Shown piece after piece: positions 1-64,000 of a stretch of DNA of 64,000 nucleotides. Under the pieces are notes generated by a model. The model did not search any database. It was given only the letters and a program-made list of their open reading frames with translations, and was not told where the DNA came from. The translations under genes were made by a program, and so were the position numbers. The DNA lies in contig NZ_KB894598.1 in the NCBI RefSeq assembly GCF_000374545.1, positions 1-64,000 on the forward strand, given 5' to 3'. Source of the stretch: Anaeromusa acidaminophila DSM 3853 (lineage in GTDB: Bacteria > Bacillota > Negativicutes > Anaeromusales > Anaeromusaceae). Each line of letters starts with the position of its first letter. Position 1 is the first letter of the stretch.

Positions 1-92
1 TAAGATCCATTGCTGAATCTCCGTTCGACTTGCATGTGTTAAGCACGCCGCCAGCGTTCGTCCTGAGCCAGGATCAAACTCTCCGATAAAAT
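1..92 (-). rRNA. rrs: 16S ribosomal RNA, 5' end (partial)
   Basis: Read on the minus strand, this is the start of a small-subunit rRNA. It has the universal AGAGTTTGATCCTGGCTCAG primer site (complement of about 64-83), followed by the conserved GACGAACGCTGGCGGC and the CATGCAAGTCGAACGG stretch leading into variable region V1. The gene runs leftwards out of the window, so only about 90 nt are present. The exact mature 5' end is approximate. Upstream (about 180-225) lies a CCTTGAAAACTGAAC-type leader, common in Firmicutes rRNA operons. Confidence 0.97.
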
Positions 93-247
93 CGAAGAAC
101 TGATGTCAGCTCTTAGTTTAAAAAAAAAATTTTAATTGACTTCCTTCGCCTTGCGGCAAAGGTTGCCTCGCACATCTGGCTTGTTTGCATCGTTCAGTTT
201 TCAAGGAGCACTTGTGTCGCTTGTGTTTCTCAGCGGCAACGTGGTTT

Positions 248-443
248 ATTATGCCACATTGCCCCCGCCTTGTCAACCGGCTTTTTCATTCGCTGCTTGC
301 GCGGCGTTTGCTGCTGGCTGCCTGGGCTCTCTCTCGGCGACGAAAGTGAGTATACCATTGGAAGCAGTCTTCTGTCAACCACTTTTCTCTGTTTCTTTTT
401 CCGAGAGTGATTCTATTATACCTCTGCCTGTTTTCATCGTCAA
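248..443 (-). promoter_or_regulatory. Three tandem sigma-70-type promoters for the rRNA operon
   Basis: Three minus-strand promoters point at the 16S gene. The distal one is TTGACG (443-438), 17 bp, TATAAT (420-415). The middle one is TTGACA (378-373), 18 bp, TATACT (354-349). The proximal one is TTGACA (276-271), 17 bp, CATAAT (253-248). Tandem near-consensus promoters are normal for rRNA operons. The transcribed leader after the last -10 box is about 150 nt. Start points are inferred, not measured. Confidence 0.85.
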
Positions 444-547
444 GACAAGTAAGTGAATTTTCTGTTTTTATAAAGAGATACGGAACGCAGAGTAACAGGG
501 AAAAGCCAGAGGAGTAATATAAGGGAACGGCTTAAGTGAGGTGGCCG

Positions 548-710
548 TAACTGTATTTGAGACTTTTGGGGAGCAAGACGGTCCGCAGGACGCAAAAAAC
601 AGGAGGCGACGGAGAAAAGTTCCGTATGTCTGAGCGCCAGCGAGTTCGCGGAACTGCCGTCGACTCCTGGTTTTGCGAGGCGCGCGGAAATCTTGTCTCA
701 AATACAGTTA
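548..710. other. Large palindromic structured element (candidate ncRNA or mobile palindrome)
   Basis: A perfect 16-bp inverted repeat closes the element: TAACTGTATTTGAGAC at 548-563 and its complement at 695-710. Nested inside is an 18-bp stem with two mismatches (about 595-612 against 658-674). Inside that is AGTTCCG (618-624) paired with CGGAACT (649-655) around a 24-nt loop. A side hairpin GTCC-GCA-GGAC lies at 581-591. No open reading frame with a ribosome-binding site explains it. I do not recognise the family. It could be a structured RNA transcribed from either strand or a palindromic mobile repeat. Confidence 0.6.
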
Positions 711-742
711 TGCTGCCATTTATACAAAAGCTCCTAGCCCTT

Positions 743-783
743 GAAAACCCTTTCGCGCATTTCGCGTATTTCGCGGTTCGTTA
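743..783 (+). repeat. TTCGCG-rich dispersed intergenic repeat, copy 1
   Basis: A 41-bp segment built on TTTCGCG/TTTCGCGGTTCGTTA. It matches 55526-55566 at nearly every position (GAAAACCCTTTCGCG against CAAAACCCTTTCGCG, then CGCGGTTCGTTA in both). Both copies are intergenic. Function is unknown. Confidence 0.6.
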
Positions 784-842
784 TCCCCCGCCAGTTTTCC
801 TATCTCACCCTCTCAAAGCTTGTAAATTCTCGTATAGAGATA

Positions 843-880
843 AAAACGAAGCCCCGGCATTTCTGCAGAGGCTCCGCGAG
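843..880 (-). terminator. Intrinsic terminator of the usp gene
   Basis: On the minus strand, shortly after the usp stop, GCCTCTGCA and TGCCGGGGC form a stem with a GAAA tetraloop and one internal mismatch. A run of five T follows. It ends the universal stress protein transcript. Confidence 0.7.
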
Positions 881-900
881 TGTGCGTTTGCGGCTTTTTG

Positions 901-1335
901 CTATTTGACAACCAAGACCGGAACTTTGGAGTAAGCGACCAGCTTCTGCGCTACGCTGCCAATCAGTAAGCCTTCAAAGCCGCCTGCGCCGCGCGTACCG
1001 CTGACGATCAGCTCCGCTCCGCTAGCTACGCTGTGCTCAATCAGCGTATCCACAATATGTCCCTCCAGAATGTGCGTTTCCACTTTCCGCCCCTTATCGG
1101 CGCATTCCGCACGCAGCAGCTCCATGGATTTTACCATGCCTTCTTTCTGGCTTTCCCTTACACTCGTCATATCCATAGGATAATCCGCATACATGAAGAG
1201 GTTTCCAATTGGCGGCAGAACAGTAACGACATCTACCGTCACTCCCAGACGTTCCTGCAAAGCCAGCGCCCATTCCAATGCCACCTTGCTATACGTTGAG
1301 CCATCGTACGCAACCATAATCTTGCTAGTGAGCAT
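901..1335 (-). CDS. Universal stress protein, UspA family
   Basis: A 144-residue soluble cytoplasmic protein of the UspA fold (single domain, about 140-150 residues in this family). The N-terminal strand KIMVAYDGSTYS carries the nucleotide-proximal Asp. The C-terminal GTRGAGGFEGLLIGSVAQ stretch is the G-2x-G-9x-G(S) ATP-binding signature, so an ATP-binding member is likely. The start at 1335 is preceded by GGAGGGG; an in-frame ATG 18 bp upstream would place that Shine-Dalgarno inside the gene, so I reject it. The gene is monocistronic, 88 bp after the RND pump gene, with its own promoter and terminator. The process it protects against is not visible from sequence. Confidence 0.9.
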   Translation of the reverse strand: MLTSKIMVAYDGSTYSKVALEWALALQERLGVTVDVVTVLPPIGNLFMYADYPMDMTSVRESQKEGMVKSMELLRAECADKGRKVETHILEGHIVDTLIEHSVASGAELIVSGTRGAGGFEGLLIGSVAQKLVAYSKVPVLVVK

Positions 1336-1382
1336 ACTCTTCCCCTCCTTCACGGTTTAGGAAACTATTGACTTCTTCTTTC

Positions 1383-1411
1383 ATTATATATGATTTTTAA
1401 GCGCTTTTAAA
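1383..1411 (-). promoter_or_regulatory. Promoter of the usp gene
   Basis: TTTAAA (1411-1406), 17 bp, TATAAT (1388-1383), directed at the usp start. An imperfect palindrome around AAGCGCTT overlaps the -35 side. It resembles a CcpA cre box with two mismatches, which is too weak to claim. Confidence 0.55.
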
Positions 1412-1423
1412 GTCTGAATATTC

Positions 1424-4400
1424 TCATTCTGTTTGCTTTGACTCAACTTTGTACCAAGCTGCATAAAGGGCTGGCAAGAAAAGCAGCGTCAGCACGGTAG
1501 CCACAAAAAGGCCGCCCATAATCGCCACCGCCATAGGCCCCCAAAAAGCGCTGCCCGAAAGAGGAATCATCGCCAAAATAGCTGCTGCCGCCGTTAGCAT
1601 GATCGGACGAAAGCGAAGCAGCGCCGAATTGATAATCGCATGCCAAGGCGATTCCCCCTTGGCCAAATGCTGGTCGATCTGATCAATCAAGATTACGGAG
1701 TTACGCATAATCATGCCCGCCAACGCAATAACCCCCAGCTGCGCTACATAGCCCATCGGCTTTTGCAGCGCCACTAAAAACAAAGTTACCCCAATTAGGC
1801 CTAAGGGCGCCGTAAACAACACCAGCAGCATTTTGGAAATGTTCTGCAGTTGCAGCATCAGCAGGATAAGAATCACTACGATCATCGCCGGATAAATTTC
1901 CACCAGCTCCGCCATGGACCTAGCGCTATCCTCGGCATTACCGCCAATCGCAATGGCGTACCCGGGCGGCAGCTGCTGGCGCAGCGGAGCTAGACGCTCA
2001 TAAACGCCGCTCGTTACATCATTGCCTGTTACGCCTTTAGCTACCTCTGCTTGTACGGTAATAGTCGGCCGCAGCGTGCGCCGCCAAATCGAGGCATCCT
2101 CCGCTCCATAGGAAATTTGAGCAATTTGTTCCAGCGGCACATACCGTCCCTGCCCTATGTGAATTTGCAACGTTTTTAGCGCCGCCAAATCATTTTTATC
2201 AATTCCTTCATTGCGTAACACCAAAGGAATCGTTTTATCCCGCTCCCGATAATCCGTTATGCTGTAACCGGACAGCGCCGTCTGCAAGCTAGCCGAAAGA
2301 GCTTGACTGTCCGCTCCCATCACGCGCGCCTTATCCTGATCTACGGCAATCCGCACGGATTTACCTTGTTCGAACCAGTCATAGGCAACCGTTGTAACCC
2401 CCGGATAGCCACGCAATTCCGCCGCCACTTGCGAGGCTATTTCACGTACCTTGCCTACTTTCTCGCCGGATACGCGCAGCATCACCGGATACGACGCCGG
2501 CGGACCAGTGGAAAGCACTCGGGTATGAACCAAGGCCTGCGGCAATTGCGGCGCAACAACATCCCGAATATGCTGTTCTAAAGAAATACGAGCTTCCGCG
2601 CTAGTAGTAAGGATAATAGCCTGAGCAAAATTATCGCCTCCCGGCGGCGCATCTACTACCAACACAAAACGAGGCGTCGGCTTTTTCAAATAGCCGGCGA
2701 TATTCACAATCCGCTTGTCCTCTGCAAGAAGCATTTGGAACTTTTGCAAGGCCTCGTCCGTTTGTTCCAGCGACGCCCCTTCGGGCAGCGTCAGATCCAC
2801 GATCAACTCCGGCCGCACCGATTGCGGGAAAAATTCTTCTTTCACCAAGCTGTTCATCGCGATACAGGCGACAAAGGCCGCCAAGGTCGTACCAATGACC
2901 AGCCAGCGCCGCCGCAAACAAAATTCCAGGATACGTCGAAAAGCCCGATTAAAACGAGTATCCGGCACTTCATGCTCTCCCGCCTCGGCCTCTCCGATAT
3001 GAGGCGTCACTTTTAAAATGCGATGTCCCAAGAGAGGAATGACCGTTACCGCCACAATCCAGGACACTACCAAAGCCATGGCCACCACCCAGAAAATAGC
3101 GCCTGTGTATTCCGAGGTGCTGCCAGCGGAAAAGCCTACAGGCATAAAACCGGCGGCCGTAATCAACGTACCTGTCAGCATGGGAAATGCAGTTACGGTA
3201 TAAGCGTAGCTGGCGGCCCGCTCCTTGTCGAAGCCTTGCTCCAGCTTTAGCTGCATCATTTCGATCGCAATGATGGCATCGTCCACCAAGAGACCCAAGG
3301 CGATAATCAACGCCCCCAAAGACGTTTTGTGCAAATCAATGCCAGTGCCCTTCATGGCAATAAACACACAGCACAGCACCAAGGGAATGCTAAAGACCAC
3401 TACCAGACCTGCCCGGCGGCCCAAACTGAAAAAGCTAACCACCAAAACAATGACTACCGCTTCTAAAAGAGTCTTCATAAATTCACTAATGGACTCTTTA
3501 ACTACCTGCGGCTGATCCGCTACCGGCGAAATCTCCATGCCCGCCGGCATTTCCGCACGTATGCGTAAAAGTTCCTTGTTCAGATTTTCCCCCAAGGAAA
3601 GGATATTCCCTCCGTCGCGCATGGACACAGCCAAACCGACAGCCGGCTTACCATTAAAATACATCTTCGCGTCCGGCGGTTCCGAGTAGCCGCGATGCAC
3701 CCTAGCAATGTCCCCGAGACGAAAGGTGCGCCCGTTGGCCCTGATGCCCAGGCTCTGAATCTGTTCCACACTCTGAAACATACCACTGACGCGCAGATAT
3801 ACATTATCGCTGTCCGTCTCCATGCGCCCTGCCGGAGTCATCGCATTCTGCCGGCTCAAGGTCTGTACAATTAATGCCGGGTCCAACTGCAGCGCCGCAA
3901 GTTTGCTGTTCTCAATTTCGATATAAATTTTCTCTTGCTGCGCCCCAATAATGTCCACCTTGCTCACATCCGGCAACGTTAGCAGTTGCAGGCGCAGGCG
4001 ATCGGCCTCGTCTTTCAGCTCGGCCATAGAAAAATCATCCGACGTCAGCACATAAATAGAACCGAAGGTATCCCCAAAAGTATCATTAAAGAAGGGACCT
4101 TGAATATCCGCAGGCAAAGTCGAGCGGATATCGCCCACCATATTGCGCACTTTCAGCCATGTCGGCTTAATCTGGTTAATCGCAACATAGTCATCCACCT
4201 TCACATAGATCGTAGCCACCCCGGGCTGCGATTTGCTGCGGATGCTGTCCAGCCCCGGGGTTTCCTGCAGCTTCTTTTCAATTTTATCGACAACTTGCTC
4301 TTCCATTTGCTTGGCTGTCGCTCCCGGCCAAGCCACAGATACGACCATCTCACGCACCGTATAGGAAGGATCCTCCGCCCGTCCCAATCGCAAATAAGAA

Positions 4401-4489
4401 AGAATCCCCGCCACAAAACAAAGAGCCATGAAAAAATACATGAGCTGCCTGTGCTTAAGAGCCCATTCGCTCAGATTAAAATGCTGCAC
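1424..4489 (-). CDS. RND efflux pump inner-membrane transporter, AcrB/HAE-1-like
   Basis: 1021 residues, the normal size for the AcrB/MexB superfamily of proton-driven, three-component drug or solvent exporters. A first membrane helix (about 15-35) is followed by a large periplasmic porter loop. A helix cluster at about 335-500 carries the proton-relay pair VDD (residues 402-404) in TM4. A second periplasmic loop and a second helix cluster reach the C-terminus, so the duplicated topology is intact. Translation most likely begins at the GTG at 4489, which directly abuts the TGA of the adaptor gene, with GGAAGGAGG upstream; the two are translationally coupled. No TolC-like channel gene is in the window. 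Substrate cannot be read from sequence. Confidence 0.93.
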   Translation of the reverse strand: MQHFNLSEWALKHRQLMYFFMALCFVAGILSYLRLGRAEDPSYTVREMVVSVAWPGATAKQMEEQVVDKIEKKLQETPGLDSIRSKSQPGVATIYVKVDDYVAINQIKPTWLKVRNMVGDIRSTLPADIQGPFFNDTFGDTFGSIYVLTSDDFSMAELKDEADRLRLQLLTLPDVSKVDIIGAQQEKIYIEIENSKLAALQLDPALIVQTLSRQNAMTPAGRMETDSDNVYLRVSGMFQSVEQIQSLGIRANGRTFRLGDIARVHRGYSEPPDAKMYFNGKPAVGLAVSMRDGGNILSLGENLNKELLRIRAEMPAGMEISPVADQPQVVKESISEFMKTLLEAVVIVLVVSFFSLGRRAGLVVVFSIPLVLCCVFIAMKGTGIDLHKTSLGALIIALGLLVDDAIIAIEMMQLKLEQGFDKERAASYAYTVTAFPMLTGTLITAAGFMPVGFSAGSTSEYTGAIFWVVAMALVVSWIVAVTVIPLLGHRILKVTPHIGEAEAGEHEVPDTRFNRAFRRILEFCLRRRWLVIGTTLAAFVACIAMNSLVKEEFFPQSVRPELIVDLTLPEGASLEQTDEALQKFQMLLAEDKRIVNIAGYLKKPTPRFVLVVDAPPGGDNFAQAIILTTSAEARISLEQHIRDVVAPQLPQALVHTRVLSTGPPASYPVMLRVSGEKVGKVREIASQVAAELRGYPGVTTVAYDWFEQGKSVRIAVDQDKARVMGADSQALSASLQTALSGYSITDYRERDKTIPLVLRNEGIDKNDLAALKTLQIHIGQGRYVPLEQIAQISYGAEDASIWRRTLRPTITVQAEVAKGVTGNDVTSGVYERLAPLRQQLPPGYAIAIGGNAEDSARSMAELVEIYPAMIVVILILLMLQLQNISKMLLVLFTAPLGLIGVTLFLVALQKPMGYVAQLGVIALAGMIMRNSVILIDQIDQHLAKGESPWHAIINSALLRFRPIMLTAAAAILAMIPLSGSAFWGPMAVAIMGGLFVATVLTLLFLPALYAAWYKVESKQTE

Positions 4490-5572
4490 TCAACGTCCGC
4501 CTCCTTCCCAAATGCGGACGCTCTGGCCTTCCGACAATTTCTGCACGCCAGCAACAACAATCGTTTCCTGCGCAGCAAGCCCTTCCAACACCACCACATC
4601 ATTCTTGCCGTACTCGCCCAAGCGCACCGGGCGAAAATGCACTTTTTCATCCTGTACCACCCACACGCCGCTTTGGCCATCGCTCTGATATACAGCGGCC
4701 AAGGGAATGCGCAGCGCCTGCACCGCACCGGCTTCAAGGGCCACGCTAGCGCTCATGCCTAAATATACTTGCTCTGGAGGCTGCACCAAAGACACGCGAA
4801 CCTTATATGTACGGGTTACCGGATCCGCTTGGGGCGTCACTTCCCGAATATTGCCGGAAACCACCATCCCCGGCAGCGCCCAAAAAGAGACCTGCACCGG
4901 TTTCCCGGCGAATAGCTCTTGCACGCGGTTTTCCGGCACTGCAAACTCCACTTCCTTTTCCCCGTCTCCTACCAGCGTCAATACCGGCTGCCCTGCAGAC
5001 ACCACCTGGCCGACTTCGCCGCTGATGGCAGAAACGACCCCGGCGCGATCCGCCGTAAGCACACTGTAAGAAAGCTGATTGCCCCCTTCGCCGTAGGCGG
5101 CTGTCGCCGACCTGGCTTTGGCTTCCGCCGCCTCATATTGGGCCACCTGCGTATCATAGGCTTGGCGGCTAATCGCTTGCTGTTCATAAAGTTCTCGAGA
5201 ACGTTCCAGATTTCGCTGCGCCAGTTTCAGATCCGCCTCAGCACCAGCCACGCCGGAAGCCGCCCGTTCCAAAGACAGCGTCAAATCGCTGGGTTCCAAT
5301 CGGAATAACGGATCTCCCGGAGCCACTCTGGCCCCAGCGTCCACTAACCGTTCTTGAATCTTGCCGGCCACTCGGAAGGAAAGCTGGCTCTCCTTGCGCC
5401 CCTTCACCTCACCGGCATAAAGACCGCTGGCCAATTGATTGCTCGCGCCAACGCTTTCCACTTTAACAGCCACTTTATTTTCCAATACTTCTTGTTTCGC
5501 TCCACAGCCCCCCAAAAACACAAGCGCCGCCAACATCGCCGCCGCATAGGGCCTACAATTCATTCTTTGCAA
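4490..5572 (-). CDS. RND efflux periplasmic adaptor (membrane fusion) lipoprotein
   Basis: 360 residues, HlyD/AcrA family. The N-terminus is a lipoprotein signal with lipobox LGGC (about residues 20-23), so the mature protein should be anchored by a lipidated Cys. Next come a split biotinyl-lipoyl-like domain (around residues 60-80 and 165-200), a helical hairpin (about 90-160) and a beta-barrel plus membrane-proximal domain. The probable start is TTG at 5572, with GAGGTG 7 nt upstream; the ATG at codon 4 is too far from that site. It is the first gene of a two-gene operon with the RND transporter and would link that pump to an outer-membrane channel. Confidence 0.9.
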   Translation of the reverse strand: MQRMNCRPYAAAMLAALVFLGGCGAKQEVLENKVAVKVESVGASNQLASGLYAGEVKGRKESQLSFRVAGKIQERLVDAGARVAPGDPLFRLEPSDLTLSLERAASGVAGAEADLKLAQRNLERSRELYEQQAISRQAYDTQVAQYEAAEAKARSATAAYGEGGNQLSYSVLTADRAGVVSAISGEVGQVVSAGQPVLTLVGDGEKEVEFAVPENRVQELFAGKPVQVSFWALPGMVVSGNIREVTPQADPVTRTYKVRVSLVQPPEQVYLGMSASVALEAGAVQALRIPLAAVYQSDGQSGVWVVQDEKVHFRPVRLGEYGKNDVVVLEGLAAQETIVVAGVQKLSEGQSVRIWEGGGR

Positions 5573-5607
5573 ATTAGTTCACCTCTTCGTACTATATCGC
5601 TGACTTT

Positions 5608-5636
5608 AGTTTAGGACGACGTACTTTTCTTGTCAA
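5608..5636 (-). promoter_or_regulatory. Promoter of the RND operon
   Basis: TTGACA (5636-5631), 17 bp, TAAACT (5613-5608), about 35 bp before the adaptor start. No regulator gene of the TetR or MarR type adjoins the operon. Confidence 0.65.
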
Positions 5637-5682
5637 GAGCGATATCCTTCTCCAACTTGCCTCAACAGCGTCGCCAACGTAA

Positions 5683-7314
5683 TTATTTTTTCTCCTGCAT
5701 TTCCACGCGCCAACTCGCCGGGGGCGCTTTATCGGCGGGATATTCCTGCGGCATCGCAATCGCGCTGCCATCACGCACCGCCATATAGTGAGGAGACATG
5801 ATTTCCACCCCCGCCGCAAAAAAAGAATCCTGAATGCGTTGATGCAATTCCGAATAGATTTCCAACATATTCTGCGGCTGCCGGGTATATGCATTCAATT
5901 GATACACCACATAAAAATCATTTAAAGCCCGCTGCAATACAAATGGCTGCGGCTGTTCCAATATAAAGGTTGTTTCTTTCGCCGCTTGCAATAGCAGCTC
6001 ATGCACTTGCCTCCACGAAGTGTCATACCCTATCGTTATTTCCGTATATAAGATTAGCCCCGGCCCTTCCGCTAGCAAGGAATAATTCACTACATGCGAA
6101 GACAGCAACGTCGAATTAGGAACCGTGATTTCCTCATTCTTCACCGTTTTCAATTTGACTGCCAACAGCCCTTTCTCCAAGACATCGCCGACAACATCGC
6201 CCACTTTGATCCGATCGCCTACACGAAAAGCCCGGGTATAGATTAACGCCGTCCCCGCCAAAATCTGAGACATGAGTGAGGAAGAGCCTACAGAAACTAA
6301 AACGCCGACAAAAACGGACACTCCCTTGAAGACTTCCGAGTTAGAACCCGGAATATAGGGGAAAATTACTACTAAAACCAATAACACCCACAGTAAGCGC
6401 ACGATGCGATACGTAGGTTCCGCCCATTCCGCATAGAATCCGTTCAATTTCAGATTCCCATTCTGCAGTTGCCGAAACACCGTATGAATCAACCGCAGCG
6501 CGTAACGACTAAAAAACAAAACAACTACAATCATCATTAAATTGGGCAACTGATCGACGAACCATTGTGAAATCTGACCAACCGGCCCCAACAAAAAGCT
6601 CAGTAGTTTGCCGGAAATATCCTTAGTCCACGAAAAAAAAGATAATGAAAACGACGCATATATGTATAGCAGCATCAGCCAGCCCAAACGGTAGATTACG
6701 GTCCAAAGCTGACGCAGCCTAGTTCCCACTACAAGCGGCGTTAAAACCTGCCAGTTCTGCAGCTGAGCGCGCGCCGACGTCAAGGTCGCCACCCAGGGGA
6801 TCAGATTCTGCACAAACCGTCCTATTCGCTTCCAAAGCCACCCTAAACAAAGGAACACTAGCAAGCCGCCGCCCTCAATCGCAGCCAGCCGTCCCCTTCC
6901 CTCCCACGTACGAACGCGCTTATACGTCTCCAACGCAGTTTGCATCCGTTCAGCCCGTTGACGAGCCAAATTTTCAACATCAACGCCCGCCAGAAGCGCT
7001 TCATCTTCTCTAACTGTATGAATAAGCACCTGACCCGCCGTTATTTTCCACTCGTTATTTTCCCGAAATACATTCAACGCAGGCAGTGAAGCTTCTTCTT
7101 CCGCTAAACGACTCAAACGGTCCTCAATAATTCCCGCCCGCTCTTCCGGACTAAAGGTTCCTTCCGGCAGCAGCACAGAAAACAAAACTTCCCCTTCAAA
7201 AACCACTTCTGCCGGTTCGCTTGCCCCTTTGGGCAAAAATGCGTCGGCCGCAGCGATCGCTGCGCCACAAAGCATTAATGCAGCTAAAATACAACTAACC
7301 ACAACCCGTCTCAT
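5683..7314 (-). CDS. MscS-family mechanosensitive channel with secreted N-terminal region
   Basis: 543 residues, larger than E. coli MscS (286). A signal peptide (1-22) is followed by about 115 residues of probably extracytoplasmic domain. Membrane helices lie near 148-162, 205-230, 258-275 and 305-322. The MscS core has the glycine/alanine-rich pore helix at about 330-357, a beta domain at 358-415 with RAFRVGDRIKVGDVVGDV, and a C-terminal alpha/beta domain to about 525. The first M sits next to the signal peptide, so this start is accepted. Family role: relief of turgor on hypo-osmotic shock. It is a single gene and lies 110 bp beyond the start of the RND operon. Confidence 0.9.
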   Translation of the reverse strand: MRRVVVSCILAALMLCGAAIAAADAFLPKGASEPAEVVFEGEVLFSVLLPEGTFSPEERAGIIEDRLSRLAEEEASLPALNVFRENNEWKITAGQVLIHTVREDEALLAGVDVENLARQRAERMQTALETYKRVRTWEGRGRLAAIEGGGLLVFLCLGWLWKRIGRFVQNLIPWVATLTSARAQLQNWQVLTPLVVGTRLRQLWTVIYRLGWLMLLYIYASFSLSFFSWTKDISGKLLSFLLGPVGQISQWFVDQLPNLMMIVVVLFFSRYALRLIHTVFRQLQNGNLKLNGFYAEWAEPTYRIVRLLWVLLVLVVIFPYIPGSNSEVFKGVSVFVGVLVSVGSSSLMSQILAGTALIYTRAFRVGDRIKVGDVVGDVLEKGLLAVKLKTVKNEEITVPNSTLLSSHVVNYSLLAEGPGLILYTEITIGYDTSWRQVHELLLQAAKETTFILEQPQPFVLQRALNDFYVVYQLNAYTRQPQNMLEIYSELHQRIQDSFFAAGVEIMSPHYMAVRDGSAIAMPQEYPADKAPPASWRVEMQEKK

Positions 7315-7413
7315 ATCTTACCAGCACCTCTCCCAGCGAGTTTTCAACGAAAAGCTCCCCGGCTTTCTCGTCCAAACCATAGCCAGGGACGACAGCAAAA
7401 TCTCTTACAGATG

Positions 7414-7450
7414 AAAAAGGCGCAAGACAATACTGCCTTGCGCCTAAAAA
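7414..7450 (-). terminator. Intrinsic terminator after the DUF3298-like gene
   Basis: Minus-strand stem AGGCGCAAG / CTTGCGCCT followed by a T run, immediately after the stop codon at 7451. Confidence 0.8.
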
Positions 7451-7978
7451 TTATAAATTACGATACTCTGGTTTTAACAACTCCTGCACCTGCGCAAAAG
7501 AAATCAAAAACTCCACTTGCCCCATGCGGGCTGGAGCAATCTCACAGGGGCGAAAATAGACAACAATACCTTGGGGCGTCAAATAAAATGTCTGCTCCTC
7601 GCGAATACCTTGGAAACAATACCGCCCACTTTCCGGTCTAGCCATAATAAGTGCATTAATACGCTTAGCATACGCATCTCCGGGAAGGAACAAGTCCGCA
7701 AGGCGAAGCTGTCTACCATCTTCTACGCGATAAGTAAGACCAACGGCATTTCGCTGCCCCTGTTTGGCCGCCAACACACCGCTGACAACCAGCCCGTCGT
7801 TAAAACGCACATCATACTCTCCTGGCAGGCGTTGACCTTGCAATTCCTGATGCTGCTTGGCCTCCGGCGGCGCCGTGATTACCGCTGCTTCCGCCTGGGG
7901 CCATGCGCCAAACAAAACTGCCGCTGCCGCCATTCCCGCCAAACCTGTTTTCAGAACCGACACAGTACGTTCATTCAT
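7451..7978 (-). CDS. Secreted DUF3298-like protein
   Basis: 175 residues from the ATG at 7978, which has AGGAGG upstream. The longer frame to 8077 lacks a site and is rejected. A signal peptide ends in QAEA-A at about residue 30. The rest resembles the C-terminal domain of the RsiV/DUF3298 group: a beta-rich 'LTYRVEDGRQLRLADLF' segment, then an FYLTPQGIVVYF-type strand. In RsiV this fold binds lysozyme, but the anti-sigma part is absent here. I would only call it an extracytoplasmic DUF3298-like protein. It stands alone between a permease gene and the mscS gene, with its own terminator. Confidence 0.7.
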   Translation of the reverse strand: MNERTVSVLKTGLAGMAAAAVLFGAWPQAEAAVITAPPEAKQHQELQGQRLPGEYDVRFNDGLVVSGVLAAKQGQRNAVGLTYRVEDGRQLRLADLFLPGDAYAKRINALIMARPESGRYCFQGIREEQTFYLTPQGIVVYFRPCEIAPARMGQVEFLISFAQVQELLKPEYRNL

Positions 7979-8139
7979 ACCGCTAGGTACCTCCTGATTC
8001 TTTTGGTTTGTCTTTGCGGATTCACCGTTCACTTTTGCCGTCCTTTGCACCTCCTGCGCCGCCGGGCAGCATGCCACCCGACAGATGAAATTGTTCCTTT
8101 ATTCGACACATCGCAACACGATTCCTGCTTCACTTCGTT

Positions 8140-9423
8140 CTAATGATAAAAATAAGTCAACCAAAGGTACCCATGGGAAATAGCAACTGATAAAAGCATC
8201 AACGGGAATGCTATTTTCAAATAGTATTTAAAGGAAATAACAAAACCATTTTTCTCCGCAATCCCGGCCACAACCACATTGGCAGAGGCGCCGATGAGAG
8301 TGCCGTTTCCTCCCAGACAGGCGCCTAAAGACAAGGCCCACCAAACAGGTTCCATAGGCAGCCCGCCCAGTTGCCCCACTTCCTTGAGCAAAGGAATCAT
8401 CGTCGCCACGAAGGGAATGTTATCAATAAACGCCGAGGCAATAGCAGAGATCCACAGTACCAAAAAGGTCATTTCCTGCACCTGCCCATGGGTTATGCTC
8501 AAGCACCACTGCGCCAACGCGCCGATCACGCCGGTAGCGCGCAAACCGCCTACCAAGGCAAACAAACCCATAAAAAAGAAAATAGTCGGCCATTCTACAT
8601 GGAGCAAAATGTCTTCGGGCTCCTCGCCGCTGATGAGCAGCAAGATCATCGCCCCTGTCATGGCCAGCGTCGCCGACTCCAAATGAAGCAAGCCATGGAG
8701 CATAAAGGAACCAATCGTCAAGGCCAATACAGCCAAGGACTTCTTCAAAAGCAGCCAGTCCTTAATCTGCTCTGCCGCATTCAGCGCCAGCACCTTAGAA
8801 CGGTTTTCTTCGGTCACATCCAAATCCTTGCGGTAAAAAAACATCAGCAGTGCTACGGTCACGATCATAATAATACTACACACTGGGGTTAATTCCAGCA
8901 GAAAATCATTAAAACTCAAGCCCACGGCGCTGCCGATCATGATATTCGGAGGATCGCCGATCAAGGTCGCCGTCCCCCCAATATTGGACGCCATAATCTC
9001 TGAAATTAAAAACGGCACAGGGTTCACGTCCAGCCGGTCGGTCAGCGTCAAGGTTACCGGTACCACCAAGAGCACCGTTGTGACATTATCCAAAAAAGCG
9101 GATGCCACCGCCGTAATGCAGGACAACAAGGCCAACAGCCAAAGAGGCCGTCCTTTTGTCACTTTCGCTGCCCAGATGGCCACCGCTTCAAAGGCGCCGG
9201 TGCGTCGCGTGATGGCCACTAAAATCATCATGCCAATCAGCAGTCCTAATGTATTAAAATCAATATCTTCCATAAGTACAGCTTCTTGGCTGACAAAGCC
9301 GCAAAGGATCATCGCCATACCGCCAGCCATAGCGACAATCATGCGGTGCACCTTTTCCGAAATGATCACCCCGTAAGCAACAAGAAACACGAGGATCGAA
9401 AGAAAAAAAGAGATATCGCTCAT
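8140..9423 (-). CDS. ArsB/NhaD-type ion permease (SLC13-like)
   Basis: 427 residues, about 11-12 membrane helices in two inverted halves, typical of the ion transporter superfamily that includes ArsB, NhaD and DASS carriers. The repeated hairpin signatures are visible: 'AFLDNVTTVLLVVPV' with 'NIGGTATLIGDPPNIMIG' in the first half, and 'AFIDNIPFVATMIPLL' with 'CLGGNGTLIGASANVV' in the second. These form the substrate site. The start at 9423 has AGGAGGGG upstream; a GTG 18 bp earlier would absorb that site. It is monocistronic. Arsenite, Na+/H+ or an organic anion are all possible; no ars genes adjoin. Confidence 0.88.
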   Translation of the reverse strand: MSDISFFLSILVFLVAYGVIISEKVHRMIVAMAGGMAMILCGFVSQEAVLMEDIDFNTLGLLIGMMILVAITRRTGAFEAVAIWAAKVTKGRPLWLLALLSCITAVASAFLDNVTTVLLVVPVTLTLTDRLDVNPVPFLISEIMASNIGGTATLIGDPPNIMIGSAVGLSFNDFLLELTPVCSIIMIVTVALLMFFYRKDLDVTEENRSKVLALNAAEQIKDWLLLKKSLAVLALTIGSFMLHGLLHLESATLAMTGAMILLLISGEEPEDILLHVEWPTIFFFMGLFALVGGLRATGVIGALAQWCLSITHGQVQEMTFLVLWISAIASAFIDNIPFVATMIPLLKEVGQLGGLPMEPVWWALSLGACLGGNGTLIGASANVVVAGIAEKNGFVISFKYYLKIAFPLMLLSVAISHGYLWLTYFYH

Positions 9424-9531
9424 GCCAACCCCTCCTGACACAACATAGGAAAAGAGCCGCTAAGCCGGCCCTTTCCCTAAAGATCAACCTATTTCTTTTT
9501 TAATTATACCGCAAAGCAACCAAAGCTCCTA

Positions 9532-10755
9532 CTATTTCCAAAGACTTGCAATGCCCTGCAACGAAGTAGCGCCAGCATAAGCGGAAACCAGCGCTGCCAA
9601 AATACCAAAAACAAAGAGCCAAAGCGGATGCTGATAAGCCCCGACAATCTTCCTATTCCGCGCCGCCATAAGCATCGCCCCTAGCGTAATCGGCAGAATC
9701 AAGCCGTTCAACGAGCCTACCAAAACCAAAATGGCCACCGGACGCCCAATCAGTACAAAAACCAAAGTAGAAATCAGAATAAATGCCATAATGACATAGG
9801 AATTATAGGTATCAACCGTTTTAGACATAGACCGCAAAAAAGAAACGCTAGTATAGGCCGCGCCCACAACCGAGGTAATCGCCGCCGACCAGAGTACGAT
9901 GCCGAAGAACTTATACCCCAAATCGCCAGCGGCAATCTGGAACACCGATGCTGGCGGATTACTAGCCAGCAATTGTGCGCCGGTACTCACTACGCCCAGG
10001 ACGGCCAAGAACAAAATAACCCGCATTACTCCAGTAACAACAATACCGGTAACAGCGCTCTTATTGACTTCTTTAAGATTTTCTTCGCCTACAATCCCTG
10101 CATCCAGCAAGCGATGCCCTCCGGCAAAAGTGATATATCCTCCCACCGTACCGCCCACCAAGGTAATCATGGGCAGCATCAGCATCCCATAATCCGCCGG
10201 GAACAGAGCTTTCGCCGCCGCTGTAGCCACCGGCGGATTAGAGGCAAACATAACATAGGTTGTCAGCGCAATCATCAGGCCGCCAAGAACCTTAGCCACC
10301 TGATCCATAGCCGCCCCCGCCTCCTTAGAAGCAAATATAGCCAAGGCAATGACACAGGAAATCATAGCACCTGTCTCAACCGATATGCCAAACAACACAT
10401 TGACCGCCATGCCACAACCGGCAATATTACCGATGTTAAAGGCCAACCCGCCTGCAACAATCAAGATAGCAATAAAATGTCCCAAACCGGGCAATACCGC
10501 ATTGGCCACATCCTGACCGCGCATGCGACTCATCGTAATGACCCGCCACACATTCAACTGTGCGCCAATATCAATCACAATTGACGCTAGAATAGCAAAG
10601 GCAAAATCAGCGCCGAATTTTTGCGTAAACACCGCTGTTTGCGTAAGAAAACCAGGGCCAATCGCCGAAGTAGCCATAATAAAGGCCGCTCCTAGCAGCA
10701 CCGACCAATTTGTTTTTCCAGAATTACCCGTTTTAGAAATTACAGGCTCTGCCAT
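9532..10755 (-). CDS. NRAMP-like transporter (YcsG type) of the 5-oxoproline operon
   Basis: 407 residues, about 11 helices, NRAMP/MntH superfamily by overall pattern. The start at 10755 follows AGGAGG; the longer frame would overlap the upstream gene. The metal-binding TM1 motif DPGN of true NRAMP proteins is replaced by GPGF (residues 33-36), and no MPH motif is seen in the TM6 region, which reads GGTVGGYITFAGGH. It is therefore unlikely to be a Mn/Fe carrier. It is the last gene of the pxp cluster; in Bacillus subtilis the orthologous neighbourhood (ycsF-ycsG-ycsI) has the same gene types. I infer transport of 5-oxoproline, a related amino acid or its product. Confidence 0.8.
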   Translation of the reverse strand: MAEPVISKTGNSGKTNWSVLLGAAFIMATSAIGPGFLTQTAVFTQKFGADFAFAILASIVIDIGAQLNVWRVITMSRMRGQDVANAVLPGLGHFIAILIVAGGLAFNIGNIAGCGMAVNVLFGISVETGAMISCVIALAIFASKEAGAAMDQVAKVLGGLMIALTTYVMFASNPPVATAAAKALFPADYGMLMLPMITLVGGTVGGYITFAGGHRLLDAGIVGEENLKEVNKSAVTGIVVTGVMRVILFLAVLGVVSTGAQLLASNPPASVFQIAAGDLGYKFFGIVLWSAAITSVVGAAYTSVSFLRSMSKTVDTYNSYVIMAFILISTLVFVLIGRPVAILVLVGSLNGLILPITLGAMLMAARNRKIVGAYQHPLWLFVFGILAALVSAYAGATSLQGIASLWK

Positions 10756-10777
10756 AGATATACCTCCTACTATTTTT

Positions 10778-11569
10778 TTAGATAACCCCATAGGACTCAT
10801 CGGTCGTATCACAAATAAACATATACCCCGGGGCATGCGTAATCATCAGCTCCGGCTTAGTATTCATCGCCACCGCTTGCGGCGTTACGCCGCAAGCCCA
10901 GAAAACCGGCACCTCTCCGGGACGAATGGTAACGGCATCACCAAAATCCGGTTTGTTCAGATCGCGAATACCAATACTTTCCGGCGAACCCACATGCACC
11001 GGCGCACCATGTACCGCCGGAAAACGCGAGGTGACTTGAACCGCTCGCACTACCATTTTCTCCGGTATAGGCCGCATGCTGACCACCATGGGCCCGGAAA
11101 ACACGCCAGCCGGCGTACAGGGAATATTGGTAATAAACATCGGCACATTACAACCTTCTTCAATATGACGTACAGGCACGTTATTCTTCAGCAGCGCAGT
11201 TTCAAAAGAAAAGCTGCACCCTAATAAAAAGCCCACCATATCCTTCGTCCAGTACGCTTCTAAATTACTGACCTCTTCCACAAACTCCCCCTTGCGATAC
11301 ACTCGGTATTTCGCGATGTCATAACGCAAATCCGCACCGCTTCCTACTAAGCGAGGCTCCGGCGAACCTACTTCCGTTACATCCAATATCGGACAAGGCT
11401 TGGGATTCCGTTGGGCAAACAACAAAAAATCGTATGCCAAGTCTTTGGGCAAAATCGCCAGGTTTGCTTGTGCATATCCCTGGGAAACTCCCGACGTGGG
11501 CCGGCATAGCTTCCCTGCTCGAATCAATTGACGCGCCTGCTGTGGCGATAACAAAGCTACGTTTTCCAT
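10778..11569 (-). CDS. YcsI/DUF1445 family putative hydro-lyase (D-glutamate cyclase-like)
   Basis: 263 residues, full length for DUF1445. The family signature is seen in 'VSFLLGCSFSFETALL'-type and 'CNVPMFITNIPCTPAGVF' stretches, and in 'FWACGVTPQAV' near the C-terminus. The start at 11569 follows AAAGGAGGGGG. The same domain occurs in the vertebrate enzyme DGLUCY, which converts D-glutamate to 5-oxo-D-proline. That fits the operon, which handles 5-oxoproline, but bacterial members are mostly uncharacterised. It sits between pxpA and the NRAMP-like gene, 22 bp from each. Confidence 0.85.
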   Translation of the reverse strand: MENVALLSPQQARQLIRAGKLCRPTSGVSQGYAQANLAILPKDLAYDFLLFAQRNPKPCPILDVTEVGSPEPRLVGSGADLRYDIAKYRVYRKGEFVEEVSNLEAYWTKDMVGFLLGCSFSFETALLKNNVPVRHIEEGCNVPMFITNIPCTPAGVFSGPMVVSMRPIPEKMVVRAVQVTSRFPAVHGAPVHVGSPESIGIRDLNKPDFGDAVTIRPGEVPVFWACGVTPQAVAMNTKPELMITHAPGYMFICDTTDESYGVI

Positions 11570-11590
11570 GTAAATCCCCCTCCTTTTCGT

Positions 11591-12352
11591 TCAGAACGTT
11601 CCAAAGGCTTTCACTTCTACGCCAGCGGCATCCAAGGCTTCCCGTATGGCCTTTATCATGGCAACCGCTCCTGGCGTATCGCCATGAACGCAAACCGTTT
11701 GCGCCGTAATTGGCACCGTCTGACCATCAAGGCTCCGCACCTGGCCTTCGCTTACCATCTGCAGCACCCTCTGCGCCACTTGTTGAGGATCATGAATAAC
11801 TGAGCCCTCCTGTTTGCGCGGCACCAAAGTCCCTTGCGCCGTATAGGCGCGGTCCGCAAAGGCTTCTTCCACATATGGAACGCCTTCGGCTTTTGCCGCT
11901 TCCACCATCAGGGAGTTTCCCAAACACAGCATATACAAAGCAGGATCTACCGCTTTAATCGCCTTGGCAATGGCCGTCGCCAAGACCAAATCTTTAGCAG
12001 CCGCATTGTACAAAGCGCCGTGAACCTTCACGTGCTGAAGTTTTAGGCCCTCCGCCCTGCAAATTGCTTCTAACGAACCGATCTGATATAGCACGTCAGC
12101 ATATACTTCTTCCGGCGAGAGCGCCATGAGGCGCCGTCCAAAGCCTACCAAATCAGGAAAGGACGGATGCGCCCCGATCGCTACGCCGTACTTTTTCGCC
12201 AGCCGCACCGTTTTTAGCATATTCGCCGGGTCGGAAGCATGAAAACCGCACGCCACATTGATTGAAGTCACATACGGCATGGCTTCTTCATCATAGCCAA
12301 GCTTATAGGTCCCAAAACTTTCCCCCATATCGCAATTCAAATCCATTTTCAT
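11591..12352 (-). CDS. pxpA: 5-oxoprolinase subunit A (LamB/YcsF family)
   Basis: 253 residues. The N-terminus 'MDLNCDMGESFGTYKLG' and 'VACGFHASDP' are hallmarks of the family, as is 'HGDTPGAV' near the C-terminus. PxpA acts with PxpB and PxpC in ATP-dependent opening of 5-oxo-L-proline to L-glutamate. Three in-frame ATGs lie at the start. I favour the second (12352) because AGGAAGGA is 8 nt before it; the first (12361) is too close to the site and overlaps the pxpC stop. The gene is translationally linked to pxpC. Confidence 0.92.
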   Translation of the reverse strand: MKMDLNCDMGESFGTYKLGYDEEAMPYVTSINVACGFHASDPANMLKTVRLAKKYGVAIGAHPSFPDLVGFGRRLMALSPEEVYADVLYQIGSLEAICRAEGLKLQHVKVHGALYNAAAKDLVLATAIAKAIKAVDPALYMLCLGNSLMVEAAKAEGVPYVEEAFADRAYTAQGTLVPRKQEGSVIHDPQQVAQRVLQMVSEGQVRSLDGQTVPITAQTVCVHGDTPGAVAMIKAIREALDAAGVEVKAFGTF

Positions 12353-12357
12353 TGTCT

Positions 12358-13377
12358 TCATCCTTCCTGCACTTGCACATCGTATGTGGCCCCGGCCACG
12401 ACAATTCGAAACTGCCTGCTACCTTTACTTTCCTCAGCCCCCGCCAGCCACGCCGCAGCAGACTGCTCTAAGGAGCGCATTTGGCGCAACGCCGCCACCG
12501 CTTCTGCATCGCTGCACTGCACAAAGCGCACCTGGTCTCCCGGCTTGGCCTGGGCAAGTTTGCCCAGATCCGCGCCAATGACCGCGCCAATTTTCGTATA
12601 TCCTCCGGTCGTTTGCCGGTCCGCCATCATAACAATCGGCTGTCCATGCCCCGGCACCTGAATTGCCCCTAGACATAAGGCATCCGAAATAATATCCGCT
12701 TTTCCCACATGTTCAATTACAGGTCCTTCCAGGCGATAGCCCATGCGATCCGCCTCGGAAGAAATTTCATAGTCTGCAGAAAACAAGGCAGCCACTCCCT
12801 GATCAGTAAAGGCTTCCGCCTGCGGCCCCAACAAAACGCGCACCAAGGGACGCTCTTCTGGAATCGGAATGTACGATACTGGCAAAAAGAGCGGCTTTTT
12901 AAGACGCCGATCGCAAGCTCCTAAAGGCAAGACGTCTCCTGTTTTTAAGGCGCGCCCATTTAGCCCCCCTATCGTTCCTCGCGTATAGGTGGAACGGCTT
13001 CCCAAAATTACCGGTACCTCAACCCCTCCTTGTACGGCAAGATACGTCCGGCAACCCTGCTCCGCGTAACCAAAGGACAACTCACTGCCGGCAGGAACGA
13101 AAAAGCGGCTCCAATTAGACTGCATCTTACCATCAAGCGAAATCGGCATAGCCGCCCCGGTTACCGCAACCCAGCAGGCCTGGTGAAAGCAAAAGCTTCC
13201 TCCTAACAGAGTCATTTCCAAAACAGCAGCCCCCGGTTCATTACACAACAAGCGATTGGCCATTTTACAAGCATACTCATCCATCGCACCGGCAACCGGC
13301 ATGCCATACGCTTGATACCCGTTACGTCCCAAATCCTGAACCGTCGTAAAAAGACCTGGTTCTTTTACCTCAAGCAC
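12358..13377 (-). CDS. pxpC: 5-oxoprolinase subunit C (biotin-dependent carboxyltransferase family)
   Basis: 339 residues, KipA/PxpC family (AHS2 domain). The N-terminal 'GLFTTVQDLGRNGYQAYG' and the later 'MMADRQTTGGYTKIG' are conserved in the family. With PxpB it forms the part of 5-oxoprolinase that resembles the KipI-KipA complex. The start is taken as GTG at 13377, 8 nt after GGGAGG; a GTG three codons earlier is too close to that site. The 5' end overlaps the pxpB stop by 8 bp and the 3' end overlaps the alternative pxpA start, so the three genes form one tightly coupled unit. Confidence 0.92.
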   Translation of the reverse strand: MLEVKEPGLFTTVQDLGRNGYQAYGMPVAGAMDEYACKMANRLLCNEPGAAVLEMTLLGGSFCFHQACWVAVTGAAMPISLDGKMQSNWSRFFVPAGSELSFGYAEQGCRTYLAVQGGVEVPVILGSRSTYTRGTIGGLNGRALKTGDVLPLGACDRRLKKPLFLPVSYIPIPEERPLVRVLLGPQAEAFTDQGVAALFSADYEISSEADRMGYRLEGPVIEHVGKADIISDALCLGAIQVPGHGQPIVMMADRQTTGGYTKIGAVIGADLGKLAQAKPGDQVRFVQCSDAEAVAALRQMRSLEQSAAAWLAGAEESKGSRQFRIVVAGATYDVQVQEG

Positions 13378-14119
13378 GGCTAACACCTCCCAAGCTTACG
13401 CGATCTCGCCGTACCTCATAGCGCCCTGCCGCCACCGTTTCAGCCAGTTCTTCATATTCCGCACGTGAAATAGCTTGAAACTGCAAATAGACTCCCGCCT
13501 CTAATAAAAACGGCGTCTTTGCTGCAGGATCGAAAGCTTTTACCGGCGTTCTGCCGATCAATTGCCAGCCTCCCGGCGTTTCCAATGGATAAAATCCAGT
13601 CTGGCTTCCCGCAATCCCCACCGAGCCGGCGGGAATACGGGTGCGTGGTTTCGTCAGCCGCGGCGTAGCGATACGCTCGTCCATTCCTCCTAAGTAAGGA
13701 AACCCCGGCGTAAAACCAAGCATATATACCAAATAAGGTTTTGAAGTATGTATTTTTACCACCTCTGCTTCACTCAACCCATTATGAGAGGCGACAAACG
13801 ATAAATCCGGTCCAAATTCCTCGTCATAACATACTGGAATATAGATTCGCTCGGCTTCATGGACAACTGCTTCTTCTGCGGTTTCCCGCAAACACTGTTC
13901 CACTTTAACCGTCAAGGCGGCCCGTGATATCTGCAGCGGATCAAAATACACCAGCAAAGACCGATAGGTAGGCACCACTTCTTGGATCACTTCAGGGTAT
14001 TCGTTCACTAATTTTTTAGCTAAACCGTGCACCCGCGCGTTAACAGCCGGATTAATTTCTTGACCAAACTCAATGACAAGCCCGCGCTCGCTCGCCGCCC
14101 GCATTTTTACGCCATCCAT
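13370..14119 (-). CDS. pxpB: 5-oxoprolinase subunit B (KipI family)
   Basis: 249 residues, AHS1/KipI family. The conserved region 'YMLGFTPGFPYLGGMD', followed by 'RIPAGSVGIAGSQTGFYP' and 'TPGGWQLIGRTP', is typical. The start at 14119 follows GCAGGAG by 8 nt. It is the first gene of the operon pxpB-pxpC-pxpA-ycsI-NRAMP. It partners PxpC in the ATP-dependent step of 5-oxoproline cleavage. In Bacillus the homologue KipI also inhibits the sporulation kinase KinA; nothing here shows which role dominates, but linkage to pxpA favours metabolism. Confidence 0.92.
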   Translation of the reverse strand: MDGVKMRAASERGLVIEFGQEINPAVNARVHGLAKKLVNEYPEVIQEVVPTYRSLLVYFDPLQISRAALTVKVEQCLRETAEEAVVHEAERIYIPVCYDEEFGPDLSFVASHNGLSEAEVVKIHTSKPYLVYMLGFTPGFPYLGGMDERIATPRLTKPRTRIPAGSVGIAGSQTGFYPLETPGGWQLIGRTPVKAFDPAAKTPFLLEAGVYLQFQAISRAEYEELAETVAAGRYEVRRDRVSLGGVSRA

Positions 14120-14235
14120 CCTATTCACTCCTGCCTTTGGGGGTAATTCGTTGATTTTTCATACATATCTGTCATCATTTCGAACTTACCCACTAGAATC
14201 CTCTTTAGATTGTCAAAAAACCGACACATTTTACT

Positions 14236-14285
14236 TAAAAAAATAAAAAAGCCCGCTGAACTATGATTTCACAGTCAGCAGGCTT
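14236..14285 (-). terminator. Intrinsic terminator in front of the pxp operon
   Basis: Minus-strand stem AAGCCTGCTGA / TCAGCGGGCTT (14285-14275 with 14259-14249, one mismatch) followed by TTTTTTATTTTTTT. No minus-strand gene lies upstream, since dinB runs on the plus strand. The terminator therefore ends a short transcript or attenuates the pxp operon. Confidence 0.75.
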
Positions 14286-14321
14286 CATTGCCTTATTATG
14301 GACTTTTCCTTATTTAGCTTG

Positions 14322-14351
14322 ATTATAGCAAAGACTAACGTATTTTGGCAA
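14322..14351 (-). promoter_or_regulatory. Extended -10 promoter upstream of the pxp leader terminator
   Basis: TTGCCA (14351-14346), 18 bp, TATAAT (14327-14322), preceded by TGC, an extended -10 motif. It faces the pxp operon. A transcript starting near 14315 would meet the terminator after about 75 nt. It lies inside the dinB upstream region and so is divergent from dinB. Confidence 0.6.
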
Positions 14352-14359
14352 GCCCTCCC

Positions 14360-14388
14360 TTGCCTTAGACCTCGCAACACGCTATGAT
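14360..14388 (+). promoter_or_regulatory. Promoter of dinB
   Basis: TTGCCT (14360-14365), 17 bp, TATGAT (14383-14388). The expected start point, 6-7 nt after the -10 box, falls on the ATG at 14395. No LexA box of the GAAC-N4-GTTC type is seen. Confidence 0.5.
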
Positions 14389-14394
14389 AAAAGC

Positions 14395-15576
14395 ATGAAA
14401 CGATGGATTACCCATGTAGACATGGACGCTTTTTTTGCCGCTGTGGAACAGCGGGATCACCCGGAACTTAAAGGACAGGCAGTCATTATCGGCGGTCTGA
14501 GCGAGCGCGGCGTAGTATCCACCGCCTCGTATGAAGCCCGCCTTTTCGGCGTACGCTCGGCCATGCCCATGGTCGAAGCCCGGCGCCGCTGCCCGAAAGG
14601 CGTCTTTCTCCCTTGCAACCATCGCCATTATGCTGCGGTCTCCCGCGAAATCCGCAGCATAATGAATGACTTTTCTCCGCTAGTGGAGCCTTTATCATTA
14701 GATGAAGCGTTTTTGGATCTCACTGGCATGGAATGGCTGCACCCGGACATTACCGAACTGCCGCGCCAGCTGACCCAGCGGATCTACGAAGAAATAGGAC
14801 TTACCGCCTCCGCCGGCTTAGCACCCAATAAATTCCTCGCCAAGATCGCTTCCGATCTCAAAAAACCCCACGGCTATGTCATCGTACGCCATGGCGAAGA
14901 AGCGTCGTTTCTAGCGCCGCTGCCCATTCGCCGACTTTGGGGCATCGGCCCCAAAAGCGCCGCTAAACTAACACAACTGGGCATTGAAAAAATTGGCCAG
15001 CTTGCCAAGCTGCCTCTGACAGCGCTGCAAGCCGCCTTTGGCGATACAACAGGCAGTTGGCTTCATGAACTGGCCTTAGGTCATGATGACCGGCCAGTAG
15101 CAACTGGCCTGGAAGCCCACTCTATTGGTAATGAAAACACCTTTGACCAAGATTTGCGGAGTACGGAAGAAAAAGTGGAAGCCCTGCGGCAGCTAGCGCA
15201 GAAAGTAGGCCAGCGCCTGCGTTCTCGTAAACTCGGCGGTCGCACCATTACGCTCAAGGTACGCTTCGCTTCCTTCACCACCATCACCCGCAGCCATACG
15301 TACCAGCAACCGTTGGCTTATGACGAAGACTTATTTCAAGCAGCTCAAGAATTGCTGCAAAAAGCATCTTCGCTGGAAGGAGTGCGCTTGTTGGGTCTTA
15401 CCGCTGGTCAATTAGAGCCCCTGACGCAGCAAGGTTCTCTTTTTATGGAAGAAGACCAGCGTAAAGAAGCGCTATACCAAACTCTCGACACCTTACGCGA
15501 ACGCTTCGGCGAGCAAGCTCTCTGCCGAGGCGCAAGTAAACCCAAGGCACGAAATAACGAAAAGCAACAGGAGTAG
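14395..15576 (+). CDS. dinB: DNA polymerase IV (Y family)
   Basis: 393 residues, error-prone translesion polymerase acting on damaged or stalled forks. The palm motif 'HVDMDAFFAAVEQRDHP' near residue 6 gives the first catalytic Asp, and 'SLDEAFLDLT' near 102 gives the second acidic pair. Thumb helix-hairpin-helix 'IRRLWGIGPKSAAKL' and a little-finger domain follow. No beta-clamp peptide was checked. The ATG has no Shine-Dalgarno, and a promoter places the transcript start at the ATG, so the message may be leaderless. The last codons (AACAGGAGTAG) belong to a dispersed palindromic repeat that supplies the stop codon. Confidence 0.95.
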   Translation: MKRWITHVDMDAFFAAVEQRDHPELKGQAVIIGGLSERGVVSTASYEARLFGVRSAMPMVEARRRCPKGVFLPCNHRHYAAVSREIRSIMNDFSPLVEPLSLDEAFLDLTGMEWLHPDITELPRQLTQRIYEEIGLTASAGLAPNKFLAKIASDLKKPHGYVIVRHGEEASFLAPLPIRRLWGIGPKSAAKLTQLGIEKIGQLAKLPLTALQAAFGDTTGSWLHELALGHDDRPVATGLEAHSIGNENTFDQDLRSTEEKVEALRQLAQKVGQRLRSRKLGGRTITLKVRFASFTTITRSHTYQQPLAYDEDLFQAAQELLQKASSLEGVRLLGLTAGQLEPLTQQGSLFMEEDQRKEALYQTLDTLRERFGEQALCRGASKPKARNNEKQQE

Positions 15577-15657
15577 AGGGAGTATACGAATGAGGGTACG
15601 AGTTGGGGAATAAATATTTTTAAATCCTCTGCTTACTCTGGCCCTTTCTCTATTCCT
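15566..15657. repeat. AACAGGAGTAG palindromic repeat, copy A
   Basis: Left arm AACAGGAGTAGAGGGAGTA at 15566-15584, followed by GAGGGTACGA. A degenerate inverted arm (TTACTC...TCTATTCCT) lies at about 15633-15657. The left arm contains the dinB stop codon. The other copies are at 17782-17984, 29089-29192, 47278-47359 and 59787-59976. Confidence 0.7.
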
Positions 15658-15709
15658 CCGTGTAAACGTAAATTCCCGCGAACCCGAAATAAAACCAGGA
15701 GGCATTACT

Positions 15710-16831
15710 ATGATTAACGAAGCACGCATGTTGGAAGAATTTTTTGAGCTGGTCCGCATGGACTGCCCTAGCGGTCAGGAAAAAGACGTAGCGGAAGTGC
15801 TGCGCCGCAAACTGGAAGCTCTCGGCTGCACTGTCTCAGAGGACCAGGCGCAACAGCATTTTGGAGGAAATTGCGGTAATCTCATCGCCACTCTGCCGGC
15901 CACCAAAACTAACGCTCCTACCGTTCTTTTCACCTCGCACATGGACTGCGTTTCCCCTTGTCTTTCCATCCAACCCCGTCTTGAAAACGGCCGCATTACC
16001 TCTGCAGGCGATACTGTCCTAGGAGGCGATGACAAAGCCGGCATTACCGCTATTTTAGAAGGCCTGCGCACCCTGAAAGAGAGCGGCAAGCCTCACGGAG
16101 CCGTGCAAATCGTCTTTACCGTCCATGAAGAAGGCGGCCTCAAAGGCTCCAAACACATGGACGCCGCACTGCTCAAAGCTGATTTTGGTTATGCCTTGGA
16201 CGCCGACGGCGCTCCCGGAGAAATCGTCACTATGGCCCCGGGTCAAGACAGCATTACCGCCATTGTGCACGGCAAAAAAGCCCATGCCGGCCTCGCGCCC
16301 GAAGAAGGCATTAACGCTATCCAGGCAGCAGGCAAAGCCTTAGCAGCCCTTAAAATTGGCCGCATTGATGAAGAAACTACGGCCAATGTCGGTTTGATTC
16401 AGGGTGGCACGGCAACTAACATCGTCCCGGACCATGTAGAGATTCATGCGGAAGCCCGCAGCCGTAATCTGGCAAAGTTGGAAGCCCAAAGCCGCCATAT
16501 GAAGGAAACCTTGGAACGCACTTGCCAAGAATATGGCGCTAGAGCCGAAGTCACCGTACAACGCCAATACGACAGTTTCAGCTTGGCTCCCGACAGTCCG
16601 GCTGTCAGCCTAGCCGTAGCCGCAGCACATCAAATAAGCTTACCTGTTCACATCACTGGCACTGGCGGCGGCAGCGACGCTAACCACTTCAACCGCAAAG
16701 GCGTGCCTACGGCGGTACTGGGAGTGGGCATGAAAAAAGTTCACACCACAGAAGAATACATCGATGAAAAAGATCTCTATGATAGCGCCCGCTTGGTTTT
16801 AGCCATTCTGGAACAAGCCGCCCTCGCCTAG
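15710..16831 (+). CDS. PepT-like M20 family peptidase
   Basis: 373 residues, dinuclear zinc peptidase of the M20 family, closest by pattern to the PepT-like/YqjE group. Metal ligands are recognisable: 'TSHMDCV' (HxD), 'GGDDKAG', 'HEEGG' with the catalytic Glu next to a ligand, 'LDADGAPG', and a C-terminal 'HTTEEY'. A dimerisation domain ('KKAHAGLAPEEGINAI') sits in the middle. No signal peptide is seen, so it is cytoplasmic. The start has CCAGGAGG upstream. It is monocistronic or may lead the following glucosaminidase gene (66 bp gap). Substrate is probably small peptides, by family. Confidence 0.9.
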   Translation: MINEARMLEEFFELVRMDCPSGQEKDVAEVLRRKLEALGCTVSEDQAQQHFGGNCGNLIATLPATKTNAPTVLFTSHMDCVSPCLSIQPRLENGRITSAGDTVLGGDDKAGITAILEGLRTLKESGKPHGAVQIVFTVHEEGGLKGSKHMDAALLKADFGYALDADGAPGEIVTMAPGQDSITAIVHGKKAHAGLAPEEGINAIQAAGKALAALKIGRIDEETTANVGLIQGGTATNIVPDHVEIHAEARSRNLAKLEAQSRHMKETLERTCQEYGARAEVTVQRQYDSFSLAPDSPAVSLAVAAAHQISLPVHITGTGGGSDANHFNRKGVPTAVLGVGMKKVHTTEEYIDEKDLYDSARLVLAILEQAALA

Positions 16832-16897
16832 CCTTTTTTCTTAGTTGCTCTGCCTTCTATTGTTGTATGTTTTCTTGAACGAAAGGAGCCCTCCCTC

Positions 16898-17764
16898 ATG
16901 AATTTCCGTCTCTTTTTCTGCAGCTTGCTGCTGTTTTATTTTGCCGCTTCCGTCTCTGCCTCCCCAGCAGATCATCCTGCCTCAAAAGCCAAGGCAAAGG
17001 ACGCGAAAAAGGAAGAAGTTGCCGTTGCCGCCGAAGAACCAACCCCGTTTTCCCAGCGTATCCAAGGCATCCTTGCTTCCTTGAAAACGCCGCCGGAAAA
17101 ACCAGAACAAGAAGATAAGACCCCTATTTTCGGCAAAGCCCAAGTTCCGCCGGAACAGATTGTAGCTTATATTTTGCAGCGCAATCCCCAGCCTAAGCTC
17201 AATTGCACCGTAGCGGAGCTTGTCGGTTACTACTACGAAGAAGCCTCGCGCGAAGGCATCCGTCCTGATTTGGCAATCTCCCAAGCCATTTTGGAAACTG
17301 ACTGCTTCCGTTACGGCGGCGACGTCGTACCGGAACAAAACAATTATGCCGGCATCGGCACTACCGGCGGCGGCGTTAAAGGAGCCTTTTTCGATTCGCC
17401 GCAAATTGGCGTCCGGGCCCAAATCCAGCATCTTTTAGCATATGCGTCTTCTCGCACGCCAACTTTAGCCATCGTAGATCCTCGCTATGATATACTCAAG
17501 GCGCATCCCGACAAATTTGGCCGTTGCTCTAATTGGGAAGATCTAAATGGACGCTGGGCCGTGCCGGGAAAAAATTACGCTCAAAACATTTTCCGCACCC
17601 TCAGTTATATTAAAACAGCGCCTGCGCAGCCCACCGTTCCTCAACCTCCTGTGACCGCCTGGCGCGTCACGGCACCGCCTGTCGAAAACCCTGGCAATCC
17701 TGCACCGATCGCGCTCCCAGCACCTGGCGTTACCGCCCAGGACGCTAATGCGGCTGCGGAGTAA
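16898..17764 (+). CDS. Secreted glucosaminidase-domain protein
   Basis: 288 residues. A signal peptide (1-21, ending ASVSASPA) is followed by a Lys/Glu-rich linker to about 75. A glucosaminidase-like domain (about 85-240) contains 'DLAISQAILETDCFRYGG' with the likely catalytic Glu, and 'NNYAGIGTTGG'. A Pro-rich tail covers 245-288. The family cleaves the GlcNAc side of the peptidoglycan glycan strand, so a cell-wall remodelling role outside the inner membrane is likely. GAAAGGAG precedes the ATG. A strong bidirectional terminator follows at 17899. Confidence 0.88.
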   Translation: MNFRLFFCSLLLFYFAASVSASPADHPASKAKAKDAKKEEVAVAAEEPTPFSQRIQGILASLKTPPEKPEQEDKTPIFGKAQVPPEQIVAYILQRNPQPKLNCTVAELVGYYYEEASREGIRPDLAISQAILETDCFRYGGDVVPEQNNYAGIGTTGGGVKGAFFDSPQIGVRAQIQHLLAYASSRTPTLAIVDPRYDILKAHPDKFGRCSNWEDLNGRWAVPGKNYAQNIFRTLSYIKTAPAQPTVPQPPVTAWRVTAPPVENPGNPAPIALPAPGVTAQDANAAAE

Positions 17765-17781
17765 CGCTGGAGCTATGGACG

Positions 17782-17984
17782 AACAAGAGTAAATGAGGAC
17801 TACGGCGATAATGGTGTTTGAGAATTTTAGCTATCCGTTTTACGCAGAGACCTCCCAAGATTTGAAATCCTTGTAAATTCCAGCAGTATTCCCCAAACAA
17901 AAAGCAGTACGAGCAATTGCTCGTACTGCTTTTTTATCGTTTCGGGAATATTCGAACCCTCCGATTACTCCCTCTACTCCTGTT
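17782..17984. repeat. AACAGGAGTAG palindromic repeat, copy B (with internal terminator)
   Basis: Degenerate left arm AACAAGAGTAAATGAG at 17782-17797 and a well-kept right arm TTACTCCCTCTACTCCTGTT at 17965-17984, flanked by GAAAAAATCGTCCCC. The interior holds the terminator at 17899-17935. The remaining stretch to 18157 shows no supported gene. Confidence 0.65.
17899..17935 (+). terminator. Perfect-palindrome terminator
   Basis: AAAGCAGTACGAGC and its exact complement with an AATT turn, flanked by A and T runs. It works in both directions: for the glucosaminidase gene on plus and for read-through from the minus strand. Confidence 0.88.
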
Positions 17985-18157
17985 GAAAAAATCGTCCCCG
18001 ATCCCTCTCGCATAAATGCTAGTAGACGTCGGTTGCTATGCCGTCCATGGATTTTCAAAGGCGACCGGCGATTATGCCATCCTTAACATCGCCGGAATTG
18101 GTACATCACATACAGTTAACCCCATCCGGCGGCGGCGCACTCCTGCTCGTTTCTTGC

Positions 18158-18688
18158 TTATTTTCCAGTCAGCTTCTCGCTGAAGGCTTGCGCAAAGGAA
18201 ACAATCACAGCAGTCAGCTCTTTTTTAGAACTAACGCTTTCCACCAAAGCCGCTACGGTACGGCCTGTTTTGGTATCATTCATGGTAAATTCCACGGTTT
18301 CCCGCCCTTTTTCGTCGCGTCCCAGTTCCGTATACATAGCCAGGTCGCTTTGCTCGCTAACCGCCTTGATGAACTGCCGATAACTTTCGTCCGGATTCGT
18401 TTCGTGAAACTTCATCAAATCAACGCCGCTCTTTTTCTGATGCGCCGCCAATACTTGGTTCACGTCTAAAAGGGTAACCGTCTTCGGCTGAAACGTTTTC
18501 CAAAACAGCTCCGCTCCCTCGGCTTCGCCAACATAAGTCAAGGCGGATGCTATTTTGGGGTCGTTCACATATACTACCTTCACCTTGGAAAAATCAAATT
18601 CCTTGTCAAACCACGCCGACGGCGCCGCACCGGCCACAGGCAGGGACAACATCAAAAAAAGCGCCACTAGGCAAAAAAAACGTTTCAT
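18158..18688 (-). CDS. Secreted protein of unknown family
   Basis: 176 residues starting at 18688, where GAGGAGG precedes the ATG. An earlier ATG 15 bp upstream would place the site inside the gene. A clear signal peptide (about 1-21, ending PVAGAA-P) is followed by a soluble alpha/beta-looking domain with no Cys and no membrane helix. I do not recognise the family; the pattern 'VKVVYVNDPKIASAL' recalls small CsgG-like or DUF4136-like envelope proteins but is not enough to assign it. It lies downstream of the MacAB-like exporter on the same strand (91 bp gap), so it may be its cargo, its partner or independent. Confidence 0.75.
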   Translation of the reverse strand: MKRFFCLVALFLMLSLPVAGAAPSAWFDKEFDFSKVKVVYVNDPKIASALTYVGEAEGAELFWKTFQPKTVTLLDVNQVLAAHQKKSGVDLMKFHETNPDESYRQFIKAVSEQSDLAMYTELGRDEKGRETVEFTMNDTKTGRTVAALVESVSSKKELTAVIVSFAQAFSEKLTGK

Positions 18689-18779
18689 GCCCTTCCTCCT
18701 CAAATTTTAGAGTTTCCGGTATGCCACCAGTCTTTCCATCATACCATCTGCCGCCGTTGAACGCCAGCCCGGCATGCTC

Positions 18780-19682
18780 TTAAAAACTTCCCACAGGGCT
18801 GATGGCAATCTGCGCCGTCATATTCCAACGCAAACGCTCATCCCAGCTTGCCGGCGCAATCGTCACCGTATACGTAATATCGCCGCGTTTCTTCTCGCCG
18901 TAAGGACGGATAAACTTCACTCGCCCCTGCAGCTCCAAATCTGGAATGCCGTCAAAAGTAAGCGTCACAGGCGCTCCTTCCCGCACTTTGGCAATAGAAA
19001 GCTCCGTCAAATCATCACTGCGCACTTCCCAGGCGCTTTCATCGGCAATGCGCACCAGCACCGTTCCGATATCAGCACGCTCGCCAAGACGCTTGTCCAA
19101 GTAAGAAACCCGACCAGCCATCGGCGCACGCAGTTCACTTTTATCCAAAATCTCCTGACTTTCCTTCAGCGCCTCCTGCTGGGTCCGCCATTCTTCCTTA
19201 GCCTGGGCTACCAATGTCAGGCTGCGCTCCAACGTCGTCTGCGCCTGATCCATCTGCTGCCTGGAAATACCGCCGTTATCCGCCAATTGACGCTGACGGA
19301 ACCACTCTCGCCTGGCATCGGCCAGATTGACCTCCGCCTGCTCCACCGCAGCGGCCGCTTTGGCGGCAGCGGCGTCAACGCTTCTTACCCTGGCCTGGAC
19401 GTCCTGGCGCACCAAACGCAGCAAAGGCTGCCCTTGCCGCACCATGTCCCCCTCTTGCACAAAAATCTCGCCAATGGTGCCTTCCACCGGCATAACGATT
19501 TGAGCATAACGCACCGGAAACACGATTCCTTCCGAAAGCACCCTGCCGTCATCTTTAACCGGAGGCAGCGCCTGCGGCTCCTGGCGGCTGCTCTGCCAAT
19601 ACCACCAAGCGCCGCCTGCCGCTACGAGGAGCAGCAAAAGCAGCAGTCCGTATTTTCTTTTTTTAAGGCCTGTCGCTCCCAT
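18780..19682 (-). CDS. Periplasmic adaptor of an ABC exporter (MacA/HlyD-like)
   Basis: 300 residues. An N-terminal membrane anchor (about 9-29) is followed by a lipoyl-like half ('MPVEGTIGEIFVQEGDMVRQG', about 64-83). A helical hairpin (about 90-160) has heptad-like Ala/Gln/Glu content. The second lipoyl half ('RAPMAGRVSYLDKRLGERADIG') and beta-barrel domains reach the end. It links the adjoining ABC permease to the outer envelope. The stop is close to the secreted orphan gene and the start is 20 bp after the permease stop. Same operon as the permease and ATPase. Confidence 0.88.
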   Translation of the reverse strand: MGATGLKKRKYGLLLLLLLVAAGGAWWYWQSSRQEPQALPPVKDDGRVLSEGIVFPVRYAQIVMPVEGTIGEIFVQEGDMVRQGQPLLRLVRQDVQARVRSVDAAAAKAAAAVEQAEVNLADARREWFRQRQLADNGGISRQQMDQAQTTLERSLTLVAQAKEEWRTQQEALKESQEILDKSELRAPMAGRVSYLDKRLGERADIGTVLVRIADESAWEVRSDDLTELSIAKVREGAPVTLTFDGIPDLELQGRVKFIRPYGEKKRGDITYTVTIAPASWDERLRWNMTAQIAISPVGSF

Positions 19683-19702
19683 ACAGCATCCCTCGCTTAT
19701 TG

Positions 19703-22147
19703 TTACTCATAACTAATGACATCCCGTACGCACAGGCGAGTTGCATTGTACGCCGGAAGTAAGCTGGCAGCCACCGCCAAAAACAAAGACAGCGCCAGCC
19801 AAACGGCCCAGCCGAAAAAGCTGAAAGAAAATGTCAACGGCGCCTGAATAAAAAGCATCCCCACTTGGTAACTGAGCAGCATAGCAATAGGCAAGGCCAG
19901 CAACGATGCCGCCAGCCAGCTCAACAGGCCGATGCAAAGGGCCTCCACCACAAACACCTTGCCCACAGCCAAGCTGGAAGCGCCAATGGCGCGCATGACG
20001 CCAATTTCCCGGGTGCGCTCTAACACATTGATACTCATGGTACCAGTCAGCCCTAAGGCTCCTACCAACGCCAACAACAACGCCATAAACAGCAAGAAGG
20101 TCGTAAGAATATCAAACTGCGAACGCAAGCGCTCCTTTTGCTCCCAGGTAATGTCTACGTTCTGGACTCGCAAATTGTTTTTCTTCAAATGAGACTCCAG
20201 TTCCCGCCCCAGTTGAGACTGGGCCTGCTGTGAATCCGTAGCAGCCACAATCTGTACGGAACGAGCCTTGCCTGCCGCCTGGGTAACACGGCTCAGCCAA
20301 GTATAGGGAGCATAGCAAATGGGACCAGTCAACTGGCTTTGCGCCACCCCCACCACCACACAGCGCAGGCGCTTGTTCGCCACTTTGATCACCCCGACTT
20401 CTCCCAGACGCAAGTGCGGATTATCCTTAAGAACCTCCGTATTGATAACAATGGCGTTCTCATCCTCCGGCAGCAGCCACCGTCCCTGTACAATCCGAGG
20501 CGCGATCATTTCCGTGTCTACCGGCGGCGCCAGCAAAAACACATTCTTGCTAGCCTCGTCTTCAGCCTGCTTGCTGTCCGCATGCAGGATTCGTCCTGAA
20601 TTGAATCCCCAAGCTTCGGCCCGCTTCACCCCGGGCGCCTTCAGGACTTCCTGCTCCACCCGCTCGGCCCGATAGTTTTGCGTAAATGTAACCGCCACAT
20701 CATATTGAAAATACTCCAACGCCTTATCCAAAGTGGCATCCAAGGAATCTCTTACCGAAAATACCGCCATAAATACGGTTCCCGCCATCATCAGCGTCAA
20801 CAGCGTCAGCGCCAGCCGACCCTTGCGGCGAAAAGTATTGCGCAGCGACAAGAGCACAGGGCGCGACAACGGCCGCAAGCGGTTTAGAAGCCAATCAACA
20901 CCGCGGTCCACCCGACCGCTGGCCGCCACGGAGCCAATTCCGTAATCGCTTACCGCTTCCCGCACCGTTACGCCAGTTCCCTGCCAGATGGGCCACAGCG
21001 CCGCTGCCAGAGGCACCGCCAACGCTACAGCCGCCTCCAGCAGCATAACCGTAAGAGGCCACTCCAGACCGCCCGAATTGAAATTAAAAGCCGCCGCCAT
21101 AAAGGCGGTTACCTGCTGCGCCGCCAGGGCTCCCAAGGGAGCTGCCACCGTCAGGGCCAACACGCCGTACACCGCCACCAGGGTCAAATACATGCGCATC
21201 AGTTGGGCTCTTCTAGCGCCAATCGCTTTCATAATGCCCACTTGGCGCACTTGCTGCGTCAAAATAGCAGAGACCGTATTCACCAGCAGCAAGGCACCCA
21301 GCAGCAGCGAAAGTACGCCCAGCACCGCCAGCAAAAGCAGCAGCGCGTCGATAGCCCCCTGGAGCTGATGTTCCCCCGGCTTATTCACTTGCAGCCAAAA
21401 TACGGTTGTATTTCCTTGCTCCAGCTTATTCCAGGCTTTGCGACCGACCGCTTCAATGGCCTGCACGGCCCTTTCCTTGTCCAGGCCAGCCAGCGCCGCC
21501 GGCTGCAAAATAAAGTTTACCTGATCCAGCCGCCGCTCTTCGTCCAGCTTCTCTAAGGTATCCATAGTAATGTAGCCATAAGCGCGGCCCGTAAAGAGGC
21601 TAGGAATCTGGCTGGCGTCATACACGCGGCCGCTCACCTTCATCAAGCGCTTGCGCCCGGCTGCGGTTTCCACCGTCATATACCGCCCGATGCTCAGTCC
21701 CAATTCCTTAAAGGAGGAACGCTCCAGCAGCACTTCGCCGTCCCGAGGCGGCCAGGCCCCAGCCTCGCTCTTCACAAGATTGACCTTCTGCTTGTCATAG
21801 TCCGGGATGGCAATCAGCCACATCTGCCGCCACTGGCCGTCCCCGCCGCGCACGCGCAGATCCACATTGCGCCGTCCCTCGGCCTCCTTGACGCCTCGAA
21901 GACTGCGAACGCTCTGCACCAGCTCTTCGTCAAAAGGATCTGCGTATACTGCGGCATTCGCCGGCGCCGCCATAGTCCAGCTCTGCGTCAAGTCTCTGGA
22001 AAACATCAAATAGGAACTGTAGACCATACCTACCGCAAAAACGCCGACAGCAATAGAAAGCACCACCAGCAGCGTACGCAGCTTACTGCCCCAAAGATCG
22101 GCCCATACCTTGCGCCAGCGCGGCCGCAGCCAAAGGCCCCTAGCCAT
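19703..22147 (-). CDS. ABC exporter permease with two FtsX/MacB domains
   Basis: 814 residues, so a fused pair of MacB-like permease units, each with a periplasmic domain and FtsX helices. Unit one has a helix at about 20-40, a periplasmic region, then helices at about 270-390. Unit two has a helix at about 445-465, a periplasmic region and helices at about 690-800 containing '[20 protein letters not shown]', the FtsX signature. A second copy of that motif reads '[20 protein letters not shown]'. Such permeases often move lipoproteins or antimicrobial compounds. The start overlaps the ATPase stop by 8 bp (ATGGCTAG). Confidence 0.9.
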
Positions 22148-22895
22148 CTGAAGCCCTCCCTTCGGCCTCTAAAATTCGTCCTTCCGCTACGGTAACGATA
22201 CGGCTGCCTTGACGGGCCAGCTCGCCGTCGTGAGTAACCATAATAATGGTTTTCCCCGCTTGCGACAGCCGTTTAAACAAAGCAATCACCGCCTCCGCCG
22301 TCTGGGCGTCCAAATTTCCCGTAGGCTCATCCGCCACCAACAGCGGCGGATCATTGGCCAGGGAACGGGCAATGGCCACCCGCTGCTGCTGTCCGCCGGA
22401 CAAATTGGCCGGCAGCTTGTCCGCCTGATCGGCTACGCCAACCAGCTCCAGCAGCTCCAGCGCCCGCTGCGGACGTTCCTCCCAGGCATGGACATTGCAA
22501 AAATCCATAGGCAGCATGACATTTTCCAAGGCCGTCAAGGTAGGCAGTAACTGAAAAAACTGAAAGACCACGCCCACCGTCCGCCCCCGCCAAATCGCGC
22601 TTTGATTCTCCGAAAGACGGTGCACCGGCGTTCCCGCCACCCATACTTCGCCTTCCGTCGGCCTGTCAATGCCTGTAATCATATTGATCAGCGTCGATTT
22701 TCCGCTTCCCGACTTGCCGATAACCGCTACAAACTCGCCGGCAGCTACGGTCATGCCCACGTCTTTCAGGGCCGAAAACTCGCCGGCGCCAGTGACATAG
22801 GTCTTAGAGACCCCTTGCATCTCTACCGCCCAGGCAGCTTCTTTTGCTGTAACGGCCACCGCTTCTTCCGACCAAAACCGCCAGCCTTTTCCCAT
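22140..22895 (-). CDS. ABC exporter ATPase (MacB/LolD-like)
   Basis: 251 residues. Walker A '[11 protein letters not shown]', Q-loop '[19 protein letters not shown]', signature '[16 protein letters not shown]', Walker B '[12 protein letters not shown]' and the H-loop 'IIMVTHD' are all intact. The 'PTGNLD' form is typical of the MacB/LolD/FtsE branch. A 25-residue N-terminal extension precedes the domain. AGGAGG lies upstream of the start. It energises the neighbouring permease and adaptor. It lies 9 bp after the HD-hydrolase gene, so the exporter is probably cotranscribed with ppx. Confidence 0.93.
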
Positions 22896-22904
22896 AGCAG
22901 CCTC

Positions 22905-23690
22905 CTATGCCTCTGTTTTCAGCCGCCGCTTCACGCAAGCCTCCACCGCCTGCCCAATCCGAACCTTTGCCTCTCCCTCCGGCAGCGCCGCCAGCAGCAG
23001 CGGCAAAAATCCGGCATGAGCAACATAGCGCACGGCTTCTACCGTATTGAGATCATACACCCAGGAAATACGAAAGACCTGCTGATCCGCCGCTGTTTTT
23101 ACCTGAGCTGGTCTCCCCAGTCTGCCTGAAACCACCGTAGCCGCCAGTTCCGGCGAAATGCCTCCATGCTGCGCGATCCCGTCGGTGGGCGGCATGCGGT
23201 ATTCTTTGTCTGTTGTAAGCATATCAAAAATATCCAGTTTGTCCGCATCCCTGACTACTTTCGCCGGCAGCCACGCCGCTCCGGCAGCTTCTGGCGGCAA
23301 AGCCCTCTTATTGTGCCATAACACCGCCTTCTTCAGCACTACCGCCGTTTCCTGAGGCACCCACTGCCAGACTCCTTCTTCCGTCAGTGTTTCCACCCCT
23401 AAGTCTGCATGATCCACCGATAATAAGTCCCGAAAGGTCCGATACTGCCAATACTGAGGAAAACGCCCCACATCATGCAGCAAAGCCGCCGCATCCACTA
23501 CCGCCAATTCCTGCGCCGGAAGTTCTCGCGCTTGCATCAATTGCCGCGCAATATTCCTTACCCTCGCCGTATGAGCGACTTTGAGCCGCACATGATAATC
23601 CGTCTCTTCATCTCGTCCTAAAAAACGCCGCACATAAGATTCCCACCAAGAAGCCAGCTTGTCCCGCCATGCGGCCGTTGTTTCTTCCAT
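22905..23690 (-). CDS. HD-domain phosphohydrolase
   Basis: 261 residues, cytoplasmic. The HD superfamily signature is intact: 'HTARVRNIARQL', then 'AALLHDVGRFPQYW', a later 'WHNKR', and 'VRDADKLDIFDML'. These residues would bind two metals for phosphomonoesterase or nucleotidase action. The substrate cannot be inferred. The ATG overlaps the last base of the ppx stop (TAATG), so the two are translationally coupled; it precedes the ABC ATPase by 9 bp. The coupling points to nucleotide or polyphosphate metabolism, but that is only neighbour evidence. Confidence 0.85.
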   Translation of the reverse strand: MEETTAAWRDKLASWWESYVRRFLGRDEETDYHVRLKVAHTARVRNIARQLMQARELPAQELAVVDAAALLHDVGRFPQYWQYRTFRDLLSVDHADLGVETLTEEGVWQWVPQETAVVLKKAVLWHNKRALPPEAAGAAWLPAKVVRDADKLDIFDMLTTDKEYRMPPTDGIAQHGGISPELAATVVSGRLGRPAQVKTAADQQVFRISWVYDLNTVEAVRYVAHAGFLPLLLAALPEGEAKVRIGQAVEACVKRRLKTEA

Positions 23691-25213
23691 TACGCCATCA
23701 CCGTCAATTCCAGATTGAATTCCTTTTTAAAAGATTTCTTCAACTTATTCAGATTTTCCTGTTCAATAACGGCCGCTTCCCTTAGCTCCAACTCTAAAAG
23801 AGCCAAACCACGTTCCAAATCCACCCCTGCCTTCACGCGGCGCACCAACTGCATTTGCGTCGTATCCAAAGCTTCCGCCAAGGCGAGCAGCAGCCCCAGC
23901 TTACGAGCCCGCCCCCAGTCTCCCTCGTCCAAAAATTCGCTATACATGCGGTTGCGAACGTATTTCATAGAAAGACCGTTATGCCAGCCAGCCATCACAG
24001 CGCACATCATCTGTTCTCTGTGGGTCAGGCCGAAAAGCCGGGCGTTTTCCACCAAGTAGGCGCTGTGCCGAGGATGATCGTAGTAGTTGATAGAAATGCC
24101 GATATCGTGCAGCAGCGACGCCACGCGCAACAGCCGCCGCTCACGCGCGCCGAGCTCCCCCTGGACTCCCCAGCCCTGCCAAAGTTGATCCGCCAAGCTA
24201 GCTACATGCTGCGCATGGGTTTCATCTAAATTGTAGGACAGCATTAGATTGTGCGTGCTATGCTCCAAAATATCCCGTACTAGTTCCCCCTCGCCGTGAC
24301 GCGATTGGTAATACTGCATAAATAAACCTTCACGTACGCCGCAGCCGCTCACCAAAAACTGCTGACTCGCCGTTATGTCAAACAAGGCATTAACAATCGC
24401 CAACCCCGGCACAATAATGTCCGCCCGCTCATTACTTAAGCCAGGCACTTTGCGACGCTGGGCCAGCGTCATCCCAGCCAACCCTCGGTAGAGTTCTTGG
24501 AAGGCCATTTTGCCAAGACGATAGTTATGCACCTTAGGAAAAGGATAGCCTTTTTTGCGTTGATCCATTTTAGCAATGTTCCGCGCCGTGCCGCCAATGC
24601 CAATTAAAGGTACGCCGCTATCCTTAAGCCAGCTCAAGCCAACCAATTGGTCCCACAAATAATTTTGCAGTTCTAGCAGCTTTTTCTCATTCGGCCGCGC
24701 CCCCAGGTACTCTGTCAGCGTCACCGCCCCAAAAGGCATACTGACCGCGGTCTGCGCTTTACGCCCTTTAATCATTGTCAACTCCGTGCTGGCGCCGCCC
24801 AAGTCGAACACAATGCCTTCTTCAATATCCAAGGTATTCACTACGCCCAAATACCCTAATTTTGCTTCGGCTTCGCCGCTAATCACCCGCAACGGAATGC
24901 CTGTTTCTTTTTTAGCTTGCCGCAAAAAATCAGCGCCGTTTTTCGCATTACGAACCGCCGCGGTCGCTACGGCCAAGACCTTGTCTACTTTAAACAACTG
25001 GTTCATATGGGCAAACACCTGCAGCGTGCCTACGGCCCGGCGCATAGCCGCCTCCTGCAATTGCTCCGTAGCCGCCAAGCCTTCCCCCAGCCGGACCGTC
25101 TCTTTTTGGTTGTACACCAGATTATAGGCGCCCCTTCGGTCAATATCTACCACAATCAGCCGCGCCGAGTTCGAACCTAAGTCAATAATAGCTACCCGTT
25201 CCCGCTCTTTCAT
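23690..25213 (-). CDS. ppx: Exopolyphosphatase / guanosine pentaphosphatase with HD domain
   Basis: 507 residues. The ASKHA-type phosphatase half (about 1-300) has the phosphate-binding loops 'DLGSNSARL' (residues 11-19) and 'VFDLGGASTELT', both complete, plus the catalytic Glu region 'VISGEAEAKLGY'. The C-terminal half (about 310-507) is an HD domain with 'SLLHDIGISINYYDHPRHSAYL'. The family hydrolyses terminal phosphates of polyphosphate and/or pppGpp. The gene is divergent from a second Ppx-like gene plus ppk1, so synthesis and breakdown of polyphosphate sit side by side. It leads an apparent operon with the HD hydrolase and the ABC exporter. Confidence 0.92.
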   Translation of the reverse strand: MKERERVAIIDLGSNSARLIVVDIDRRGAYNLVYNQKETVRLGEGLAATEQLQEAAMRRAVGTLQVFAHMNQLFKVDKVLAVATAAVRNAKNGADFLRQAKKETGIPLRVISGEAEAKLGYLGVVNTLDIEEGIVFDLGGASTELTMIKGRKAQTAVSMPFGAVTLTEYLGARPNEKKLLELQNYLWDQLVGLSWLKDSGVPLIGIGGTARNIAKMDQRKKGYPFPKVHNYRLGKMAFQELYRGLAGMTLAQRRKVPGLSNERADIIVPGLAIVNALFDITASQQFLVSGCGVREGLFMQYYQSRHGEGELVRDILEHSTHNLMLSYNLDETHAQHVASLADQLWQGWGVQGELGARERRLLRVASLLHDIGISINYYDHPRHSAYLVENARLFGLTHREQMMCAVMAGWHNGLSMKYVRNRMYSEFLDEGDWGRARKLGLLLALAEALDTTQMQLVRRVKAGVDLERGLALLELELREAAVIEQENLNKLKKSFKKEFNLELTVMA

Positions 25214-25313
25214 ACCAAGACTTCCTTTCTCCGTACATTGCCTCTTTTCTATATTCGCGTTTTATAACAAAATCCTGCCAAAAAAGCGAAAAACCTTACG
25301 ACGGCATTCAGAT

Positions 25314-25330
25314 TTTACACAACCTTAAAC
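25314..25330 (+). promoter_or_regulatory. Possible PhoP-type direct repeat before ppx2-ppk
   Basis: TTTACA (25314-25319) and TTAAAC (25325-25330) are separated by 5 bp, an 11-bp period as in Gram-positive Pho boxes. They lie in the divergent region between ppx and the ppx2-ppk pair. Only two half-sites are present, and one is imperfect. Confidence 0.25.
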
Positions 25331-25399
25331 TAAACCGGCAGGGATTTGGCCATCCCCAGAGAGAATGTACTAAAAAACATTATGCCGCGAGGTGATTTC

Positions 25400-26950
25400 A
25401 TGCACAAAAACCATCCCAGCCTCTTTGCAGCCATTCATGTCGGTTCAGAACAAGTCAGCCTGCAAATTGTAGAATACCGCAATCTAGAAACCATACGCGT
25501 TCTAGAAAACATACATCGGCAAATTTCTTTAGGCGAAGAAACCTTTCAAACTGGCCGCATCGGCACCGATACGGTGGCCGAATTGTGCGATATTCTCAAG
25601 GGTTTTCGGCGCAAACTAACGGAATATGGCGTACGCGACTATCGTCTCATGGCGACCACAGCCATTCGCGAAGCCGCCAACCAGCCCTATATTATTGACC
25701 AAATTCAAATTAAAGCGGACCTCGAGGCGGAAGTCGTCGACATGCCTCAGGAAATATTTTTTAAATATGTAGCGATTTTCCGCAAAATGCAAGTTCTCGG
25801 CTTAACAGGCGGCAAGGAAGCTTTGCTCTTTGTGGACATCACTTCCGGCGGTCTAGGCATTACCTTGTACCGCAACGGCCGCATTCTCTACCAGCAGAAT
25901 ATTCATATCGGCGTGCTACGCATCAAAGAAAGCTTCAATAAAAACCAGCGCGACTCCCTCTCCTTCCAGCAAGCCTTAGGCGAATACATTTTTAGCGTCA
26001 TCGAGCCGGTGCGGCCCGCTCTGGCGGGGCACACGATTCGTTACGTAGTCCTCTCCGGGCCGGATACAGAGCTGTTTTTACAGATGCTGGGGCGCAAAAC
26101 ACGAAGCGCGCTGGACTCGGTCAAGCAAGAAGAGTTCCTGGTTTTGTACAAGAAATTGCACAAGCTCAACCTTTCTCAAGTCATGCAAGCCTTTGCCCTC
26201 AGCGAAGCCAAAGCGGACATGGCCTTGCCGACCATTATCCTGTACCAGCAGCTGCTTTCTCTCTGCCAAGCCCAGGAGCTGGCCGTCGTCAACGATCAGT
26301 TTCTCGACGGCATGACCGTCTGCCATATCGCCCAGAAAACAAAGCACCCTTGGATGGATGAAATCGACAAGCAGACCTTCAGCCTCATCCGCTCGCTGGC
26401 TAAAAAATACCATCAGCATGACGGCCACTCCGAAGCGGTTGCCGCAGTCTCCTTGCAGCTTTTCGACAAACTTCACCGCGCCCACGGTTTAGGAAAGCGA
26501 GAACGGCAGCTCCTGGAAGGCGCCGCCCTTTTGCATGACATCGGTAAGTTTGTCAGCCTGCGCAGCCACTATTTATTCTCGCATCGTCTCATTCTCTCCT
26601 CAGATATTCTCGGCTTTTCAGAAAAAGAAAAACTGATTATGGCCTGCGTAGCGCAATACCATTCCAAAGGCACGCCTCGTCCTTCCGACCCGACCTTGAG
26701 CGGCTTGAGCGTACAGGAACAAATGACCGTAGCGAAGCTGGCCGCCATCATTCGTCTAGCTGACGCCATTGATCGTACGCACCGTCAAAAAGCGCTCAAA
26801 ATCGAATTTGCTTTTCGCGGTGAAGAGTTGCTCGTCACCGTCACCACTCGCGAAGATTATGCGCTAGAACAATGGACCTTTGCCGACAAGGCTTCCTTTT
26901 TTGAAAATGTCTTCGGCATTCGTCCCATCTTAATACGACAGGCAGGTTGA
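25400..26950 (+). CDS. Ppx/GppA-like protein with degenerate phosphatase motifs and intact HD domain
   Basis: 516 residues from the ATG at 25400 (GCGAGGTG upstream); an earlier ATG at 25346 has no site. The fold order matches Ppx: phosphatase-like half, then an HD domain with 'AALLHDIGKFVSLRSH'. In the phosphatase half, the DLGSNS loop reads 'HVGSEQVSL' and the DLGGAS loop reads 'VDITSGGLGI', so key Asp, Asn and Ser residues are replaced. The Glu region 'VVDMPQEIFFKY' also departs from GEEE/GEAE. It is probably not an ordinary exopolyphosphatase; a regulatory or polyphosphate-sensing role is possible. It is cotranscribed with ppk1, 4 bp apart. Confidence 0.85.
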   Translation: MHKNHPSLFAAIHVGSEQVSLQIVEYRNLETIRVLENIHRQISLGEETFQTGRIGTDTVAELCDILKGFRRKLTEYGVRDYRLMATTAIREAANQPYIIDQIQIKADLEAEVVDMPQEIFFKYVAIFRKMQVLGLTGGKEALLFVDITSGGLGITLYRNGRILYQQNIHIGVLRIKESFNKNQRDSLSFQQALGEYIFSVIEPVRPALAGHTIRYVVLSGPDTELFLQMLGRKTRSALDSVKQEEFLVLYKKLHKLNLSQVMQAFALSEAKADMALPTIILYQQLLSLCQAQELAVVNDQFLDGMTVCHIAQKTKHPWMDEIDKQTFSLIRSLAKKYHQHDGHSEAVAAVSLQLFDKLHRAHGLGKRERQLLEGAALLHDIGKFVSLRSHYLFSHRLILSSDILGFSEKEKLIMACVAQYHSKGTPRPSDPTLSGLSVQEQMTVAKLAAIIRLADAIDRTHRQKALKIEFAFRGEELLVTVTTREDYALEQWTFADKASFFENVFGIRPILIRQAG

Positions 26951-26954
26951 TACC

Positions 26955-29054
26955 ATGTTTGATAAACCGGAATACTTTTTTAATCGCGAACTAAGCTGGC
27001 TCAAATTCAACAACCGCGTCCTTAGCGAAGCAGGCGACACGGCAACGCCGCTTTTGGAACGGCTGCGCTTTATCGCCATCACTGCCTCCAACTTGGACGA
27101 ATTCTTTATGATTCGCGTCGCCGGCCTCAAACACCAACTTGAGTCAGGCATCAACAAAACCGACGCCGCTGGTCTTACCGTAGCTCAGCAATTAGAACGC
27201 ATTTCCGAAACGGCTCATGAGCTGGTTAAAAACCAGTACAAACAGCTACGCACGCTCATCCCGGCCTTATGCGACGCAAAGCTCTGCCTGCGCAGCATTG
27301 ACGCCTTATCCCCCCAACAGCAAGAATGGCTGGATCATACCTTTCACCGCACCATTTACCCGGTTCTCACCCCTCTGGGCGTGGACGCCAGCCATCCTTT
27401 TCCCTTCTTGGCCAATCGCAGCCTGAATCTGGCCGTACAATTAACCCGCCCTGACGAAGACGAACCGGCCATCGCCATTATTCCCGTGCCCTCCGTATTG
27501 CCCCGCTTGCTGGAAGTTCCTTTCGCTCCGCAGGAAGAACGTCATTTCTTGTTTTTAGAAGACATCATCGCCGCCTATTGCTCCCGCCTGTTTCAGGGCT
27601 ATACACTGAGCCAGCCGCTCTTTTTCCGCATCACCCGCAACGCCGACATGTTCATTGACGAGGACGAAGCCGAAGACCTGCTGGAAGAGGTGGAAAGCGC
27701 CCTCAAGCAACGTAAGCGCGGCCCGGCTGTACGCCTGGAAGTCTCCAAGCACGGCAACAAGGAACTGCAGGCCGCCTTACAAGAAGAGCTGGATATCTCC
27801 GGACAAGATATTTACGAAATCAACGGACCTTTAGATACTACGTGCTTTTTCCGTTTCGCTGATATTTCGGGCGCCGCTCATTTGCGTCACGCCCCTTATC
27901 AAGCGCCCCTGCCGGCGGCCTTGGCCGAAGCAGAGGATATCTTCGCCGCCATCCGCCAAAGCGATATTTTACTGCACCATCCCTACGAAAGCTTTGAACC
28001 GGTAGTAGACTTCATACGCCAAGCCGCCCTTGATCCCCAGGTGTTGGCCATTAAGCAGACGCTGTACCGAGTCAGCGGCAATTCTCCCATTGTCAGAGCC
28101 TTGATGGAAGCCGCAGAGAACGGCAAGCAGGTTACGGTCCTCGTGGAGCTCAAAGCCCGCTTTGACGAAGAAAATAACATTCAGTGGGCCAAACGCCTGG
28201 AAGAAGCCGGCGCGCATGTCATCTACGGCTTGATGGGCTTGAAAACCCATTCCAAAATCGCTTTAGTCGTGCGCCAGGAAGAGGACGGCATTTGCCGCTA
28301 TGTACATTTGGGAACCGGCAACTACAATGACTCCACGGCCCGCATCTACACAGATCTAGGCCTCTTCACCGCCAACGACGCCTTTGGCGCCGACGCCTCG
28401 TCGTTTTTCAACATGCTTTCCGGCTACTCCGATCCGCCGGTCTGGAATAAATTCATCGTGGCGCCGCTGAATATGCGCGAACGCTTTTATGAACTTGTGA
28501 ATGAACAGATCGCCGCCGCCCAAAGCGGACAGCCAGCACATATCAGCGCTAAAATGAACTCTCTCATTGACAAAGGAATCATCCTGAAACTCTACGAAGC
28601 CTCTGCCGCTGGCGTTTCCATTGATCTCATTATCCGAGGCATTTGCGGTCTGCGCCCAGGCATCCCCGGCGTCAGCGACAACATTACCGTCCGCAGCATT
28701 GTCGGTCGTTTTCTAGAGCATCACCGCATCTTTATTTTCGGTGTTGGCGATGAAGCTAAAGTCTATCTTTCCAGTGCCGATTGGATGCCCCGCAACCTCA
28801 ATGAGCGGGTAGAGCTGCTTTTTCCTATCGACGATATTCGACACGCCGCTCGCATCCGCGCTATGTTCAGTCTCTTTCTCAAGGATGGAAGAAAAGCCCA
28901 CGTCTTGCGTTCCGATGGCGTCTATCGCCGCGTAGACAAAAAAATTGACGCTTTTTCCAGCCAAGACGACTTCTGCCGCCAGGCTCACAAAGCCGCTCAA
29001 AAGAGTTGGACCCTAGAGCAACGCCTCCAGCCTATGCAGCGGAAAGACACCTAG
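26955..29054 (+). CDS. ppk1: Polyphosphate kinase 1
   Basis: 699 residues, full length. It reversibly makes inorganic polyphosphate from ATP. N, head, C1 and C2 domains are present. The N-terminus reads 'FFNRELSWLKFNNRVL'. The C1 phosphohistidine motif is 'LMGLKTHSKIALVVR', where the His is autophosphorylated. The C2 histidine lies in 'FLEHHRIFIFG', and 'NLNERVELLFPI' follows near the end. It starts 4 bp after the degenerate Ppx gene and ends before a repeat copy and a terminator at 29236. Confidence 0.96.
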   Translation: MFDKPEYFFNRELSWLKFNNRVLSEAGDTATPLLERLRFIAITASNLDEFFMIRVAGLKHQLESGINKTDAAGLTVAQQLERISETAHELVKNQYKQLRTLIPALCDAKLCLRSIDALSPQQQEWLDHTFHRTIYPVLTPLGVDASHPFPFLANRSLNLAVQLTRPDEDEPAIAIIPVPSVLPRLLEVPFAPQEERHFLFLEDIIAAYCSRLFQGYTLSQPLFFRITRNADMFIDEDEAEDLLEEVESALKQRKRGPAVRLEVSKHGNKELQAALQEELDISGQDIYEINGPLDTTCFFRFADISGAAHLRHAPYQAPLPAALAEAEDIFAAIRQSDILLHHPYESFEPVVDFIRQAALDPQVLAIKQTLYRVSGNSPIVRALMEAAENGKQVTVLVELKARFDEENNIQWAKRLEEAGAHVIYGLMGLKTHSKIALVVRQEEDGICRYVHLGTGNYNDSTARIYTDLGLFTANDAFGADASSFFNMLSGYSDPPVWNKFIVAPLNMRERFYELVNEQIAAAQSGQPAHISAKMNSLIDKGIILKLYEASAAGVSIDLIIRGICGLRPGIPGVSDNITVRSIVGRFLEHHRIFIFGVGDEAKVYLSSADWMPRNLNERVELLFPIDDIRHAARIRAMFSLFLKDGRKAHVLRSDGVYRRVDKKIDAFSSQDDFCRQAHKAAQKSWTLEQRLQPMQRKDT

Positions 29055-29088
29055 AAGCAAGAGAGAAGTTAAGGGAAAACAGAATATT

Positions 29089-29192
29089 AACAGGAGTAGA
29101 TGGAGTAAATGAAGGGCTCGACTGAGGATTCAAAGGAATGTATTTTTATTTTTGTCTTCTCGTCCCCTTTTTTTACTCACTCTACTCTTGTT
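29089..29192. repeat. AACAGGAGTAG palindromic repeat, copy C
   Basis: Left arm AACAGGAGTAGATGGAGTA at 29089-29107 and inverted arm TTACTCACTCTACTCTTGTT at 29173-29192, followed by CAAAAGTTCGTGCCCC. It lies 35 bp after the ppk1 stop. Confidence 0.75.
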
Positions 29193-29235
29193 CAAAAGTT
29201 CGTGCCCCTTTCTTACATTCCATATCCCCCGTCCA

Positions 29236-29258
29236 AAAGACCGCGAAAGCGGTTTTTT
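29236..29258 (+). terminator. Intrinsic terminator of the ppx2-ppk1 transcript
   Basis: ACCGC-GAAA-GCGGT tetraloop hairpin followed by TTTTTT, on the plus strand beyond repeat copy C. Confidence 0.75.
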
Positions 29259-29327
29259 CATTTTTTCCTTGCACCTAGCGGCGAAACATTGCAAAATAAG
29301 AGAGATATCAAAAAAGGAGGGCTGCTC

Positions 29328-29981
29328 TTGAAATCGATTCTTCTGGTCCGCCACGGGCAAGCCGAGCACCATACCCGCGGACTAACCGGCGGTTGGACTG
29401 ACGTCGATCTCACACCAGTAGGCTGTCGCCAGATTGAGGCCCTTGCCAAGCGTCTGGAACCGCATTTTTCCGGACATGCTTTCGACCTCGTCGCCAGCGA
29501 CTTAAAACGCGCCGTACAGACAGCCCAGATCCTCGGGCAGCCTTTCGGCCAAACTCTCTCTCAGCATCCAGGCCTGCGCGAAATGAACAATGGCATTGCT
29601 GCAGGCAAAAGCGAAGCGGAAGCTCGCAAGCTGTCCTTGCCTAAAACAACGCCGATTCTCGATTGGCAGCACTACCCGGAAGGCGAGTCAAGACGCCAAT
29701 TTTACAACCGCGTCGCCGACGCCATGGACGAACTTACCGCTCGCCAGCGACGTCCTCTGATCATTGTGGCCCACAGAGGCACCATTATCAACATTCTCTG
29801 TTGGTGGCTAGGCTTAGGCGTCTCCGGCGCCGTTCATCACAATTTTTCCTTTGAAGTAGCCCCAGCCAGTTTAACGGTGCTGCGCTGCAACCGTTGGCAT
29901 GAAAACGCCATCGAACGCCTTAACGACACTGCGCATCTGATCAGCGCCGGTTTTGGCGACAAAATGTTATTGGACTTTTAA
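29328..29981 (+). CDS. Histidine phosphatase superfamily protein (phosphoglycerate mutase-like)
   Basis: 217 residues from a TTG start at 29328, with AAAAGGAGG 8 nt upstream. The upstream in-frame extension to 29109 runs through a repeat and terminator and is rejected. 'ILLVRHGQAEHH' near residue 4 carries the catalytic His (RHG motif). 'ASDLKRAVQTA' and 'LREMNNG' give the phosphate-pocket Arg and the Glu acid. 'IIVAHRGTI' supplies the second His, though the usual HG is HR here. Substrates in this family range from sugar phosphates to cobalamin or nucleotide precursors, so the reaction is not assigned. Monocistronic or with the following small gene. Confidence 0.88.
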   Translation: MKSILLVRHGQAEHHTRGLTGGWTDVDLTPVGCRQIEALAKRLEPHFSGHAFDLVASDLKRAVQTAQILGQPFGQTLSQHPGLREMNNGIAAGKSEAEARKLSLPKTTPILDWQHYPEGESRRQFYNRVADAMDELTARQRRPLIIVAHRGTIINILCWWLGLGVSGAVHHNFSFEVAPASLTVLRCNRWHENAIERLNDTAHLISAGFGDKMLLDF

Positions 29982-30002
29982 ACGAAGAAAGGTTGGATTA
30001 CT

Positions 30003-30284
30003 ATGTATCGTGTCGCAATCAGCTATGGAAATGATTTGGGTTATGTTGAGTTCAATGAAGTCTCGCACACCCTCTCGGTTGTCTTGCCGAATGAAGAAAA
30101 GCGCGAAGCAGCCGAAGCCTTTTTGGCACAACAGCATACCTTTAAACTTCCGCAGGAGTCACTAAGTGATTTTGTTGAAGCCACCTTACAGGCTTCGGAA
30201 AGCAAAGAAAATTTTCAACGTGTTTTAGGATATTTGTGGCAAGCTACTGGCGTTCATGTGGACTGGAGCCGCCCTGTAGACTAA
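30003..30284 (+). CDS. Small conserved-looking protein of unknown function
   Basis: 93 residues with GAAAGGTTGG upstream of ATG 30003. No membrane helix and no Cys are seen. It is acidic to neutral, with an alternating pattern 'GYVEFNEVSHTLSVVLPN' suggesting a beta hairpin and then helices ('KREAAEAFLAQQ', 'NFQRVLGYLWQA'). I do not recognise the family. It lies 21 bp after the histidine phosphatase gene and ends 9 bp before a cluster of DnaA boxes, so a link to replication control is conceivable but not shown. Confidence 0.7.
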   Translation: MYRVAISYGNDLGYVEFNEVSHTLSVVLPNEEKREAAEAFLAQQHTFKLPQESLSDFVEATLQASESKENFQRVLGYLWQATGVHVDWSRPVD

Positions 30285-30292
30285 CCCACAGC

Positions 30293-30442
30293 TTATCCAC
30301 AGTTATCCACACACTTATCCACATTTTCAACAAAACAGTGGATAAGTGCCCTCGCAAAATGTTGAAAACTCGGCTAAACCCCCTGTTTTACACACTTTTC
30401 TTGTGGATAAGCCTGTGGATTTGTGCATTTCTCTGTGGATGA
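30293..30442. promoter_or_regulatory. DnaA-box cluster
   Basis: Exact TTATCCACA boxes lie on plus at 30293, 30303 and 30315, and on minus at 30402-30410. Near matches on minus lie at 30337-30345 (one mismatch), 30434-30442 (one) and 30414-30422 (two). Three plus boxes face four minus ones. A TTTTCAACA / TGTTGAAAA inverted pair lies between them. dnaA and dnaN are not in the window. This is either an origin-like site or a DnaA-titration or reactivation site. Confidence 0.75.
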
Positions 30443-30454
30443 ACATTTTTACTG

Positions 30455-30483
30455 TTGACATCAGGCTCTCGTAGTGTTATTAT
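30455..30483 (+). promoter_or_regulatory. Promoter of tRNA-Arg
   Basis: TTGACA (30455-30460), 17 bp, TATTAT (30478-30483), about 22 bp before the mature tRNA start. Confidence 0.75.
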
Positions 30484-30505
30484 AAGTCTCGTCCATTAAA
30501 CACAT

Positions 30506-30582
30506 GACTCCGTAGCTCAGCTGGATAGAGCGTTTGACTACGAATCAAAAGGTCGCAGGTTCGAATCCTGCCGGGGTCACCA
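30506..30582 (+). tRNA. tRNA-Arg (anticodon ACG)
   Basis: 77 nt with encoded CCA. Acceptor GACTCCG pairs with CGGGGTC (one T-G wobble). The D arm is GCTC...GAGC. Anticodon stem TTTGA/TCAAA encloses CTACGAA, giving anticodon ACG, which is read as ICG after deamination. T arm GCAGG-TTCGAAT-CCTGC follows. It has its own promoter and terminator, so it is a single-gene transcript. Confidence 0.97.
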
Positions 30583-30591
30583 TTGAAAGCT

Positions 30592-30621
30592 AATCCTCCG
30601 ACTTTGTCGGAGGATTTTTTT
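30592..30621 (+). terminator. Intrinsic terminator of tRNA-Arg
   Basis: AATCCTCCGAC / GTCGGAGGATT hairpin with loop TTT, followed by a run of T. Confidence 0.85.
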
Positions 30622-30745
30622 ATGCTTGCGTACCGTTGCCTTCGATCTGGCCATTTCTATTTCTTCTCGAAAGCCACACTCTATATTATCCTTGCTTTAA
30701 TGCTTGAAATCATTCATTTCGCTCCCATTTTCTATTATTTTATGT

Positions 30746-30799
30746 AATATAAGAAGCAACCCTCTTCAAACCACATCGAAGAGGGTTGCTTCTTATATT
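30746..30799. other. 22-bp perfect hairpin after the gar operon
   Basis: AATATAAGAAGCAACCCTCT... (30746-30767) is exactly complementary to 30778-30799 around a 10-nt loop. It sits 9 bp after the garL stop on the minus strand. There is no classic T run outside the stem, so termination depends on the AT-rich stem base. It could instead be an mRNA-stabilising or RNase III-cut hairpin. Confidence 0.7.
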
Positions 30800-30808
30800 A
30801 AAACGAAA

Positions 30809-31576
30809 TTATCCTTTTCTCCGACCTACACGAACCATTTCTTTGAATTTCGCCATGATGAGCGCCGAGGCCACTTGCGTCACATAACGCACGCCCAGAT
30901 CTTCGCAGCGCCCGATATCGTCAATCCCCGACGCCATGAAACCCATCAGCACACCCTTTTCACGACCGCGGCGGATCAAATCTTCAATCACCGCGCGCAC
31001 TTCAGGATGGCTAGGTCCTTCCGCCTTATAGCCCATGGAAACAGATAAATCCGCCGGGCCGATAAAGGCAATATCAACCCCAGGAACACTGATGATTTCA
31101 TCAAAGTTTTTGACCGCTTCCGGCGTTTCAATATGCACAACTACCAGCGTATTTTTATCCGCTGCATCCAGGTAATCCTTGCCCGAATCCATCCCAAAGC
31201 GGGCCGCCCGTACCGAATAAGCTGCGCCGCGTGTGCCGCGCGGCGGAAATTTAGCCCGCCGCACCGCCGCTTCTGCATCTTCCTTGGTGTTGACCATAGG
31301 CACCTGAACGCCCTTTGCACCGCGATCAAGCGCTTTTTGAATGCCCGCCGTACCATAAGGAACCCGCACAATAGGCGTCACCCCGGTCAGATCCGCCGCC
31401 CGAATGAGCTCTTCAATTTCACTGTCGGCAAAACAGCCATGCTCGTTATCGATAACAATAAAGTCCAAGCCCGCATAGCCGATCATCTCCACTAAATTGG
31501 GCGCATAAAAAGGTACAAATAATCCTAAAGCCAGTTCGTCCCGGCCTAATTTTTCCTTCAACTGATTCTGCAGCAT
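30809..31576 (-). CDS. garL: HpcH/HpaI family aldolase (2-dehydro-3-deoxyglucarate aldolase-like)
   Basis: 255 residues. A class II metal-dependent aldolase splitting 5-keto-4-deoxy-D-glucarate (and related acids) into pyruvate and tartronate semialdehyde. The TIM-barrel signatures are 'DFIVIDNEHGCF' with the general-base region His, 'VPMVNTKEDAE', 'VVHIETPEAVKNFDEI' with the metal-binding Glu, and 'AFIGPADLSVSMG' with the second ligand Asp. GGGGGAG precedes the ATG. It is the last gene of the four-gene galactarate/glucarate operon and lies 11 bp after garR. Confidence 0.88.
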   Translation of the reverse strand: MLQNQLKEKLGRDELALGLFVPFYAPNLVEMIGYAGLDFIVIDNEHGCFADSEIEELIRAADLTGVTPIVRVPYGTAGIQKALDRGAKGVQVPMVNTKEDAEAAVRRAKFPPRGTRGAAYSVRAARFGMDSGKDYLDAADKNTLVVVHIETPEAVKNFDEIISVPGVDIAFIGPADLSVSMGYKAEGPSHPEVRAVIEDLIRRGREKGVLMGFMASGIDDIGRCEDLGVRYVTQVASALIMAKFKEMVRVGRRKG

Positions 31577-31587
31577 GGTTCTCCCCC

Positions 31588-32475
31588 TTAGCGTTTGACT
31601 TCTACTTTAGCCAGTTTCTCATAGTACTGCACCAAGGCCCCGTGATCGCAGCCTTCCTTGCCGTCAATCTTCATAGCCTGCATCATTTCCATGACTGCCG
31701 CCGTCAAGGGCAAAGGCACGCCGACCTCGTGGGAGGTATCGAGAATGTTGCCTAAATCCTTGATATGCAGATTAATGCGGAAGCCGGGCTCAAATTTGCG
31801 GTCCATCATCAGAGGCGCTTTAGCATCCAAAACGGTGCTCCCAGCCAAGCCGCCGCGGATGGCTTGGTAAACCAGATCCGGTTCCACGCCAGCTTTAGCC
31901 GCCAGCACCAGCGCTTCGGAAACAGCAGCGATATTGATAGCCACAATAATTTGGTTGGCCAGCTTGGTCACGTTGCCAGCGCCGATATCACCGGTGCGCA
32001 CCACCGAGCCCGCCATCGCCTTCATCACATCGTAACAACGGTCAAAGACCTCCTGCTTGCCGCCGACCATCACGGAAATAGTGCCGTCAATGGCCTTGGG
32101 CTCGCCGCCGCTTACCGGCGCATCCAGCATTTCCATGCCTTTAGCCGCCAACGCAGCCGCAATCTCCCGGCTCACCAACGGAGCGATGGAGCTCATATCC
32201 ACCAGCACCTTGCCCGCGGCAGCCGCTTCAAGCAAACCGTTTTCGCCCAGCGCAACTTCCTTCACCTGGGGCGAATTAGGCAGCATGGTCACGATAATAT
32301 CCGTCTGCTGCGCCACTTCCTTCGGGCTAGCCACTACTTCCGCCCCCAGGGCTTTTAATTCCTCTACGACCGCCGGATTGCGGTCCATAATCACCAGTTC
32401 ATAACCTGCCTTGATTAGATTTTTGCTCATGGGCTTGCCCATAATACCCAAACCAATAAAACCGATTTTTGCCAT
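31588..32475 (-). CDS. garR: 2-hydroxy-3-oxopropionate (tartronate semialdehyde) reductase
   Basis: 295 residues, beta-hydroxyacid dehydrogenase family. The N-terminal NAD(P) Rossmann motif 'GFIGLGIMGKPMSKNLIKAG' is complete. The substrate motif 'LDAPVSGGEPKA' and the catalytic Lys region 'GNVTKLANQIIVA' follow. It reduces the tartronate semialdehyde made by the neighbouring aldolase to D-glycerate. GGAGGA lies upstream of the start. Third gene of the operon. Confidence 0.92.
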   Translation of the reverse strand: MAKIGFIGLGIMGKPMSKNLIKAGYELVIMDRNPAVVEELKALGAEVVASPKEVAQQTDIIVTMLPNSPQVKEVALGENGLLEAAAAGKVLVDMSSIAPLVSREIAAALAAKGMEMLDAPVSGGEPKAIDGTISVMVGGKQEVFDRCYDVMKAMAGSVVRTGDIGAGNVTKLANQIIVAINIAAVSEALVLAAKAGVEPDLVYQAIRGGLAGSTVLDAKAPLMMDRKFEPGFRINLHIKDLGNILDTSHEVGVPLPLTAAVMEMMQAMKIDGKEGCDHGALVQYYEKLAKVEVKR

Positions 32476-32569
32476 TGTATATTCCTCCTATTTTCTTTCA
32501 GAGCTAGTGCTTCCTGCTCACTTTTTTAAGGTTTGATTTCTCTCCTGTTCGTTCTCGTACGCGCTCCCG

Positions 32570-34102
32570 TCAAGTCACAGGCGCCGGATTGAACAAACAC
32601 AGGTCGTTATGCAGCTTCCAGTGTTCCGCCCAGGTTTGCTTCTTGCCGCTGGCCACTTCCAAAAGCAGACGGAAAATTTCCCAGCCCACTTCTTCAATCG
32701 TCGCTTCGCCAGTAGCGATGCGCCCGGCATCCACATCCATCAAATCCGGCCACTGCGCCGCCAAACAGCTGCGCGTCGCCACCTTAAGCACCGAGGCCAT
32801 CGCCAAGCCATAGGGGGTCCCCCGCCCGGTAGTAAACACCTGCAAGTGCATGCCCGAAGCCAGCTGCAAGGTGCCGCAGACAAAGTCGCTGGCCGGCGTC
32901 GCCGCGTAAAGCAGACCCTTCTGCTGCGCCTTGACCCCTGGCGGCACAACGCCGCAAATAGCGCTGCTGCCGGACTTGGCAATGGACCCTAAAGCCTTTT
33001 CCACTACATTAGCCAAGCCGCCTTTCTTATTGCCCGGCGCCGGATTGGCGCTGCGGTCCGCTTCACCGCGGCTTAAGTATTCGTCGTACCACTTCATTTC
33101 ACGAAGCAGTTCCCGCCCTACTTCTTCATTAATCGCCCGCGGCGTTAAGAGATGCACCGCATCACGCACTTCAGTCACTTCCGAAAACATCACTGTCGCT
33201 CCGGCGCGCACGAACAAATCCGCCGCATAGCCGACTGCCGGATTGGCGGTCACCCCGGAAAAAGCGTCGCTGCCGCCGCACTGCACGCCAATCACCAACT
33301 CCGCAGCCGCACAGGTTTCGCGACGCCGACGGTTCAGTCGTTCCAAGCGTTCCTTGGCTCCGGCCATAATTGCCTCAAGCATCACGCCGTAGCCGTGCTG
33401 CTCCTGCAAAACCAAAATACTTTCCGGCGACGCCCAAGGCGCCATCTCTTCAGGACGCAGCTTTTCACAGCCAAGTCCTACAATCAACGCTTCACCGCCA
33501 AAATTGGGGTGAGTCGCCAAGTTCTGCAACGTCCGGATGGGAATAACCGCTTCCGGCGCACCGATAGCCACGCCGCAGCCGTAATTGTGGTTAACGGCCA
33601 CAACGTCTTCCACTTCCGGATAGAGAGGCAGCAATTCCTGGCGAATGCGAGCTACTGCCTGATTGACGACCCCGGCGGCGCATTGCACGCTGGTGACGAT
33701 GCCCAAGAGGTTTTTCGTCCCTACTGTGCCGTCGGCATTGCGATACCCTGCAAAGGTATAGCCCGCCAAAGGCTCCTGTTTGGCAGGCGCCTTGTTTGCC
33801 AGCGGCAAAGTGGACAGCTCTGGCGCTTGCGGCAGCAGCACCAGTGACTCTTCAATCCAACAGCCGCGGCTAATAGCGCTTTTTGCATAGCCAATGACCT
33901 CGCCATAGCGAAGAATCTCCCCGCCTTGAGCAATATCGACAAGCGCCACTTTATGCCCCTGGGGTACATGCTCCCGCAGCACCAGCCCCTCCGGCAGAAG
34001 CGCTCCGGCCGGCAAGCCGCCGTCTTTTACAATAATGGCCACATTATCCTGCGCATGGACTTTGATATAATGGTTTACGTCCTTGGCAATCGTTGCTTCC
34101 AT
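32570..34102 (-). CDS. garD: Galactarate dehydratase, UxaA/GarD family
   Basis: 510 residues, slightly shorter than E. coli GarD (523). An SAF-like N-terminal domain (about 10-90, '[15 protein letters not shown]') is followed by the large UxaA-type iron-dependent dehydratase domain: '[18 protein letters not shown]', '[14 protein letters not shown]', '[18 protein letters not shown]' and '[17 protein letters not shown]'. The start at 34102 follows AGGAGG; an in-frame ATG 21 bp earlier overlaps that site. It makes 5-keto-4-deoxy-D-glucarate for the aldolase. Altronate dehydratase is the main alternative, but linkage to garR and garL supports galactarate. Confidence 0.88.
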
Positions 34103-34137
34103 AAAAATCCTCCTGTTCTGCATCCGTCCTTACCTCT

Positions 34138-35478
34138 TCATTTGCCAGCCGCCGCCGATTCCGTTTTGTCGATTTGTAGCTCCACTCGCTTGATATCGCC
34201 AACAATGAACAAATACGACAACGCCCCTAACAGTCCCATAGCACCAACAAAAACCAGCGCTCCATTGAAAGACTGCGTCACGTTTAGAATGTAACCGATC
34301 ACAATGGGCGTAATGATACTGGCCATATTGCCGGCAAAATTGAAGATGCCGCCGCTGAGACCCAGCATTTCCTTCGGCGACGTATCGCCGACCACCACCC
34401 AGCCTAAAGCCCCAAACCCTTTGGCAAAGAAGGCTAGAGACATAACTCCGATAACCACGGCTTCCGTAGTTACATAGTTCGCTAAAATAATGCTGCCGGA
34501 AAGGCAGAGACCACAAACAATGGGCAGCTTTCTGGCAAAAGTTAAGCTTTTGCCGCGACGCAACAGCCAATCAGATACATAGCCCCCCAAAAGACCACCT
34601 ACAAAACCAGCCAATGCCGGAATGGCGGCAATCAAGCCCACTTTCAAAATAGACATGCCTTTGGCTTGGACCAAGTAGGTCGGAAACCAAGTCAAGAAGA
34701 ACCAGGTGATGGTATTCAGGCAGAACTGCCCCAAATATACGCCTACCATCATGCGATTGGTCACCAAGGCTTTAATATAAGACCATTTGATTTCGGTCTT
34801 CTTATCACCCATATTGGCTAAGCCGCCGCCTTGCTGAATATAATCCAGCTCCGCCTGGTTGACTTTCGGATGGTGCTTAGGATCCTTAATGACTCGGAAC
34901 CACACAAAAGCCAACACAATTCCCGCCAGCCCCATAGCGTAAAAGACATAGCGCCAGCCAAAAGCCACCAGCACCCACCCCATGACCGGGTTAAACGCCG
35001 CCAGGGCAAAATACTGCGCCGAATTGAAAATTGCAGATGCGAAGCCGCGTTCGTGCGTAGGAAACCACATCGTCGTGATGCGGCTGTTCGCGGGAAATGC
35101 CGGCGCTTCGCCAACGCCCATCAGAAAACGCAGCATAAAAATGAAGGCCAAGGCGCTAATCCCTGTAATAAAGCCTGCCATACCTTGAAAGAAAGTAAAC
35201 AAAGACCATAAAAACAAGCCTACGCCATAAACCAAGCGCGATCCATAGCGATCCAGCATCCAGCCTCCGGGAATCTGCAGCGCCGTATATGACCAGCCAA
35301 AGGCGGAAAATGCGTATCCCATGGATACGGCATCCAAGCCTAAGTCCTTACGCATCGCCGGCGCCGCCATAGACAAAGTCGCCCGATCCACATAGTTCAT
35401 CGTAGTCACGACAAAGAGCATCGCTAAAATAAAGTAGCGAACATGGGTCTTTGACAGCTCTTCTTGAACGGCTTTCAC
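34138..35478 (-). CDS. MFS sugar-acid transporter (GudP/GarP-like)
   Basis: 446 residues, 12 membrane helices, major facilitator superfamily, anion:cation symporter branch. The signature 'NYVDRATLSMAAPAM' near the first helix and 'WMLDRYGSRLVYGVG' in the cytoplasmic loop 2-3 are typical of hexuronate and glucarate carriers. The start is taken as GTG at 35478, 7 nt after GGAGG; an ATG two codons earlier is too close. First gene of the operon, transcribed from a sigma-54-type promoter. It imports galactarate and/or glucarate for the following enzymes. Confidence 0.88.
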   Translation of the reverse strand: MKAVQEELSKTHVRYFILAMLFVVTTMNYVDRATLSMAAPAMRKDLGLDAVSMGYAFSAFGWSYTALQIPGGWMLDRYGSRLVYGVGLFLWSLFTFFQGMAGFITGISALAFIFMLRFLMGVGEAPAFPANSRITTMWFPTHERGFASAIFNSAQYFALAAFNPVMGWVLVAFGWRYVFYAMGLAGIVLAFVWFRVIKDPKHHPKVNQAELDYIQQGGGLANMGDKKTEIKWSYIKALVTNRMMVGVYLGQFCLNTITWFFLTWFPTYLVQAKGMSILKVGLIAAIPALAGFVGGLLGGYVSDWLLRRGKSLTFARKLPIVCGLCLSGSIILANYVTTEAVVIGVMSLAFFAKGFGALGWVVVGDTSPKEMLGLSGGIFNFAGNMASIITPIVIGYILNVTQSFNGALVFVGAMGLLGALSYLFIVGDIKRVELQIDKTESAAAGK

Positions 35479-35533
35479 AAACATTCCTCCTTACAATAAC
35501 AGTGGGCCCGAATTACGCATGCACTCTTAGTTA

Positions 35534-35549
35534 AGCATATCGCGTGCCA
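35534..35549 (-). promoter_or_regulatory. Sigma-54 (-24/-12) promoter of the gar operon
   Basis: On the minus strand TGGCACG (35549-35543), 4 bp, ATGCT (35538-35534). The invariant GG and GC are 10 bp apart, as the consensus requires. It is 56 bp before the transporter start. The divergent gene encodes a sigma-54 activator, which is strong context. Confidence 0.88.
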
Positions 35550-35590
35550 ATTCACAAAACCGCAAAAACGCTGACAATTTTAAAAACCAG

Positions 35591-35628
35591 TTTGTTGTTT
35601 TTGTTTCTAATTCGCTTCATTTGTTGTT
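35591..35628. promoter_or_regulatory. Candidate activator sites for the gar promoter
   Basis: Direct repeats TTTGTTGTT at 35591-35599 and 35620-35628, 29 bp apart, lie 45-90 bp upstream of the -24/-12 element. CCGCAAAA and TTTTGCGG flank the region as an inverted pair. The position suits enhancer binding; the assignment is tentative. Confidence 0.3.
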
Positions 35629-35684
35629 GCTTCGCTACACTTTTGCGGTCTATACTAGAAGCATCTTACCAAGGAGGTGCCCTT

Positions 35685-37589
35685 ATGGCCCGCATTGCTT
35701 TCATTGCCCCAGACAAACAGCTTTTCCTGCAAGGAAAAAAAGTCATCGCCGACATGGGTTTAACAGAGCAAGTCAGTCTCTATTTAGGGCGCCTCAAGCG
35801 AGGCATCCGTATTGCGAAAAAGCTCGAACGCCAGGAGGTGGACGTCATCATCTGCCGCGGCGGCACCGCTCATCTCATCGTTCAAGCTCGCGTTCGCATT
35901 CCGGTTGTTGAAATCGCCATTACCGGCCAGGATTTGGCTCATGTGTTTCACGAAGCCAAAAAATTAACCGGTCTGGCCCGGCCGCGCGTCGCCATGCTAG
36001 CCTTTGAAAACATGGGCCATGACATTGAAGCGCTTTCGCAAATTCTCGGTATCGAACTGCGCGTCTATCCCCTGCAAAGCACCGCCGATATTCCCCAGCG
36101 CATCGCCGAGGTAAAAAAAGACACCACCGACTTGGTTGTCGGCGGCATTAAAACCGTGCTGCTGGCCGCCAAAGAAGGCCTGCGCACCCAGCTCATCCGC
36201 TCCGGCGAATTCTCCATCCGCGCCGCCTTTCTGGAGGCCAAAAAAATCGCTTTAGCCCGGACAATTGAAAAGGAACACGCCCAAACCTTTAAAGCCTTGG
36301 CCGACTATTCTTTGGAAGGCATTATCAGCATCAATCGCCAGCGGCGAATCGAAGTATTTAATCCCGCTGCAGAGCATTTGCTGGAGATCTCAGCCGAGCA
36401 AGCATTAGGCCGTTCCATTGAAACAGTCTTTCCACAGTTGGATTTAAATACCTGTCTAACTACGCAAAAACCGCTTATCGGCCACACGCTCCGCTGCGGT
36501 TCCCGCTGGCTGACGCTCAACGTGGCGCCCATCATCGTCGACAGCCAAACTAGCAGCTGCATCGTCACGTTTCAAGACATCAGCCGCATCCAAGAGCTGG
36601 AGGCCAAAATCCGCAACGAGGTGGTTGCCCGCCAATTTGTCGCCAAATACCATTTTCCGCATATCCTGGGAGAATCGCCGGAAATTCAGGAATGCAAACG
36701 CATGGCTAAAGAAATCGCCCAAGTGGACGCTACCGTCTTAATCACCGGCGAGTCCGGCACCGGCAAAGAATTGTTCGCCCAAAGCATTCATAACGCCAGC
36801 AAACGCAGCACCGGCCCTTTCGTCGCCGTCAACTGCGCCGCTTTGCCGGCTAATTTGCTGGAGAGCGAACTTTTTGGCTATGTAGAAGGCGCTTTTACAG
36901 GGGCTACCAAAAAAGGCAAAGCTGGTTTATTCGAATTAGCCCATAGGGGCACGCTCTTTTTGGATGAAATCTCCGAAATGGACCCTTTCGCCCAAAGCCG
37001 CCTCCTGCGGGTGCTCCAGGAACGGCAGGTCATGCGCCTGGGAGACGATAAATACATTGCCGTTGACGTGCGCATCATCGCCGCCACCAACAAGCCCCTT
37101 AAAGCGCTCACCCAAAGCGGCTCGTTTCGCCAGGATCTCTTCTACCGCCTCAAGGTGCTCACCTTGACCCTGCCTCCTTTGCGGCGCCGCACTCATGACG
37201 TGCCGCTTTTGGCTGAACATTTCCTCTCACTCTTCCAAGAACGTCACCGCAAACGCCTTGTCATTCATCCTTCTGTGTACGCCTATCTGGAACAATACCC
37301 CTGGCCCGGCAATGTCCGGGAACTGCGCTGTTTTGCCGAACGCCTAACCATCATCGCCAAGGAAGCGGTCTTGGATATTCCAACTGTGGAGCATTACTGG
37401 GATGACCGGGACGAATGCGAGCTGCCTGCGCCACCGCCTTTGTCCGAAAAAGAACGCATTTTGCAAAGTCTGCGCCATTGCCAGGACAACATTTCCCGTA
37501 CCGCCGCTCTGCTGGGCATGGACCGCAGCACTCTCTACCGCAAGCTGCGTCAGCACCAGATCGCCGTGCGCAAAGGGCCGCGTCTTTGA
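35685..37589 (+). CDS. PrpR-type sigma-54-dependent transcriptional activator
   Basis: 634 residues from ATG 35685 (AAGGAGG upstream); the frame upstream of it has no site. Domains: PrpR N-terminal sensor (about 1-165), PAS (about 190-300), and AAA+ (about 325-560). The AAA+ domain has Walker A '[13 protein letters not shown]', the sigma-54 contact loop GAFTGA, Walker B '[11 protein letters not shown]' and the Arg finger region. A Fis-type helix-turn-helix ('[18 protein letters not shown]', about 605-625) closes it. PrpR-type sensors bind small organic ligands. It is divergent from the galactarate operon, which has a -24/-12 promoter, so it probably activates that operon in response to a sugar acid or intermediate. 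Confidence 0.92.
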
Positions 37590-37621
37590 GCCCCGAGATT
37601 ATCACGAAATGAGTTGATTTC

Positions 37622-38929
37622 ATGCACACAGGCCTTGTGTTCAGCCTCTTCTTTGCAGGCCTTCTCTGCAGCGTCCAGCAGCATATCCCGCTTCTTTATC
37701 CGCTTTTATTAGGTCTGGTCGCCTTCACCGTCTTAGCCATGCGCCAAGGACATTCTTTACGGTCCTTAGGAAGCATGATGCTGGCGGGTTCGCGCAAATC
37801 CTTAATTGTCATCAAAATCTTCGTTCTCATCGGCGTCATCACTGCCGTTTGGCGCTCTGCAGGCACCATCTCCACCATCGTTTACTACGGCATCGCCTGG
37901 ATGCCGGGAGATTACTTTTTACCGGGCGCTTTTCTGCTCTGCTCGCTGGTTTCTTTTCTTCTGGGCACTTCCTTCGGCACCGCCGGCACCATCGGCGTCG
38001 TGCTGATGGTGTTGGCCCAAAGCGGCCAGATGGACATCTCTATGGCAGCCGGCGCCATCATCGCCGGGGCGTACTTCGGAGACCGTTCCTCGCCCATGTC
38101 CTCCAGCGCCAACCTGGTCGCCGTCCTCACCGGCACCAACCTTTACGACAACCTGAAAAACATGTTTCGCTCCGCCTGGGTTCCCTTTTTTCTTTCCATC
38201 CTAGCCTACGTCTGGCTGTCCCAAAATCATCCGCTCCAATTCCAGGCGGACAGCATTTCCCAAGAAATCGCCGCCACCTTCAATCTATCTCCGTTGACGC
38301 TGCTGCCGGCTCTGGTCATTTTGCTCCTCGGCGCTTGCCGCACCGACGTCAAGCTAGCCATGGGAGTCAGCATCCTCCTTGGCGTCTTTCTCAGCGTGTG
38401 GGTGCAGCAAGTCTCCATAGCGCAGTTGCTCCAGTACCTCCTTTGGGGCTACACCTCGGAGCATACAGGGTTTTTCGCCGGCATTATCCAAGGGGGCGGG
38501 CTTTTTTCCATGCTCAATGTCGCTTTGATCGTGCTGATCTCTTCCGCCTATGCCGGCATCTTCGCCGGTACCAACCTGCTGCAGCCGTTTGAAAACGCCT
38601 TAATAAAGTTGAGCCAGCGCACCAGCCCTTTTACCTCTTTGCTGCTCTCCAGCCTGGGAACCGCCGCTTTTAGCTGCAACCAAACCTTAGCCATTTTGCT
38701 CACCCACCAGTTGGCGCACAAAGCCTATGCTACCTGCCGCCTCAGTGCGTCTCGGTTGGCGCTGGACCTAGAAAACTCGGTAGTTCTGCTCTCGGTGGTC
38801 ATTCCCTGGAATATCGCCGGTGCGGTCCCTGCCGCCACTTTAGGGGCCGACGCCTCCTTCATTCCCTACGCTTTTTATCTCTTCCTAGTTCCCTTATGGT
38901 GGCTGCTAAAGGCAAGGAATGGAACATGA
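37622..38929 (+). CDS. NhaC-like Na+/H+ antiporter
   Basis: 435 residues, about 11-12 membrane helices. The NhaC family pattern is visible in 'FLLGTSFGTAGTIGVVLM', 'IIAGAYFGDRSSPMSSSANL' and 'FSCNQTLAILLTHQL'. NhaC proteins exchange Na+ for H+, sometimes with malate/lactate (MleN type). It begins 32 bp after the sigma-54 activator on the same strand, so probably cotranscribed; an organic-anion-linked antiport would fit the sugar-acid context but is not shown. The Shine-Dalgarno (GAG) is weak. Confidence 0.85.
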   Translation: MHTGLVFSLFFAGLLCSVQQHIPLLYPLLLGLVAFTVLAMRQGHSLRSLGSMMLAGSRKSLIVIKIFVLIGVITAVWRSAGTISTIVYYGIAWMPGDYFLPGAFLLCSLVSFLLGTSFGTAGTIGVVLMVLAQSGQMDISMAAGAIIAGAYFGDRSSPMSSSANLVAVLTGTNLYDNLKNMFRSAWVPFFLSILAYVWLSQNHPLQFQADSISQEIAATFNLSPLTLLPALVILLLGACRTDVKLAMGVSILLGVFLSVWVQQVSIAQLLQYLLWGYTSEHTGFFAGIIQGGGLFSMLNVALIVLISSAYAGIFAGTNLLQPFENALIKLSQRTSPFTSLLLSSLGTAAFSCNQTLAILLTHQLAHKAYATCRLSASRLALDLENSVVLLSVVIPWNIAGAVPAATLGADASFIPYAFYLFLVPLWWLLKARNGT

Positions 38930-38989
38930 GTCGCGGCGAGAAGCGGAGGGTACGAAAGAGGGAGTGAGGTACAATATATAAATTCTTCC

Positions 38990-39024
38990 ATATAAAAAAA
39001 GACCGCCAGGCGGTCTTTTTTTAT
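38990..39024 (+). terminator. Bidirectional terminator between the antiporter and GGDEF genes
   Basis: AAAAAAAGACCGC-CAG-GCGGTCTTTTTTT. It serves the plus-strand antiporter gene and the convergent minus-strand GGDEF gene. The flanks (GGAGGGTACGAAAGAGGGAGT at 38946-38965 and ACTCCGATCACTCC) look like a degraded copy of the AACAGGAGTAG repeat. Confidence 0.88.
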
Positions 39025-39038
39025 ATCCGAGACTCCGA

Positions 39039-41183
39039 TCACTCCGCTTCTTGAGTTTTCTTTTCTTCCCTCACTATTTTTTCTAGGAATACATCCAACA
39101 GCTTGGGATCAAACTGCCGCTCTCTGCCGCAACGCAATTCCCGTTCCACTTGCTCCCCATTTCGAGCTTCTCGGTAAACACTTGGATTAGTCATAGCGTC
39201 ATAGGCGTCAACAATAGCTACAATTCGACTTTCCAAGGGAATATCTTCCCCTTTAAGCCCCCGGGGATATCCCTTTCCGTTCCACCATTCATGATGTGTA
39301 CGAATCAATTCGGCAATTCCCTCTAGTTCTGGAATAACCAGGGCAATCCGATAGCCAATCTCCGCATGACGCTGAATTTCCTGCCGCTCCGCATCAGTCA
39401 GCGGTTCTTGCTTCGTCAATAACGGCTCCGGCAACCCAATACGCCCAATCTCCCGAAACTGGGCCAGCAAGACCACTTTTTCAACTTCTTCTTCCGACAG
39501 TTCCATCTCCCGGGCCAGCTTTTCCGCTAGCCTTTTTAAACGCTGCGAATGCCCGTTGGTTACAGATTCGTGGAGCTCAATCATTTTTAACAACGCTTGG
39601 ATGACTACGCCCCGCGTGCTCTGTCTGCGGAAATTTTTCTGGCGGTACATCGCATCATCCGCTTCGCGCAGCAGATTGTGCAGCTCATCGCCGCCAGGGA
39701 TACAGCGCTCCTGATACCGGCAGCCAAAAGAAATTTGCAGCGGCATCTGACCGCTTTCCTGCTTCTGCGCTTCTGTTTGCAATTGCTGATACCACTTCCA
39801 CAGTTCTTCTTCGTTAATGCCGATCAACAGCGAAACAAACTCATCGCCGCCAGTCCGCACCGTAATGGCCGACTCCGGCAAAATCTTCCGAAACAAGTCG
39901 GCCGTACGCCGTAAAAGCGCGTCACCGGCTTCATGCCCCAACGTATCATTGACCATCTTCAAACCGTCCAAATCGCCGCAAATTATGCCGAACCCCTTCA
40001 CGCCGCTTTGAATGTATTCATTCAACACAATTTCTAAAAACGTACGGTTATATAGCCCGGTCAGAGCGTCATGCCAGCAATGATACTGCATCAACTCCTC
40101 CGCCTTTTGACGCTCTTTTAATTCTCTCTTCAAGGCTTGGTTCAAATTATCAATCTGTGAGCGATCCTCTCGCAGCCGTTCCAGCATCTCTTCTATTTTT
40201 CTCGTAATTCGGGCCAGCTCATCATTACCGCCTCTAGGAAGTTTAGGCTGAATTTCATTCCCCACATTGCGAATATTCGCCAAAAAATCCCCCAGACGTC
40301 TGAGACGCCTGGTTAGTAGCAAATCCAAGCCATACACAGATATAAGCAGCGACATGGCAAGCACTGCTATACTCAATAAAAAGAAGTATCGGTATTGATG
40401 CTGCATCTCTTGATATAAATGTCGCTCTATATCCAACCGCAGCACGATCCCGGACCGACCGAAAATATCCTCCACCGGCCAATACGCCCGAATTAACTGT
40501 GCGTCTTTCTCCTCAGACCAAGCGTTAGCCAGGTGTCCATCTCGCCCCTTTTGTTCCAAAATCAGCGTTGCTTGCAGCCTCTGCGAAAATTCTTTCAGCA
40601 AGTCTGCATCCACTAATTGAAACATCACTAAGAAGCCGACGCCAGGACCGCGTTTGTCGCTATGCAGAATTTGCTGGGCCGCAACCAAGACTGGCTGACC
40701 ATTTACTATAGCTAACCCTTTAACGCTCTCGCCTTGACGCAGCTGCTCCTGTATATCCGGCGAGTCCCCTACCAACGCCTCCCATTCTTCTTCGAAGCGC
40801 AGCCGTTCTTTTTCATCCCAAGCTCCCACTAACGAGCGGCTGTAACGGACCTTGTACGCCGGATCTAAAAGCAGGACCCAGTCTACGCGCAAATTGGTCA
40901 TGGAGTCATCACTCAGATTATCCCGTTCAAATTTCCGCTCCGCCGGATTCTGAGCAAAGTCATACAGTTCATCCCATGGCGCCCAGTCCGCCACCGTAAG
41001 AGCCAGACGCTTCTCCTCCGCCTCCCATAAATGCTGCGTCCATTTCTCCTTATCCGTCGCCTGCCGTTCCTCCCAGCGTTCATATTCAGGCGCCCATACC
41101 CAATAAGCCGCCATATACATGGCAGCAACGATTAACGCCCCCATAGCCAGTTGAGAGAAAGCTATTTTTGTGCCAATGCGCAT
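39039..41183 (-). CDS. CHASE4-HAMP-GGDEF-HD-GYP protein with a substituted HD dyad
   Basis: 714 residues from ATG 41183 (AGGTAGGTGAG upstream). A membrane helix (about 5-28) is followed by a CHASE4-like extracytoplasmic sensor (about 30-260), a second helix (about 265-290), HAMP (about 290-345), GGDEF (about 360-500) and HD-GYP (about 530-705). GGDEF is intact (445-449) and no RxxD inhibitory site is seen, so diguanylate cyclase activity is likely. In HD-GYP the 'HDIG' dyad reads REIG (577-580), while GYP (638-640) and downstream His residues remain. Phosphodiesterase activity is therefore doubtful. Monocistronic, convergent with the antiporter gene. Confidence 0.92.
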   Translation of the reverse strand: MRIGTKIAFSQLAMGALIVAAMYMAAYWVWAPEYERWEERQATDKEKWTQHLWEAEEKRLALTVADWAPWDELYDFAQNPAERKFERDNLSDDSMTNLRVDWVLLLDPAYKVRYSRSLVGAWDEKERLRFEEEWEALVGDSPDIQEQLRQGESVKGLAIVNGQPVLVAAQQILHSDKRGPGVGFLVMFQLVDADLLKEFSQRLQATLILEQKGRDGHLANAWSEEKDAQLIRAYWPVEDIFGRSGIVLRLDIERHLYQEMQHQYRYFFLLSIAVLAMSLLISVYGLDLLLTRRLRRLGDFLANIRNVGNEIQPKLPRGGNDELARITRKIEEMLERLREDRSQIDNLNQALKRELKERQKAEELMQYHCWHDALTGLYNRTFLEIVLNEYIQSGVKGFGIICGDLDGLKMVNDTLGHEAGDALLRRTADLFRKILPESAITVRTGGDEFVSLLIGINEEELWKWYQQLQTEAQKQESGQMPLQISFGCRYQERCIPGGDELHNLLREADDAMYRQKNFRRQSTRGVVIQALLKMIELHESVTNGHSQRLKRLAEKLAREMELSEEEVEKVVLLAQFREIGRIGLPEPLLTKQEPLTDAERQEIQRHAEIGYRIALVIPELEGIAELIRTHHEWWNGKGYPRGLKGEDIPLESRIVAIVDAYDAMTNPSVYREARNGEQVERELRCGRERQFDPKLLDVFLEKIVREEKKTQEAE

Positions 41184-41418
41184 ACGCTCACCTACCTGCC
41201 TCAGCATCTTTTTGCCACTCGGCTAAGATCCCGCACCAGCCGGCGTTTTCACGCTTTGCCTCTATTGTAAATCCATAGCATTCTTAGATGATTTATGAAA
41301 ATTAGAAAATTATGTTCCTCTTAATGAGAATACGCTATTTTTTGGAATTTTCCTCCTATTTCACATGTATTCACTGAGAAAGCCCAGAGAATACGAGCGA
41401 AAATTTTGTCATAAATTA

Positions 41419-41462
41419 AAAAGAAAAGCAGCGGCGACCGATAGGTCACTGCTGCTTTTCCG
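41419..41462 (-). terminator. Intrinsic terminator of the cyd operon
   Basis: Minus-strand GAAAAGCAGCAGTGACC / GGTCGCCGCTGCTTTTC (one mismatch) followed by TTTTT. The rest of the 315-bp gap (41184-41418) is AT-rich and holds no gene I can support. Confidence 0.85.
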
Positions 41463-41498
41463 CTTCTTTAGCCCGTGTGAATTACCCCAAACCTAGTT

Positions 41499-42506
41499 TT
41501 AGTATTCCAAATGATCATCCACTTTGACCCTCTTGCGGAAAACCCAATACGTCCACGCCTGATAAACCAGCACGATAGGCACCAAGGTCAGCGCCACAAC
41601 GGTCATGATTTTCAGCGTATACGGCGTAGAGGCCGCCTTCGTGATCGTAATGCTCCAGTCCGGATTCAAGCTGGATACCATCAAGCGCGGGAAGAGGCCG
41701 CCGAAAAATCCAGCCGTCGTAAACACGATAGCCAAGGAACTCATTACGAAGGCCCAACCAAAGCAGCTGCGCAGCGTCAGAACATACGACGCTACAAAGG
41801 TAAGCACCGCCAGAATCAGCCCGCCCGCTCCCAGAGAGCTGCGGAACAAATCCGTGTTGGCGTAGGTCATGCCAACGCAAGCCAAATACACCACCGCCGC
41901 TAGCAAGCCGCTCTTCAGCGCCGCCCCCCGGGCGCGCGCAATCATCTCGCCATCAGTTTTCAGCGTCAAAAACAGCGCTCCATGGTAAAGGAAAACCAAC
42001 AGAAAGGCAGCGCCGCCCACTAACGTGTATGGGCTAAGAAGATCGAAAAAAGTACCTACATACTGCATTTTCGCATTTAACGGCACACCCTGGATCAAGT
42101 TGGTTACCGCAACGCCCCAGAGCAAGGCCGGAATGGCGCTGCCGCAGAAAATGGCCCAATCCCAAGTCGCCCTCCAAGCGGGCCTCTCATCCTTGCTGCG
42201 AAACTCAAAGGCCACGCCTCTGGCAATGAGCGCCATAAGCATCAAGAAAAGAGCCATGTAAAAGCCGCTGAACAACGTAGCATACATATGGGGGAACGCC
42301 GCAAACATCGCTCCGCCAGCGGTAATCATCCACACCTCATTGCCATCCCATACCGGCCCGATGGTGTTAATAATCACACGACGTTCCGCGTCATTTTTAC
42401 CCAAGAAGGGCAACAGCATGCCCACGCCGTAATCAAAACCTTCCAAGAAGAAGAAGCCCGTAAAAAGCACCGCTACCAGAATGAACCAAAGAGTTGTCAG
42501 TTCCAT
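41499..42506 (-). CDS. cydB: Cytochrome bd oxidase subunit II
   Basis: 335 residues, about 9 membrane helices. The N-terminal 'FFFLEGFDYGVGMLLPF' and 'GPVWDGNEVWMITAGGAMFAAFP' are diagnostic of CydB/AppB. With CydA it forms a quinol oxidase that reduces O2 to water at high affinity. It overlaps the cydA stop by 10 bp. In an otherwise anaerobic lineage, this would mainly scavenge oxygen. Confidence 0.95.
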   Translation of the reverse strand: MELTTLWFILVAVLFTGFFFLEGFDYGVGMLLPFLGKNDAERRVIINTIGPVWDGNEVWMITAGGAMFAAFPHMYATLFSGFYMALFLMLMALIARGVAFEFRSKDERPAWRATWDWAIFCGSAIPALLWGVAVTNLIQGVPLNAKMQYVGTFFDLLSPYTLVGGAAFLLVFLYHGALFLTLKTDGEMIARARGAALKSGLLAAVVYLACVGMTYANTDLFRSSLGAGGLILAVLTFVASYVLTLRSCFGWAFVMSSLAIVFTTAGFFGGLFPRLMVSSLNPDWSITITKAASTPYTLKIMTVVALTLVPIVLVYQAWTYWVFRKRVKVDDHLEY

Positions 42507-43864
42507 ACCGTCGCCTCCTCTGTCCGCCCTTCTCCATCGGGGCCTTTTTTGATGAATTTAAAGACCAGATAGACCGCCGCAGCCGCCAACAGGCCGTAAA
42601 TCACCGTAAAGCCAAACAAGGACAACCAGATTTCCGTAGAGGTTACATTGGTAGACACGCCATCGGCCACCTTTTGCAGCCCCACAACCAACCACGGCTG
42701 CCGGCCCGCTTCCGCCACAAACCAGCCGCAGGAGTTCGCTACATACGGCAAAAGCATGCCAAGCATCGTTAATTTCAAATACAGCCGCGACGATTCCAGC
42801 GCCTCTTTACGAGACAGCCATAAGCCCAATGCCCCAAGCGCCATCATCGCTACGCCGGCGCCGGCCATAAAGCGAAAGGCAAAGAACAGCGGCGTAACCT
42901 GAGGAATATAGTTGCCAGGTCCGTATTTTTGCTCCGCTTCGCGCTGCAAATCTTTAATGCCTTTAACTTCGCCTTGGAACGAATCGTACGCTAACAGCGT
43001 CAGCATACCGGGTACGCCGATTTCCATCGTATTGCGTTGATTTTTCTCATCCGGAATTACCGCAATCGCAAAGGGGGCCGGATCCGCAGACTCCCAGAGA
43101 GCTTCTACCGACGCCAGCTTCATAGGCTGTACCTGCCCCATATACTGCGTCTGCACATGCCCAGTGCCCATGACCGCCAGCGAGCCTGCCAAAAGCACCG
43201 CCGTCCCCAGTTTGAAAGAGGGCCGGAAAATTTCCAAATGCCGGTTGCGCAGCAAGTACCAAGCGCTCACTGCCGCCAAGAACGCACCGCCCGTAGTCAA
43301 CCCGGCCAGCACGGTATGGGGAAACTGCTTCCAAACATAGGGATTCATCAGCAACGCTCCGAAATCGACCATTTCCGCCCGCCCATTCTGCAAGGCAAAG
43401 CCGACAGGATGCTGCATAAACGAGTTAGCAACCAGAATCCAGAAAGCCGAAAGATTGCTGGCAAAAGCCACTAGGGTAATGCATATTGCATGCACCTTCG
43501 GCGATAAGCGATCCCAGCCAAAAATCCACAAACCTAAAAAAGTAGATTCTACAAAGAAAGCGGATAAAGCCTCCATCGCCAAGGGAGCTCCGAAAATATC
43601 CCCCATAAAGCGCGAGTACTCCGCCCAGTTCATACCGAAGTGGAACTCCTGCACAATACCGGTTACCACGCCGACGGAAAAATTGACCAAAAATAGCTTA
43701 CCCCAAAACTGCGTCATCCGCTTGTACTCGCTACGTCCTGTGCGGACCCATTGCCATTCCATCCAGGCCAACAGCACCGATAAGCCCAATGTAAGAGGCA
43801 CAAATAGAAAATGATACGTAGAAGTAATGCCAAACTGCCATCTTGCTAATAAAACCTCACTCAT
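42497..43864 (-). CDS. cydA: Cytochrome bd oxidase subunit I
   Basis: 455 residues with the short Q-loop, about 9 helices. Heme ligands are plausible in 'TYHFLFVPLT' (the His near residue 18), the mid-protein His region and the Met region. 'AEAGRQPWLVVG' is the conserved GRQPW motif and 'FAFRFMAGAGVAMM' is a conserved helix. It carries hemes b558, b595 and d and oxidises quinol. Its ATG overlaps the Rrf2 regulator stop by 4 bp (ATGA), so the three genes are coupled. cydC, cydD and cydX are not seen here. Confidence 0.95.
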   Translation of the reverse strand: MSEVLLARWQFGITSTYHFLFVPLTLGLSVLLAWMEWQWVRTGRSEYKRMTQFWGKLFLVNFSVGVVTGIVQEFHFGMNWAEYSRFMGDIFGAPLAMEALSAFFVESTFLGLWIFGWDRLSPKVHAICITLVAFASNLSAFWILVANSFMQHPVGFALQNGRAEMVDFGALLMNPYVWKQFPHTVLAGLTTGGAFLAAVSAWYLLRNRHLEIFRPSFKLGTAVLLAGSLAVMGTGHVQTQYMGQVQPMKLASVEALWESADPAPFAIAVIPDEKNQRNTMEIGVPGMLTLLAYDSFQGEVKGIKDLQREAEQKYGPGNYIPQVTPLFFAFRFMAGAGVAMMALGALGLWLSRKEALESSRLYLKLTMLGMLLPYVANSCGWFVAEAGRQPWLVVGLQKVADGVSTNVTSTEIWLSLFGFTVIYGLLAAAAVYLVFKFIKKGPDGEGRTEEATVWN

Positions 43865-44310
43865 GACTCACCCTCCTGCCTCTCTTTTTTTTGAAATTCC
43901 CTCCGTCGCGCCGCCAATGAAGCGAACTCAATTTCATGCAAGGAATCCAGCAACGTTGCCTGCACCCCTTGCAGCGCTTCATGCACCGGACATACGCGAC
44001 TACAGCCGATTTTACAGCCCTCCGCACTTACAAGGCAGCGAGAAAGCTCCACTGGCCCCTCCATAGCTTCAATTACCTGCAGAAGCGAAACCTCTTCCGG
44101 CTGTCGGTTCAAAACAAAACCGCCTTCCACGCCTCGATGAGAACGAACAATCCCAGCGCGATTCAAAAAGCGCATTACTTTGCGCAGAAACTGCACCGGC
44201 ACTTGTTCCTGCTTGGCGATTTCCTGGCCGCTAACAATGGTCCCCGGCGGTTTCGCCGCCAAGTGGAGCACGATACGAAAAGCGTAGTCCGTCGCCTGCG
44301 TAAAATGCAT
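43861..44310 (-). CDS. Rrf2-family regulator, probable [Fe-S] sensor of the cyd operon
   Basis: 149 residues. A winged helix-turn-helix (about 1-75) has 'TDYAFRIVLHLA' and 'LRKVMRFLNRAGIVRSHRGVEGGF', typical of Rrf2. Four Cys follow at C92, C99, C103 and C107 ('CLVSAEGCKIGCSRVCPVH'), one more than the three cluster ligands of IscR/NsrR, so an Fe-S cluster is likely. Oxygen, NO or redox control of cydAB is the natural inference. First gene of the operon; AAAGGAGG precedes the ATG. A perfect palindrome just upstream is the probable autoregulatory operator. Confidence 0.9.
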   Translation of the reverse strand: MHFTQATDYAFRIVLHLAAKPPGTIVSGQEIAKQEQVPVQFLRKVMRFLNRAGIVRSHRGVEGGFVLNRQPEEVSLLQVIEAMEGPVELSRCLVSAEGCKIGCSRVCPVHEALQGVQATLLDSLHEIEFASLAARRREFQKKERQEGES

Positions 44311-44350
44311 GCGTGTACCTCCTTTCCGCTTGTATGTATTCTTTATTCAA

Positions 44351-44368
44351 TACCGTACCGGTACGGTA
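44351..44368. promoter_or_regulatory. Perfect 18-bp palindrome, probable Rrf2 operator
   Basis: TACCGTACCGGTACGGTA is fully self-complementary. It begins about 13 bp after the -10 box of the regulator promoter, so it covers the early transcribed region and would block or sense initiation. Confidence 0.75.
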
Positions 44369-44380
44369 CTATTTACTTGT

Positions 44381-44409
44381 ATAGTATTCCCATTTTTTCT
44401 ATTTGTCAA
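44381..44409 (-). promoter_or_regulatory. Promoter of the rrf2-cydAB operon
   Basis: TTGACA (44409-44404), 17 bp, TACTAT (44386-44381). The expected start is near 44374, immediately upstream of the palindrome at 44351-44368. Confidence 0.7.
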
Positions 44410-44570
44410 TCATCACTATTAAATACTACGCCCTATTTTTATCAATATCCTTTTTCCAAAAACGCTTTCTATATTAGATTTGTATTCTTTATAAAATTTT
44501 AATTTCTTGCAAGATTTAAGAAAGAAATATCGAATTATACCAGCATCACACTAAAAAAGAGGTGTTGACC

Positions 44571-47264
44571 ATGCAGGAAGATTTTCGCCTTCTTTTGCTT
44601 GCCGATACTGCCCTGGATCGCAAACAGCTAGAACGTCTCCTGTCCAAATATGCGCCTCATATCTGCCTTTATGAACAGTCCTTCTTCGAAAAAAACTCGG
44701 ATGTCTCTTTCCATGGCGCTCTTATAGATTATGCTATTAACACCGCCAGCGGCCTTCCCTTATGGCAGCATTTCCAAGAACGCCACCCGTCTATCCCCTT
44801 AATTTTACTAACTGACGAAGCCCTTTGGCCGCAGCAAGCTATTGACGCCGGCATTATCGACTTTATTCCCAAAAGCGCCGCCTACCAACCCCAGGTGCTG
44901 CTGCCGCTGCTCCTGCGTCTTCAACAGCAGCAACACCATACCCATCATCTGCTGGCGCAAATGCGCCACAGCGAAGCGCAGCGGCAGCTACTGATGGAAC
45001 AGACTATCGGCGGCATTCTCCTTAGCGACCCTCAAGGCTATTATGTAGAAGCCAACTCTCGCATGTGCGCCATGCTGGGCTATGAAAAGGAGCAGCTTCT
45101 CGGTCTGCGGTTAGAGGATTTGACGCCTCCGGAATTGACGGCGCGCTTAGGAGAACTGCGCAGCCCGCTGCCGGCCGGAACCTCCCTGCTCATTGATTGG
45201 TCCCTGCTGCGCAAAGACGGCACCCACATGCCGGTAGAGATGAAAATTTCCCGTAGCGGCAACCGCTATCTCAGCATTGTTCGCGACATCACCCGCCGCC
45301 AACGAAAAGATGCCGTATCAGCACTGCTGCACCGCGTCAATCAGGCCATTTTAAAAGATCAGCCGGTCAACCGTATTTTAAGCATGGTCTGCGAAGAGCT
45401 TTTGTCGATTTATTCTCTAACCCTCAGTTTTGTCGGCGCCAAGGGCGCCGATGGCAACGTCGAGTTATGTCAAGCCGCCTGTATTAATCCCGAAGAAATC
45501 CCCAAGCTTAATATTCGCTGGGACGACACGCCTCAAGGCTATGGCCCCAGCGGCGAGGCGTTGCGTACCGGCAAAACCCAGATGATCAGCTGCGACGACC
45601 CTCGCTTTTCTCCTTGGACGGAACAAGTAAAACGCTACGGGTTGGAGGGCGCCATTTCCGTCCCCATGTCCTTGGGAAATAACATGGACGGCGTTCTTTG
45701 CATTTACGGCAAGAAGGGCTATATCTGGAATGAAGAACTGAAACTAGAATTGGAACGAGTCGCACAAAAAATTACGAATGTACTGCAATTTACCCATCAT
45801 CGCCAAGAAGCGAATCTTCTGCGCTCCGCCTTGCGCGCTACCGCTAACAGCGTCGTTATTACCGACGCCGAGGGAAAAATATGTTGGCTCAACTCCGCTT
45901 TCAGCGCGCTTACCGGATATTCAGAAGCGGAAGCTCTGGGAAAAAACCCGCGAATTTTACGTTCCATATTACAAGATGATTCTTTTTACCAGCATCTTTG
46001 GAGCACCATTACTTCCGGTCAGCCCTGGCACGGCGAGCTTGTAAACCGACGCAAAGACGGCAGCTTATATCACGAAGAAATGACCATCACTCCTATTTGG
46101 GACGCCGATGCCGCCATCACTCATTTCGTAGCGGTTAAGCAAGACATTACTTCCCGTAAAGAAGCGGAGCTGGCGTTAGAAACATACCGAATGTTTTTCC
46201 ATAACGCCCGGGATAAAATGTTTCTTTTGGATACGGATGGCGTTATTATCGCCGCCAATCAGGCTGTCGAACTCACCTACGGCTATACGTCCGAGGAACT
46301 CCAGAGCCTCAGCATTCGTGAACTGCGAGCGCCGGAAACCTTGGGAGACTGGCCAGAGCAAATGCAGACAGCCCGTACTACCGATATTCTTTTCGAGACT
46401 ATTCACAAGCATAAGGATGGTACCACATTCCCTGTCGAAGTTCGCTCTTGCCAAGCAGTTCTTGACGGTAAAAAATACCTGCTCAGCATCGTCCGCGACA
46501 TTAGCATTCGCAAGAAAGCGGAGCAAGAAGCCCACGAAGCACAGCAGCGAGCAGCGCAAGCGGAGCGCATGGCCCTCATCGGCACTATGGCTGCGGCCAT
46601 CACTCATGAGATCAATCAACCCCTCAACGCCCTGCAGTTGACCGCCGACGGACCGCTTTACCTCCATCATCATAACAAGCCGATTGACACGCAGCGACTC
46701 TGGGATGCGTTAGAGAAGATTTCCAAACAAAGCCGTCGCATCAGCAGTATTATCCAAAGTATGCGTTCTTTTGTGCGCAGCGGCTCTGAAAAAGTCACCG
46801 GCTCTTGTGATTTAAACGAAGCCGTACGCACAGCCGCTGAAAATCTGCGTTCACGGCTTTGGGAGGAAGGTATTCAATTGCAATTGGAATTGGATAAAGA
46901 AGCAGGCTATGTCCCCGGAGATTCCATGCGCCTGGAAGAGGCCATCACCAACCTGCTAGTCAACGCCGAGCAAGCGCTAGGAGATGCCGACCCAGCAGCA
47001 ACCAAGCAAATCGCTCTGCAAACGCATCACAAAGGAGACTACGTCATTTTGGAAGTCCGAGACACCGGACCGGGCTTCCAAAGCGATATTCTCCCTCGCG
47101 CCTTTGAGCCCTTCGTTTCCACCAAGGCCGTCGGACGAGGCATGGGGCTGGGCTTAGCCATTGTCCGTTCTCTCATGCAAGCCTACGGCGGCGACATTAC
47201 GGCGGAAAACATGCCGACCGGCGGCGCCTGCATCCGCGTGATCCTGCCCCAACAAAACAATTAA
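44571..47264 (+). CDS. Multi-PAS sensor histidine kinase (NtrB-like)
   Basis: 897 residues, no membrane helix, so a soluble sensor. Order: receiver-like domain (about 1-120, with 'GALIDYAINTASG' holding the acceptor Asp position), PAS (about 130-240), GAF (about 255-400), PAS (about 410-530), PAS (about 535-650), then HisKA with 'AAITHEINQPLNALQL' and HATPase with 'NLLVNAEQALGD' and 'GRGMGLGLAIVRSLM'. The HEINQPL form of the H-box is that of the NtrB/DctB group, whose partners are sigma-54 response regulators. One lies at 55741-57180 without its own kinase; pairing is inference. ATG 44571 follows GAGGTG. Repeat copy D follows the stop. Confidence 0.92.
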   Translation: MQEDFRLLLLADTALDRKQLERLLSKYAPHICLYEQSFFEKNSDVSFHGALIDYAINTASGLPLWQHFQERHPSIPLILLTDEALWPQQAIDAGIIDFIPKSAAYQPQVLLPLLLRLQQQQHHTHHLLAQMRHSEAQRQLLMEQTIGGILLSDPQGYYVEANSRMCAMLGYEKEQLLGLRLEDLTPPELTARLGELRSPLPAGTSLLIDWSLLRKDGTHMPVEMKISRSGNRYLSIVRDITRRQRKDAVSALLHRVNQAILKDQPVNRILSMVCEELLSIYSLTLSFVGAKGADGNVELCQAACINPEEIPKLNIRWDDTPQGYGPSGEALRTGKTQMISCDDPRFSPWTEQVKRYGLEGAISVPMSLGNNMDGVLCIYGKKGYIWNEELKLELERVAQKITNVLQFTHHRQEANLLRSALRATANSVVITDAEGKICWLNSAFSALTGYSEAEALGKNPRILRSILQDDSFYQHLWSTITSGQPWHGELVNRRKDGSLYHEEMTITPIWDADAAITHFVAVKQDITSRKEAELALETYRMFFHNARDKMFLLDTDGVIIAANQAVELTYGYTSEELQSLSIRELRAPETLGDWPEQMQTARTTDILFETIHKHKDGTTFPVEVRSCQAVLDGKKYLLSIVRDISIRKKAEQEAHEAQQRAAQAERMALIGTMAAAITHEINQPLNALQLTADGPLYLHHHNKPIDTQRLWDALEKISKQSRRISSIIQSMRSFVRSGSEKVTGSCDLNEAVRTAAENLRSRLWEEGIQLQLELDKEAGYVPGDSMRLEEAITNLLVNAEQALGDADPAATKQIALQTHHKGDYVILEVRDTGPGFQSDILPRAFEPFVSTKAVGRGMGLGLAIVRSLMQAYGGDITAENMPTGGACIRVILPQQNN

Positions 47265-47277
47265 ATACGGAAGCTTA

Positions 47278-47359
47278 AACAGGAGTAAAGAGAGTACTCG
47301 GAGGGTACGAAAAATGTAATAATTCATCGTTCCCTCCCTCTACTCACTCTACTCCTATT
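47278..47359. repeat. AACAGGAGTAG palindromic repeat, copy D
   Basis: Left arm AACAGGAGTAAAGAGAGTA at 47278-47296 followed by GGAGGGTACGA. Inverted arm TCTACTCACTCTACTCCTATT at 47339-47359. It fills the gap between the kinase gene and the convergent cheB, with no other terminator there. Confidence 0.8.
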
Positions 47360-47374
47360 AAATTTTTCGTTTCC

Positions 47375-48436
47375 TCAGCGCAGCCATTTCAAGAGCGTAT
47401 CCGGAATATCCCCCAGCGAAACCAGACACTCAGCGCCGCCTTTTTCATAGGCTGCCCGGGGCATACCGAACACCACCGAGGAAGCCTCATCCTGCGCCAA
47501 CGTTCGGCCGCCAGCATGCCGCATCTCCGCCATGCCGTCCGCGCCGTCCGATCCCATACCGGTCAAGATAACGCCAATGGCATTGCGCCCCACCTGCTGG
47601 GAAACCGACCGAAACAGCACATCCACTGAAGGACAATGACCGCTGACATTGGGACCGTCATAACACTCTACCAAGTACATGCCGCCGCTGCGGCGCACAC
47701 GCATATGCTTGCCCCCCGGCGCCAAAAGTACGCGACCAGGCATGACGCGCTCCCCGCCCTGTGCTTCCACTACTTCCATTTGCGACACATCATTAAGGCT
47801 AGACGCAAAGCTTTTGGTAAAGCCAGCCGGCATATGCTGCACAATGACCACTCCCGGCATCGTCGGCGGCAACAGCTTCACAATGCGCCGAATAGCTTCC
47901 GTACCGCCGGTAGAAGCCCCGATGGCGATGACTTTATCTGTCGAGTTAGCTAGCGCCCGTTCCTCTTGTCCGGAAACAGGCCGTTGCGCCGGAAGCTGTT
48001 TTTTTTGCTGCGCCAGCCGTTTCCAAGCGTCCAAGTTCGCTCCGGCCGCCATTCTCACTTTAGCTCGCAGTTCCTTCATCATAGCCCCTAGCCCTCGGGC
48101 GATGTCGGATTTTGGCTTATTCACAAAGTCAATCGCCCCGGCCTCTAACGCTTCCATGGTGATTTGCCCGCCCCGTTCCGTCAAGGCGCTGACCATGATC
48201 ACCGGCAGCGGATACTGCGTCATAAGACGCCGTAAAAAAGCTACGCCATCCATACGAGGCATCTCTACATCCAATGTTAGTACGTCCGGATTCAGCTGCA
48301 AAATTTTATCGCGAGCCATATAGGGGTCCGTTGCCGTGCCTACCACCTCAATGCCCGGGTCCTGCGACAGGCCGCGGCTAAGAATATCGCGCACCAACGC
48401 CGAATCATCCACCACCAGTACCCGGATTTTCCCCAT
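47375..48436 (-). CDS. cheB: Chemotaxis protein-glutamate methylesterase/deamidase
   Basis: 353 residues. N-terminal receiver (about 1-120; 'VLVVDDSALVRDIL', acceptor Asp in 'VLTLDVEMPRMDG'), then the CheB catalytic domain (about 165-350). The catalytic triad is visible: Ser in 'GASTGGTEAI', His in 'IVQHMPAGFTKSFA' and Asp in 'LTGMGSDGADGM'. It removes methyl groups from receptor glutamates. The ATG abuts the cheR stop. Last gene of the chemotaxis operon. Confidence 0.95.
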   Translation of the reverse strand: MGKIRVLVVDDSALVRDILSRGLSQDPGIEVVGTATDPYMARDKILQLNPDVLTLDVEMPRMDGVAFLRRLMTQYPLPVIMVSALTERGGQITMEALEAGAIDFVNKPKSDIARGLGAMMKELRAKVRMAAGANLDAWKRLAQQKKQLPAQRPVSGQEERALANSTDKVIAIGASTGGTEAIRRIVKLLPPTMPGVVIVQHMPAGFTKSFASSLNDVSQMEVVEAQGGERVMPGRVLLAPGGKHMRVRRSGGMYLVECYDGPNVSGHCPSVDVLFRSVSQQVGRNAIGVILTGMGSDGADGMAEMRHAGGRTLAQDEASSVVFGMPRAAYEKGGAECLVSLGDIPDTLLKWLR

Positions 48437-49281
48437 CTATGCTTCCCTCCTTCGTCCGGTCCATTTCCGGTAAATCGCTGGCTGCACCGGTTGAAAGAGT
48501 TCTCGTTTGTCCAGCGATTCCGAATGACCGATAAATAAATGTCCTTCTTCCTGCAAGTAATGATGAAACTTTTCCAGCAAGCCGCGAATCACTTCCTGAG
48601 AAAAGTAGATCATCACATTGCGGCAAAAAATAAGATCAAAACGCCCTTTAAAGGGATAGGGAGAGTGCATCAGATTCAGCTTGCGAAATACCGTTAAGCG
48701 CCGCAGTTCATCACTAACCTGCCAATTTTCCGTGTCTACTTTGGAAAAGTAGCGAGCCCGCTGCAATTTGGACAATTTTTGCACTTGCGCGTCCGAATAT
48801 ACTCCCTGCTCCGCTTGGGACAAAACGCTCTGGGAAATGTCGCTCCCGAGAATTTTCACATCCCACCGCGAGGCTTCCTCCCCCAAAAATTCAGAGACCA
48901 CCATAGCTAGGGTATATACTTCTTCGCCGGAGGAACAACCAGCCGACCAAATGCGCAGCTTACGGTCTCTACGGGTTTGCAGAGTCGGCAAGATTTTTTT
49001 TGCAAAAATTCAAAATGGTCCTCTTCGCGAAAAAAGTACGTATAATTCGTCGACATCACATCCGCTAATTCCAATAGCGCCCGGCCGCTGGCATCCCGCC
49101 GGAGATATTCTACATAGTCTGCGAAGGAAGCCATCCCATGACGACGCAACACTTTCTGCAGTCGGTCGCAAATCAAACTTTGTTTAGGCGTATCATAATG
49201 AATGCCGAAACGTTCATACAGCAAGCTGCATATATCCAGAAATTCTCTGCGCCGCAACGGAATATGCGACCATTCATGCAT
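48437..49281 (-). pseudogene. cheR: Chemotaxis methyltransferase CheR, split by a -1 frameshift at an A8 run
   Basis: Two overlapping frames together make one CheR. The N-terminal part (49281 to about 48995) has 'MSTNYTYFFREEDHFEFLQ'. The C-terminal part (about 48999 to 48437) continues 'ILPTLQTRRDRKLRIWSAG', then 'CSSGEEVYTLAM' (SAM site) and 'FCRNVMIYF'. The join is at eight A residues on the minus strand (49001-48994); shifting -1 there restores 281 residues, the usual CheR length. The options are an error in the sequence, a true pseudogene, or programmed slippage. Otherwise the sequence is well conserved and no other stop is seen, so loss is recent or absent. The N-terminal frame alone gives 124 residues. 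Confidence 0.88.
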
Positions 49282-49359
49282 GGCCTACCACTCCTTTTTT
49301 TACAGGAGCTGCTTAGAAGGGTTAACCGCTTTCCGGCAGCTCCCGCATCCGCTCAATTG

Positions 49360-51861
49360 TCAAAATTGATCAAAGCCCCGTTCATCTAATGAAATAATCT
49401 CTTCCGGCGCCGGTCTCGCGGTTCCTTTACTTTTGCGTCCAGATTCTTCCGGGGCGCTTCTTGCCGCCATTTGTTTAGGCGCAAACGCCAGTCCTTCCTG
49501 CAGCCCTGCGCCGCCGGTGTTCATTAAGCGTTGCAAACGGAAGCGTTCTACCATCCTCTTGAGCTGCGCCGCCTGGGCCGATAATTCTTCGCTTGCCGCT
49601 GCCAACTCTTCGGAATTGGCCGTATTCTGCTGTACCACTTGCCCCACTTGCGAAGCGCCTTCATTAATCTGCTTGATGCCTTGCGCTTGTTCACGCGAAG
49701 CAGCCGCAATTTCACTCATTAAATCCGCCACTTTCGTAATGCCATCAACAATTTCAGCCAGCGATTCCGAGGTTGTATGAGCAATACTGGTGCCCACTTC
49801 GGTCTTCTTCACCGAGTCCTCGATGAGCGCTGTAGTTTCCTTGGCCGCTTCGGCGCTGCGCTGCGCCAGATTGCGCACTTCCTCGGCCACTACCGCAAAG
49901 CCCTTGCCGTGCTTGCCCGCCCGGGCGGCTTCCACTGCCGCGTTGAGCGCCAACAGATTGGTCTGGAAAGCAATTTCATCAATAACTTTGATAATTTTAG
50001 AGATGTTCGTACCAGATGCGTTGATATCATTCATCGCGCCTACCATTTGTTGCATCATGCTGCTGCCTTTTTCCGCATGATCTCGCACGGTAACCGCCAT
50101 CTGATTCCCTTGCATGGCGTTTTCAGCATTAAGGCCGGTCTGCGCCGACATTTCATGAATCGAAGCTGAAATCTCTTCCATGGTGCTGGCCGTTTCCGTA
50201 GCGCCTTGCGACAAGGACTGACTGGCGTCGGAGATCTGCCGCGATCCTGCCGCTACCTGGTCTGTCGAGGAGGCCACTTGGCGCAATACGTCATTCATAG
50301 AAACAAGCGTACTGTTCAAGGCTTTTTTCATAACCGCGTAATCGCCCTTGTAGTCGCCTTCCATCTGCACATCCAAATTACCCTGCGACATTTCTTTCAG
50401 ACAGCCTACGGCTTCGTTGATTGGCGTCACCACTGCGTCCAGCGTCTTGTTCACGCCTTCGACAATACGCCGATACTCGCCGCCATGGTTCGCCGCATCC
50501 GCACGTTTTTCCAGATTTCCTTCAATGGCTTCCGCAGCCAAACCGTCAATATCGCCCACAACATGGCGGATATTTTCGCGCATCATAATCAGCCATTCGT
50601 GAATCTGATCGTCTTCTGAGGACTTGCGCATATCCGCTGTCATATCGCCATTGGCAATTTTCGTCACATAGGCAATAAGCTCTTTCATCCAGTCATGCAT
50701 GCCGTTAACAGCGTTTTTCATGCGCTGATGATCGCCAGCGCACTCAATATTCACGCGCTCGCGCAAATCGCCGCCGCTGAGTTTTTGCAAAATCCGATTG
50801 CTTTCGGCCAGCGGATGCAAAATAGCGTCCAAGGTAGCGTTAAACGCTTCGACCAACGTACGGTACTCGCCCTGATGCCGCGAAGCATCGGCACGCTGCT
50901 TCAATTGCCCTTCTACCGCCGCCGCAGCCATTTGATTTACTTCGCCCAATACTTGCTGCAGATTTTTCACGCACAGCTGCAGACTCTGATTAAGCACATC
51001 CTTGTCGGAACGCACTCGGATATCGGCGCTCAAATCCCCTTGACTAACGCTTTGCAAATGATGCGCCGTCATTTGAATATTGTCCGCCATCACTTGGAAG
51101 GAAGCAGTAAGCTGCCCTACTTCGTCTTTGGTAGCGCCGCCTTTAAGCTGCAGTTGCACATCGCCCTGCGCCATCCGGTTGGCGGCATCTACAAGCTCTT
51201 TTAACGGATTGCTGATACCTCTGGCCGTAAAAACGCCCAAACCCATGGCAACCGCTACAGCCACCAAAATCAAGATGATCATATTACGGGTGGCGTCTTT
51301 TACAGTGGTCACATTGGTTTCGTATTTCAAGGCCGCCTGTTTCACCTTGCCATCAGATAAACGATCAAAGGCTTCGTTTAATTGCGTTGCATTTCGCTGC
51401 ACCACGTCACTGTACATGGTAGTCAGCGCTTGATCTTGAGACCCGCCTACCCACAAGCCGGTAATTCGATCCACATCTTGCAGAAACATAGCGTAGCTTT
51501 TCTTCACCGCATCAAAATCACGCCTTGTTTCCTCGTCGCGGATAGTCTTTTCAAAGTTATCCATACTTTTTTTCGCATTTTTATCATAGTCGCGAATGCT
51601 TTGCAACAAACTCTGCTGCTTCTGCTTATCCGGAGTAATAATAATATTACGCACCGCCACGCGAATATCATAAAAAGCATTGGAGATATTGCCTAGTTCA
51701 TAAATCGGCACGGTATTGAGCTGGTACATTTCCGTATCCAGTTCGCCCATGTTTCTCATATTGCTTACGCCGACATAACCAACCGCTCCGGCTAATAACG
51801 CCACAATGCAAAATCCTAGCAGCAAACGCCCCATGATCTTCATGTTTTTAAGCCAACTCAT
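49360..51861 (-). CDS. Methyl-accepting chemotaxis protein with repeated HAMP modules
   Basis: 833 residues. TM1 (about 10-30), 4-helix-bundle sensor (about 35-185), TM2 (about 190-212), HAMP (about 213-268). Three or more HAMP-like units follow to about 545; two share a clear internal repeat ('[18 protein letters not shown]' and '[18 protein letters not shown]'). The signalling domain (about 560-780) has the conserved tip '[20 protein letters not shown]'. The tail is GFDQF rather than NWETF. GGAGG precedes the ATG. It lies between cheW and cheR. Confidence 0.93.
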
Positions 51862-51881
51862 CCTTGTCGCCTCCTTTTATT

Positions 51882-52370
51882 TCATTCAAACAGAAGTTTT
51901 TCCACATTCAACAAGATCTTCACCTTATCGCCAACCTTGCCCAAGCCGCTGATATAACGATTGATGTGATTCTTGCGCAAATCCGGCGCTTCTTCCACGC
52001 AGGACTCGTCTATATTGAGCACTTCGGATACCCGGTCGACAATGAGGCCGATCATCTGCTCTCCCACAGTAATGACGATGATGCATGTCCGCTCGTCATA
52101 CTCCTGCGATTCCAGACCGAAACGGATGCGCACATCCATTACCGGAATGACCTTGCCGCGCAAATTGATAACCCCTTTGACATATTCCGGTAAATCCGGC
52201 ATGTCAGTAATGTACTGCATGCCCACAATCTCCCGCACATGGCGAATTTCCACGCCGAATTCCTCTTTTTCCATCATAAACGTAAGATACTTATTCTCCA
52301 GCGTATCCTCTTCGTCTTCCTCTTCCAGCAAATCATCATCTACATCATTTCTTTGCCGGTCTTCACTCAT
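51882..52370 (-). CDS. cheW: Chemotaxis coupling protein CheW
   Basis: 162 residues with an acidic N-terminal tail (about 1-25, rich in D and E) before the CheW fold. 'VEIRHVREIVG' and 'VKGVINLRGKVIPVMDVR' are the family signatures. It joins receptors to CheA. The acidic leader is longer than in most CheW proteins. GGAGG before the ATG; 20 bp before the receptor gene. Confidence 0.95.
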   Translation of the reverse strand: MSEDRQRNDVDDDLLEEEDEEDTLENKYLTFMMEKEEFGVEIRHVREIVGMQYITDMPDLPEYVKGVINLRGKVIPVMDVRIRFGLESQEYDERTCIIVITVGEQMIGLIVDRVSEVLNIDESCVEEAPDLRKNHINRYISGLGKVGDKVKILLNVEKLLFE

Positions 52371-52402
52371 GTCTAGCGCCTCCTTTCCTCCTTAAGAGCG
52401 GT

Positions 52403-55312
52403 TTACAAGCCTACGCTCATCGCCGCTTCATCCACGGCCAGAAGCAAACTGCCAATATCCAAGATAATGCTGGCGCCGCCGTCTCCCAGAACGGCCAGGC
52501 CCGCCGCGCCCCGGACAGATCCCAGATATTCCGGCATGCCTTTGATGACAATCTGCTGCTGCCCCAAAAGCTCATCTACCAATAAGCAGCACCGCTTGCC
52601 TTCGCTTTCCACAATGACCACAATGCCTTTCTCCAGTTGCTTTACGTCCGTCCTCACCCGATAAAATTCATGCAGCCGTACGACAGGCAGCAGTTCGCCC
52701 CGGACATTGACGATTTCCCCGCCGTCAGGAGTCACGGTGATCTGCGACGGTTTGGGCCGGAAGGATTCGCGAATGGAAACAATCGGCACCGTATAGCGGG
52801 AACGCCCCACCTTGACGATCATCCCTTCAATGATGGCCAATGTCAGCGGAATGCGCAGCAGGAAAATGGTTCCCTGCCCCCAGACGCTCTTGATATCCAC
52901 GCGCCCGCGAATACGTTCTATATTTCGCTTCACCACGTCCATGCCCACGCCGCGTCCGGAAATAGCCGTCACTTTTTCCGCCGTGGAAAAGCCGGGCTCA
53001 AAAATAAACTTCCAGATTTCTTCGTCCTTCAGCTCTTCGCCGCTGCCGCTGTAGATACCGTTTTGGCGCGCTTTATTCAGAATTTTCTCCCGATTCAGCC
53101 CCCGTCCGTCATCCCGTACGATAATCCAAACCTCGCCAGCTGCATGCTTTGCTTCTAAGAGTACATGACCCGTTTCTTCCTTGCCCGCCGCCAAGCGTTC
53201 TTCTGGATTTTCAATGCCATGGTCCAGGGCGTTGCGAATAATATGCATTAACGGATCGCCGATTTGCTCCATAACCGTTTTATCCACTTCCGTTTCGTCC
53301 CCCACGATGGTCAGATCTACTTTTTTGCCGGACTTAACGGAAACATCCCTCACTAGACGAGACATTTTCTGGAAAGTGGCTGTTAAGGGAATCATACGCA
53401 TCGACATAGCCACGTCTTGAATATCCCGGATAATTTTCCCCATATGGGAAGCCTGTTTGAGAATACTGCCGGAGCGCAGCATCCGGAAGGAGGGATTATT
53501 GAAAACCATAGCTTCCGCAATAACCAGCTCGCCCACATAGTCCAGAAGATGGTTCAATTTTTCCACATCTACCCGAATGGCCTGCATCATCATGCTGCCT
53601 GCAGCATGATCTCCCGCGTTTTTAGGTCCCTCCGCTACCGAAAGAACCGGTTTTCCTTCCGCTTTACCGGCGTCTTCTCTGCTTGTTTCCGCTGCCGTTT
53701 CCTTGCCGCTTAGACCTTGGAGCATCTTGATCAATGCTCCTTTAGCAGGCAAGTACTCTTTTTCCCCGGAAGCCAGCTTCTCGACGCCCTCTCTCAAGGA
53801 ATCCACCGTTTTCAACAAAAGAGAGCATTCCGCCGTCTGCGCTGTACGCCCCTGCCGCAACGCTTCCAGCACTGACTCCAGTTCATGCCCCACCTCTTCA
53901 AATGGCGCCAACCCCATAAATCCGGCATTGCCTTTGAAGGTATGCATCACCCGAAACGCTTCATCCAAGAACGTCCGATTAGCCGGCTGTTTCTCCCATT
54001 CAAGCAATGCAGCAGCCGCTTCGCGCAAATGTTCCAGCGCCTCCGTGGCAAAACGCTCCTGCATTCCCTCGGTTAAACCTTCTTCATCGCCAGCGCCCGC
54101 CTCCGCTTGGTCTTCTTGCGCTTCTTGCGGCCGCTGCGTCCATAAGGGAGTACACTTCACTTCCGCCATACCATCCGAATGCTCCACCAGCCCTTGCAGC
54201 TCCGTTTGCTCCAAATGGGTCCGATAGACAATCGCCATATCCTCGCTGTCCACCTGTTCACAGTGATGTTCCAGCAGATACGGATCGGGATGGCAATACA
54301 GGCTCGCTCCATGTTCTTGCAGCTTGCTCAACAGCATATACTGCCTCACCTGGGGCATGCATTCCGACGGATCCGCCTTGGCCCAAACCAAAAAGACATG
54401 ACCATCAGCATAGGCTTCCGTAACCATCGGCGGAGCAATGCTTTCGACTTCGACAAAGCAATTAGGCCCATCCGCCATATTCTTATTCCGCTTAAAATCG
54501 AGAGCCTCCTGATTATGCTCTTTGGCCATTTTCACCAAGGCCAGCAAATCAAACTGATGCTGCGCCAGTTCATCCATGTTTTCGTGCGCTACATAGGCCG
54601 CAATTTCTTGCTCCATCAAGTCAATGGCTTCTAAAATCAAACTGATGGCGTGACCGTCGATAATATGCTCGCCTTTGCGGATCATATCCAGCAAGTCTTC
54701 CATTTTATGCGCCAGTTCCGCCAGCATTTCCAGCCCAATTGTTTGGGAGCCGCCCTTGATGGTGTGGAACGCGCGAAATACTTCCGGCACCGCTTCCACA
54801 GCACGACCTTCTTTTTCGTTGCTGATTAGAGAGTCAGCCGAATTAGCCAACAGCTCACACGCCTCGGAAAAGAAAATCCCGTCTAATTCGCCGAATTCCC
54901 GGTCTACCACCGGCGCTTTCGGCCGTACCGGCCCTTGGGGCACATGGCCCTGTTCCAGTTTTTCCTGAATGGCGTCCAGCAGCTCGTAGAGCTTGAATGC
55001 ATTAAGCGGCTTATACAAGAACGCATAGGCTCCTCCCTTACGGGAGGCCGCTGCCAATTCCTCATTGCCGTAGCCGGTAATAATAATGACTACCGCATCT
55101 TCTCGCCGCTTCCGGATATTCTCCAGCACCTCCAGCCCGTTAAGCTGCGGCATGCTGAAATCCGTTAGCACCACGTCATGCACCGCCGGATCATAGGCGG
55201 CCAGGGCTTTAGCCGGATCCTGAAAGGCGTCGCATTCACTGCCTCGTGTTTCAATACAATCTCTAAGAGACTCCAGGCTGCCCTGATCGTCATCGATGAT
55301 CATGACTCGCAT
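52403..55312 (-). CDS. cheA: Hybrid chemotaxis kinase CheA with N-terminal receiver and two Hpt domains
   Basis: 969 residues from ATG 55312 (GGGGGG upstream; a second ATG two codons earlier overlaps that site). Receiver at 1-120 with acceptor D51. Hpt1 at about 145-245 with 'FHTIKGGSQT' (H183). A middle domain covers about 280-385. Hpt2 lies at about 415-525 with 'MHTFKGNAGF' (H457). Dimerisation is at about 585-650, the HATPase at about 660-810 ('HIIRNALDHGIENPEER', 'GRGVGMDVVKRNI'), and the CheW-like domain at about 815-965. No cheY lies nearby, so the receiver could be an internal phosphate sink or output. First gene of cheA-cheW-mcp-cheR-cheB. Confidence 0.95.
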   Translation of the reverse strand: MRVMIIDDDQGSLESLRDCIETRGSECDAFQDPAKALAAYDPAVHDVVLTDFSMPQLNGLEVLENIRKRREDAVVIIITGYGNEELAAASRKGGAYAFLYKPLNAFKLYELLDAIQEKLEQGHVPQGPVRPKAPVVDREFGELDGIFFSEACELLANSADSLISNEKEGRAVEAVPEVFRAFHTIKGGSQTIGLEMLAELAHKMEDLLDMIRKGEHIIDGHAISLILEAIDLMEQEIAAYVAHENMDELAQHQFDLLALVKMAKEHNQEALDFKRNKNMADGPNCFVEVESIAPPMVTEAYADGHVFLVWAKADPSECMPQVRQYMLLSKLQEHGASLYCHPDPYLLEHHCEQVDSEDMAIVYRTHLEQTELQGLVEHSDGMAEVKCTPLWTQRPQEAQEDQAEAGAGDEEGLTEGMQERFATEALEHLREAAAALLEWEKQPANRTFLDEAFRVMHTFKGNAGFMGLAPFEEVGHELESVLEALRQGRTAQTAECSLLLKTVDSLREGVEKLASGEKEYLPAKGALIKMLQGLSGKETAAETSREDAGKAEGKPVLSVAEGPKNAGDHAAGSMMMQAIRVDVEKLNHLLDYVGELVIAEAMVFNNPSFRMLRSGSILKQASHMGKIIRDIQDVAMSMRMIPLTATFQKMSRLVRDVSVKSGKKVDLTIVGDETEVDKTVMEQIGDPLMHIIRNALDHGIENPEERLAAGKEETGHVLLEAKHAAGEVWIIVRDDGRGLNREKILNKARQNGIYSGSGEELKDEEIWKFIFEPGFSTAEKVTAISGRGVGMDVVKRNIERIRGRVDIKSVWGQGTIFLLRIPLTLAIIEGMIVKVGRSRYTVPIVSIRESFRPKPSQITVTPDGGEIVNVRGELLPVVRLHEFYRVRTDVKQLEKGIVVIVESEGKRCCLLVDELLGQQQIVIKGMPEYLGSVRGAAGLAVLGDGGASIILDIGSLLLAVDEAAMSVGL

Positions 55313-55363
55313 CTTCATCCCCCCTTTGCACCGCTGAATTCAAAAAAGTCCCTGCCATAAAAC

Positions 55364-55401
55364 AAAGCAAGGAGCATGCCAAAAGGCATACTCCTTGCTT
55401 T
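55364..55401 (-). terminator. Hairpin with terminator form just upstream of cheA
   Basis: AAGCAAGGAG-ATGCC / GGCAT-CTCCTTGCTT with an AAAA loop, followed by a T-rich stretch on both strands. It lies 51 bp before the cheA start and 340 bp after the sigma-54 regulator stop on the same strand. I see no promoter between it and cheA. Confidence 0.75.
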
Positions 55402-55452
55402 TCTTCCTTGCAATGAAATTAACGGCTTCGCCAACCGACTATCTGCGTCAAT

Positions 55453-55491
55453 TTGACTCACTTACTTGCAGCAAATTGACTCATTGCTGCA
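55453..55491. promoter_or_regulatory. TTGACTCA direct repeats with a flanking inverted repeat
   Basis: TTGACTCA occurs at 55453-55460 and 55476-55483 (23 bp apart). The second copy is enclosed by TGCAGCAA (55467-55474) and TTGCTGCA (55484-55491). It is upstream of cheA and could be an operator. Confidence 0.3.
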
Positions 55492-55525
55492 TTTTGAGAA
55501 GATACGGAGAAATATAATTTTGATT

Positions 55526-55620
55526 CAAAACCCTTTCGCGTATTTCGTGTGTTTCGCGGTTCGTTAACAACGTCTCTCGAATTTATTATCCAACCGCGAA
55601 AATCGCGAAAAGCACGAAAA
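55526..55620. repeat. TTCGCG-rich dispersed repeat, copy 2, arranged as a long inverted repeat
   Basis: The left arm (55526-55566) matches copy 1 at 743-783. A right arm AACCGCGAAAATCGCGAAAA... (55592-55620) is its imperfect complement over about 29 bp, so the copy can fold into a hairpin. A half-copy of the AACAGGAGTAG family (CTCTATTCCTGTT, 55646-55658) follows. Between this and 55741 nothing else is recognised. Confidence 0.6.
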
Positions 55621-55740
55621 TTGATTTGTCATGCTCAAAAACCCGCTCTATTCCTGTTAAAAACACCGTACCCCGTAACCCTCATGTGGGCCCTCCGGTT
55701 CTCTTGTTCTCTTGTTCAATCTCCGTGCCTGTTCTTTGTT

Positions 55741-57180
55741 TCAGCTGCGTCGCAGCATGCGCGTTACCGTCGAGCGGCTGATGCCCAAAAGGCGCGCCGC
55801 TTCCTGCTGATTGCCTTTCGTATCGCACAGTATCCGCTTCAAAATCAGCTGCGTATATTGCTCCAGCTGCACCTCCGCCGACGGCGGCGGTAACATCAGC
55901 CAGGCAGCTTCCGAAGAACCTGCCGCAACGTCCTGCTGCGGCCGCTGGCTGGCCTTTAGCTGCTCCGGCGTCACAACCTCGCCGTCAAACATAAACACAA
56001 CCCACTCAATTGCATTGCGCAGCTCCCGGACATTTCCAGGCCACTCCCTGCCCGCCAGCCAAGCGGCGGCTTCGGCGCTAAACCCCTGAAAGCGCTTCCC
56101 CCTCTGCCGAACGCTTTCCTGCAAAAACGTCAGGCTCAACGGCAAAATATCCTCCCGTCGCTGACGAAGAGGAGGAATGTACAAATGCCCCAGTTGCAAC
56201 CGATAATAAAAATCTTGACGAAACTGACCGCTTTCCACACGCTCTTTGATATGAGCGTTCGTTGCGCAAATCACCCGAACGTCGCTAGTCAGCCGCTTGA
56301 GTCCCCCTACTCGATAGTACTCCCGTTCCTGCAGCAAGCGCAGCAGCTTCGCCTGGTGCTCTGTCGGCAGTTCCGCCACTTCATCTAAAAACAGCGTCCC
56401 CCCTGCAGCTGCATCCACCTTTCCTTTGCTCCCTTTAACACTGCTGCCGGTAAAAGCGCCCGCCTCATACCCGAACAGTTCGCTTTCAAACAACGCTGGC
56501 GTCAGAGCCGCGCAGTTTACCGCCACAAAAGGCCCGCCGCCGTCTCCTTGCGAACCGTAATGAATCAGTCGCGCCAAAACTTCCTTGCCGGTTCCTGTTT
56601 CTCCTTCAATGAGCACGGGCAACGAAGGGTCGGCATGATACTTTTCCGCCAAATCCGCCAAAAAGGCCATCGCCGGCGACACAAAGCAAGGACGATTGCC
56701 TTCGACCTGAGCCAGTTTTTTCTTCAATCGCTGCAGTTCCTGCCGAGTTTCGCCCGTCGCCTCCTGAACCGCCGCATCAAAGCGACTCGACAAATGGCGA
56801 TTTTCCCGTCGCAACGCCTGATGCTCGCCTACCCGCTCGGCGATCGCCGCCAAATCCGCCGCCGCCAGCGGCTTCAGCAAGTAATCGTACGCCCCAGCGC
56901 GCAGCGCCTCCAAAATCAATTCCGGCTGTCGATCCCCAGTCATCAAGACCACATCGCTGCGCCATCCGTCCGCCAGCGCTTTCAACCGTCGTGTCATTTC
57001 CACGCCGCTAATCCCAGGCATATGAATATCCGCCAACACCAAGGGAAAATCCTCTTTCGCCCATTTTTCCAACGCTTCTTCCGCGTCTGCGCATTGGACC
57101 ACTTCATGGCCCAAATCTTGCAGAAATTGCGCCGCTGTATGGCGGCTGTCCTGATCGTCATCAAGCAGCAATATCCGCAT
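55741..57180 (-). CDS. NtrC-family sigma-54 response regulator
   Basis: 479 residues. Receiver (about 1-120) with acid pocket 'LLLDDDQDSR' and acceptor D51 in 'VLADIHMPGISG'. A coiled linker (about 125-165) leads to AAA+ (about 170-410) with 'GETGTGKEVLARLI', a GAFTGS loop (consensus GAFTGA), 'GTLFLDEVAEL' and '[17 protein letters not shown]'. A C-terminal Fis-type HTH reads 'QQEAARLLGISRSTVTRML'. GGAGG precedes the ATG. No kinase is adjacent. It lies upstream of cheA on the same strand, but a hairpin and repeats separate them. Confidence 0.93.
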   Translation of the reverse strand: MRILLLDDDQDSRHTAAQFLQDLGHEVVQCADAEEALEKWAKEDFPLVLADIHMPGISGVEMTRRLKALADGWRSDVVLMTGDRQPELILEALRAGAYDYLLKPLAAADLAAIAERVGEHQALRRENRHLSSRFDAAVQEATGETRQELQRLKKKLAQVEGNRPCFVSPAMAFLADLAEKYHADPSLPVLIEGETGTGKEVLARLIHYGSQGDGGGPFVAVNCAALTPALFESELFGYEAGAFTGSSVKGSKGKVDAAAGGTLFLDEVAELPTEHQAKLLRLLQEREYYRVGGLKRLTSDVRVICATNAHIKERVESGQFRQDFYYRLQLGHLYIPPLRQRREDILPLSLTFLQESVRQRGKRFQGFSAEAAAWLAGREWPGNVRELRNAIEWVVFMFDGEVVTPEQLKASQRPQQDVAAGSSEAAWLMLPPPSAEVQLEQYTQLILKRILCDTKGNQQEAARLLGISRSTVTRMLRRS

Positions 57181-57292
57181 GCTTCGTCCTCCTGCATTAG
57201 AACGACTTTTGTTGTTTAATTCTCCTTATCCCCGCAAATCCCTTTATATTCCAAGAGCTTCCCTGCACCCTCTTTTCCTAATTCCCAGCGTC

Positions 57293-57321
57293 TTTACGTA
57301 TTTCTTTAAAACTGCTATACT
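57293..57321 (+). promoter_or_regulatory. Promoter of the biotin cluster
   Basis: TTTACG (57293-57298), 17 bp, TATACT (57316-57321), with TGC before the -10 box. The expected start near 57328 falls inside the BirA-type operator. Confidence 0.6.
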
Positions 57322-57325
57322 TTGT

Positions 57326-57357
57326 TCGTTAACCGTTATTTATTTTTTGGTTTACAA
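57326..57357 (+). promoter_or_regulatory. BirA-type biotin operator
   Basis: TCGTTAACC (57326-57334), 14 bp, GGTTTACAA (57349-57357). This matches the Gram-positive BirA site (TTGTWAACC, 14-16 bp, GGTTWACAA) with one mismatch, and overlaps the start point. Confidence 0.85.
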
Positions 57358-57372
57358 AGGAGTTGTCTGCTT

Positions 57373-57864
57373 ATGCCAATTCGTTTTTTAACGGAAACCG
57401 CTCTTTTAGGAGCACTGATTACCATCACTGGCGCTATCAAACTTCCCGGTCTGCTTCCTGGCACGGAGTTTCAACTTTCCGCACCGCTGGCGGTAGCCAT
57501 CTGCGCCGCCTTTGGCTTTAAAAAATACATTATAGCAGGCATTCTTTCCAGCGCCGTCGGCCTGCTCTTGGGTACCCAAACCTTGTTCAACGTCTATATC
57601 GCTATGATCTTTCGCCTGGTTGTCGGCGGCGTACTCTCCTGCGGCGGCACTTCCTGGTTTATGGTGCTTCTCGCCGGTCCTCTTGGCTCAGCAGCCGCTC
57701 GTCTTTCTTTGGCGCTTTTCCTGGGGCAGGCCGCCTGGCCGCTTTTGGCCGCCGCTTTGCCCGGCATGGCGTATACCGCCATCGCCGCTTGGCCGCTGAC
57801 GCAGCTTCTGCGCCGGGTCCGCAGTCAATGTGAAAGGAGTGTACGTCATGCATTTCAGCGTTAG
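57373..57864 (+). CDS. Small membrane protein of the biotin operon (candidate ECF-type substrate component)
   Basis: 163 residues from ATG 57373 (AAAGGAG upstream), about 5-6 membrane helices. 'GAIKLPGLLPGTEFQLSAPL' and 'AAFGFKKYIIAGILSSAVGLLLG' have the loop-and-helix look of ECF transporter S components. It is not clearly BioY, whose 'LQTLFVLLAG'-type core I cannot find. It is the first gene behind the BirA operator, and its stop overlaps bioW by 17 bp. BioW consumes pimelate, so uptake of pimelate or biotin is the natural inference. Not proven. Confidence 0.7.
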   Translation: MPIRFLTETALLGALITITGAIKLPGLLPGTEFQLSAPLAVAICAAFGFKKYIIAGILSSAVGLLLGTQTLFNVYIAMIFRLVVGGVLSCGGTSWFMVLLAGPLGSAAARLSLALFLGQAAWPLLAAALPGMAYTAIAAWPLTQLLRRVRSQCERSVRHAFQR

Positions 57865-58624
57865 GATGCGCGCCGCCCAGGGAGGCGCCCATGAAAACGG
57901 CGGCCGCCATATTTCCGGCGCCGAACGGCTCATTCCTCCGGAGCTGCTTCTTGATACTACACAGGCTATGGTGCAGCGGGCCTTGGAGCATAGCCGAGGC
58001 AACGCCGACTTTATTCGCTTAACCATCGAAGCAGTCCCCCCCGCAGCTTGCCTGTCCATCCCTTTACTGCCTTGGCAAGCCCAAGAAAGCGCTAGCGTAA
58101 CAAACAGCCGCCGCCTGGCATTGCAAGCCTTATGCCAAGCCGGAGTCAACGAAGAGGCCGCGGCTAAAGGCCTTTTGGCGTTAAGCGAGCTGCCTGACAG
58201 CCTGCGCGGCGCCATGATTCTCTCGGCCGCTACCGGCGAACGCTTAGATACTACAGCAAGCAGAGGCGTCCGCGTTTCTCGTATGGATCTGGATGCCCAG
58301 TCTGACGCGTTATCTTGGCTGTGTCAACAAGGACTGGATGGCGAACATCCCCGAGAAGCCATGGTGCTGGCAGCCAAGGTAGCCGCCGCTCCGGGCATGG
58401 TGGCGGAGATTTGCTGGTCGGACGACCCGGAGTATACCACAGGCTATGTCGCTTCTCCCCGCCACGGCTACATACGAATTCCCTGTTTAAAAGAAAAAAA
58501 CAGCGCTAACGGCGGTCGGGCGTTCTTTATTTCCCCCGACGCCGATCTTGCGGCTTTGCAGCATTTCCTGGAAGAACAGCCTGTTCTAGTACAGAATCGG
58601 CCACAGAAAGGACAAGCCTCATGA
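57848..58624 (+). CDS. bioW: 6-carboxyhexanoate-CoA ligase (pimeloyl-CoA synthetase)
   Basis: 258 residues, usual BioW size (about 250). It makes pimeloyl-CoA from pimelate, CoA and ATP. The N-terminus 'FSVRMRAAQGGAHENGG' followed by 'HISGAERLI' is the family signature, and 'TSRGVRVSRMD' near the middle is also conserved. The start at 57848 follows AAAGGAG by 8 nt; a GTG 18 bp earlier would absorb the site. The stop overlaps the bioF start (ATGA). Confidence 0.93.
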   Translation: MHFSVRMRAAQGGAHENGGRHISGAERLIPPELLLDTTQAMVQRALEHSRGNADFIRLTIEAVPPAACLSIPLLPWQAQESASVTNSRRLALQALCQAGVNEEAAAKGLLALSELPDSLRGAMILSAATGERLDTTASRGVRVSRMDLDAQSDALSWLCQQGLDGEHPREAMVLAAKVAAAPGMVAEICWSDDPEYTTGYVASPRHGYIRIPCLKEKNSANGGRAFFISPDADLAALQHFLEEQPVLVQNRPQKGQAS

Positions 58625-59787
58625 ACCATCTCAACCAAGCCCTGCAGGAACTGCGTGACGCGCATTTATTGCGCCGACGTTCCACTTGCGAAGCCATTGA
58701 CGCTACTCATGTCCTCTATAAGGGCCAATCATGCTTGCTGCTGGCAGGCAACAGCTATCTGGGCCTGACGCATCATCCGGCCGTCCAAAACGCGGCGGCC
58801 GCCGCGGCCTTGCAATACGGCACCGGCTCCGGCGGCTCCCGCCTTACCACTGGCAGCCACTCTCTGTATGAAGCCTTGGAAGCACAATTGGCCGCCTTTA
58901 AGCACAGTGAAGACGCCCTTGTTTTTTCCAGCGGCTACGCCGCCAATGTAGGCGTTCTCTCCGCTTTGGGCTGCAAGGAAGATGTATTTTTCAGCGATGC
59001 TCTCAACCATGCCAGCCTTATTGACGGCTGCCGCCTGTCTAAAGCTACTACTGTCATCTATCGTCACAACGATATGGCCCACCTCGAAGAACTGCTGGCT
59101 CAAACGCCCTGCGCCGGTCAACGTTATCTGGTCAGCGACGGCGTTTTCAGCATGGACGGCGACATAGCGCCCCTGCCGGAACTAGTTGCTCTCGGCAAAC
59201 AATACCAGGCGGAAATCATTCTAGATGACGCTCACGCTACCGGCGTTTTAGGTCCAGGCGGCGCTGGCACAGCCGCGCACTTCGGCCTGGAAGGAAGCGT
59301 CGCCGTACAGCTAGGCACCTTAAGCAAAGCCTTAGCCAGCGAAGGAGGCTTTGTTTGCGGCAGTAAAACCCTCATTTCTTATCTGCTCAGCAAAGCCCGC
59401 TCGTTCATCTTTTCCACCGCCATGGCGCCAGCCACCGTAGCCGCAGCCACAGCCGCTCTGCAGCAGCTCCAACTGCAGCCTGAGTTGGTCACGAACTTGC
59501 AGAGCCATGCGAAGCTGCTGCGCCAAGAACTGCAGCAAAACGGCCTTGATGTTCTTCCCGGAGAAACCCCGATCATCCCCATTCTCACCTACGAAGCTGC
59601 AGCCACGATGGAGCTGGCGGAAGCCTGCGTAGAGGCAGGTCTTTTGGTTTCCGGCATCCGCCCGCCTACAGTTCCTCAGGGTGAAAGCCGCCTGCGCCTC
59701 ACGGTCTGCGCGGCCCATACGACGGAGGAGCTGCGCCAGGCCGCGCAAAAAATCGCTCAGGCTGCCCAAAAGATACGGAATTATTAA
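58621..59787 (+). CDS. bioF: 8-amino-7-oxononanoate synthase
   Basis: 388 residues, PLP-dependent alpha-oxoamine synthase. 'GTGSGGSRLTTGSHSLYEALE' and 'DDAHATGVLGPGG' are conserved. The PLP Lys is in 'GTLSKALASEGGFV'. It condenses pimeloyl-CoA with L-alanine. It overlaps bioW by 4 bp. The last codons run into repeat copy E, whose first bases share the stop (TAA-ACAGG), so the repeat may have rewritten the C-terminus. Confidence 0.95.
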   Translation: MNHLNQALQELRDAHLLRRRSTCEAIDATHVLYKGQSCLLLAGNSYLGLTHHPAVQNAAAAAALQYGTGSGGSRLTTGSHSLYEALEAQLAAFKHSEDALVFSSGYAANVGVLSALGCKEDVFFSDALNHASLIDGCRLSKATTVIYRHNDMAHLEELLAQTPCAGQRYLVSDGVFSMDGDIAPLPELVALGKQYQAEIILDDAHATGVLGPGGAGTAAHFGLEGSVAVQLGTLSKALASEGGFVCGSKTLISYLLSKARSFIFSTAMAPATVAAATAALQQLQLQPELVTNLQSHAKLLRQELQQNGLDVLPGETPIIPILTYEAAATMELAEACVEAGLLVSGIRPPTVPQGESRLRLTVCAAHTTEELRQAAQKIAQAAQKIRNY

Positions 59788-59976
59788 ACAGGAGTAGATG
59801 GAGTAAAGTGAGGGCTACGAGGAACGACATTATATTCGAGGAGATTGCCGCGCTGACGCTCGCAATGACGCGAAAAGTCGGACCTGATACTTATACGCTC
59901 CGGCTTGTCTCTGTTACTTTTTCCAGCTCCCGTTTGCTCTCTTACATACCCTCCATCTACTCCCTTTACTCCTGTT
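59787..59976. repeat. AACAGGAGTAG palindromic repeat, copy E
   Basis: Left arm AACAGGAGTAGATGGAGTA at 59787-59805 and right arm TACTCCCTTTACTCCTGTT at 59958-59976; nearly perfect complements. The interior holds GAGATTGCCGCGC...GCTCGCAATGACG, a motif resembling common 'gattgc...cgcaatgac' short repeats. The element separates bioF from bioD. Confidence 0.85.
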
Positions 59977-60054
59977 CAAAGGCCGTAACCACGTGACTCC
60001 CGATACTCTTGTTCACGCCTTGTCTCAAAATCTGAATCCAGGAGGTTTTACATA

Positions 60055-60780
60055 ATGAAAGGATTTTTTATTACTGCTACAGGAACCGATGTCGGTAAAA
60101 CGGTAGTCACTGCCGCCCTGACCTGTGCGCTGCGTCAGAAAGGTTTTTCCGTAGGCGTAGCCAAGCCGGCCGCATCCGGCGCAGTCCGTCAAGCTGACGG
60201 CTCACTGCGCTCGGAAGACGCCAGCCTCTTAATGGCTGCCGCTGGTTTAGATGAAAGCTGGCGTGATACCGTCAACCCCTATTGCTTGGATGCCGCCCTG
60301 GCGCCAGCCACCGCAGCAGAACTGGAACAGGTTACGATTCATCCGGAAGTACTGCTTGATCGCATCGGCAAAGTAGCCGCCGCCCATGACCTGGTTTTGG
60401 TAGAAGGCGCAGGCGGTCTAACTACGCCTCTTCACGAAGAATATTTGATCTGCGATCTGGCTAAGGCCTTGCAGCTGCCCTTGCTGATCGTAGCGCAAGC
60501 CTCTTTAGGCAGTGTAAACACGGCCTTGCTTACCGTCGCCTATGCCAAAAGCCAAGGCCTCAAGCCGGCAGCGCTGTTGCTAAATCGTTGGCCTGCTCAA
60601 CCAGGCATCCTGGAAGAAAGCACCGCAGCCTATATGAAACGCTTAACCGGCCTGCCGATATGGTCCTTCCTGCCGGACATCCCGTCCCTAAACATGGCCG
60701 ATGCCGCCTTGGGCGAGCTGCCCGTTCTAGCCCCAGCCGCTTTTGACCTGAATGCTTTGCTCGCTTATTTAGAAGAATGA
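60055..60780 (+). CDS. bioD: Dethiobiotin synthetase
   Basis: 241 residues. N-terminal P-loop 'FFITATGTDVGKTVVTAAL' and the substrate loop 'VAKPAASGAVRQADG' are family marks; 'LVEGAGGLTTPL' is also conserved. It closes the ureido ring of dethiobiotin from 7,8-diaminononanoate and CO2 with ATP. AGGAGG precedes the ATG. It probably follows bioF in the same operon unless repeat copy E interrupts it. bioA and bioB are not in the window. Confidence 0.95.
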   Translation: MKGFFITATGTDVGKTVVTAALTCALRQKGFSVGVAKPAASGAVRQADGSLRSEDASLLMAAAGLDESWRDTVNPYCLDAALAPATAAELEQVTIHPEVLLDRIGKVAAAHDLVLVEGAGGLTTPLHEEYLICDLAKALQLPLLIVAQASLGSVNTALLTVAYAKSQGLKPAALLLNRWPAQPGILEESTAAYMKRLTGLPIWSFLPDIPSLNMADAALGELPVLAPAAFDLNALLAYLEE

Positions 60781-60882
60781 GTTTCCTTATTTATTATGGA
60801 AAATAAATTAATCATCAGCAGGATTTGTTACAATCCATAGAGAACTTTGCTCAGTGAGAAAAAGAAGCTCAGGAGTGAATCC

Positions 60883-61302
60883 ATGGAAAGCATGCTGTTT
60901 ATGGTCCATCATACCGATGATCTGCCGCTTATTCGGCAGCAGTTGCAAAAGTTATTGCAAAATCTACTGGGAGTGCAAAGCGCATTATTTGAAGTGGCGG
61001 TTAATGAAGCTTTGAAAAATGCCCTTCGCAGCAGTACTCAGACTTATGGCGAACCCCTGGTGCGCATTCGCGTATCCCTCTTAGGGCAAGCTTATATCTC
61101 CGTGCGAATTCTCGATTACGGCGATGGGTTTCCAGGCAACACCATTTTACGCAGTCTGCCCCCGAAAACTCCCTTTGAGAGCATTCCTGCGGATCTCCCC
61201 GAAGACAACATGAGCCTGCATTTAATGCGCGCCGCTACCGACCATTTAACCTATAACCACCTAGGAAATGAAATATTAATGATCAAGCACTTACCAAATT
61301 AG
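60883..61302 (+). CDS. Orphan anti-sigma/RsbW-like ATPase
   Basis: 139 residues from ATG 60883 (AGGAG upstream). A GHKL ATPase fold of the HATPase_c_2 type: N-box 'EVAVNEALKNALRSS' (about 37-51), G1 box 'ILDYGDGFPG', and a C-terminal 'NMSLHLMRAATDHLTYN'. RsbW/SpoIIAB-type proteins phosphorylate anti-sigma antagonists and hold sigma factors. No RsbV/SpoIIAA or sigma gene adjoins, so partner and role are open. It lies 103 bp after bioD and has its own terminator. Confidence 0.82.
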   Translation: MESMLFMVHHTDDLPLIRQQLQKLLQNLLGVQSALFEVAVNEALKNALRSSTQTYGEPLVRIRVSLLGQAYISVRILDYGDGFPGNTILRSLPPKTPFESIPADLPEDNMSLHLMRAATDHLTYNHLGNEILMIKHLPN

Positions 61303-61309
61303 ACCATTT

Positions 61310-61346
61310 AACCGCTTTCTTTTCATAAGAGAAAGCGGTTTTTTTC
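61310..61346 (+). terminator. Intrinsic terminator of the RsbW-like gene
   Basis: AACCGCTTTCT / AGAAAGCGGTT hairpin followed by TTTTTT. Confidence 0.9.
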
Positions 61347-61403
61347 GCAAAAAGCCATTTCGCGTATCCGTCTCGTCGTGATCTTGAATAAGGAGGCTTT
61401 CCA

Positions 61404-63620
61404 ATGCGTCTATACTTGATTTTATCACTTTTTCTTTGCTGTCTTTTCGTTCTTCCCGCCACCGCCGCCGCGGAACAACGCATTTTGGTATTGCAATCCT
61501 ATCATCCCGGCTTTGTCTGGTCGGATCGCATCAACCAGGGCATTTTAGATACAATCCCACACAATATCATTGTGCAAATCGAATACATGGACACCAAACG
61601 TCTCAATACGCCGGCTCATTTTGCCAATCTGAAACAATTCTGGAAGCAAAAATTCCAAGGCTTTCAGTATGACGCCGTGATTACAGTCGATGACGAAGCT
61701 CTTCTTTTCGCCAAAACCTATCGGCAATCGCTTTTCCCGGATGCGCCCATCGTCTTTTGCGGCGTCAACAACATTCTGCCGGAAAGTCATCTGCCTGCCG
61801 ATAATGTCACTGGCATTATGGAAAGCGTGGATATTGCAGGTACGGTTGCCGTCGCTCAAAAATTGCAGCCTCAAGCCAAAGAATTGCTTGTCGTCAGCGA
61901 CCAAAGCCTCTTCGGACAACAAGCGCGGCAGATGCTAGAACAATCTTCAGATATACGAAACAGCCGCTTAACCATTACGTACCTGCACGACCTGCCCTTG
62001 GCGGATATTTTAACACGCATTGCCGCCGCCTCTACTGACAGCATGGTTCTAAATCTTCCCTTCCATCGCGACGCGGCAGGAAAACAATACCAGTCTGATG
62101 AAGTCACCGCTCGCATCAGCGCCGCCAGCAATGCGCCTGTTTATACTCTTTGGGAACATGATATGGGACAAGGCGTTGTCGGCGGCCATGTGCTCAGCGC
62201 TTACGTCCAAGGACAAACAGCCGCGAATTTGGCTCTGAAAATTCTTCAAGGCGCCCGTGCGTCCGACTTACCCATCATTACCGATCCTCCACGCACCTAT
62301 TTGTTTGATTACCGCCAGTTGCAACGCTTCCGCTTTGCCGAGTCTGCTTTGCCGCCGGAAAGCGAGTTTCTCTATAAGCCCTTGTCTTTCTATGAACAAT
62401 ATCAGTCACTGGTTTTGAGCACCTTGTCGGTTTTCGCCCTGCTGATTCTGGCAGTGCTCACGCTCTGGCACCTCAATGTCAGCCGTCGCCGTGAATTGGA
62501 AGCCGTACATAAGCTGGCTCTTGTCGTCGAAAGCAGCGACGATGCTATCATCAGCCGCAACCTTCAGGGCATGATTACCAGTTGGAACAGCGGCGCTACG
62601 CGCCTTTTCGGCTATACCGCCGAAGAAGCCATCGGCCAGTCCATGCGCATCATTATCCCCGATGAGCTTCTGGAAGAATGGAAAAGCAGCGCCTCCCAAC
62701 TAGATCAAGGCTTGAAGGAAGATCACAACAAAGGTCTGCGCCGCCATAAAGACGGTCATCTGCTAACCGTACTTAAGACCGCCTCTCCCTTGTATTCTCC
62801 AGAAGGCTATCCTATGGGAGCTTCTATTATCTACAAGGACATTTCGCAGCTAGAAACGGCCTACGAGGAAATCCGCACCTTAAATAGCGAGCTAGAAGAT
62901 CGCGTTGCTAAACGCACCGCGGCGTTGGAGGCCGCTAATCAAGAATTGGAGGCATTCAGCTACTCTGTTTCTCATGATTTGCGCTCTCCCTTACGCAGCA
63001 TTGACGGCTTTAGCCTGGCTCTTTTGGAGGACTACAGCGAACGTCTGGACGATACAGGGCGCGATTATCTGCAGCGCCTGCGCGGCGCCAGCCAGCGCAT
63101 GGGACAGCTTATTGACGACATGCTTCACCTGGCGCGCATCAGCCGAACCCAAATGAATCTGGAAAAAGTGAACCTAAGCGACTTGGCATGGCAGGTATTG
63201 AAAGAACTCCAGCAGCAGGACCCGCAGCGGCAGGTAGACCTCCGCATTGAGCCGTCCTTAATGGTTTTAGGAGATACGCCGCTTTTACGCATCGTCCTGG
63301 ACAACCTTTTAGGAAACGCCTGGAAATTCACAGGTAAAACAGCGCAGCCAAGCATCGAATTCGGCTGCCGCCAGGATCTGGATACAGGGGAAATCGCTTT
63401 CTTTGTCCGTGATAACGGCGCTGGCTTCGATATGGCTTACGCCCATAAGCTTTTCGGTGTCTTCCAACGTCTCCATCACGCCAAAGAATTCAGCGGCACC
63501 GGTATCGGCCTGGCCACGGTCAACCGCATCATCCACCGTCATGGCGGGCGCATCTGGGCGGACAGCCAAGTCAATCAAGGAGCCACTTTCTTCTTTACCA
63601 TAGACACGGAAAGCAAGTGA
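61404..63620 (+). CDS. Sensor histidine kinase with periplasmic ABC-substrate-binding-like domain
   Basis: 738 residues. A signal peptide (about 1-23, ending ATAAAE) is followed by a periplasmic binding-protein-like domain (about 25-305; '[20 protein letters not shown]'). A membrane helix lies at about 338-358. PAS (about 375-490), a short coiled coil, HisKA with '[18 protein letters not shown]' and HATPase ('[11 protein letters not shown]', '[18 protein letters not shown]') follow. The binding domain would sense a small ligand in the periplasm. No response regulator adjoins. AAGGAGG precedes the ATG. Confidence 0.92.
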
Positions 63621-63645
63621 CCACTCCTGACATACATGATATAAT
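63617..63645 (+). promoter_or_regulatory. Promoter of the cyclophilin gene
   Basis: GTGACC (63617-63622), 17 bp, TATAAT (63640-63645). It starts at the stop codon of the sensor-kinase gene. Confidence 0.5.
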
Positions 63646-63679
63646 GAATACAATTACGAAAGAAAAGAGGGATATCTCC

Positions 63680-64000
63680 ATGAAAAAAGCAGTTATCGAA
63701 ATGGATCGCGGCACCATTACTATTGAATTATTTGAAAAAGAGGCTCCTGGTACGGTCGCCAACTTCACCAAGCTCATCAGCGAAGGCTTTTACGACGGCC
63801 TGAGCTTCCACCGGGTCATCCCCGGCTTTGTCGCCCAAGGCGGCTGCCCCAACGGCAACGGCACTGGCGGCCCTGGCTACACCATTCCCTGCGAAACCGC
63901 AGGCAATCCTAAAAAGCACGTACGCGGCGCTTTATCCATGGCTCATCGCGGCCCCAACACCGGTGGCAGCCAATTCTTCATCGTTTACGAACCCCAGCCG
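63680..64000 (+). CDS. Cyclophilin-type peptidyl-prolyl cis-trans isomerase (partial, 5' end)
   Basis: 107 codons, open at the right edge of the window. No signal peptide, so cytoplasmic. '[19 protein letters not shown]' carries the active-site Arg and the PGF motif, and '[18 protein letters not shown]' the conserved QFFI. The residues fit the bacterial PpiB group. GAGG lies before the ATG. Confidence 0.93.

Follow-up and report, generated by a model that had tools for sequence, protein, structure and literature searches.

The DnaA-box cluster and its neighbours

The window (the whole 64-kb stretch of DNA that was analysed) carries a series of plus-strand genes encoding, in order, a ppx/GppA-type phosphatase, polyphosphate kinase, a histidine-phosphatase-family protein and a 93-residue orphan protein (Table 1). 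Directly downstream lies a cluster of DnaA boxes, followed by a tRNA-Arg gene. Beyond the tRNA, between 30809 and 37589, are genes for an HpcH/HpaI aldolase, a hydroxyisobutyrate-type dehydrogenase, a galactarate/altronate dehydratase, an MFS transporter, and a PrpR-like sigma-54 activator; together, these look like a sugar-acid utilisation cluster.

Table 1. Features in and around the DnaA-box cluster (window coordinates).
Feature	Position	Strand	Remark
ppx/GppA-type phosphatase gene	25346..26950	+	
ppk, polyphosphate kinase	26955..29054	+	precedes the small ORF in many other families too
Histidine-phosphatase-family gene	29109..29981	+	in this genus, lies 3' of ppk and 5' of the small ORF
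93-aa orphan ORF	30003..30284	+	directly 5' of the cluster; 98 of 120 class genomes have a homologue
Extra upstream DnaA box, exact TTATCCACA	30293..30301	+	10 bp 5' of box A
Core box A, exact TTATCCACA	30303..30311	+	start of the A/B/C core (B +12, C +34), present in 35 loci
Core box B, exact TTATCCACA here	30315..30323	+	usually one mismatch in relatives
Weak boxes TTTTCAACA	30324; 30360	+; -	
Core box C, one-mismatch TTATCCACT	30337..30345	-	opposed to A and B
Weaker box TTTTACACA	30386..30394	+	missing from one of four same-genus genomes
Box D, exact TTATCCACA	30402..30410	-	
Weak box AAATCCACA, two mismatches	30414..30422	-	12 bp from box D; genus-conserved
Near box TCATCCACA, one mismatch	30434..30442	-	genus-conserved
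Promoter-like TTGACA-17-TATTAT of the tRNA gene	30455..30483	+	consensus match only; just 3' of the cluster
tRNA-Arg (ACG)	30506..30582	+	
Terminator-like hairpin after tRNA-Arg	30592..30616	+	

The small ORF offers few clues to its identity. Pfam and NCBIfam gave no match and the PDB no significant one; searches of PHROGs returned only two weak matches, the better of which (E 0.006) is to an anti-repressor family. An AlphaFold2 model made from the single sequence is poor (mean pLDDT 66.7), and Foldseek found nothing significant with it. Members of the family share a conserved carboxyl-terminal motif resembling VDWSRP.

The initial annotation described four exact DnaA boxes within 150 bp, and these are indeed present: three on the plus strand (at 30293, 30303 and 30315) and one on the minus strand (at 30402). 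They are the only exact copies of the box in the entire window. Allowing up to one mismatch, the cluster holds six boxes within 150 bp, where the remainder of the window predicts 0.035 (Poisson p about 3e-12 for a stretch of 150 bp, or about 1e-9 over the window). Genome-wide, this site and the dnaA/oriC region are the only places with two exact boxes no more than 30 bp apart. The cluster is therefore real, with a box density far above chance. Its earlier description as three plus-strand boxes facing four minus-strand boxes is correct: three exact plus-strand boxes face one exact and two one-mismatch minus-strand boxes, and the fourth minus-strand box is weak. Boxes A and B form a double box, with a pitch of 12 bp and a gap of 3 bp.

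A three-box core conserved across the Negativicutes

The order of small ORF, cluster and tRNA-Arg is common to all four genomes of the genus, in which the boxes are nearly invariant. To follow the cluster further, 98 loci containing homologues of the 93-residue ORF were oriented, and boxes were tallied according to how far they lie from the stop codon. In the 250 bp that follow it there are 130 exact boxes in 97 loci (1.34 per locus), and in the next 250 bp there are 21 (0.22 per locus). All other bins, upstream and beyond 500 bp, hold between 0 and 0.11 exact boxes per locus; slight rises at −250 and +750 trace at least in part to loci whose site is shifted (L062, L063, L070, and L092), and there is a further small one at −1000. 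Across the class Negativicutes, the cluster sits behind the small ORF and is often followed by tRNA-Arg. The locus is probably ancestral in this class.

Pairwise distances between boxes (up to one mismatch) reveal three sharp peaks: 12 bp between plus-strand boxes (39 pairs), and 34 bp (37 pairs) and 22 bp (35 pairs) between plus- and minus-strand boxes. These peaks define a core: box A (plus) at 0; box B (plus) at +12; and box C (minus) at +34. Under strict criteria the core is present in 35 loci, 34 of them distinct, from 16 of the families distinguished in the search. Considering exact boxes only, the 34-bp plus-minus distance is seen in 25 pairs, and every other distance from 9 to 60 bp in three or fewer. 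Additional minus-strand boxes in the relatives commonly lie about 99–111 bp from box A.

Identity between loci is 97–98% for boxes A and C, 82% for box B, and 43–59% for the spacer between B and C. The flanks of the core are only 28–31% identical, compared with 26.5% from composition alone. The sequence around them has diverged almost to chance, but the boxes and their spacing have been retained.

A few loci depart from this pattern. In L071 (genome G004) the box array occurs twice in tandem, at 81–190 and 312–420 bp after the ORF stop, the copies being about 231 bp apart. In L140 (G047), 115–149 bp after the stop, the distances are 12 and 14 bp, in the order of a mirrored E. coli DARS core; this spacing may be due to chance. 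Finally, several lineages, notably family f11 and most of family f25, have the small ORF without the cluster behind it, so the site is not indispensable. Genomes of f11 (for example, G013, G235, and G241) contain, away from this locus, up to 13 core-model matches along with several tandem box pairs, which may reflect a redistribution of DnaA sites in this family.

The core model just mentioned was built from sequence alone and searched against genomes. It gave full-length matches of 40–56 bits in dozens of class members from many families, and reached additional families that the ORF query had missed. One example is a family f6 locus (L207), where ppk (confirmed by Pfam) is followed by the core with further boxes and then by tRNA-Arg(ACG); the small ORF is not detectable there. 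In genome G019 the ORF and the cluster are separated by an inserted ferritin gene. Elsewhere the cluster and the tRNA gene part company: L054, L058, L064, L065, L069, and L073 have boxes with no tRNA within 1.5 kb, and L114, L103, L107, and L112 carry a tRNA immediately behind the ORF and lack boxes. The ppx-ppk pair lies 5' of the small ORF in many families.

Two simple accounts of the cluster were considered and rejected on these grounds: strict coupling to tRNA-Arg, as boxes and tRNA each occur without the other; and control of the small ORF only, as the cluster persists both without the ORF and with a gene inserted. Nor does the cluster keep a fixed place relative to any one promoter or gene, as the f6 locus, the ferritin insertion and the several loci lacking the tRNA illustrate. 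Rather, with order and spacing fixed in about 16 families, surroundings that have drifted, and an adjoining gene that can be lost, selection appears to act on the DnaA complex itself.

The core is also specific to the class. Among genomes drawn from the phylum but outside the class, the best match to the core model scored 31.8 bits. The exact A–C spacing was found in eight of about 384 genomes from outside the class; none of the matches listed has an exact box at +12.

Position relative to the origin of replication

The initial annotation offered two options for the cluster: a chromosomal origin placed away from dnaA, or a control site resembling datA or DARS. It also remarked that dnaA is absent from the window, and this is borne out. 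The single strong DnaA match of the genome (a 504-residue open frame, E 4.6e-77) lies on another contig, C3, in the order rnpA and rpmH (minus strand), boxes, dnaA, boxes, dnaN (the names rnpA, rpmH, and dnaN come from reading of the translations). Three other matches are much weaker, with open frames of 252–279 residues, and presumably represent IstB/DnaC-like ATPases. Lack of dnaA, dnaN and rpmH around the cluster is not decisive alone, since an origin need not lie beside them.

GC skew is negative in every 2-kb bin of the window, with no switch of sign at 30.3 kb. This uniformly negative skew fits a replication fork moving leftward through the window. The partial 16S gene (positions 1–89, minus strand, cut by the window edge) points away from the cluster, just as was first noted. 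The initial annotation called this orientation expected if replication started to the right of the cluster; the direction holds, but the start is hundreds of kilobases off.

Related chromosomes give the distance. In G003, a single-contig genome of the same genus, 307 kb separate dnaA (at 642 kb) from the cluster (at 949 kb); in G002 the two are about 316 kb apart on one contig. Among 18 chromosomes from 10 families with dnaA and the site on one contig (in the window's own draft genome they are on different contigs), the distance ranges from 105 to 447 kb with a median of 273 kb, corresponding to 4–29% of the chromosome arm. Relative to dnaA, most of them carry the site on the left arm, but the genus of the window and two other genomes (G077 and G079) have it on the right, similarly far from dnaA. 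Most of these chromosomes share inherited synteny, so the 18 distances are not independent; their similarity is consistent with, but does not prove, selection on position.

The cluster is not a chromosomal origin. Dense DnaA boxes on both strands would suit an origin separate from dnaA, and yet the complete dnaA/oriC locus elsewhere, the constant skew, and the 105–447 kb between site and dnaA in relatives leave that reading with almost no probability at all. The control site is the better of the two options.

Two genomes of the search set show another feature of dnaA: G072 (contig C1, 172–3608) and G097 (contig C4, 585920–589409) each have a pair of strong full-domain DnaA matches separated by about 3 kb. 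This suggests that dnaA is duplicated at the origin in both.

A candidate site for control of DnaA

Most detailed knowledge of off-origin sites that control DnaA comes from E. coli, B. subtilis, and Streptomyces. Off-origin DnaA clusters as such are an already known kind of element, and the Negativicutes cluster shares features with several of them.

In B. subtilis, oriC-proximal DnaA-box clusters (DBCs) were described by Okumura et al. 2012 (as cited in PMC13220808 and PMC5295017). When six off-origin clusters are deleted, initiation comes early, which points to a role in limiting free DnaA (PMC13220808, PMC5295017), although one review considers their role modest (PMC5295017). By coordinates, four of them (ywcI, ywlC, yydA, and gcp) lie roughly 0.1–0.63 Mb from the origin (PMC4447404). 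B. subtilis has no IHF (PMC13220808). It also lacks datA and DARS, and its DBCs are proposed to limit free DnaA. The likeness is plain: the DBCs are off-origin, mostly intergenic, and mostly within a few hundred kilobases of the origin, and the Negativicutes cluster likewise combines a box density above chance outside oriC with an oriC-proximal position. However, the DBCs are several and adjoin other genes, whereas the Negativicutes have one locus in one gene neighbourhood with a fixed three-box core.

E. coli datA lies beside tRNA genes (glyVXY) and lowers the level of ATP-DnaA together with IHF (PMC10950094). It too is a single intergenic box cluster next to tRNA genes, on one arm and some way from oriC. 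Adjacency to a tRNA is seen in the window as well, though in many relatives no tRNA is near the cluster. Moreover, datA is 3' of its tRNA operon, whereas the Negativicutes boxes are 5' of the tRNA and differ in order and spacing; IHF-dependent ATP hydrolysis, and the IHF site that it requires at a set spacing from the DnaA boxes, are features of datA. The A/B pair, for its part, has the gap that E. coli DnaA prefers in double boxes, which are bound best with boxes 2–3 bp apart (PMC11317965). Here the pair is embedded in a larger conserved array with an opposed box.

DARS1 and DARS2 share with the core a 12-bp double box facing an opposed box (the orientation of DARS boxes is described in PMC5742627). 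As measured in MG1655, the DARS1 core consists of box I (plus), box II (minus) at +14, and box III (minus) at +26; DARS2 has the same arrangement. The Negativicutes core has the mirror-image topology (C, then B at 22 and A at 34), and one genome, that of L140, has exactly the 12 and 14 bp of DARS. This invites the view that ADP-DnaA assembles on the opposed and double boxes and releases ADP, so that ATP-DnaA is regenerated and initiation promoted. In nearly all loci, though, the B–C distance is 22 bp rather than 14; the difference of 8 bp does not make up a whole helical turn; and the site is oriC-proximal, unlike DARS1 and DARS2. Against E. coli DARS1, DARS2, and datA the core model gave only weak, partial matches (at most 8.5 bits for DARS), none of those listed being in the datA or DARS1 locus. 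Regeneration of ATP-DnaA at the cluster thus seems improbable. As a kind of site, then, the proposal of a datA- or DARS-like element agrees with the class-wide place, box sequence, and spacing; the specific spacing of DARS (14 then 12) is not that of the cluster (12 and 22).

Other readings turn on the neighbouring tRNA gene or on the symmetry of the boxes. DnaA might repress or activate the tRNA-Arg promoter, or act as a roadblock between the ppx-ppk operon and the tRNA: the promoter-like sequence begins 12 bp after the last box, no terminator-like site was found between the small ORF and the tRNA, tRNA-Arg follows the cluster in many genomes, and DnaA represses genes adjoining several B. subtilis clusters (PMC4447404). 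Such control of transcription is nonetheless a rather unlikely main role, for boxes and tRNA occur apart from each other, the distance between them varies widely, and the clusters are bigger than would be required to regulate one promoter. Boxes A and C are also inverted repeats and could pair as a stem in single-stranded DNA or RNA, forming, for example, a primosome loading site; a few loci (L062 and L113) do have longer matching arms. Across 34 loci, however, complementary flanks show no consistent excess over shuffles, only one of 20 offsets reaching P 0.02. This absence of compensatory pairing in the flanks argues for a set of predicted duplex binding sites instead, and makes a hairpin very unlikely.

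Taken together, these comparisons suggest that the cluster is probably an off-origin DnaA control locus, with predicted binding at A/B and C, which would contribute to the timing of chromosome replication; DnaA would be sequestered or inactivated there soon after initiation, as at the B. subtilis clusters and E. coli datA. Binding cooperatively, DnaA would occupy the double box A/B, the opposed box C, and the further minus-strand boxes, forming one nucleoprotein complex on the cluster; box C, 13 bp beyond the double box, could anchor a facing DnaA molecule. Lying a few hundred kilobases from oriC, the site would be copied soon after initiation, and the doubled high-affinity site would then take up DnaA as a sink. 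It may also change the nucleotide state of DnaA. Either way, less free, active DnaA would be available to the new origins, which would help prevent re-initiation. By analogy with known elements, the simplest reading would be a sink or inactivating site that is duplicated early; the sequence itself establishes the boxes and their statistics, the retention of the site across the class, the geometry and specificity of the core, its distance from oriC in relatives, and that the site is not the origin, and we infer DnaA binding, its cooperativity, and a negative effect on initiation.

Our literature search, which covered few subscription papers, found no report of a class-wide, positionally anchored cluster with a fixed core in the Negativicutes. 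Whether any B. subtilis regulator balances ATP-DnaA against ADP-DnaA is unknown, according to a 2026 review (PMC13220808). The defined 43-bp core provides a means to test whether off-origin sites in the Bacillota are sinks only, or also switches of the DnaA nucleotide state. More speculatively, and with rather low probability, the double box, 13-bp gap, and opposed box may constitute a third type of DnaA-control site, ancestral, that changes the nucleotide state without IHF or Fis. If so, such a site would be the first of its type in a lineage of the Bacillota.
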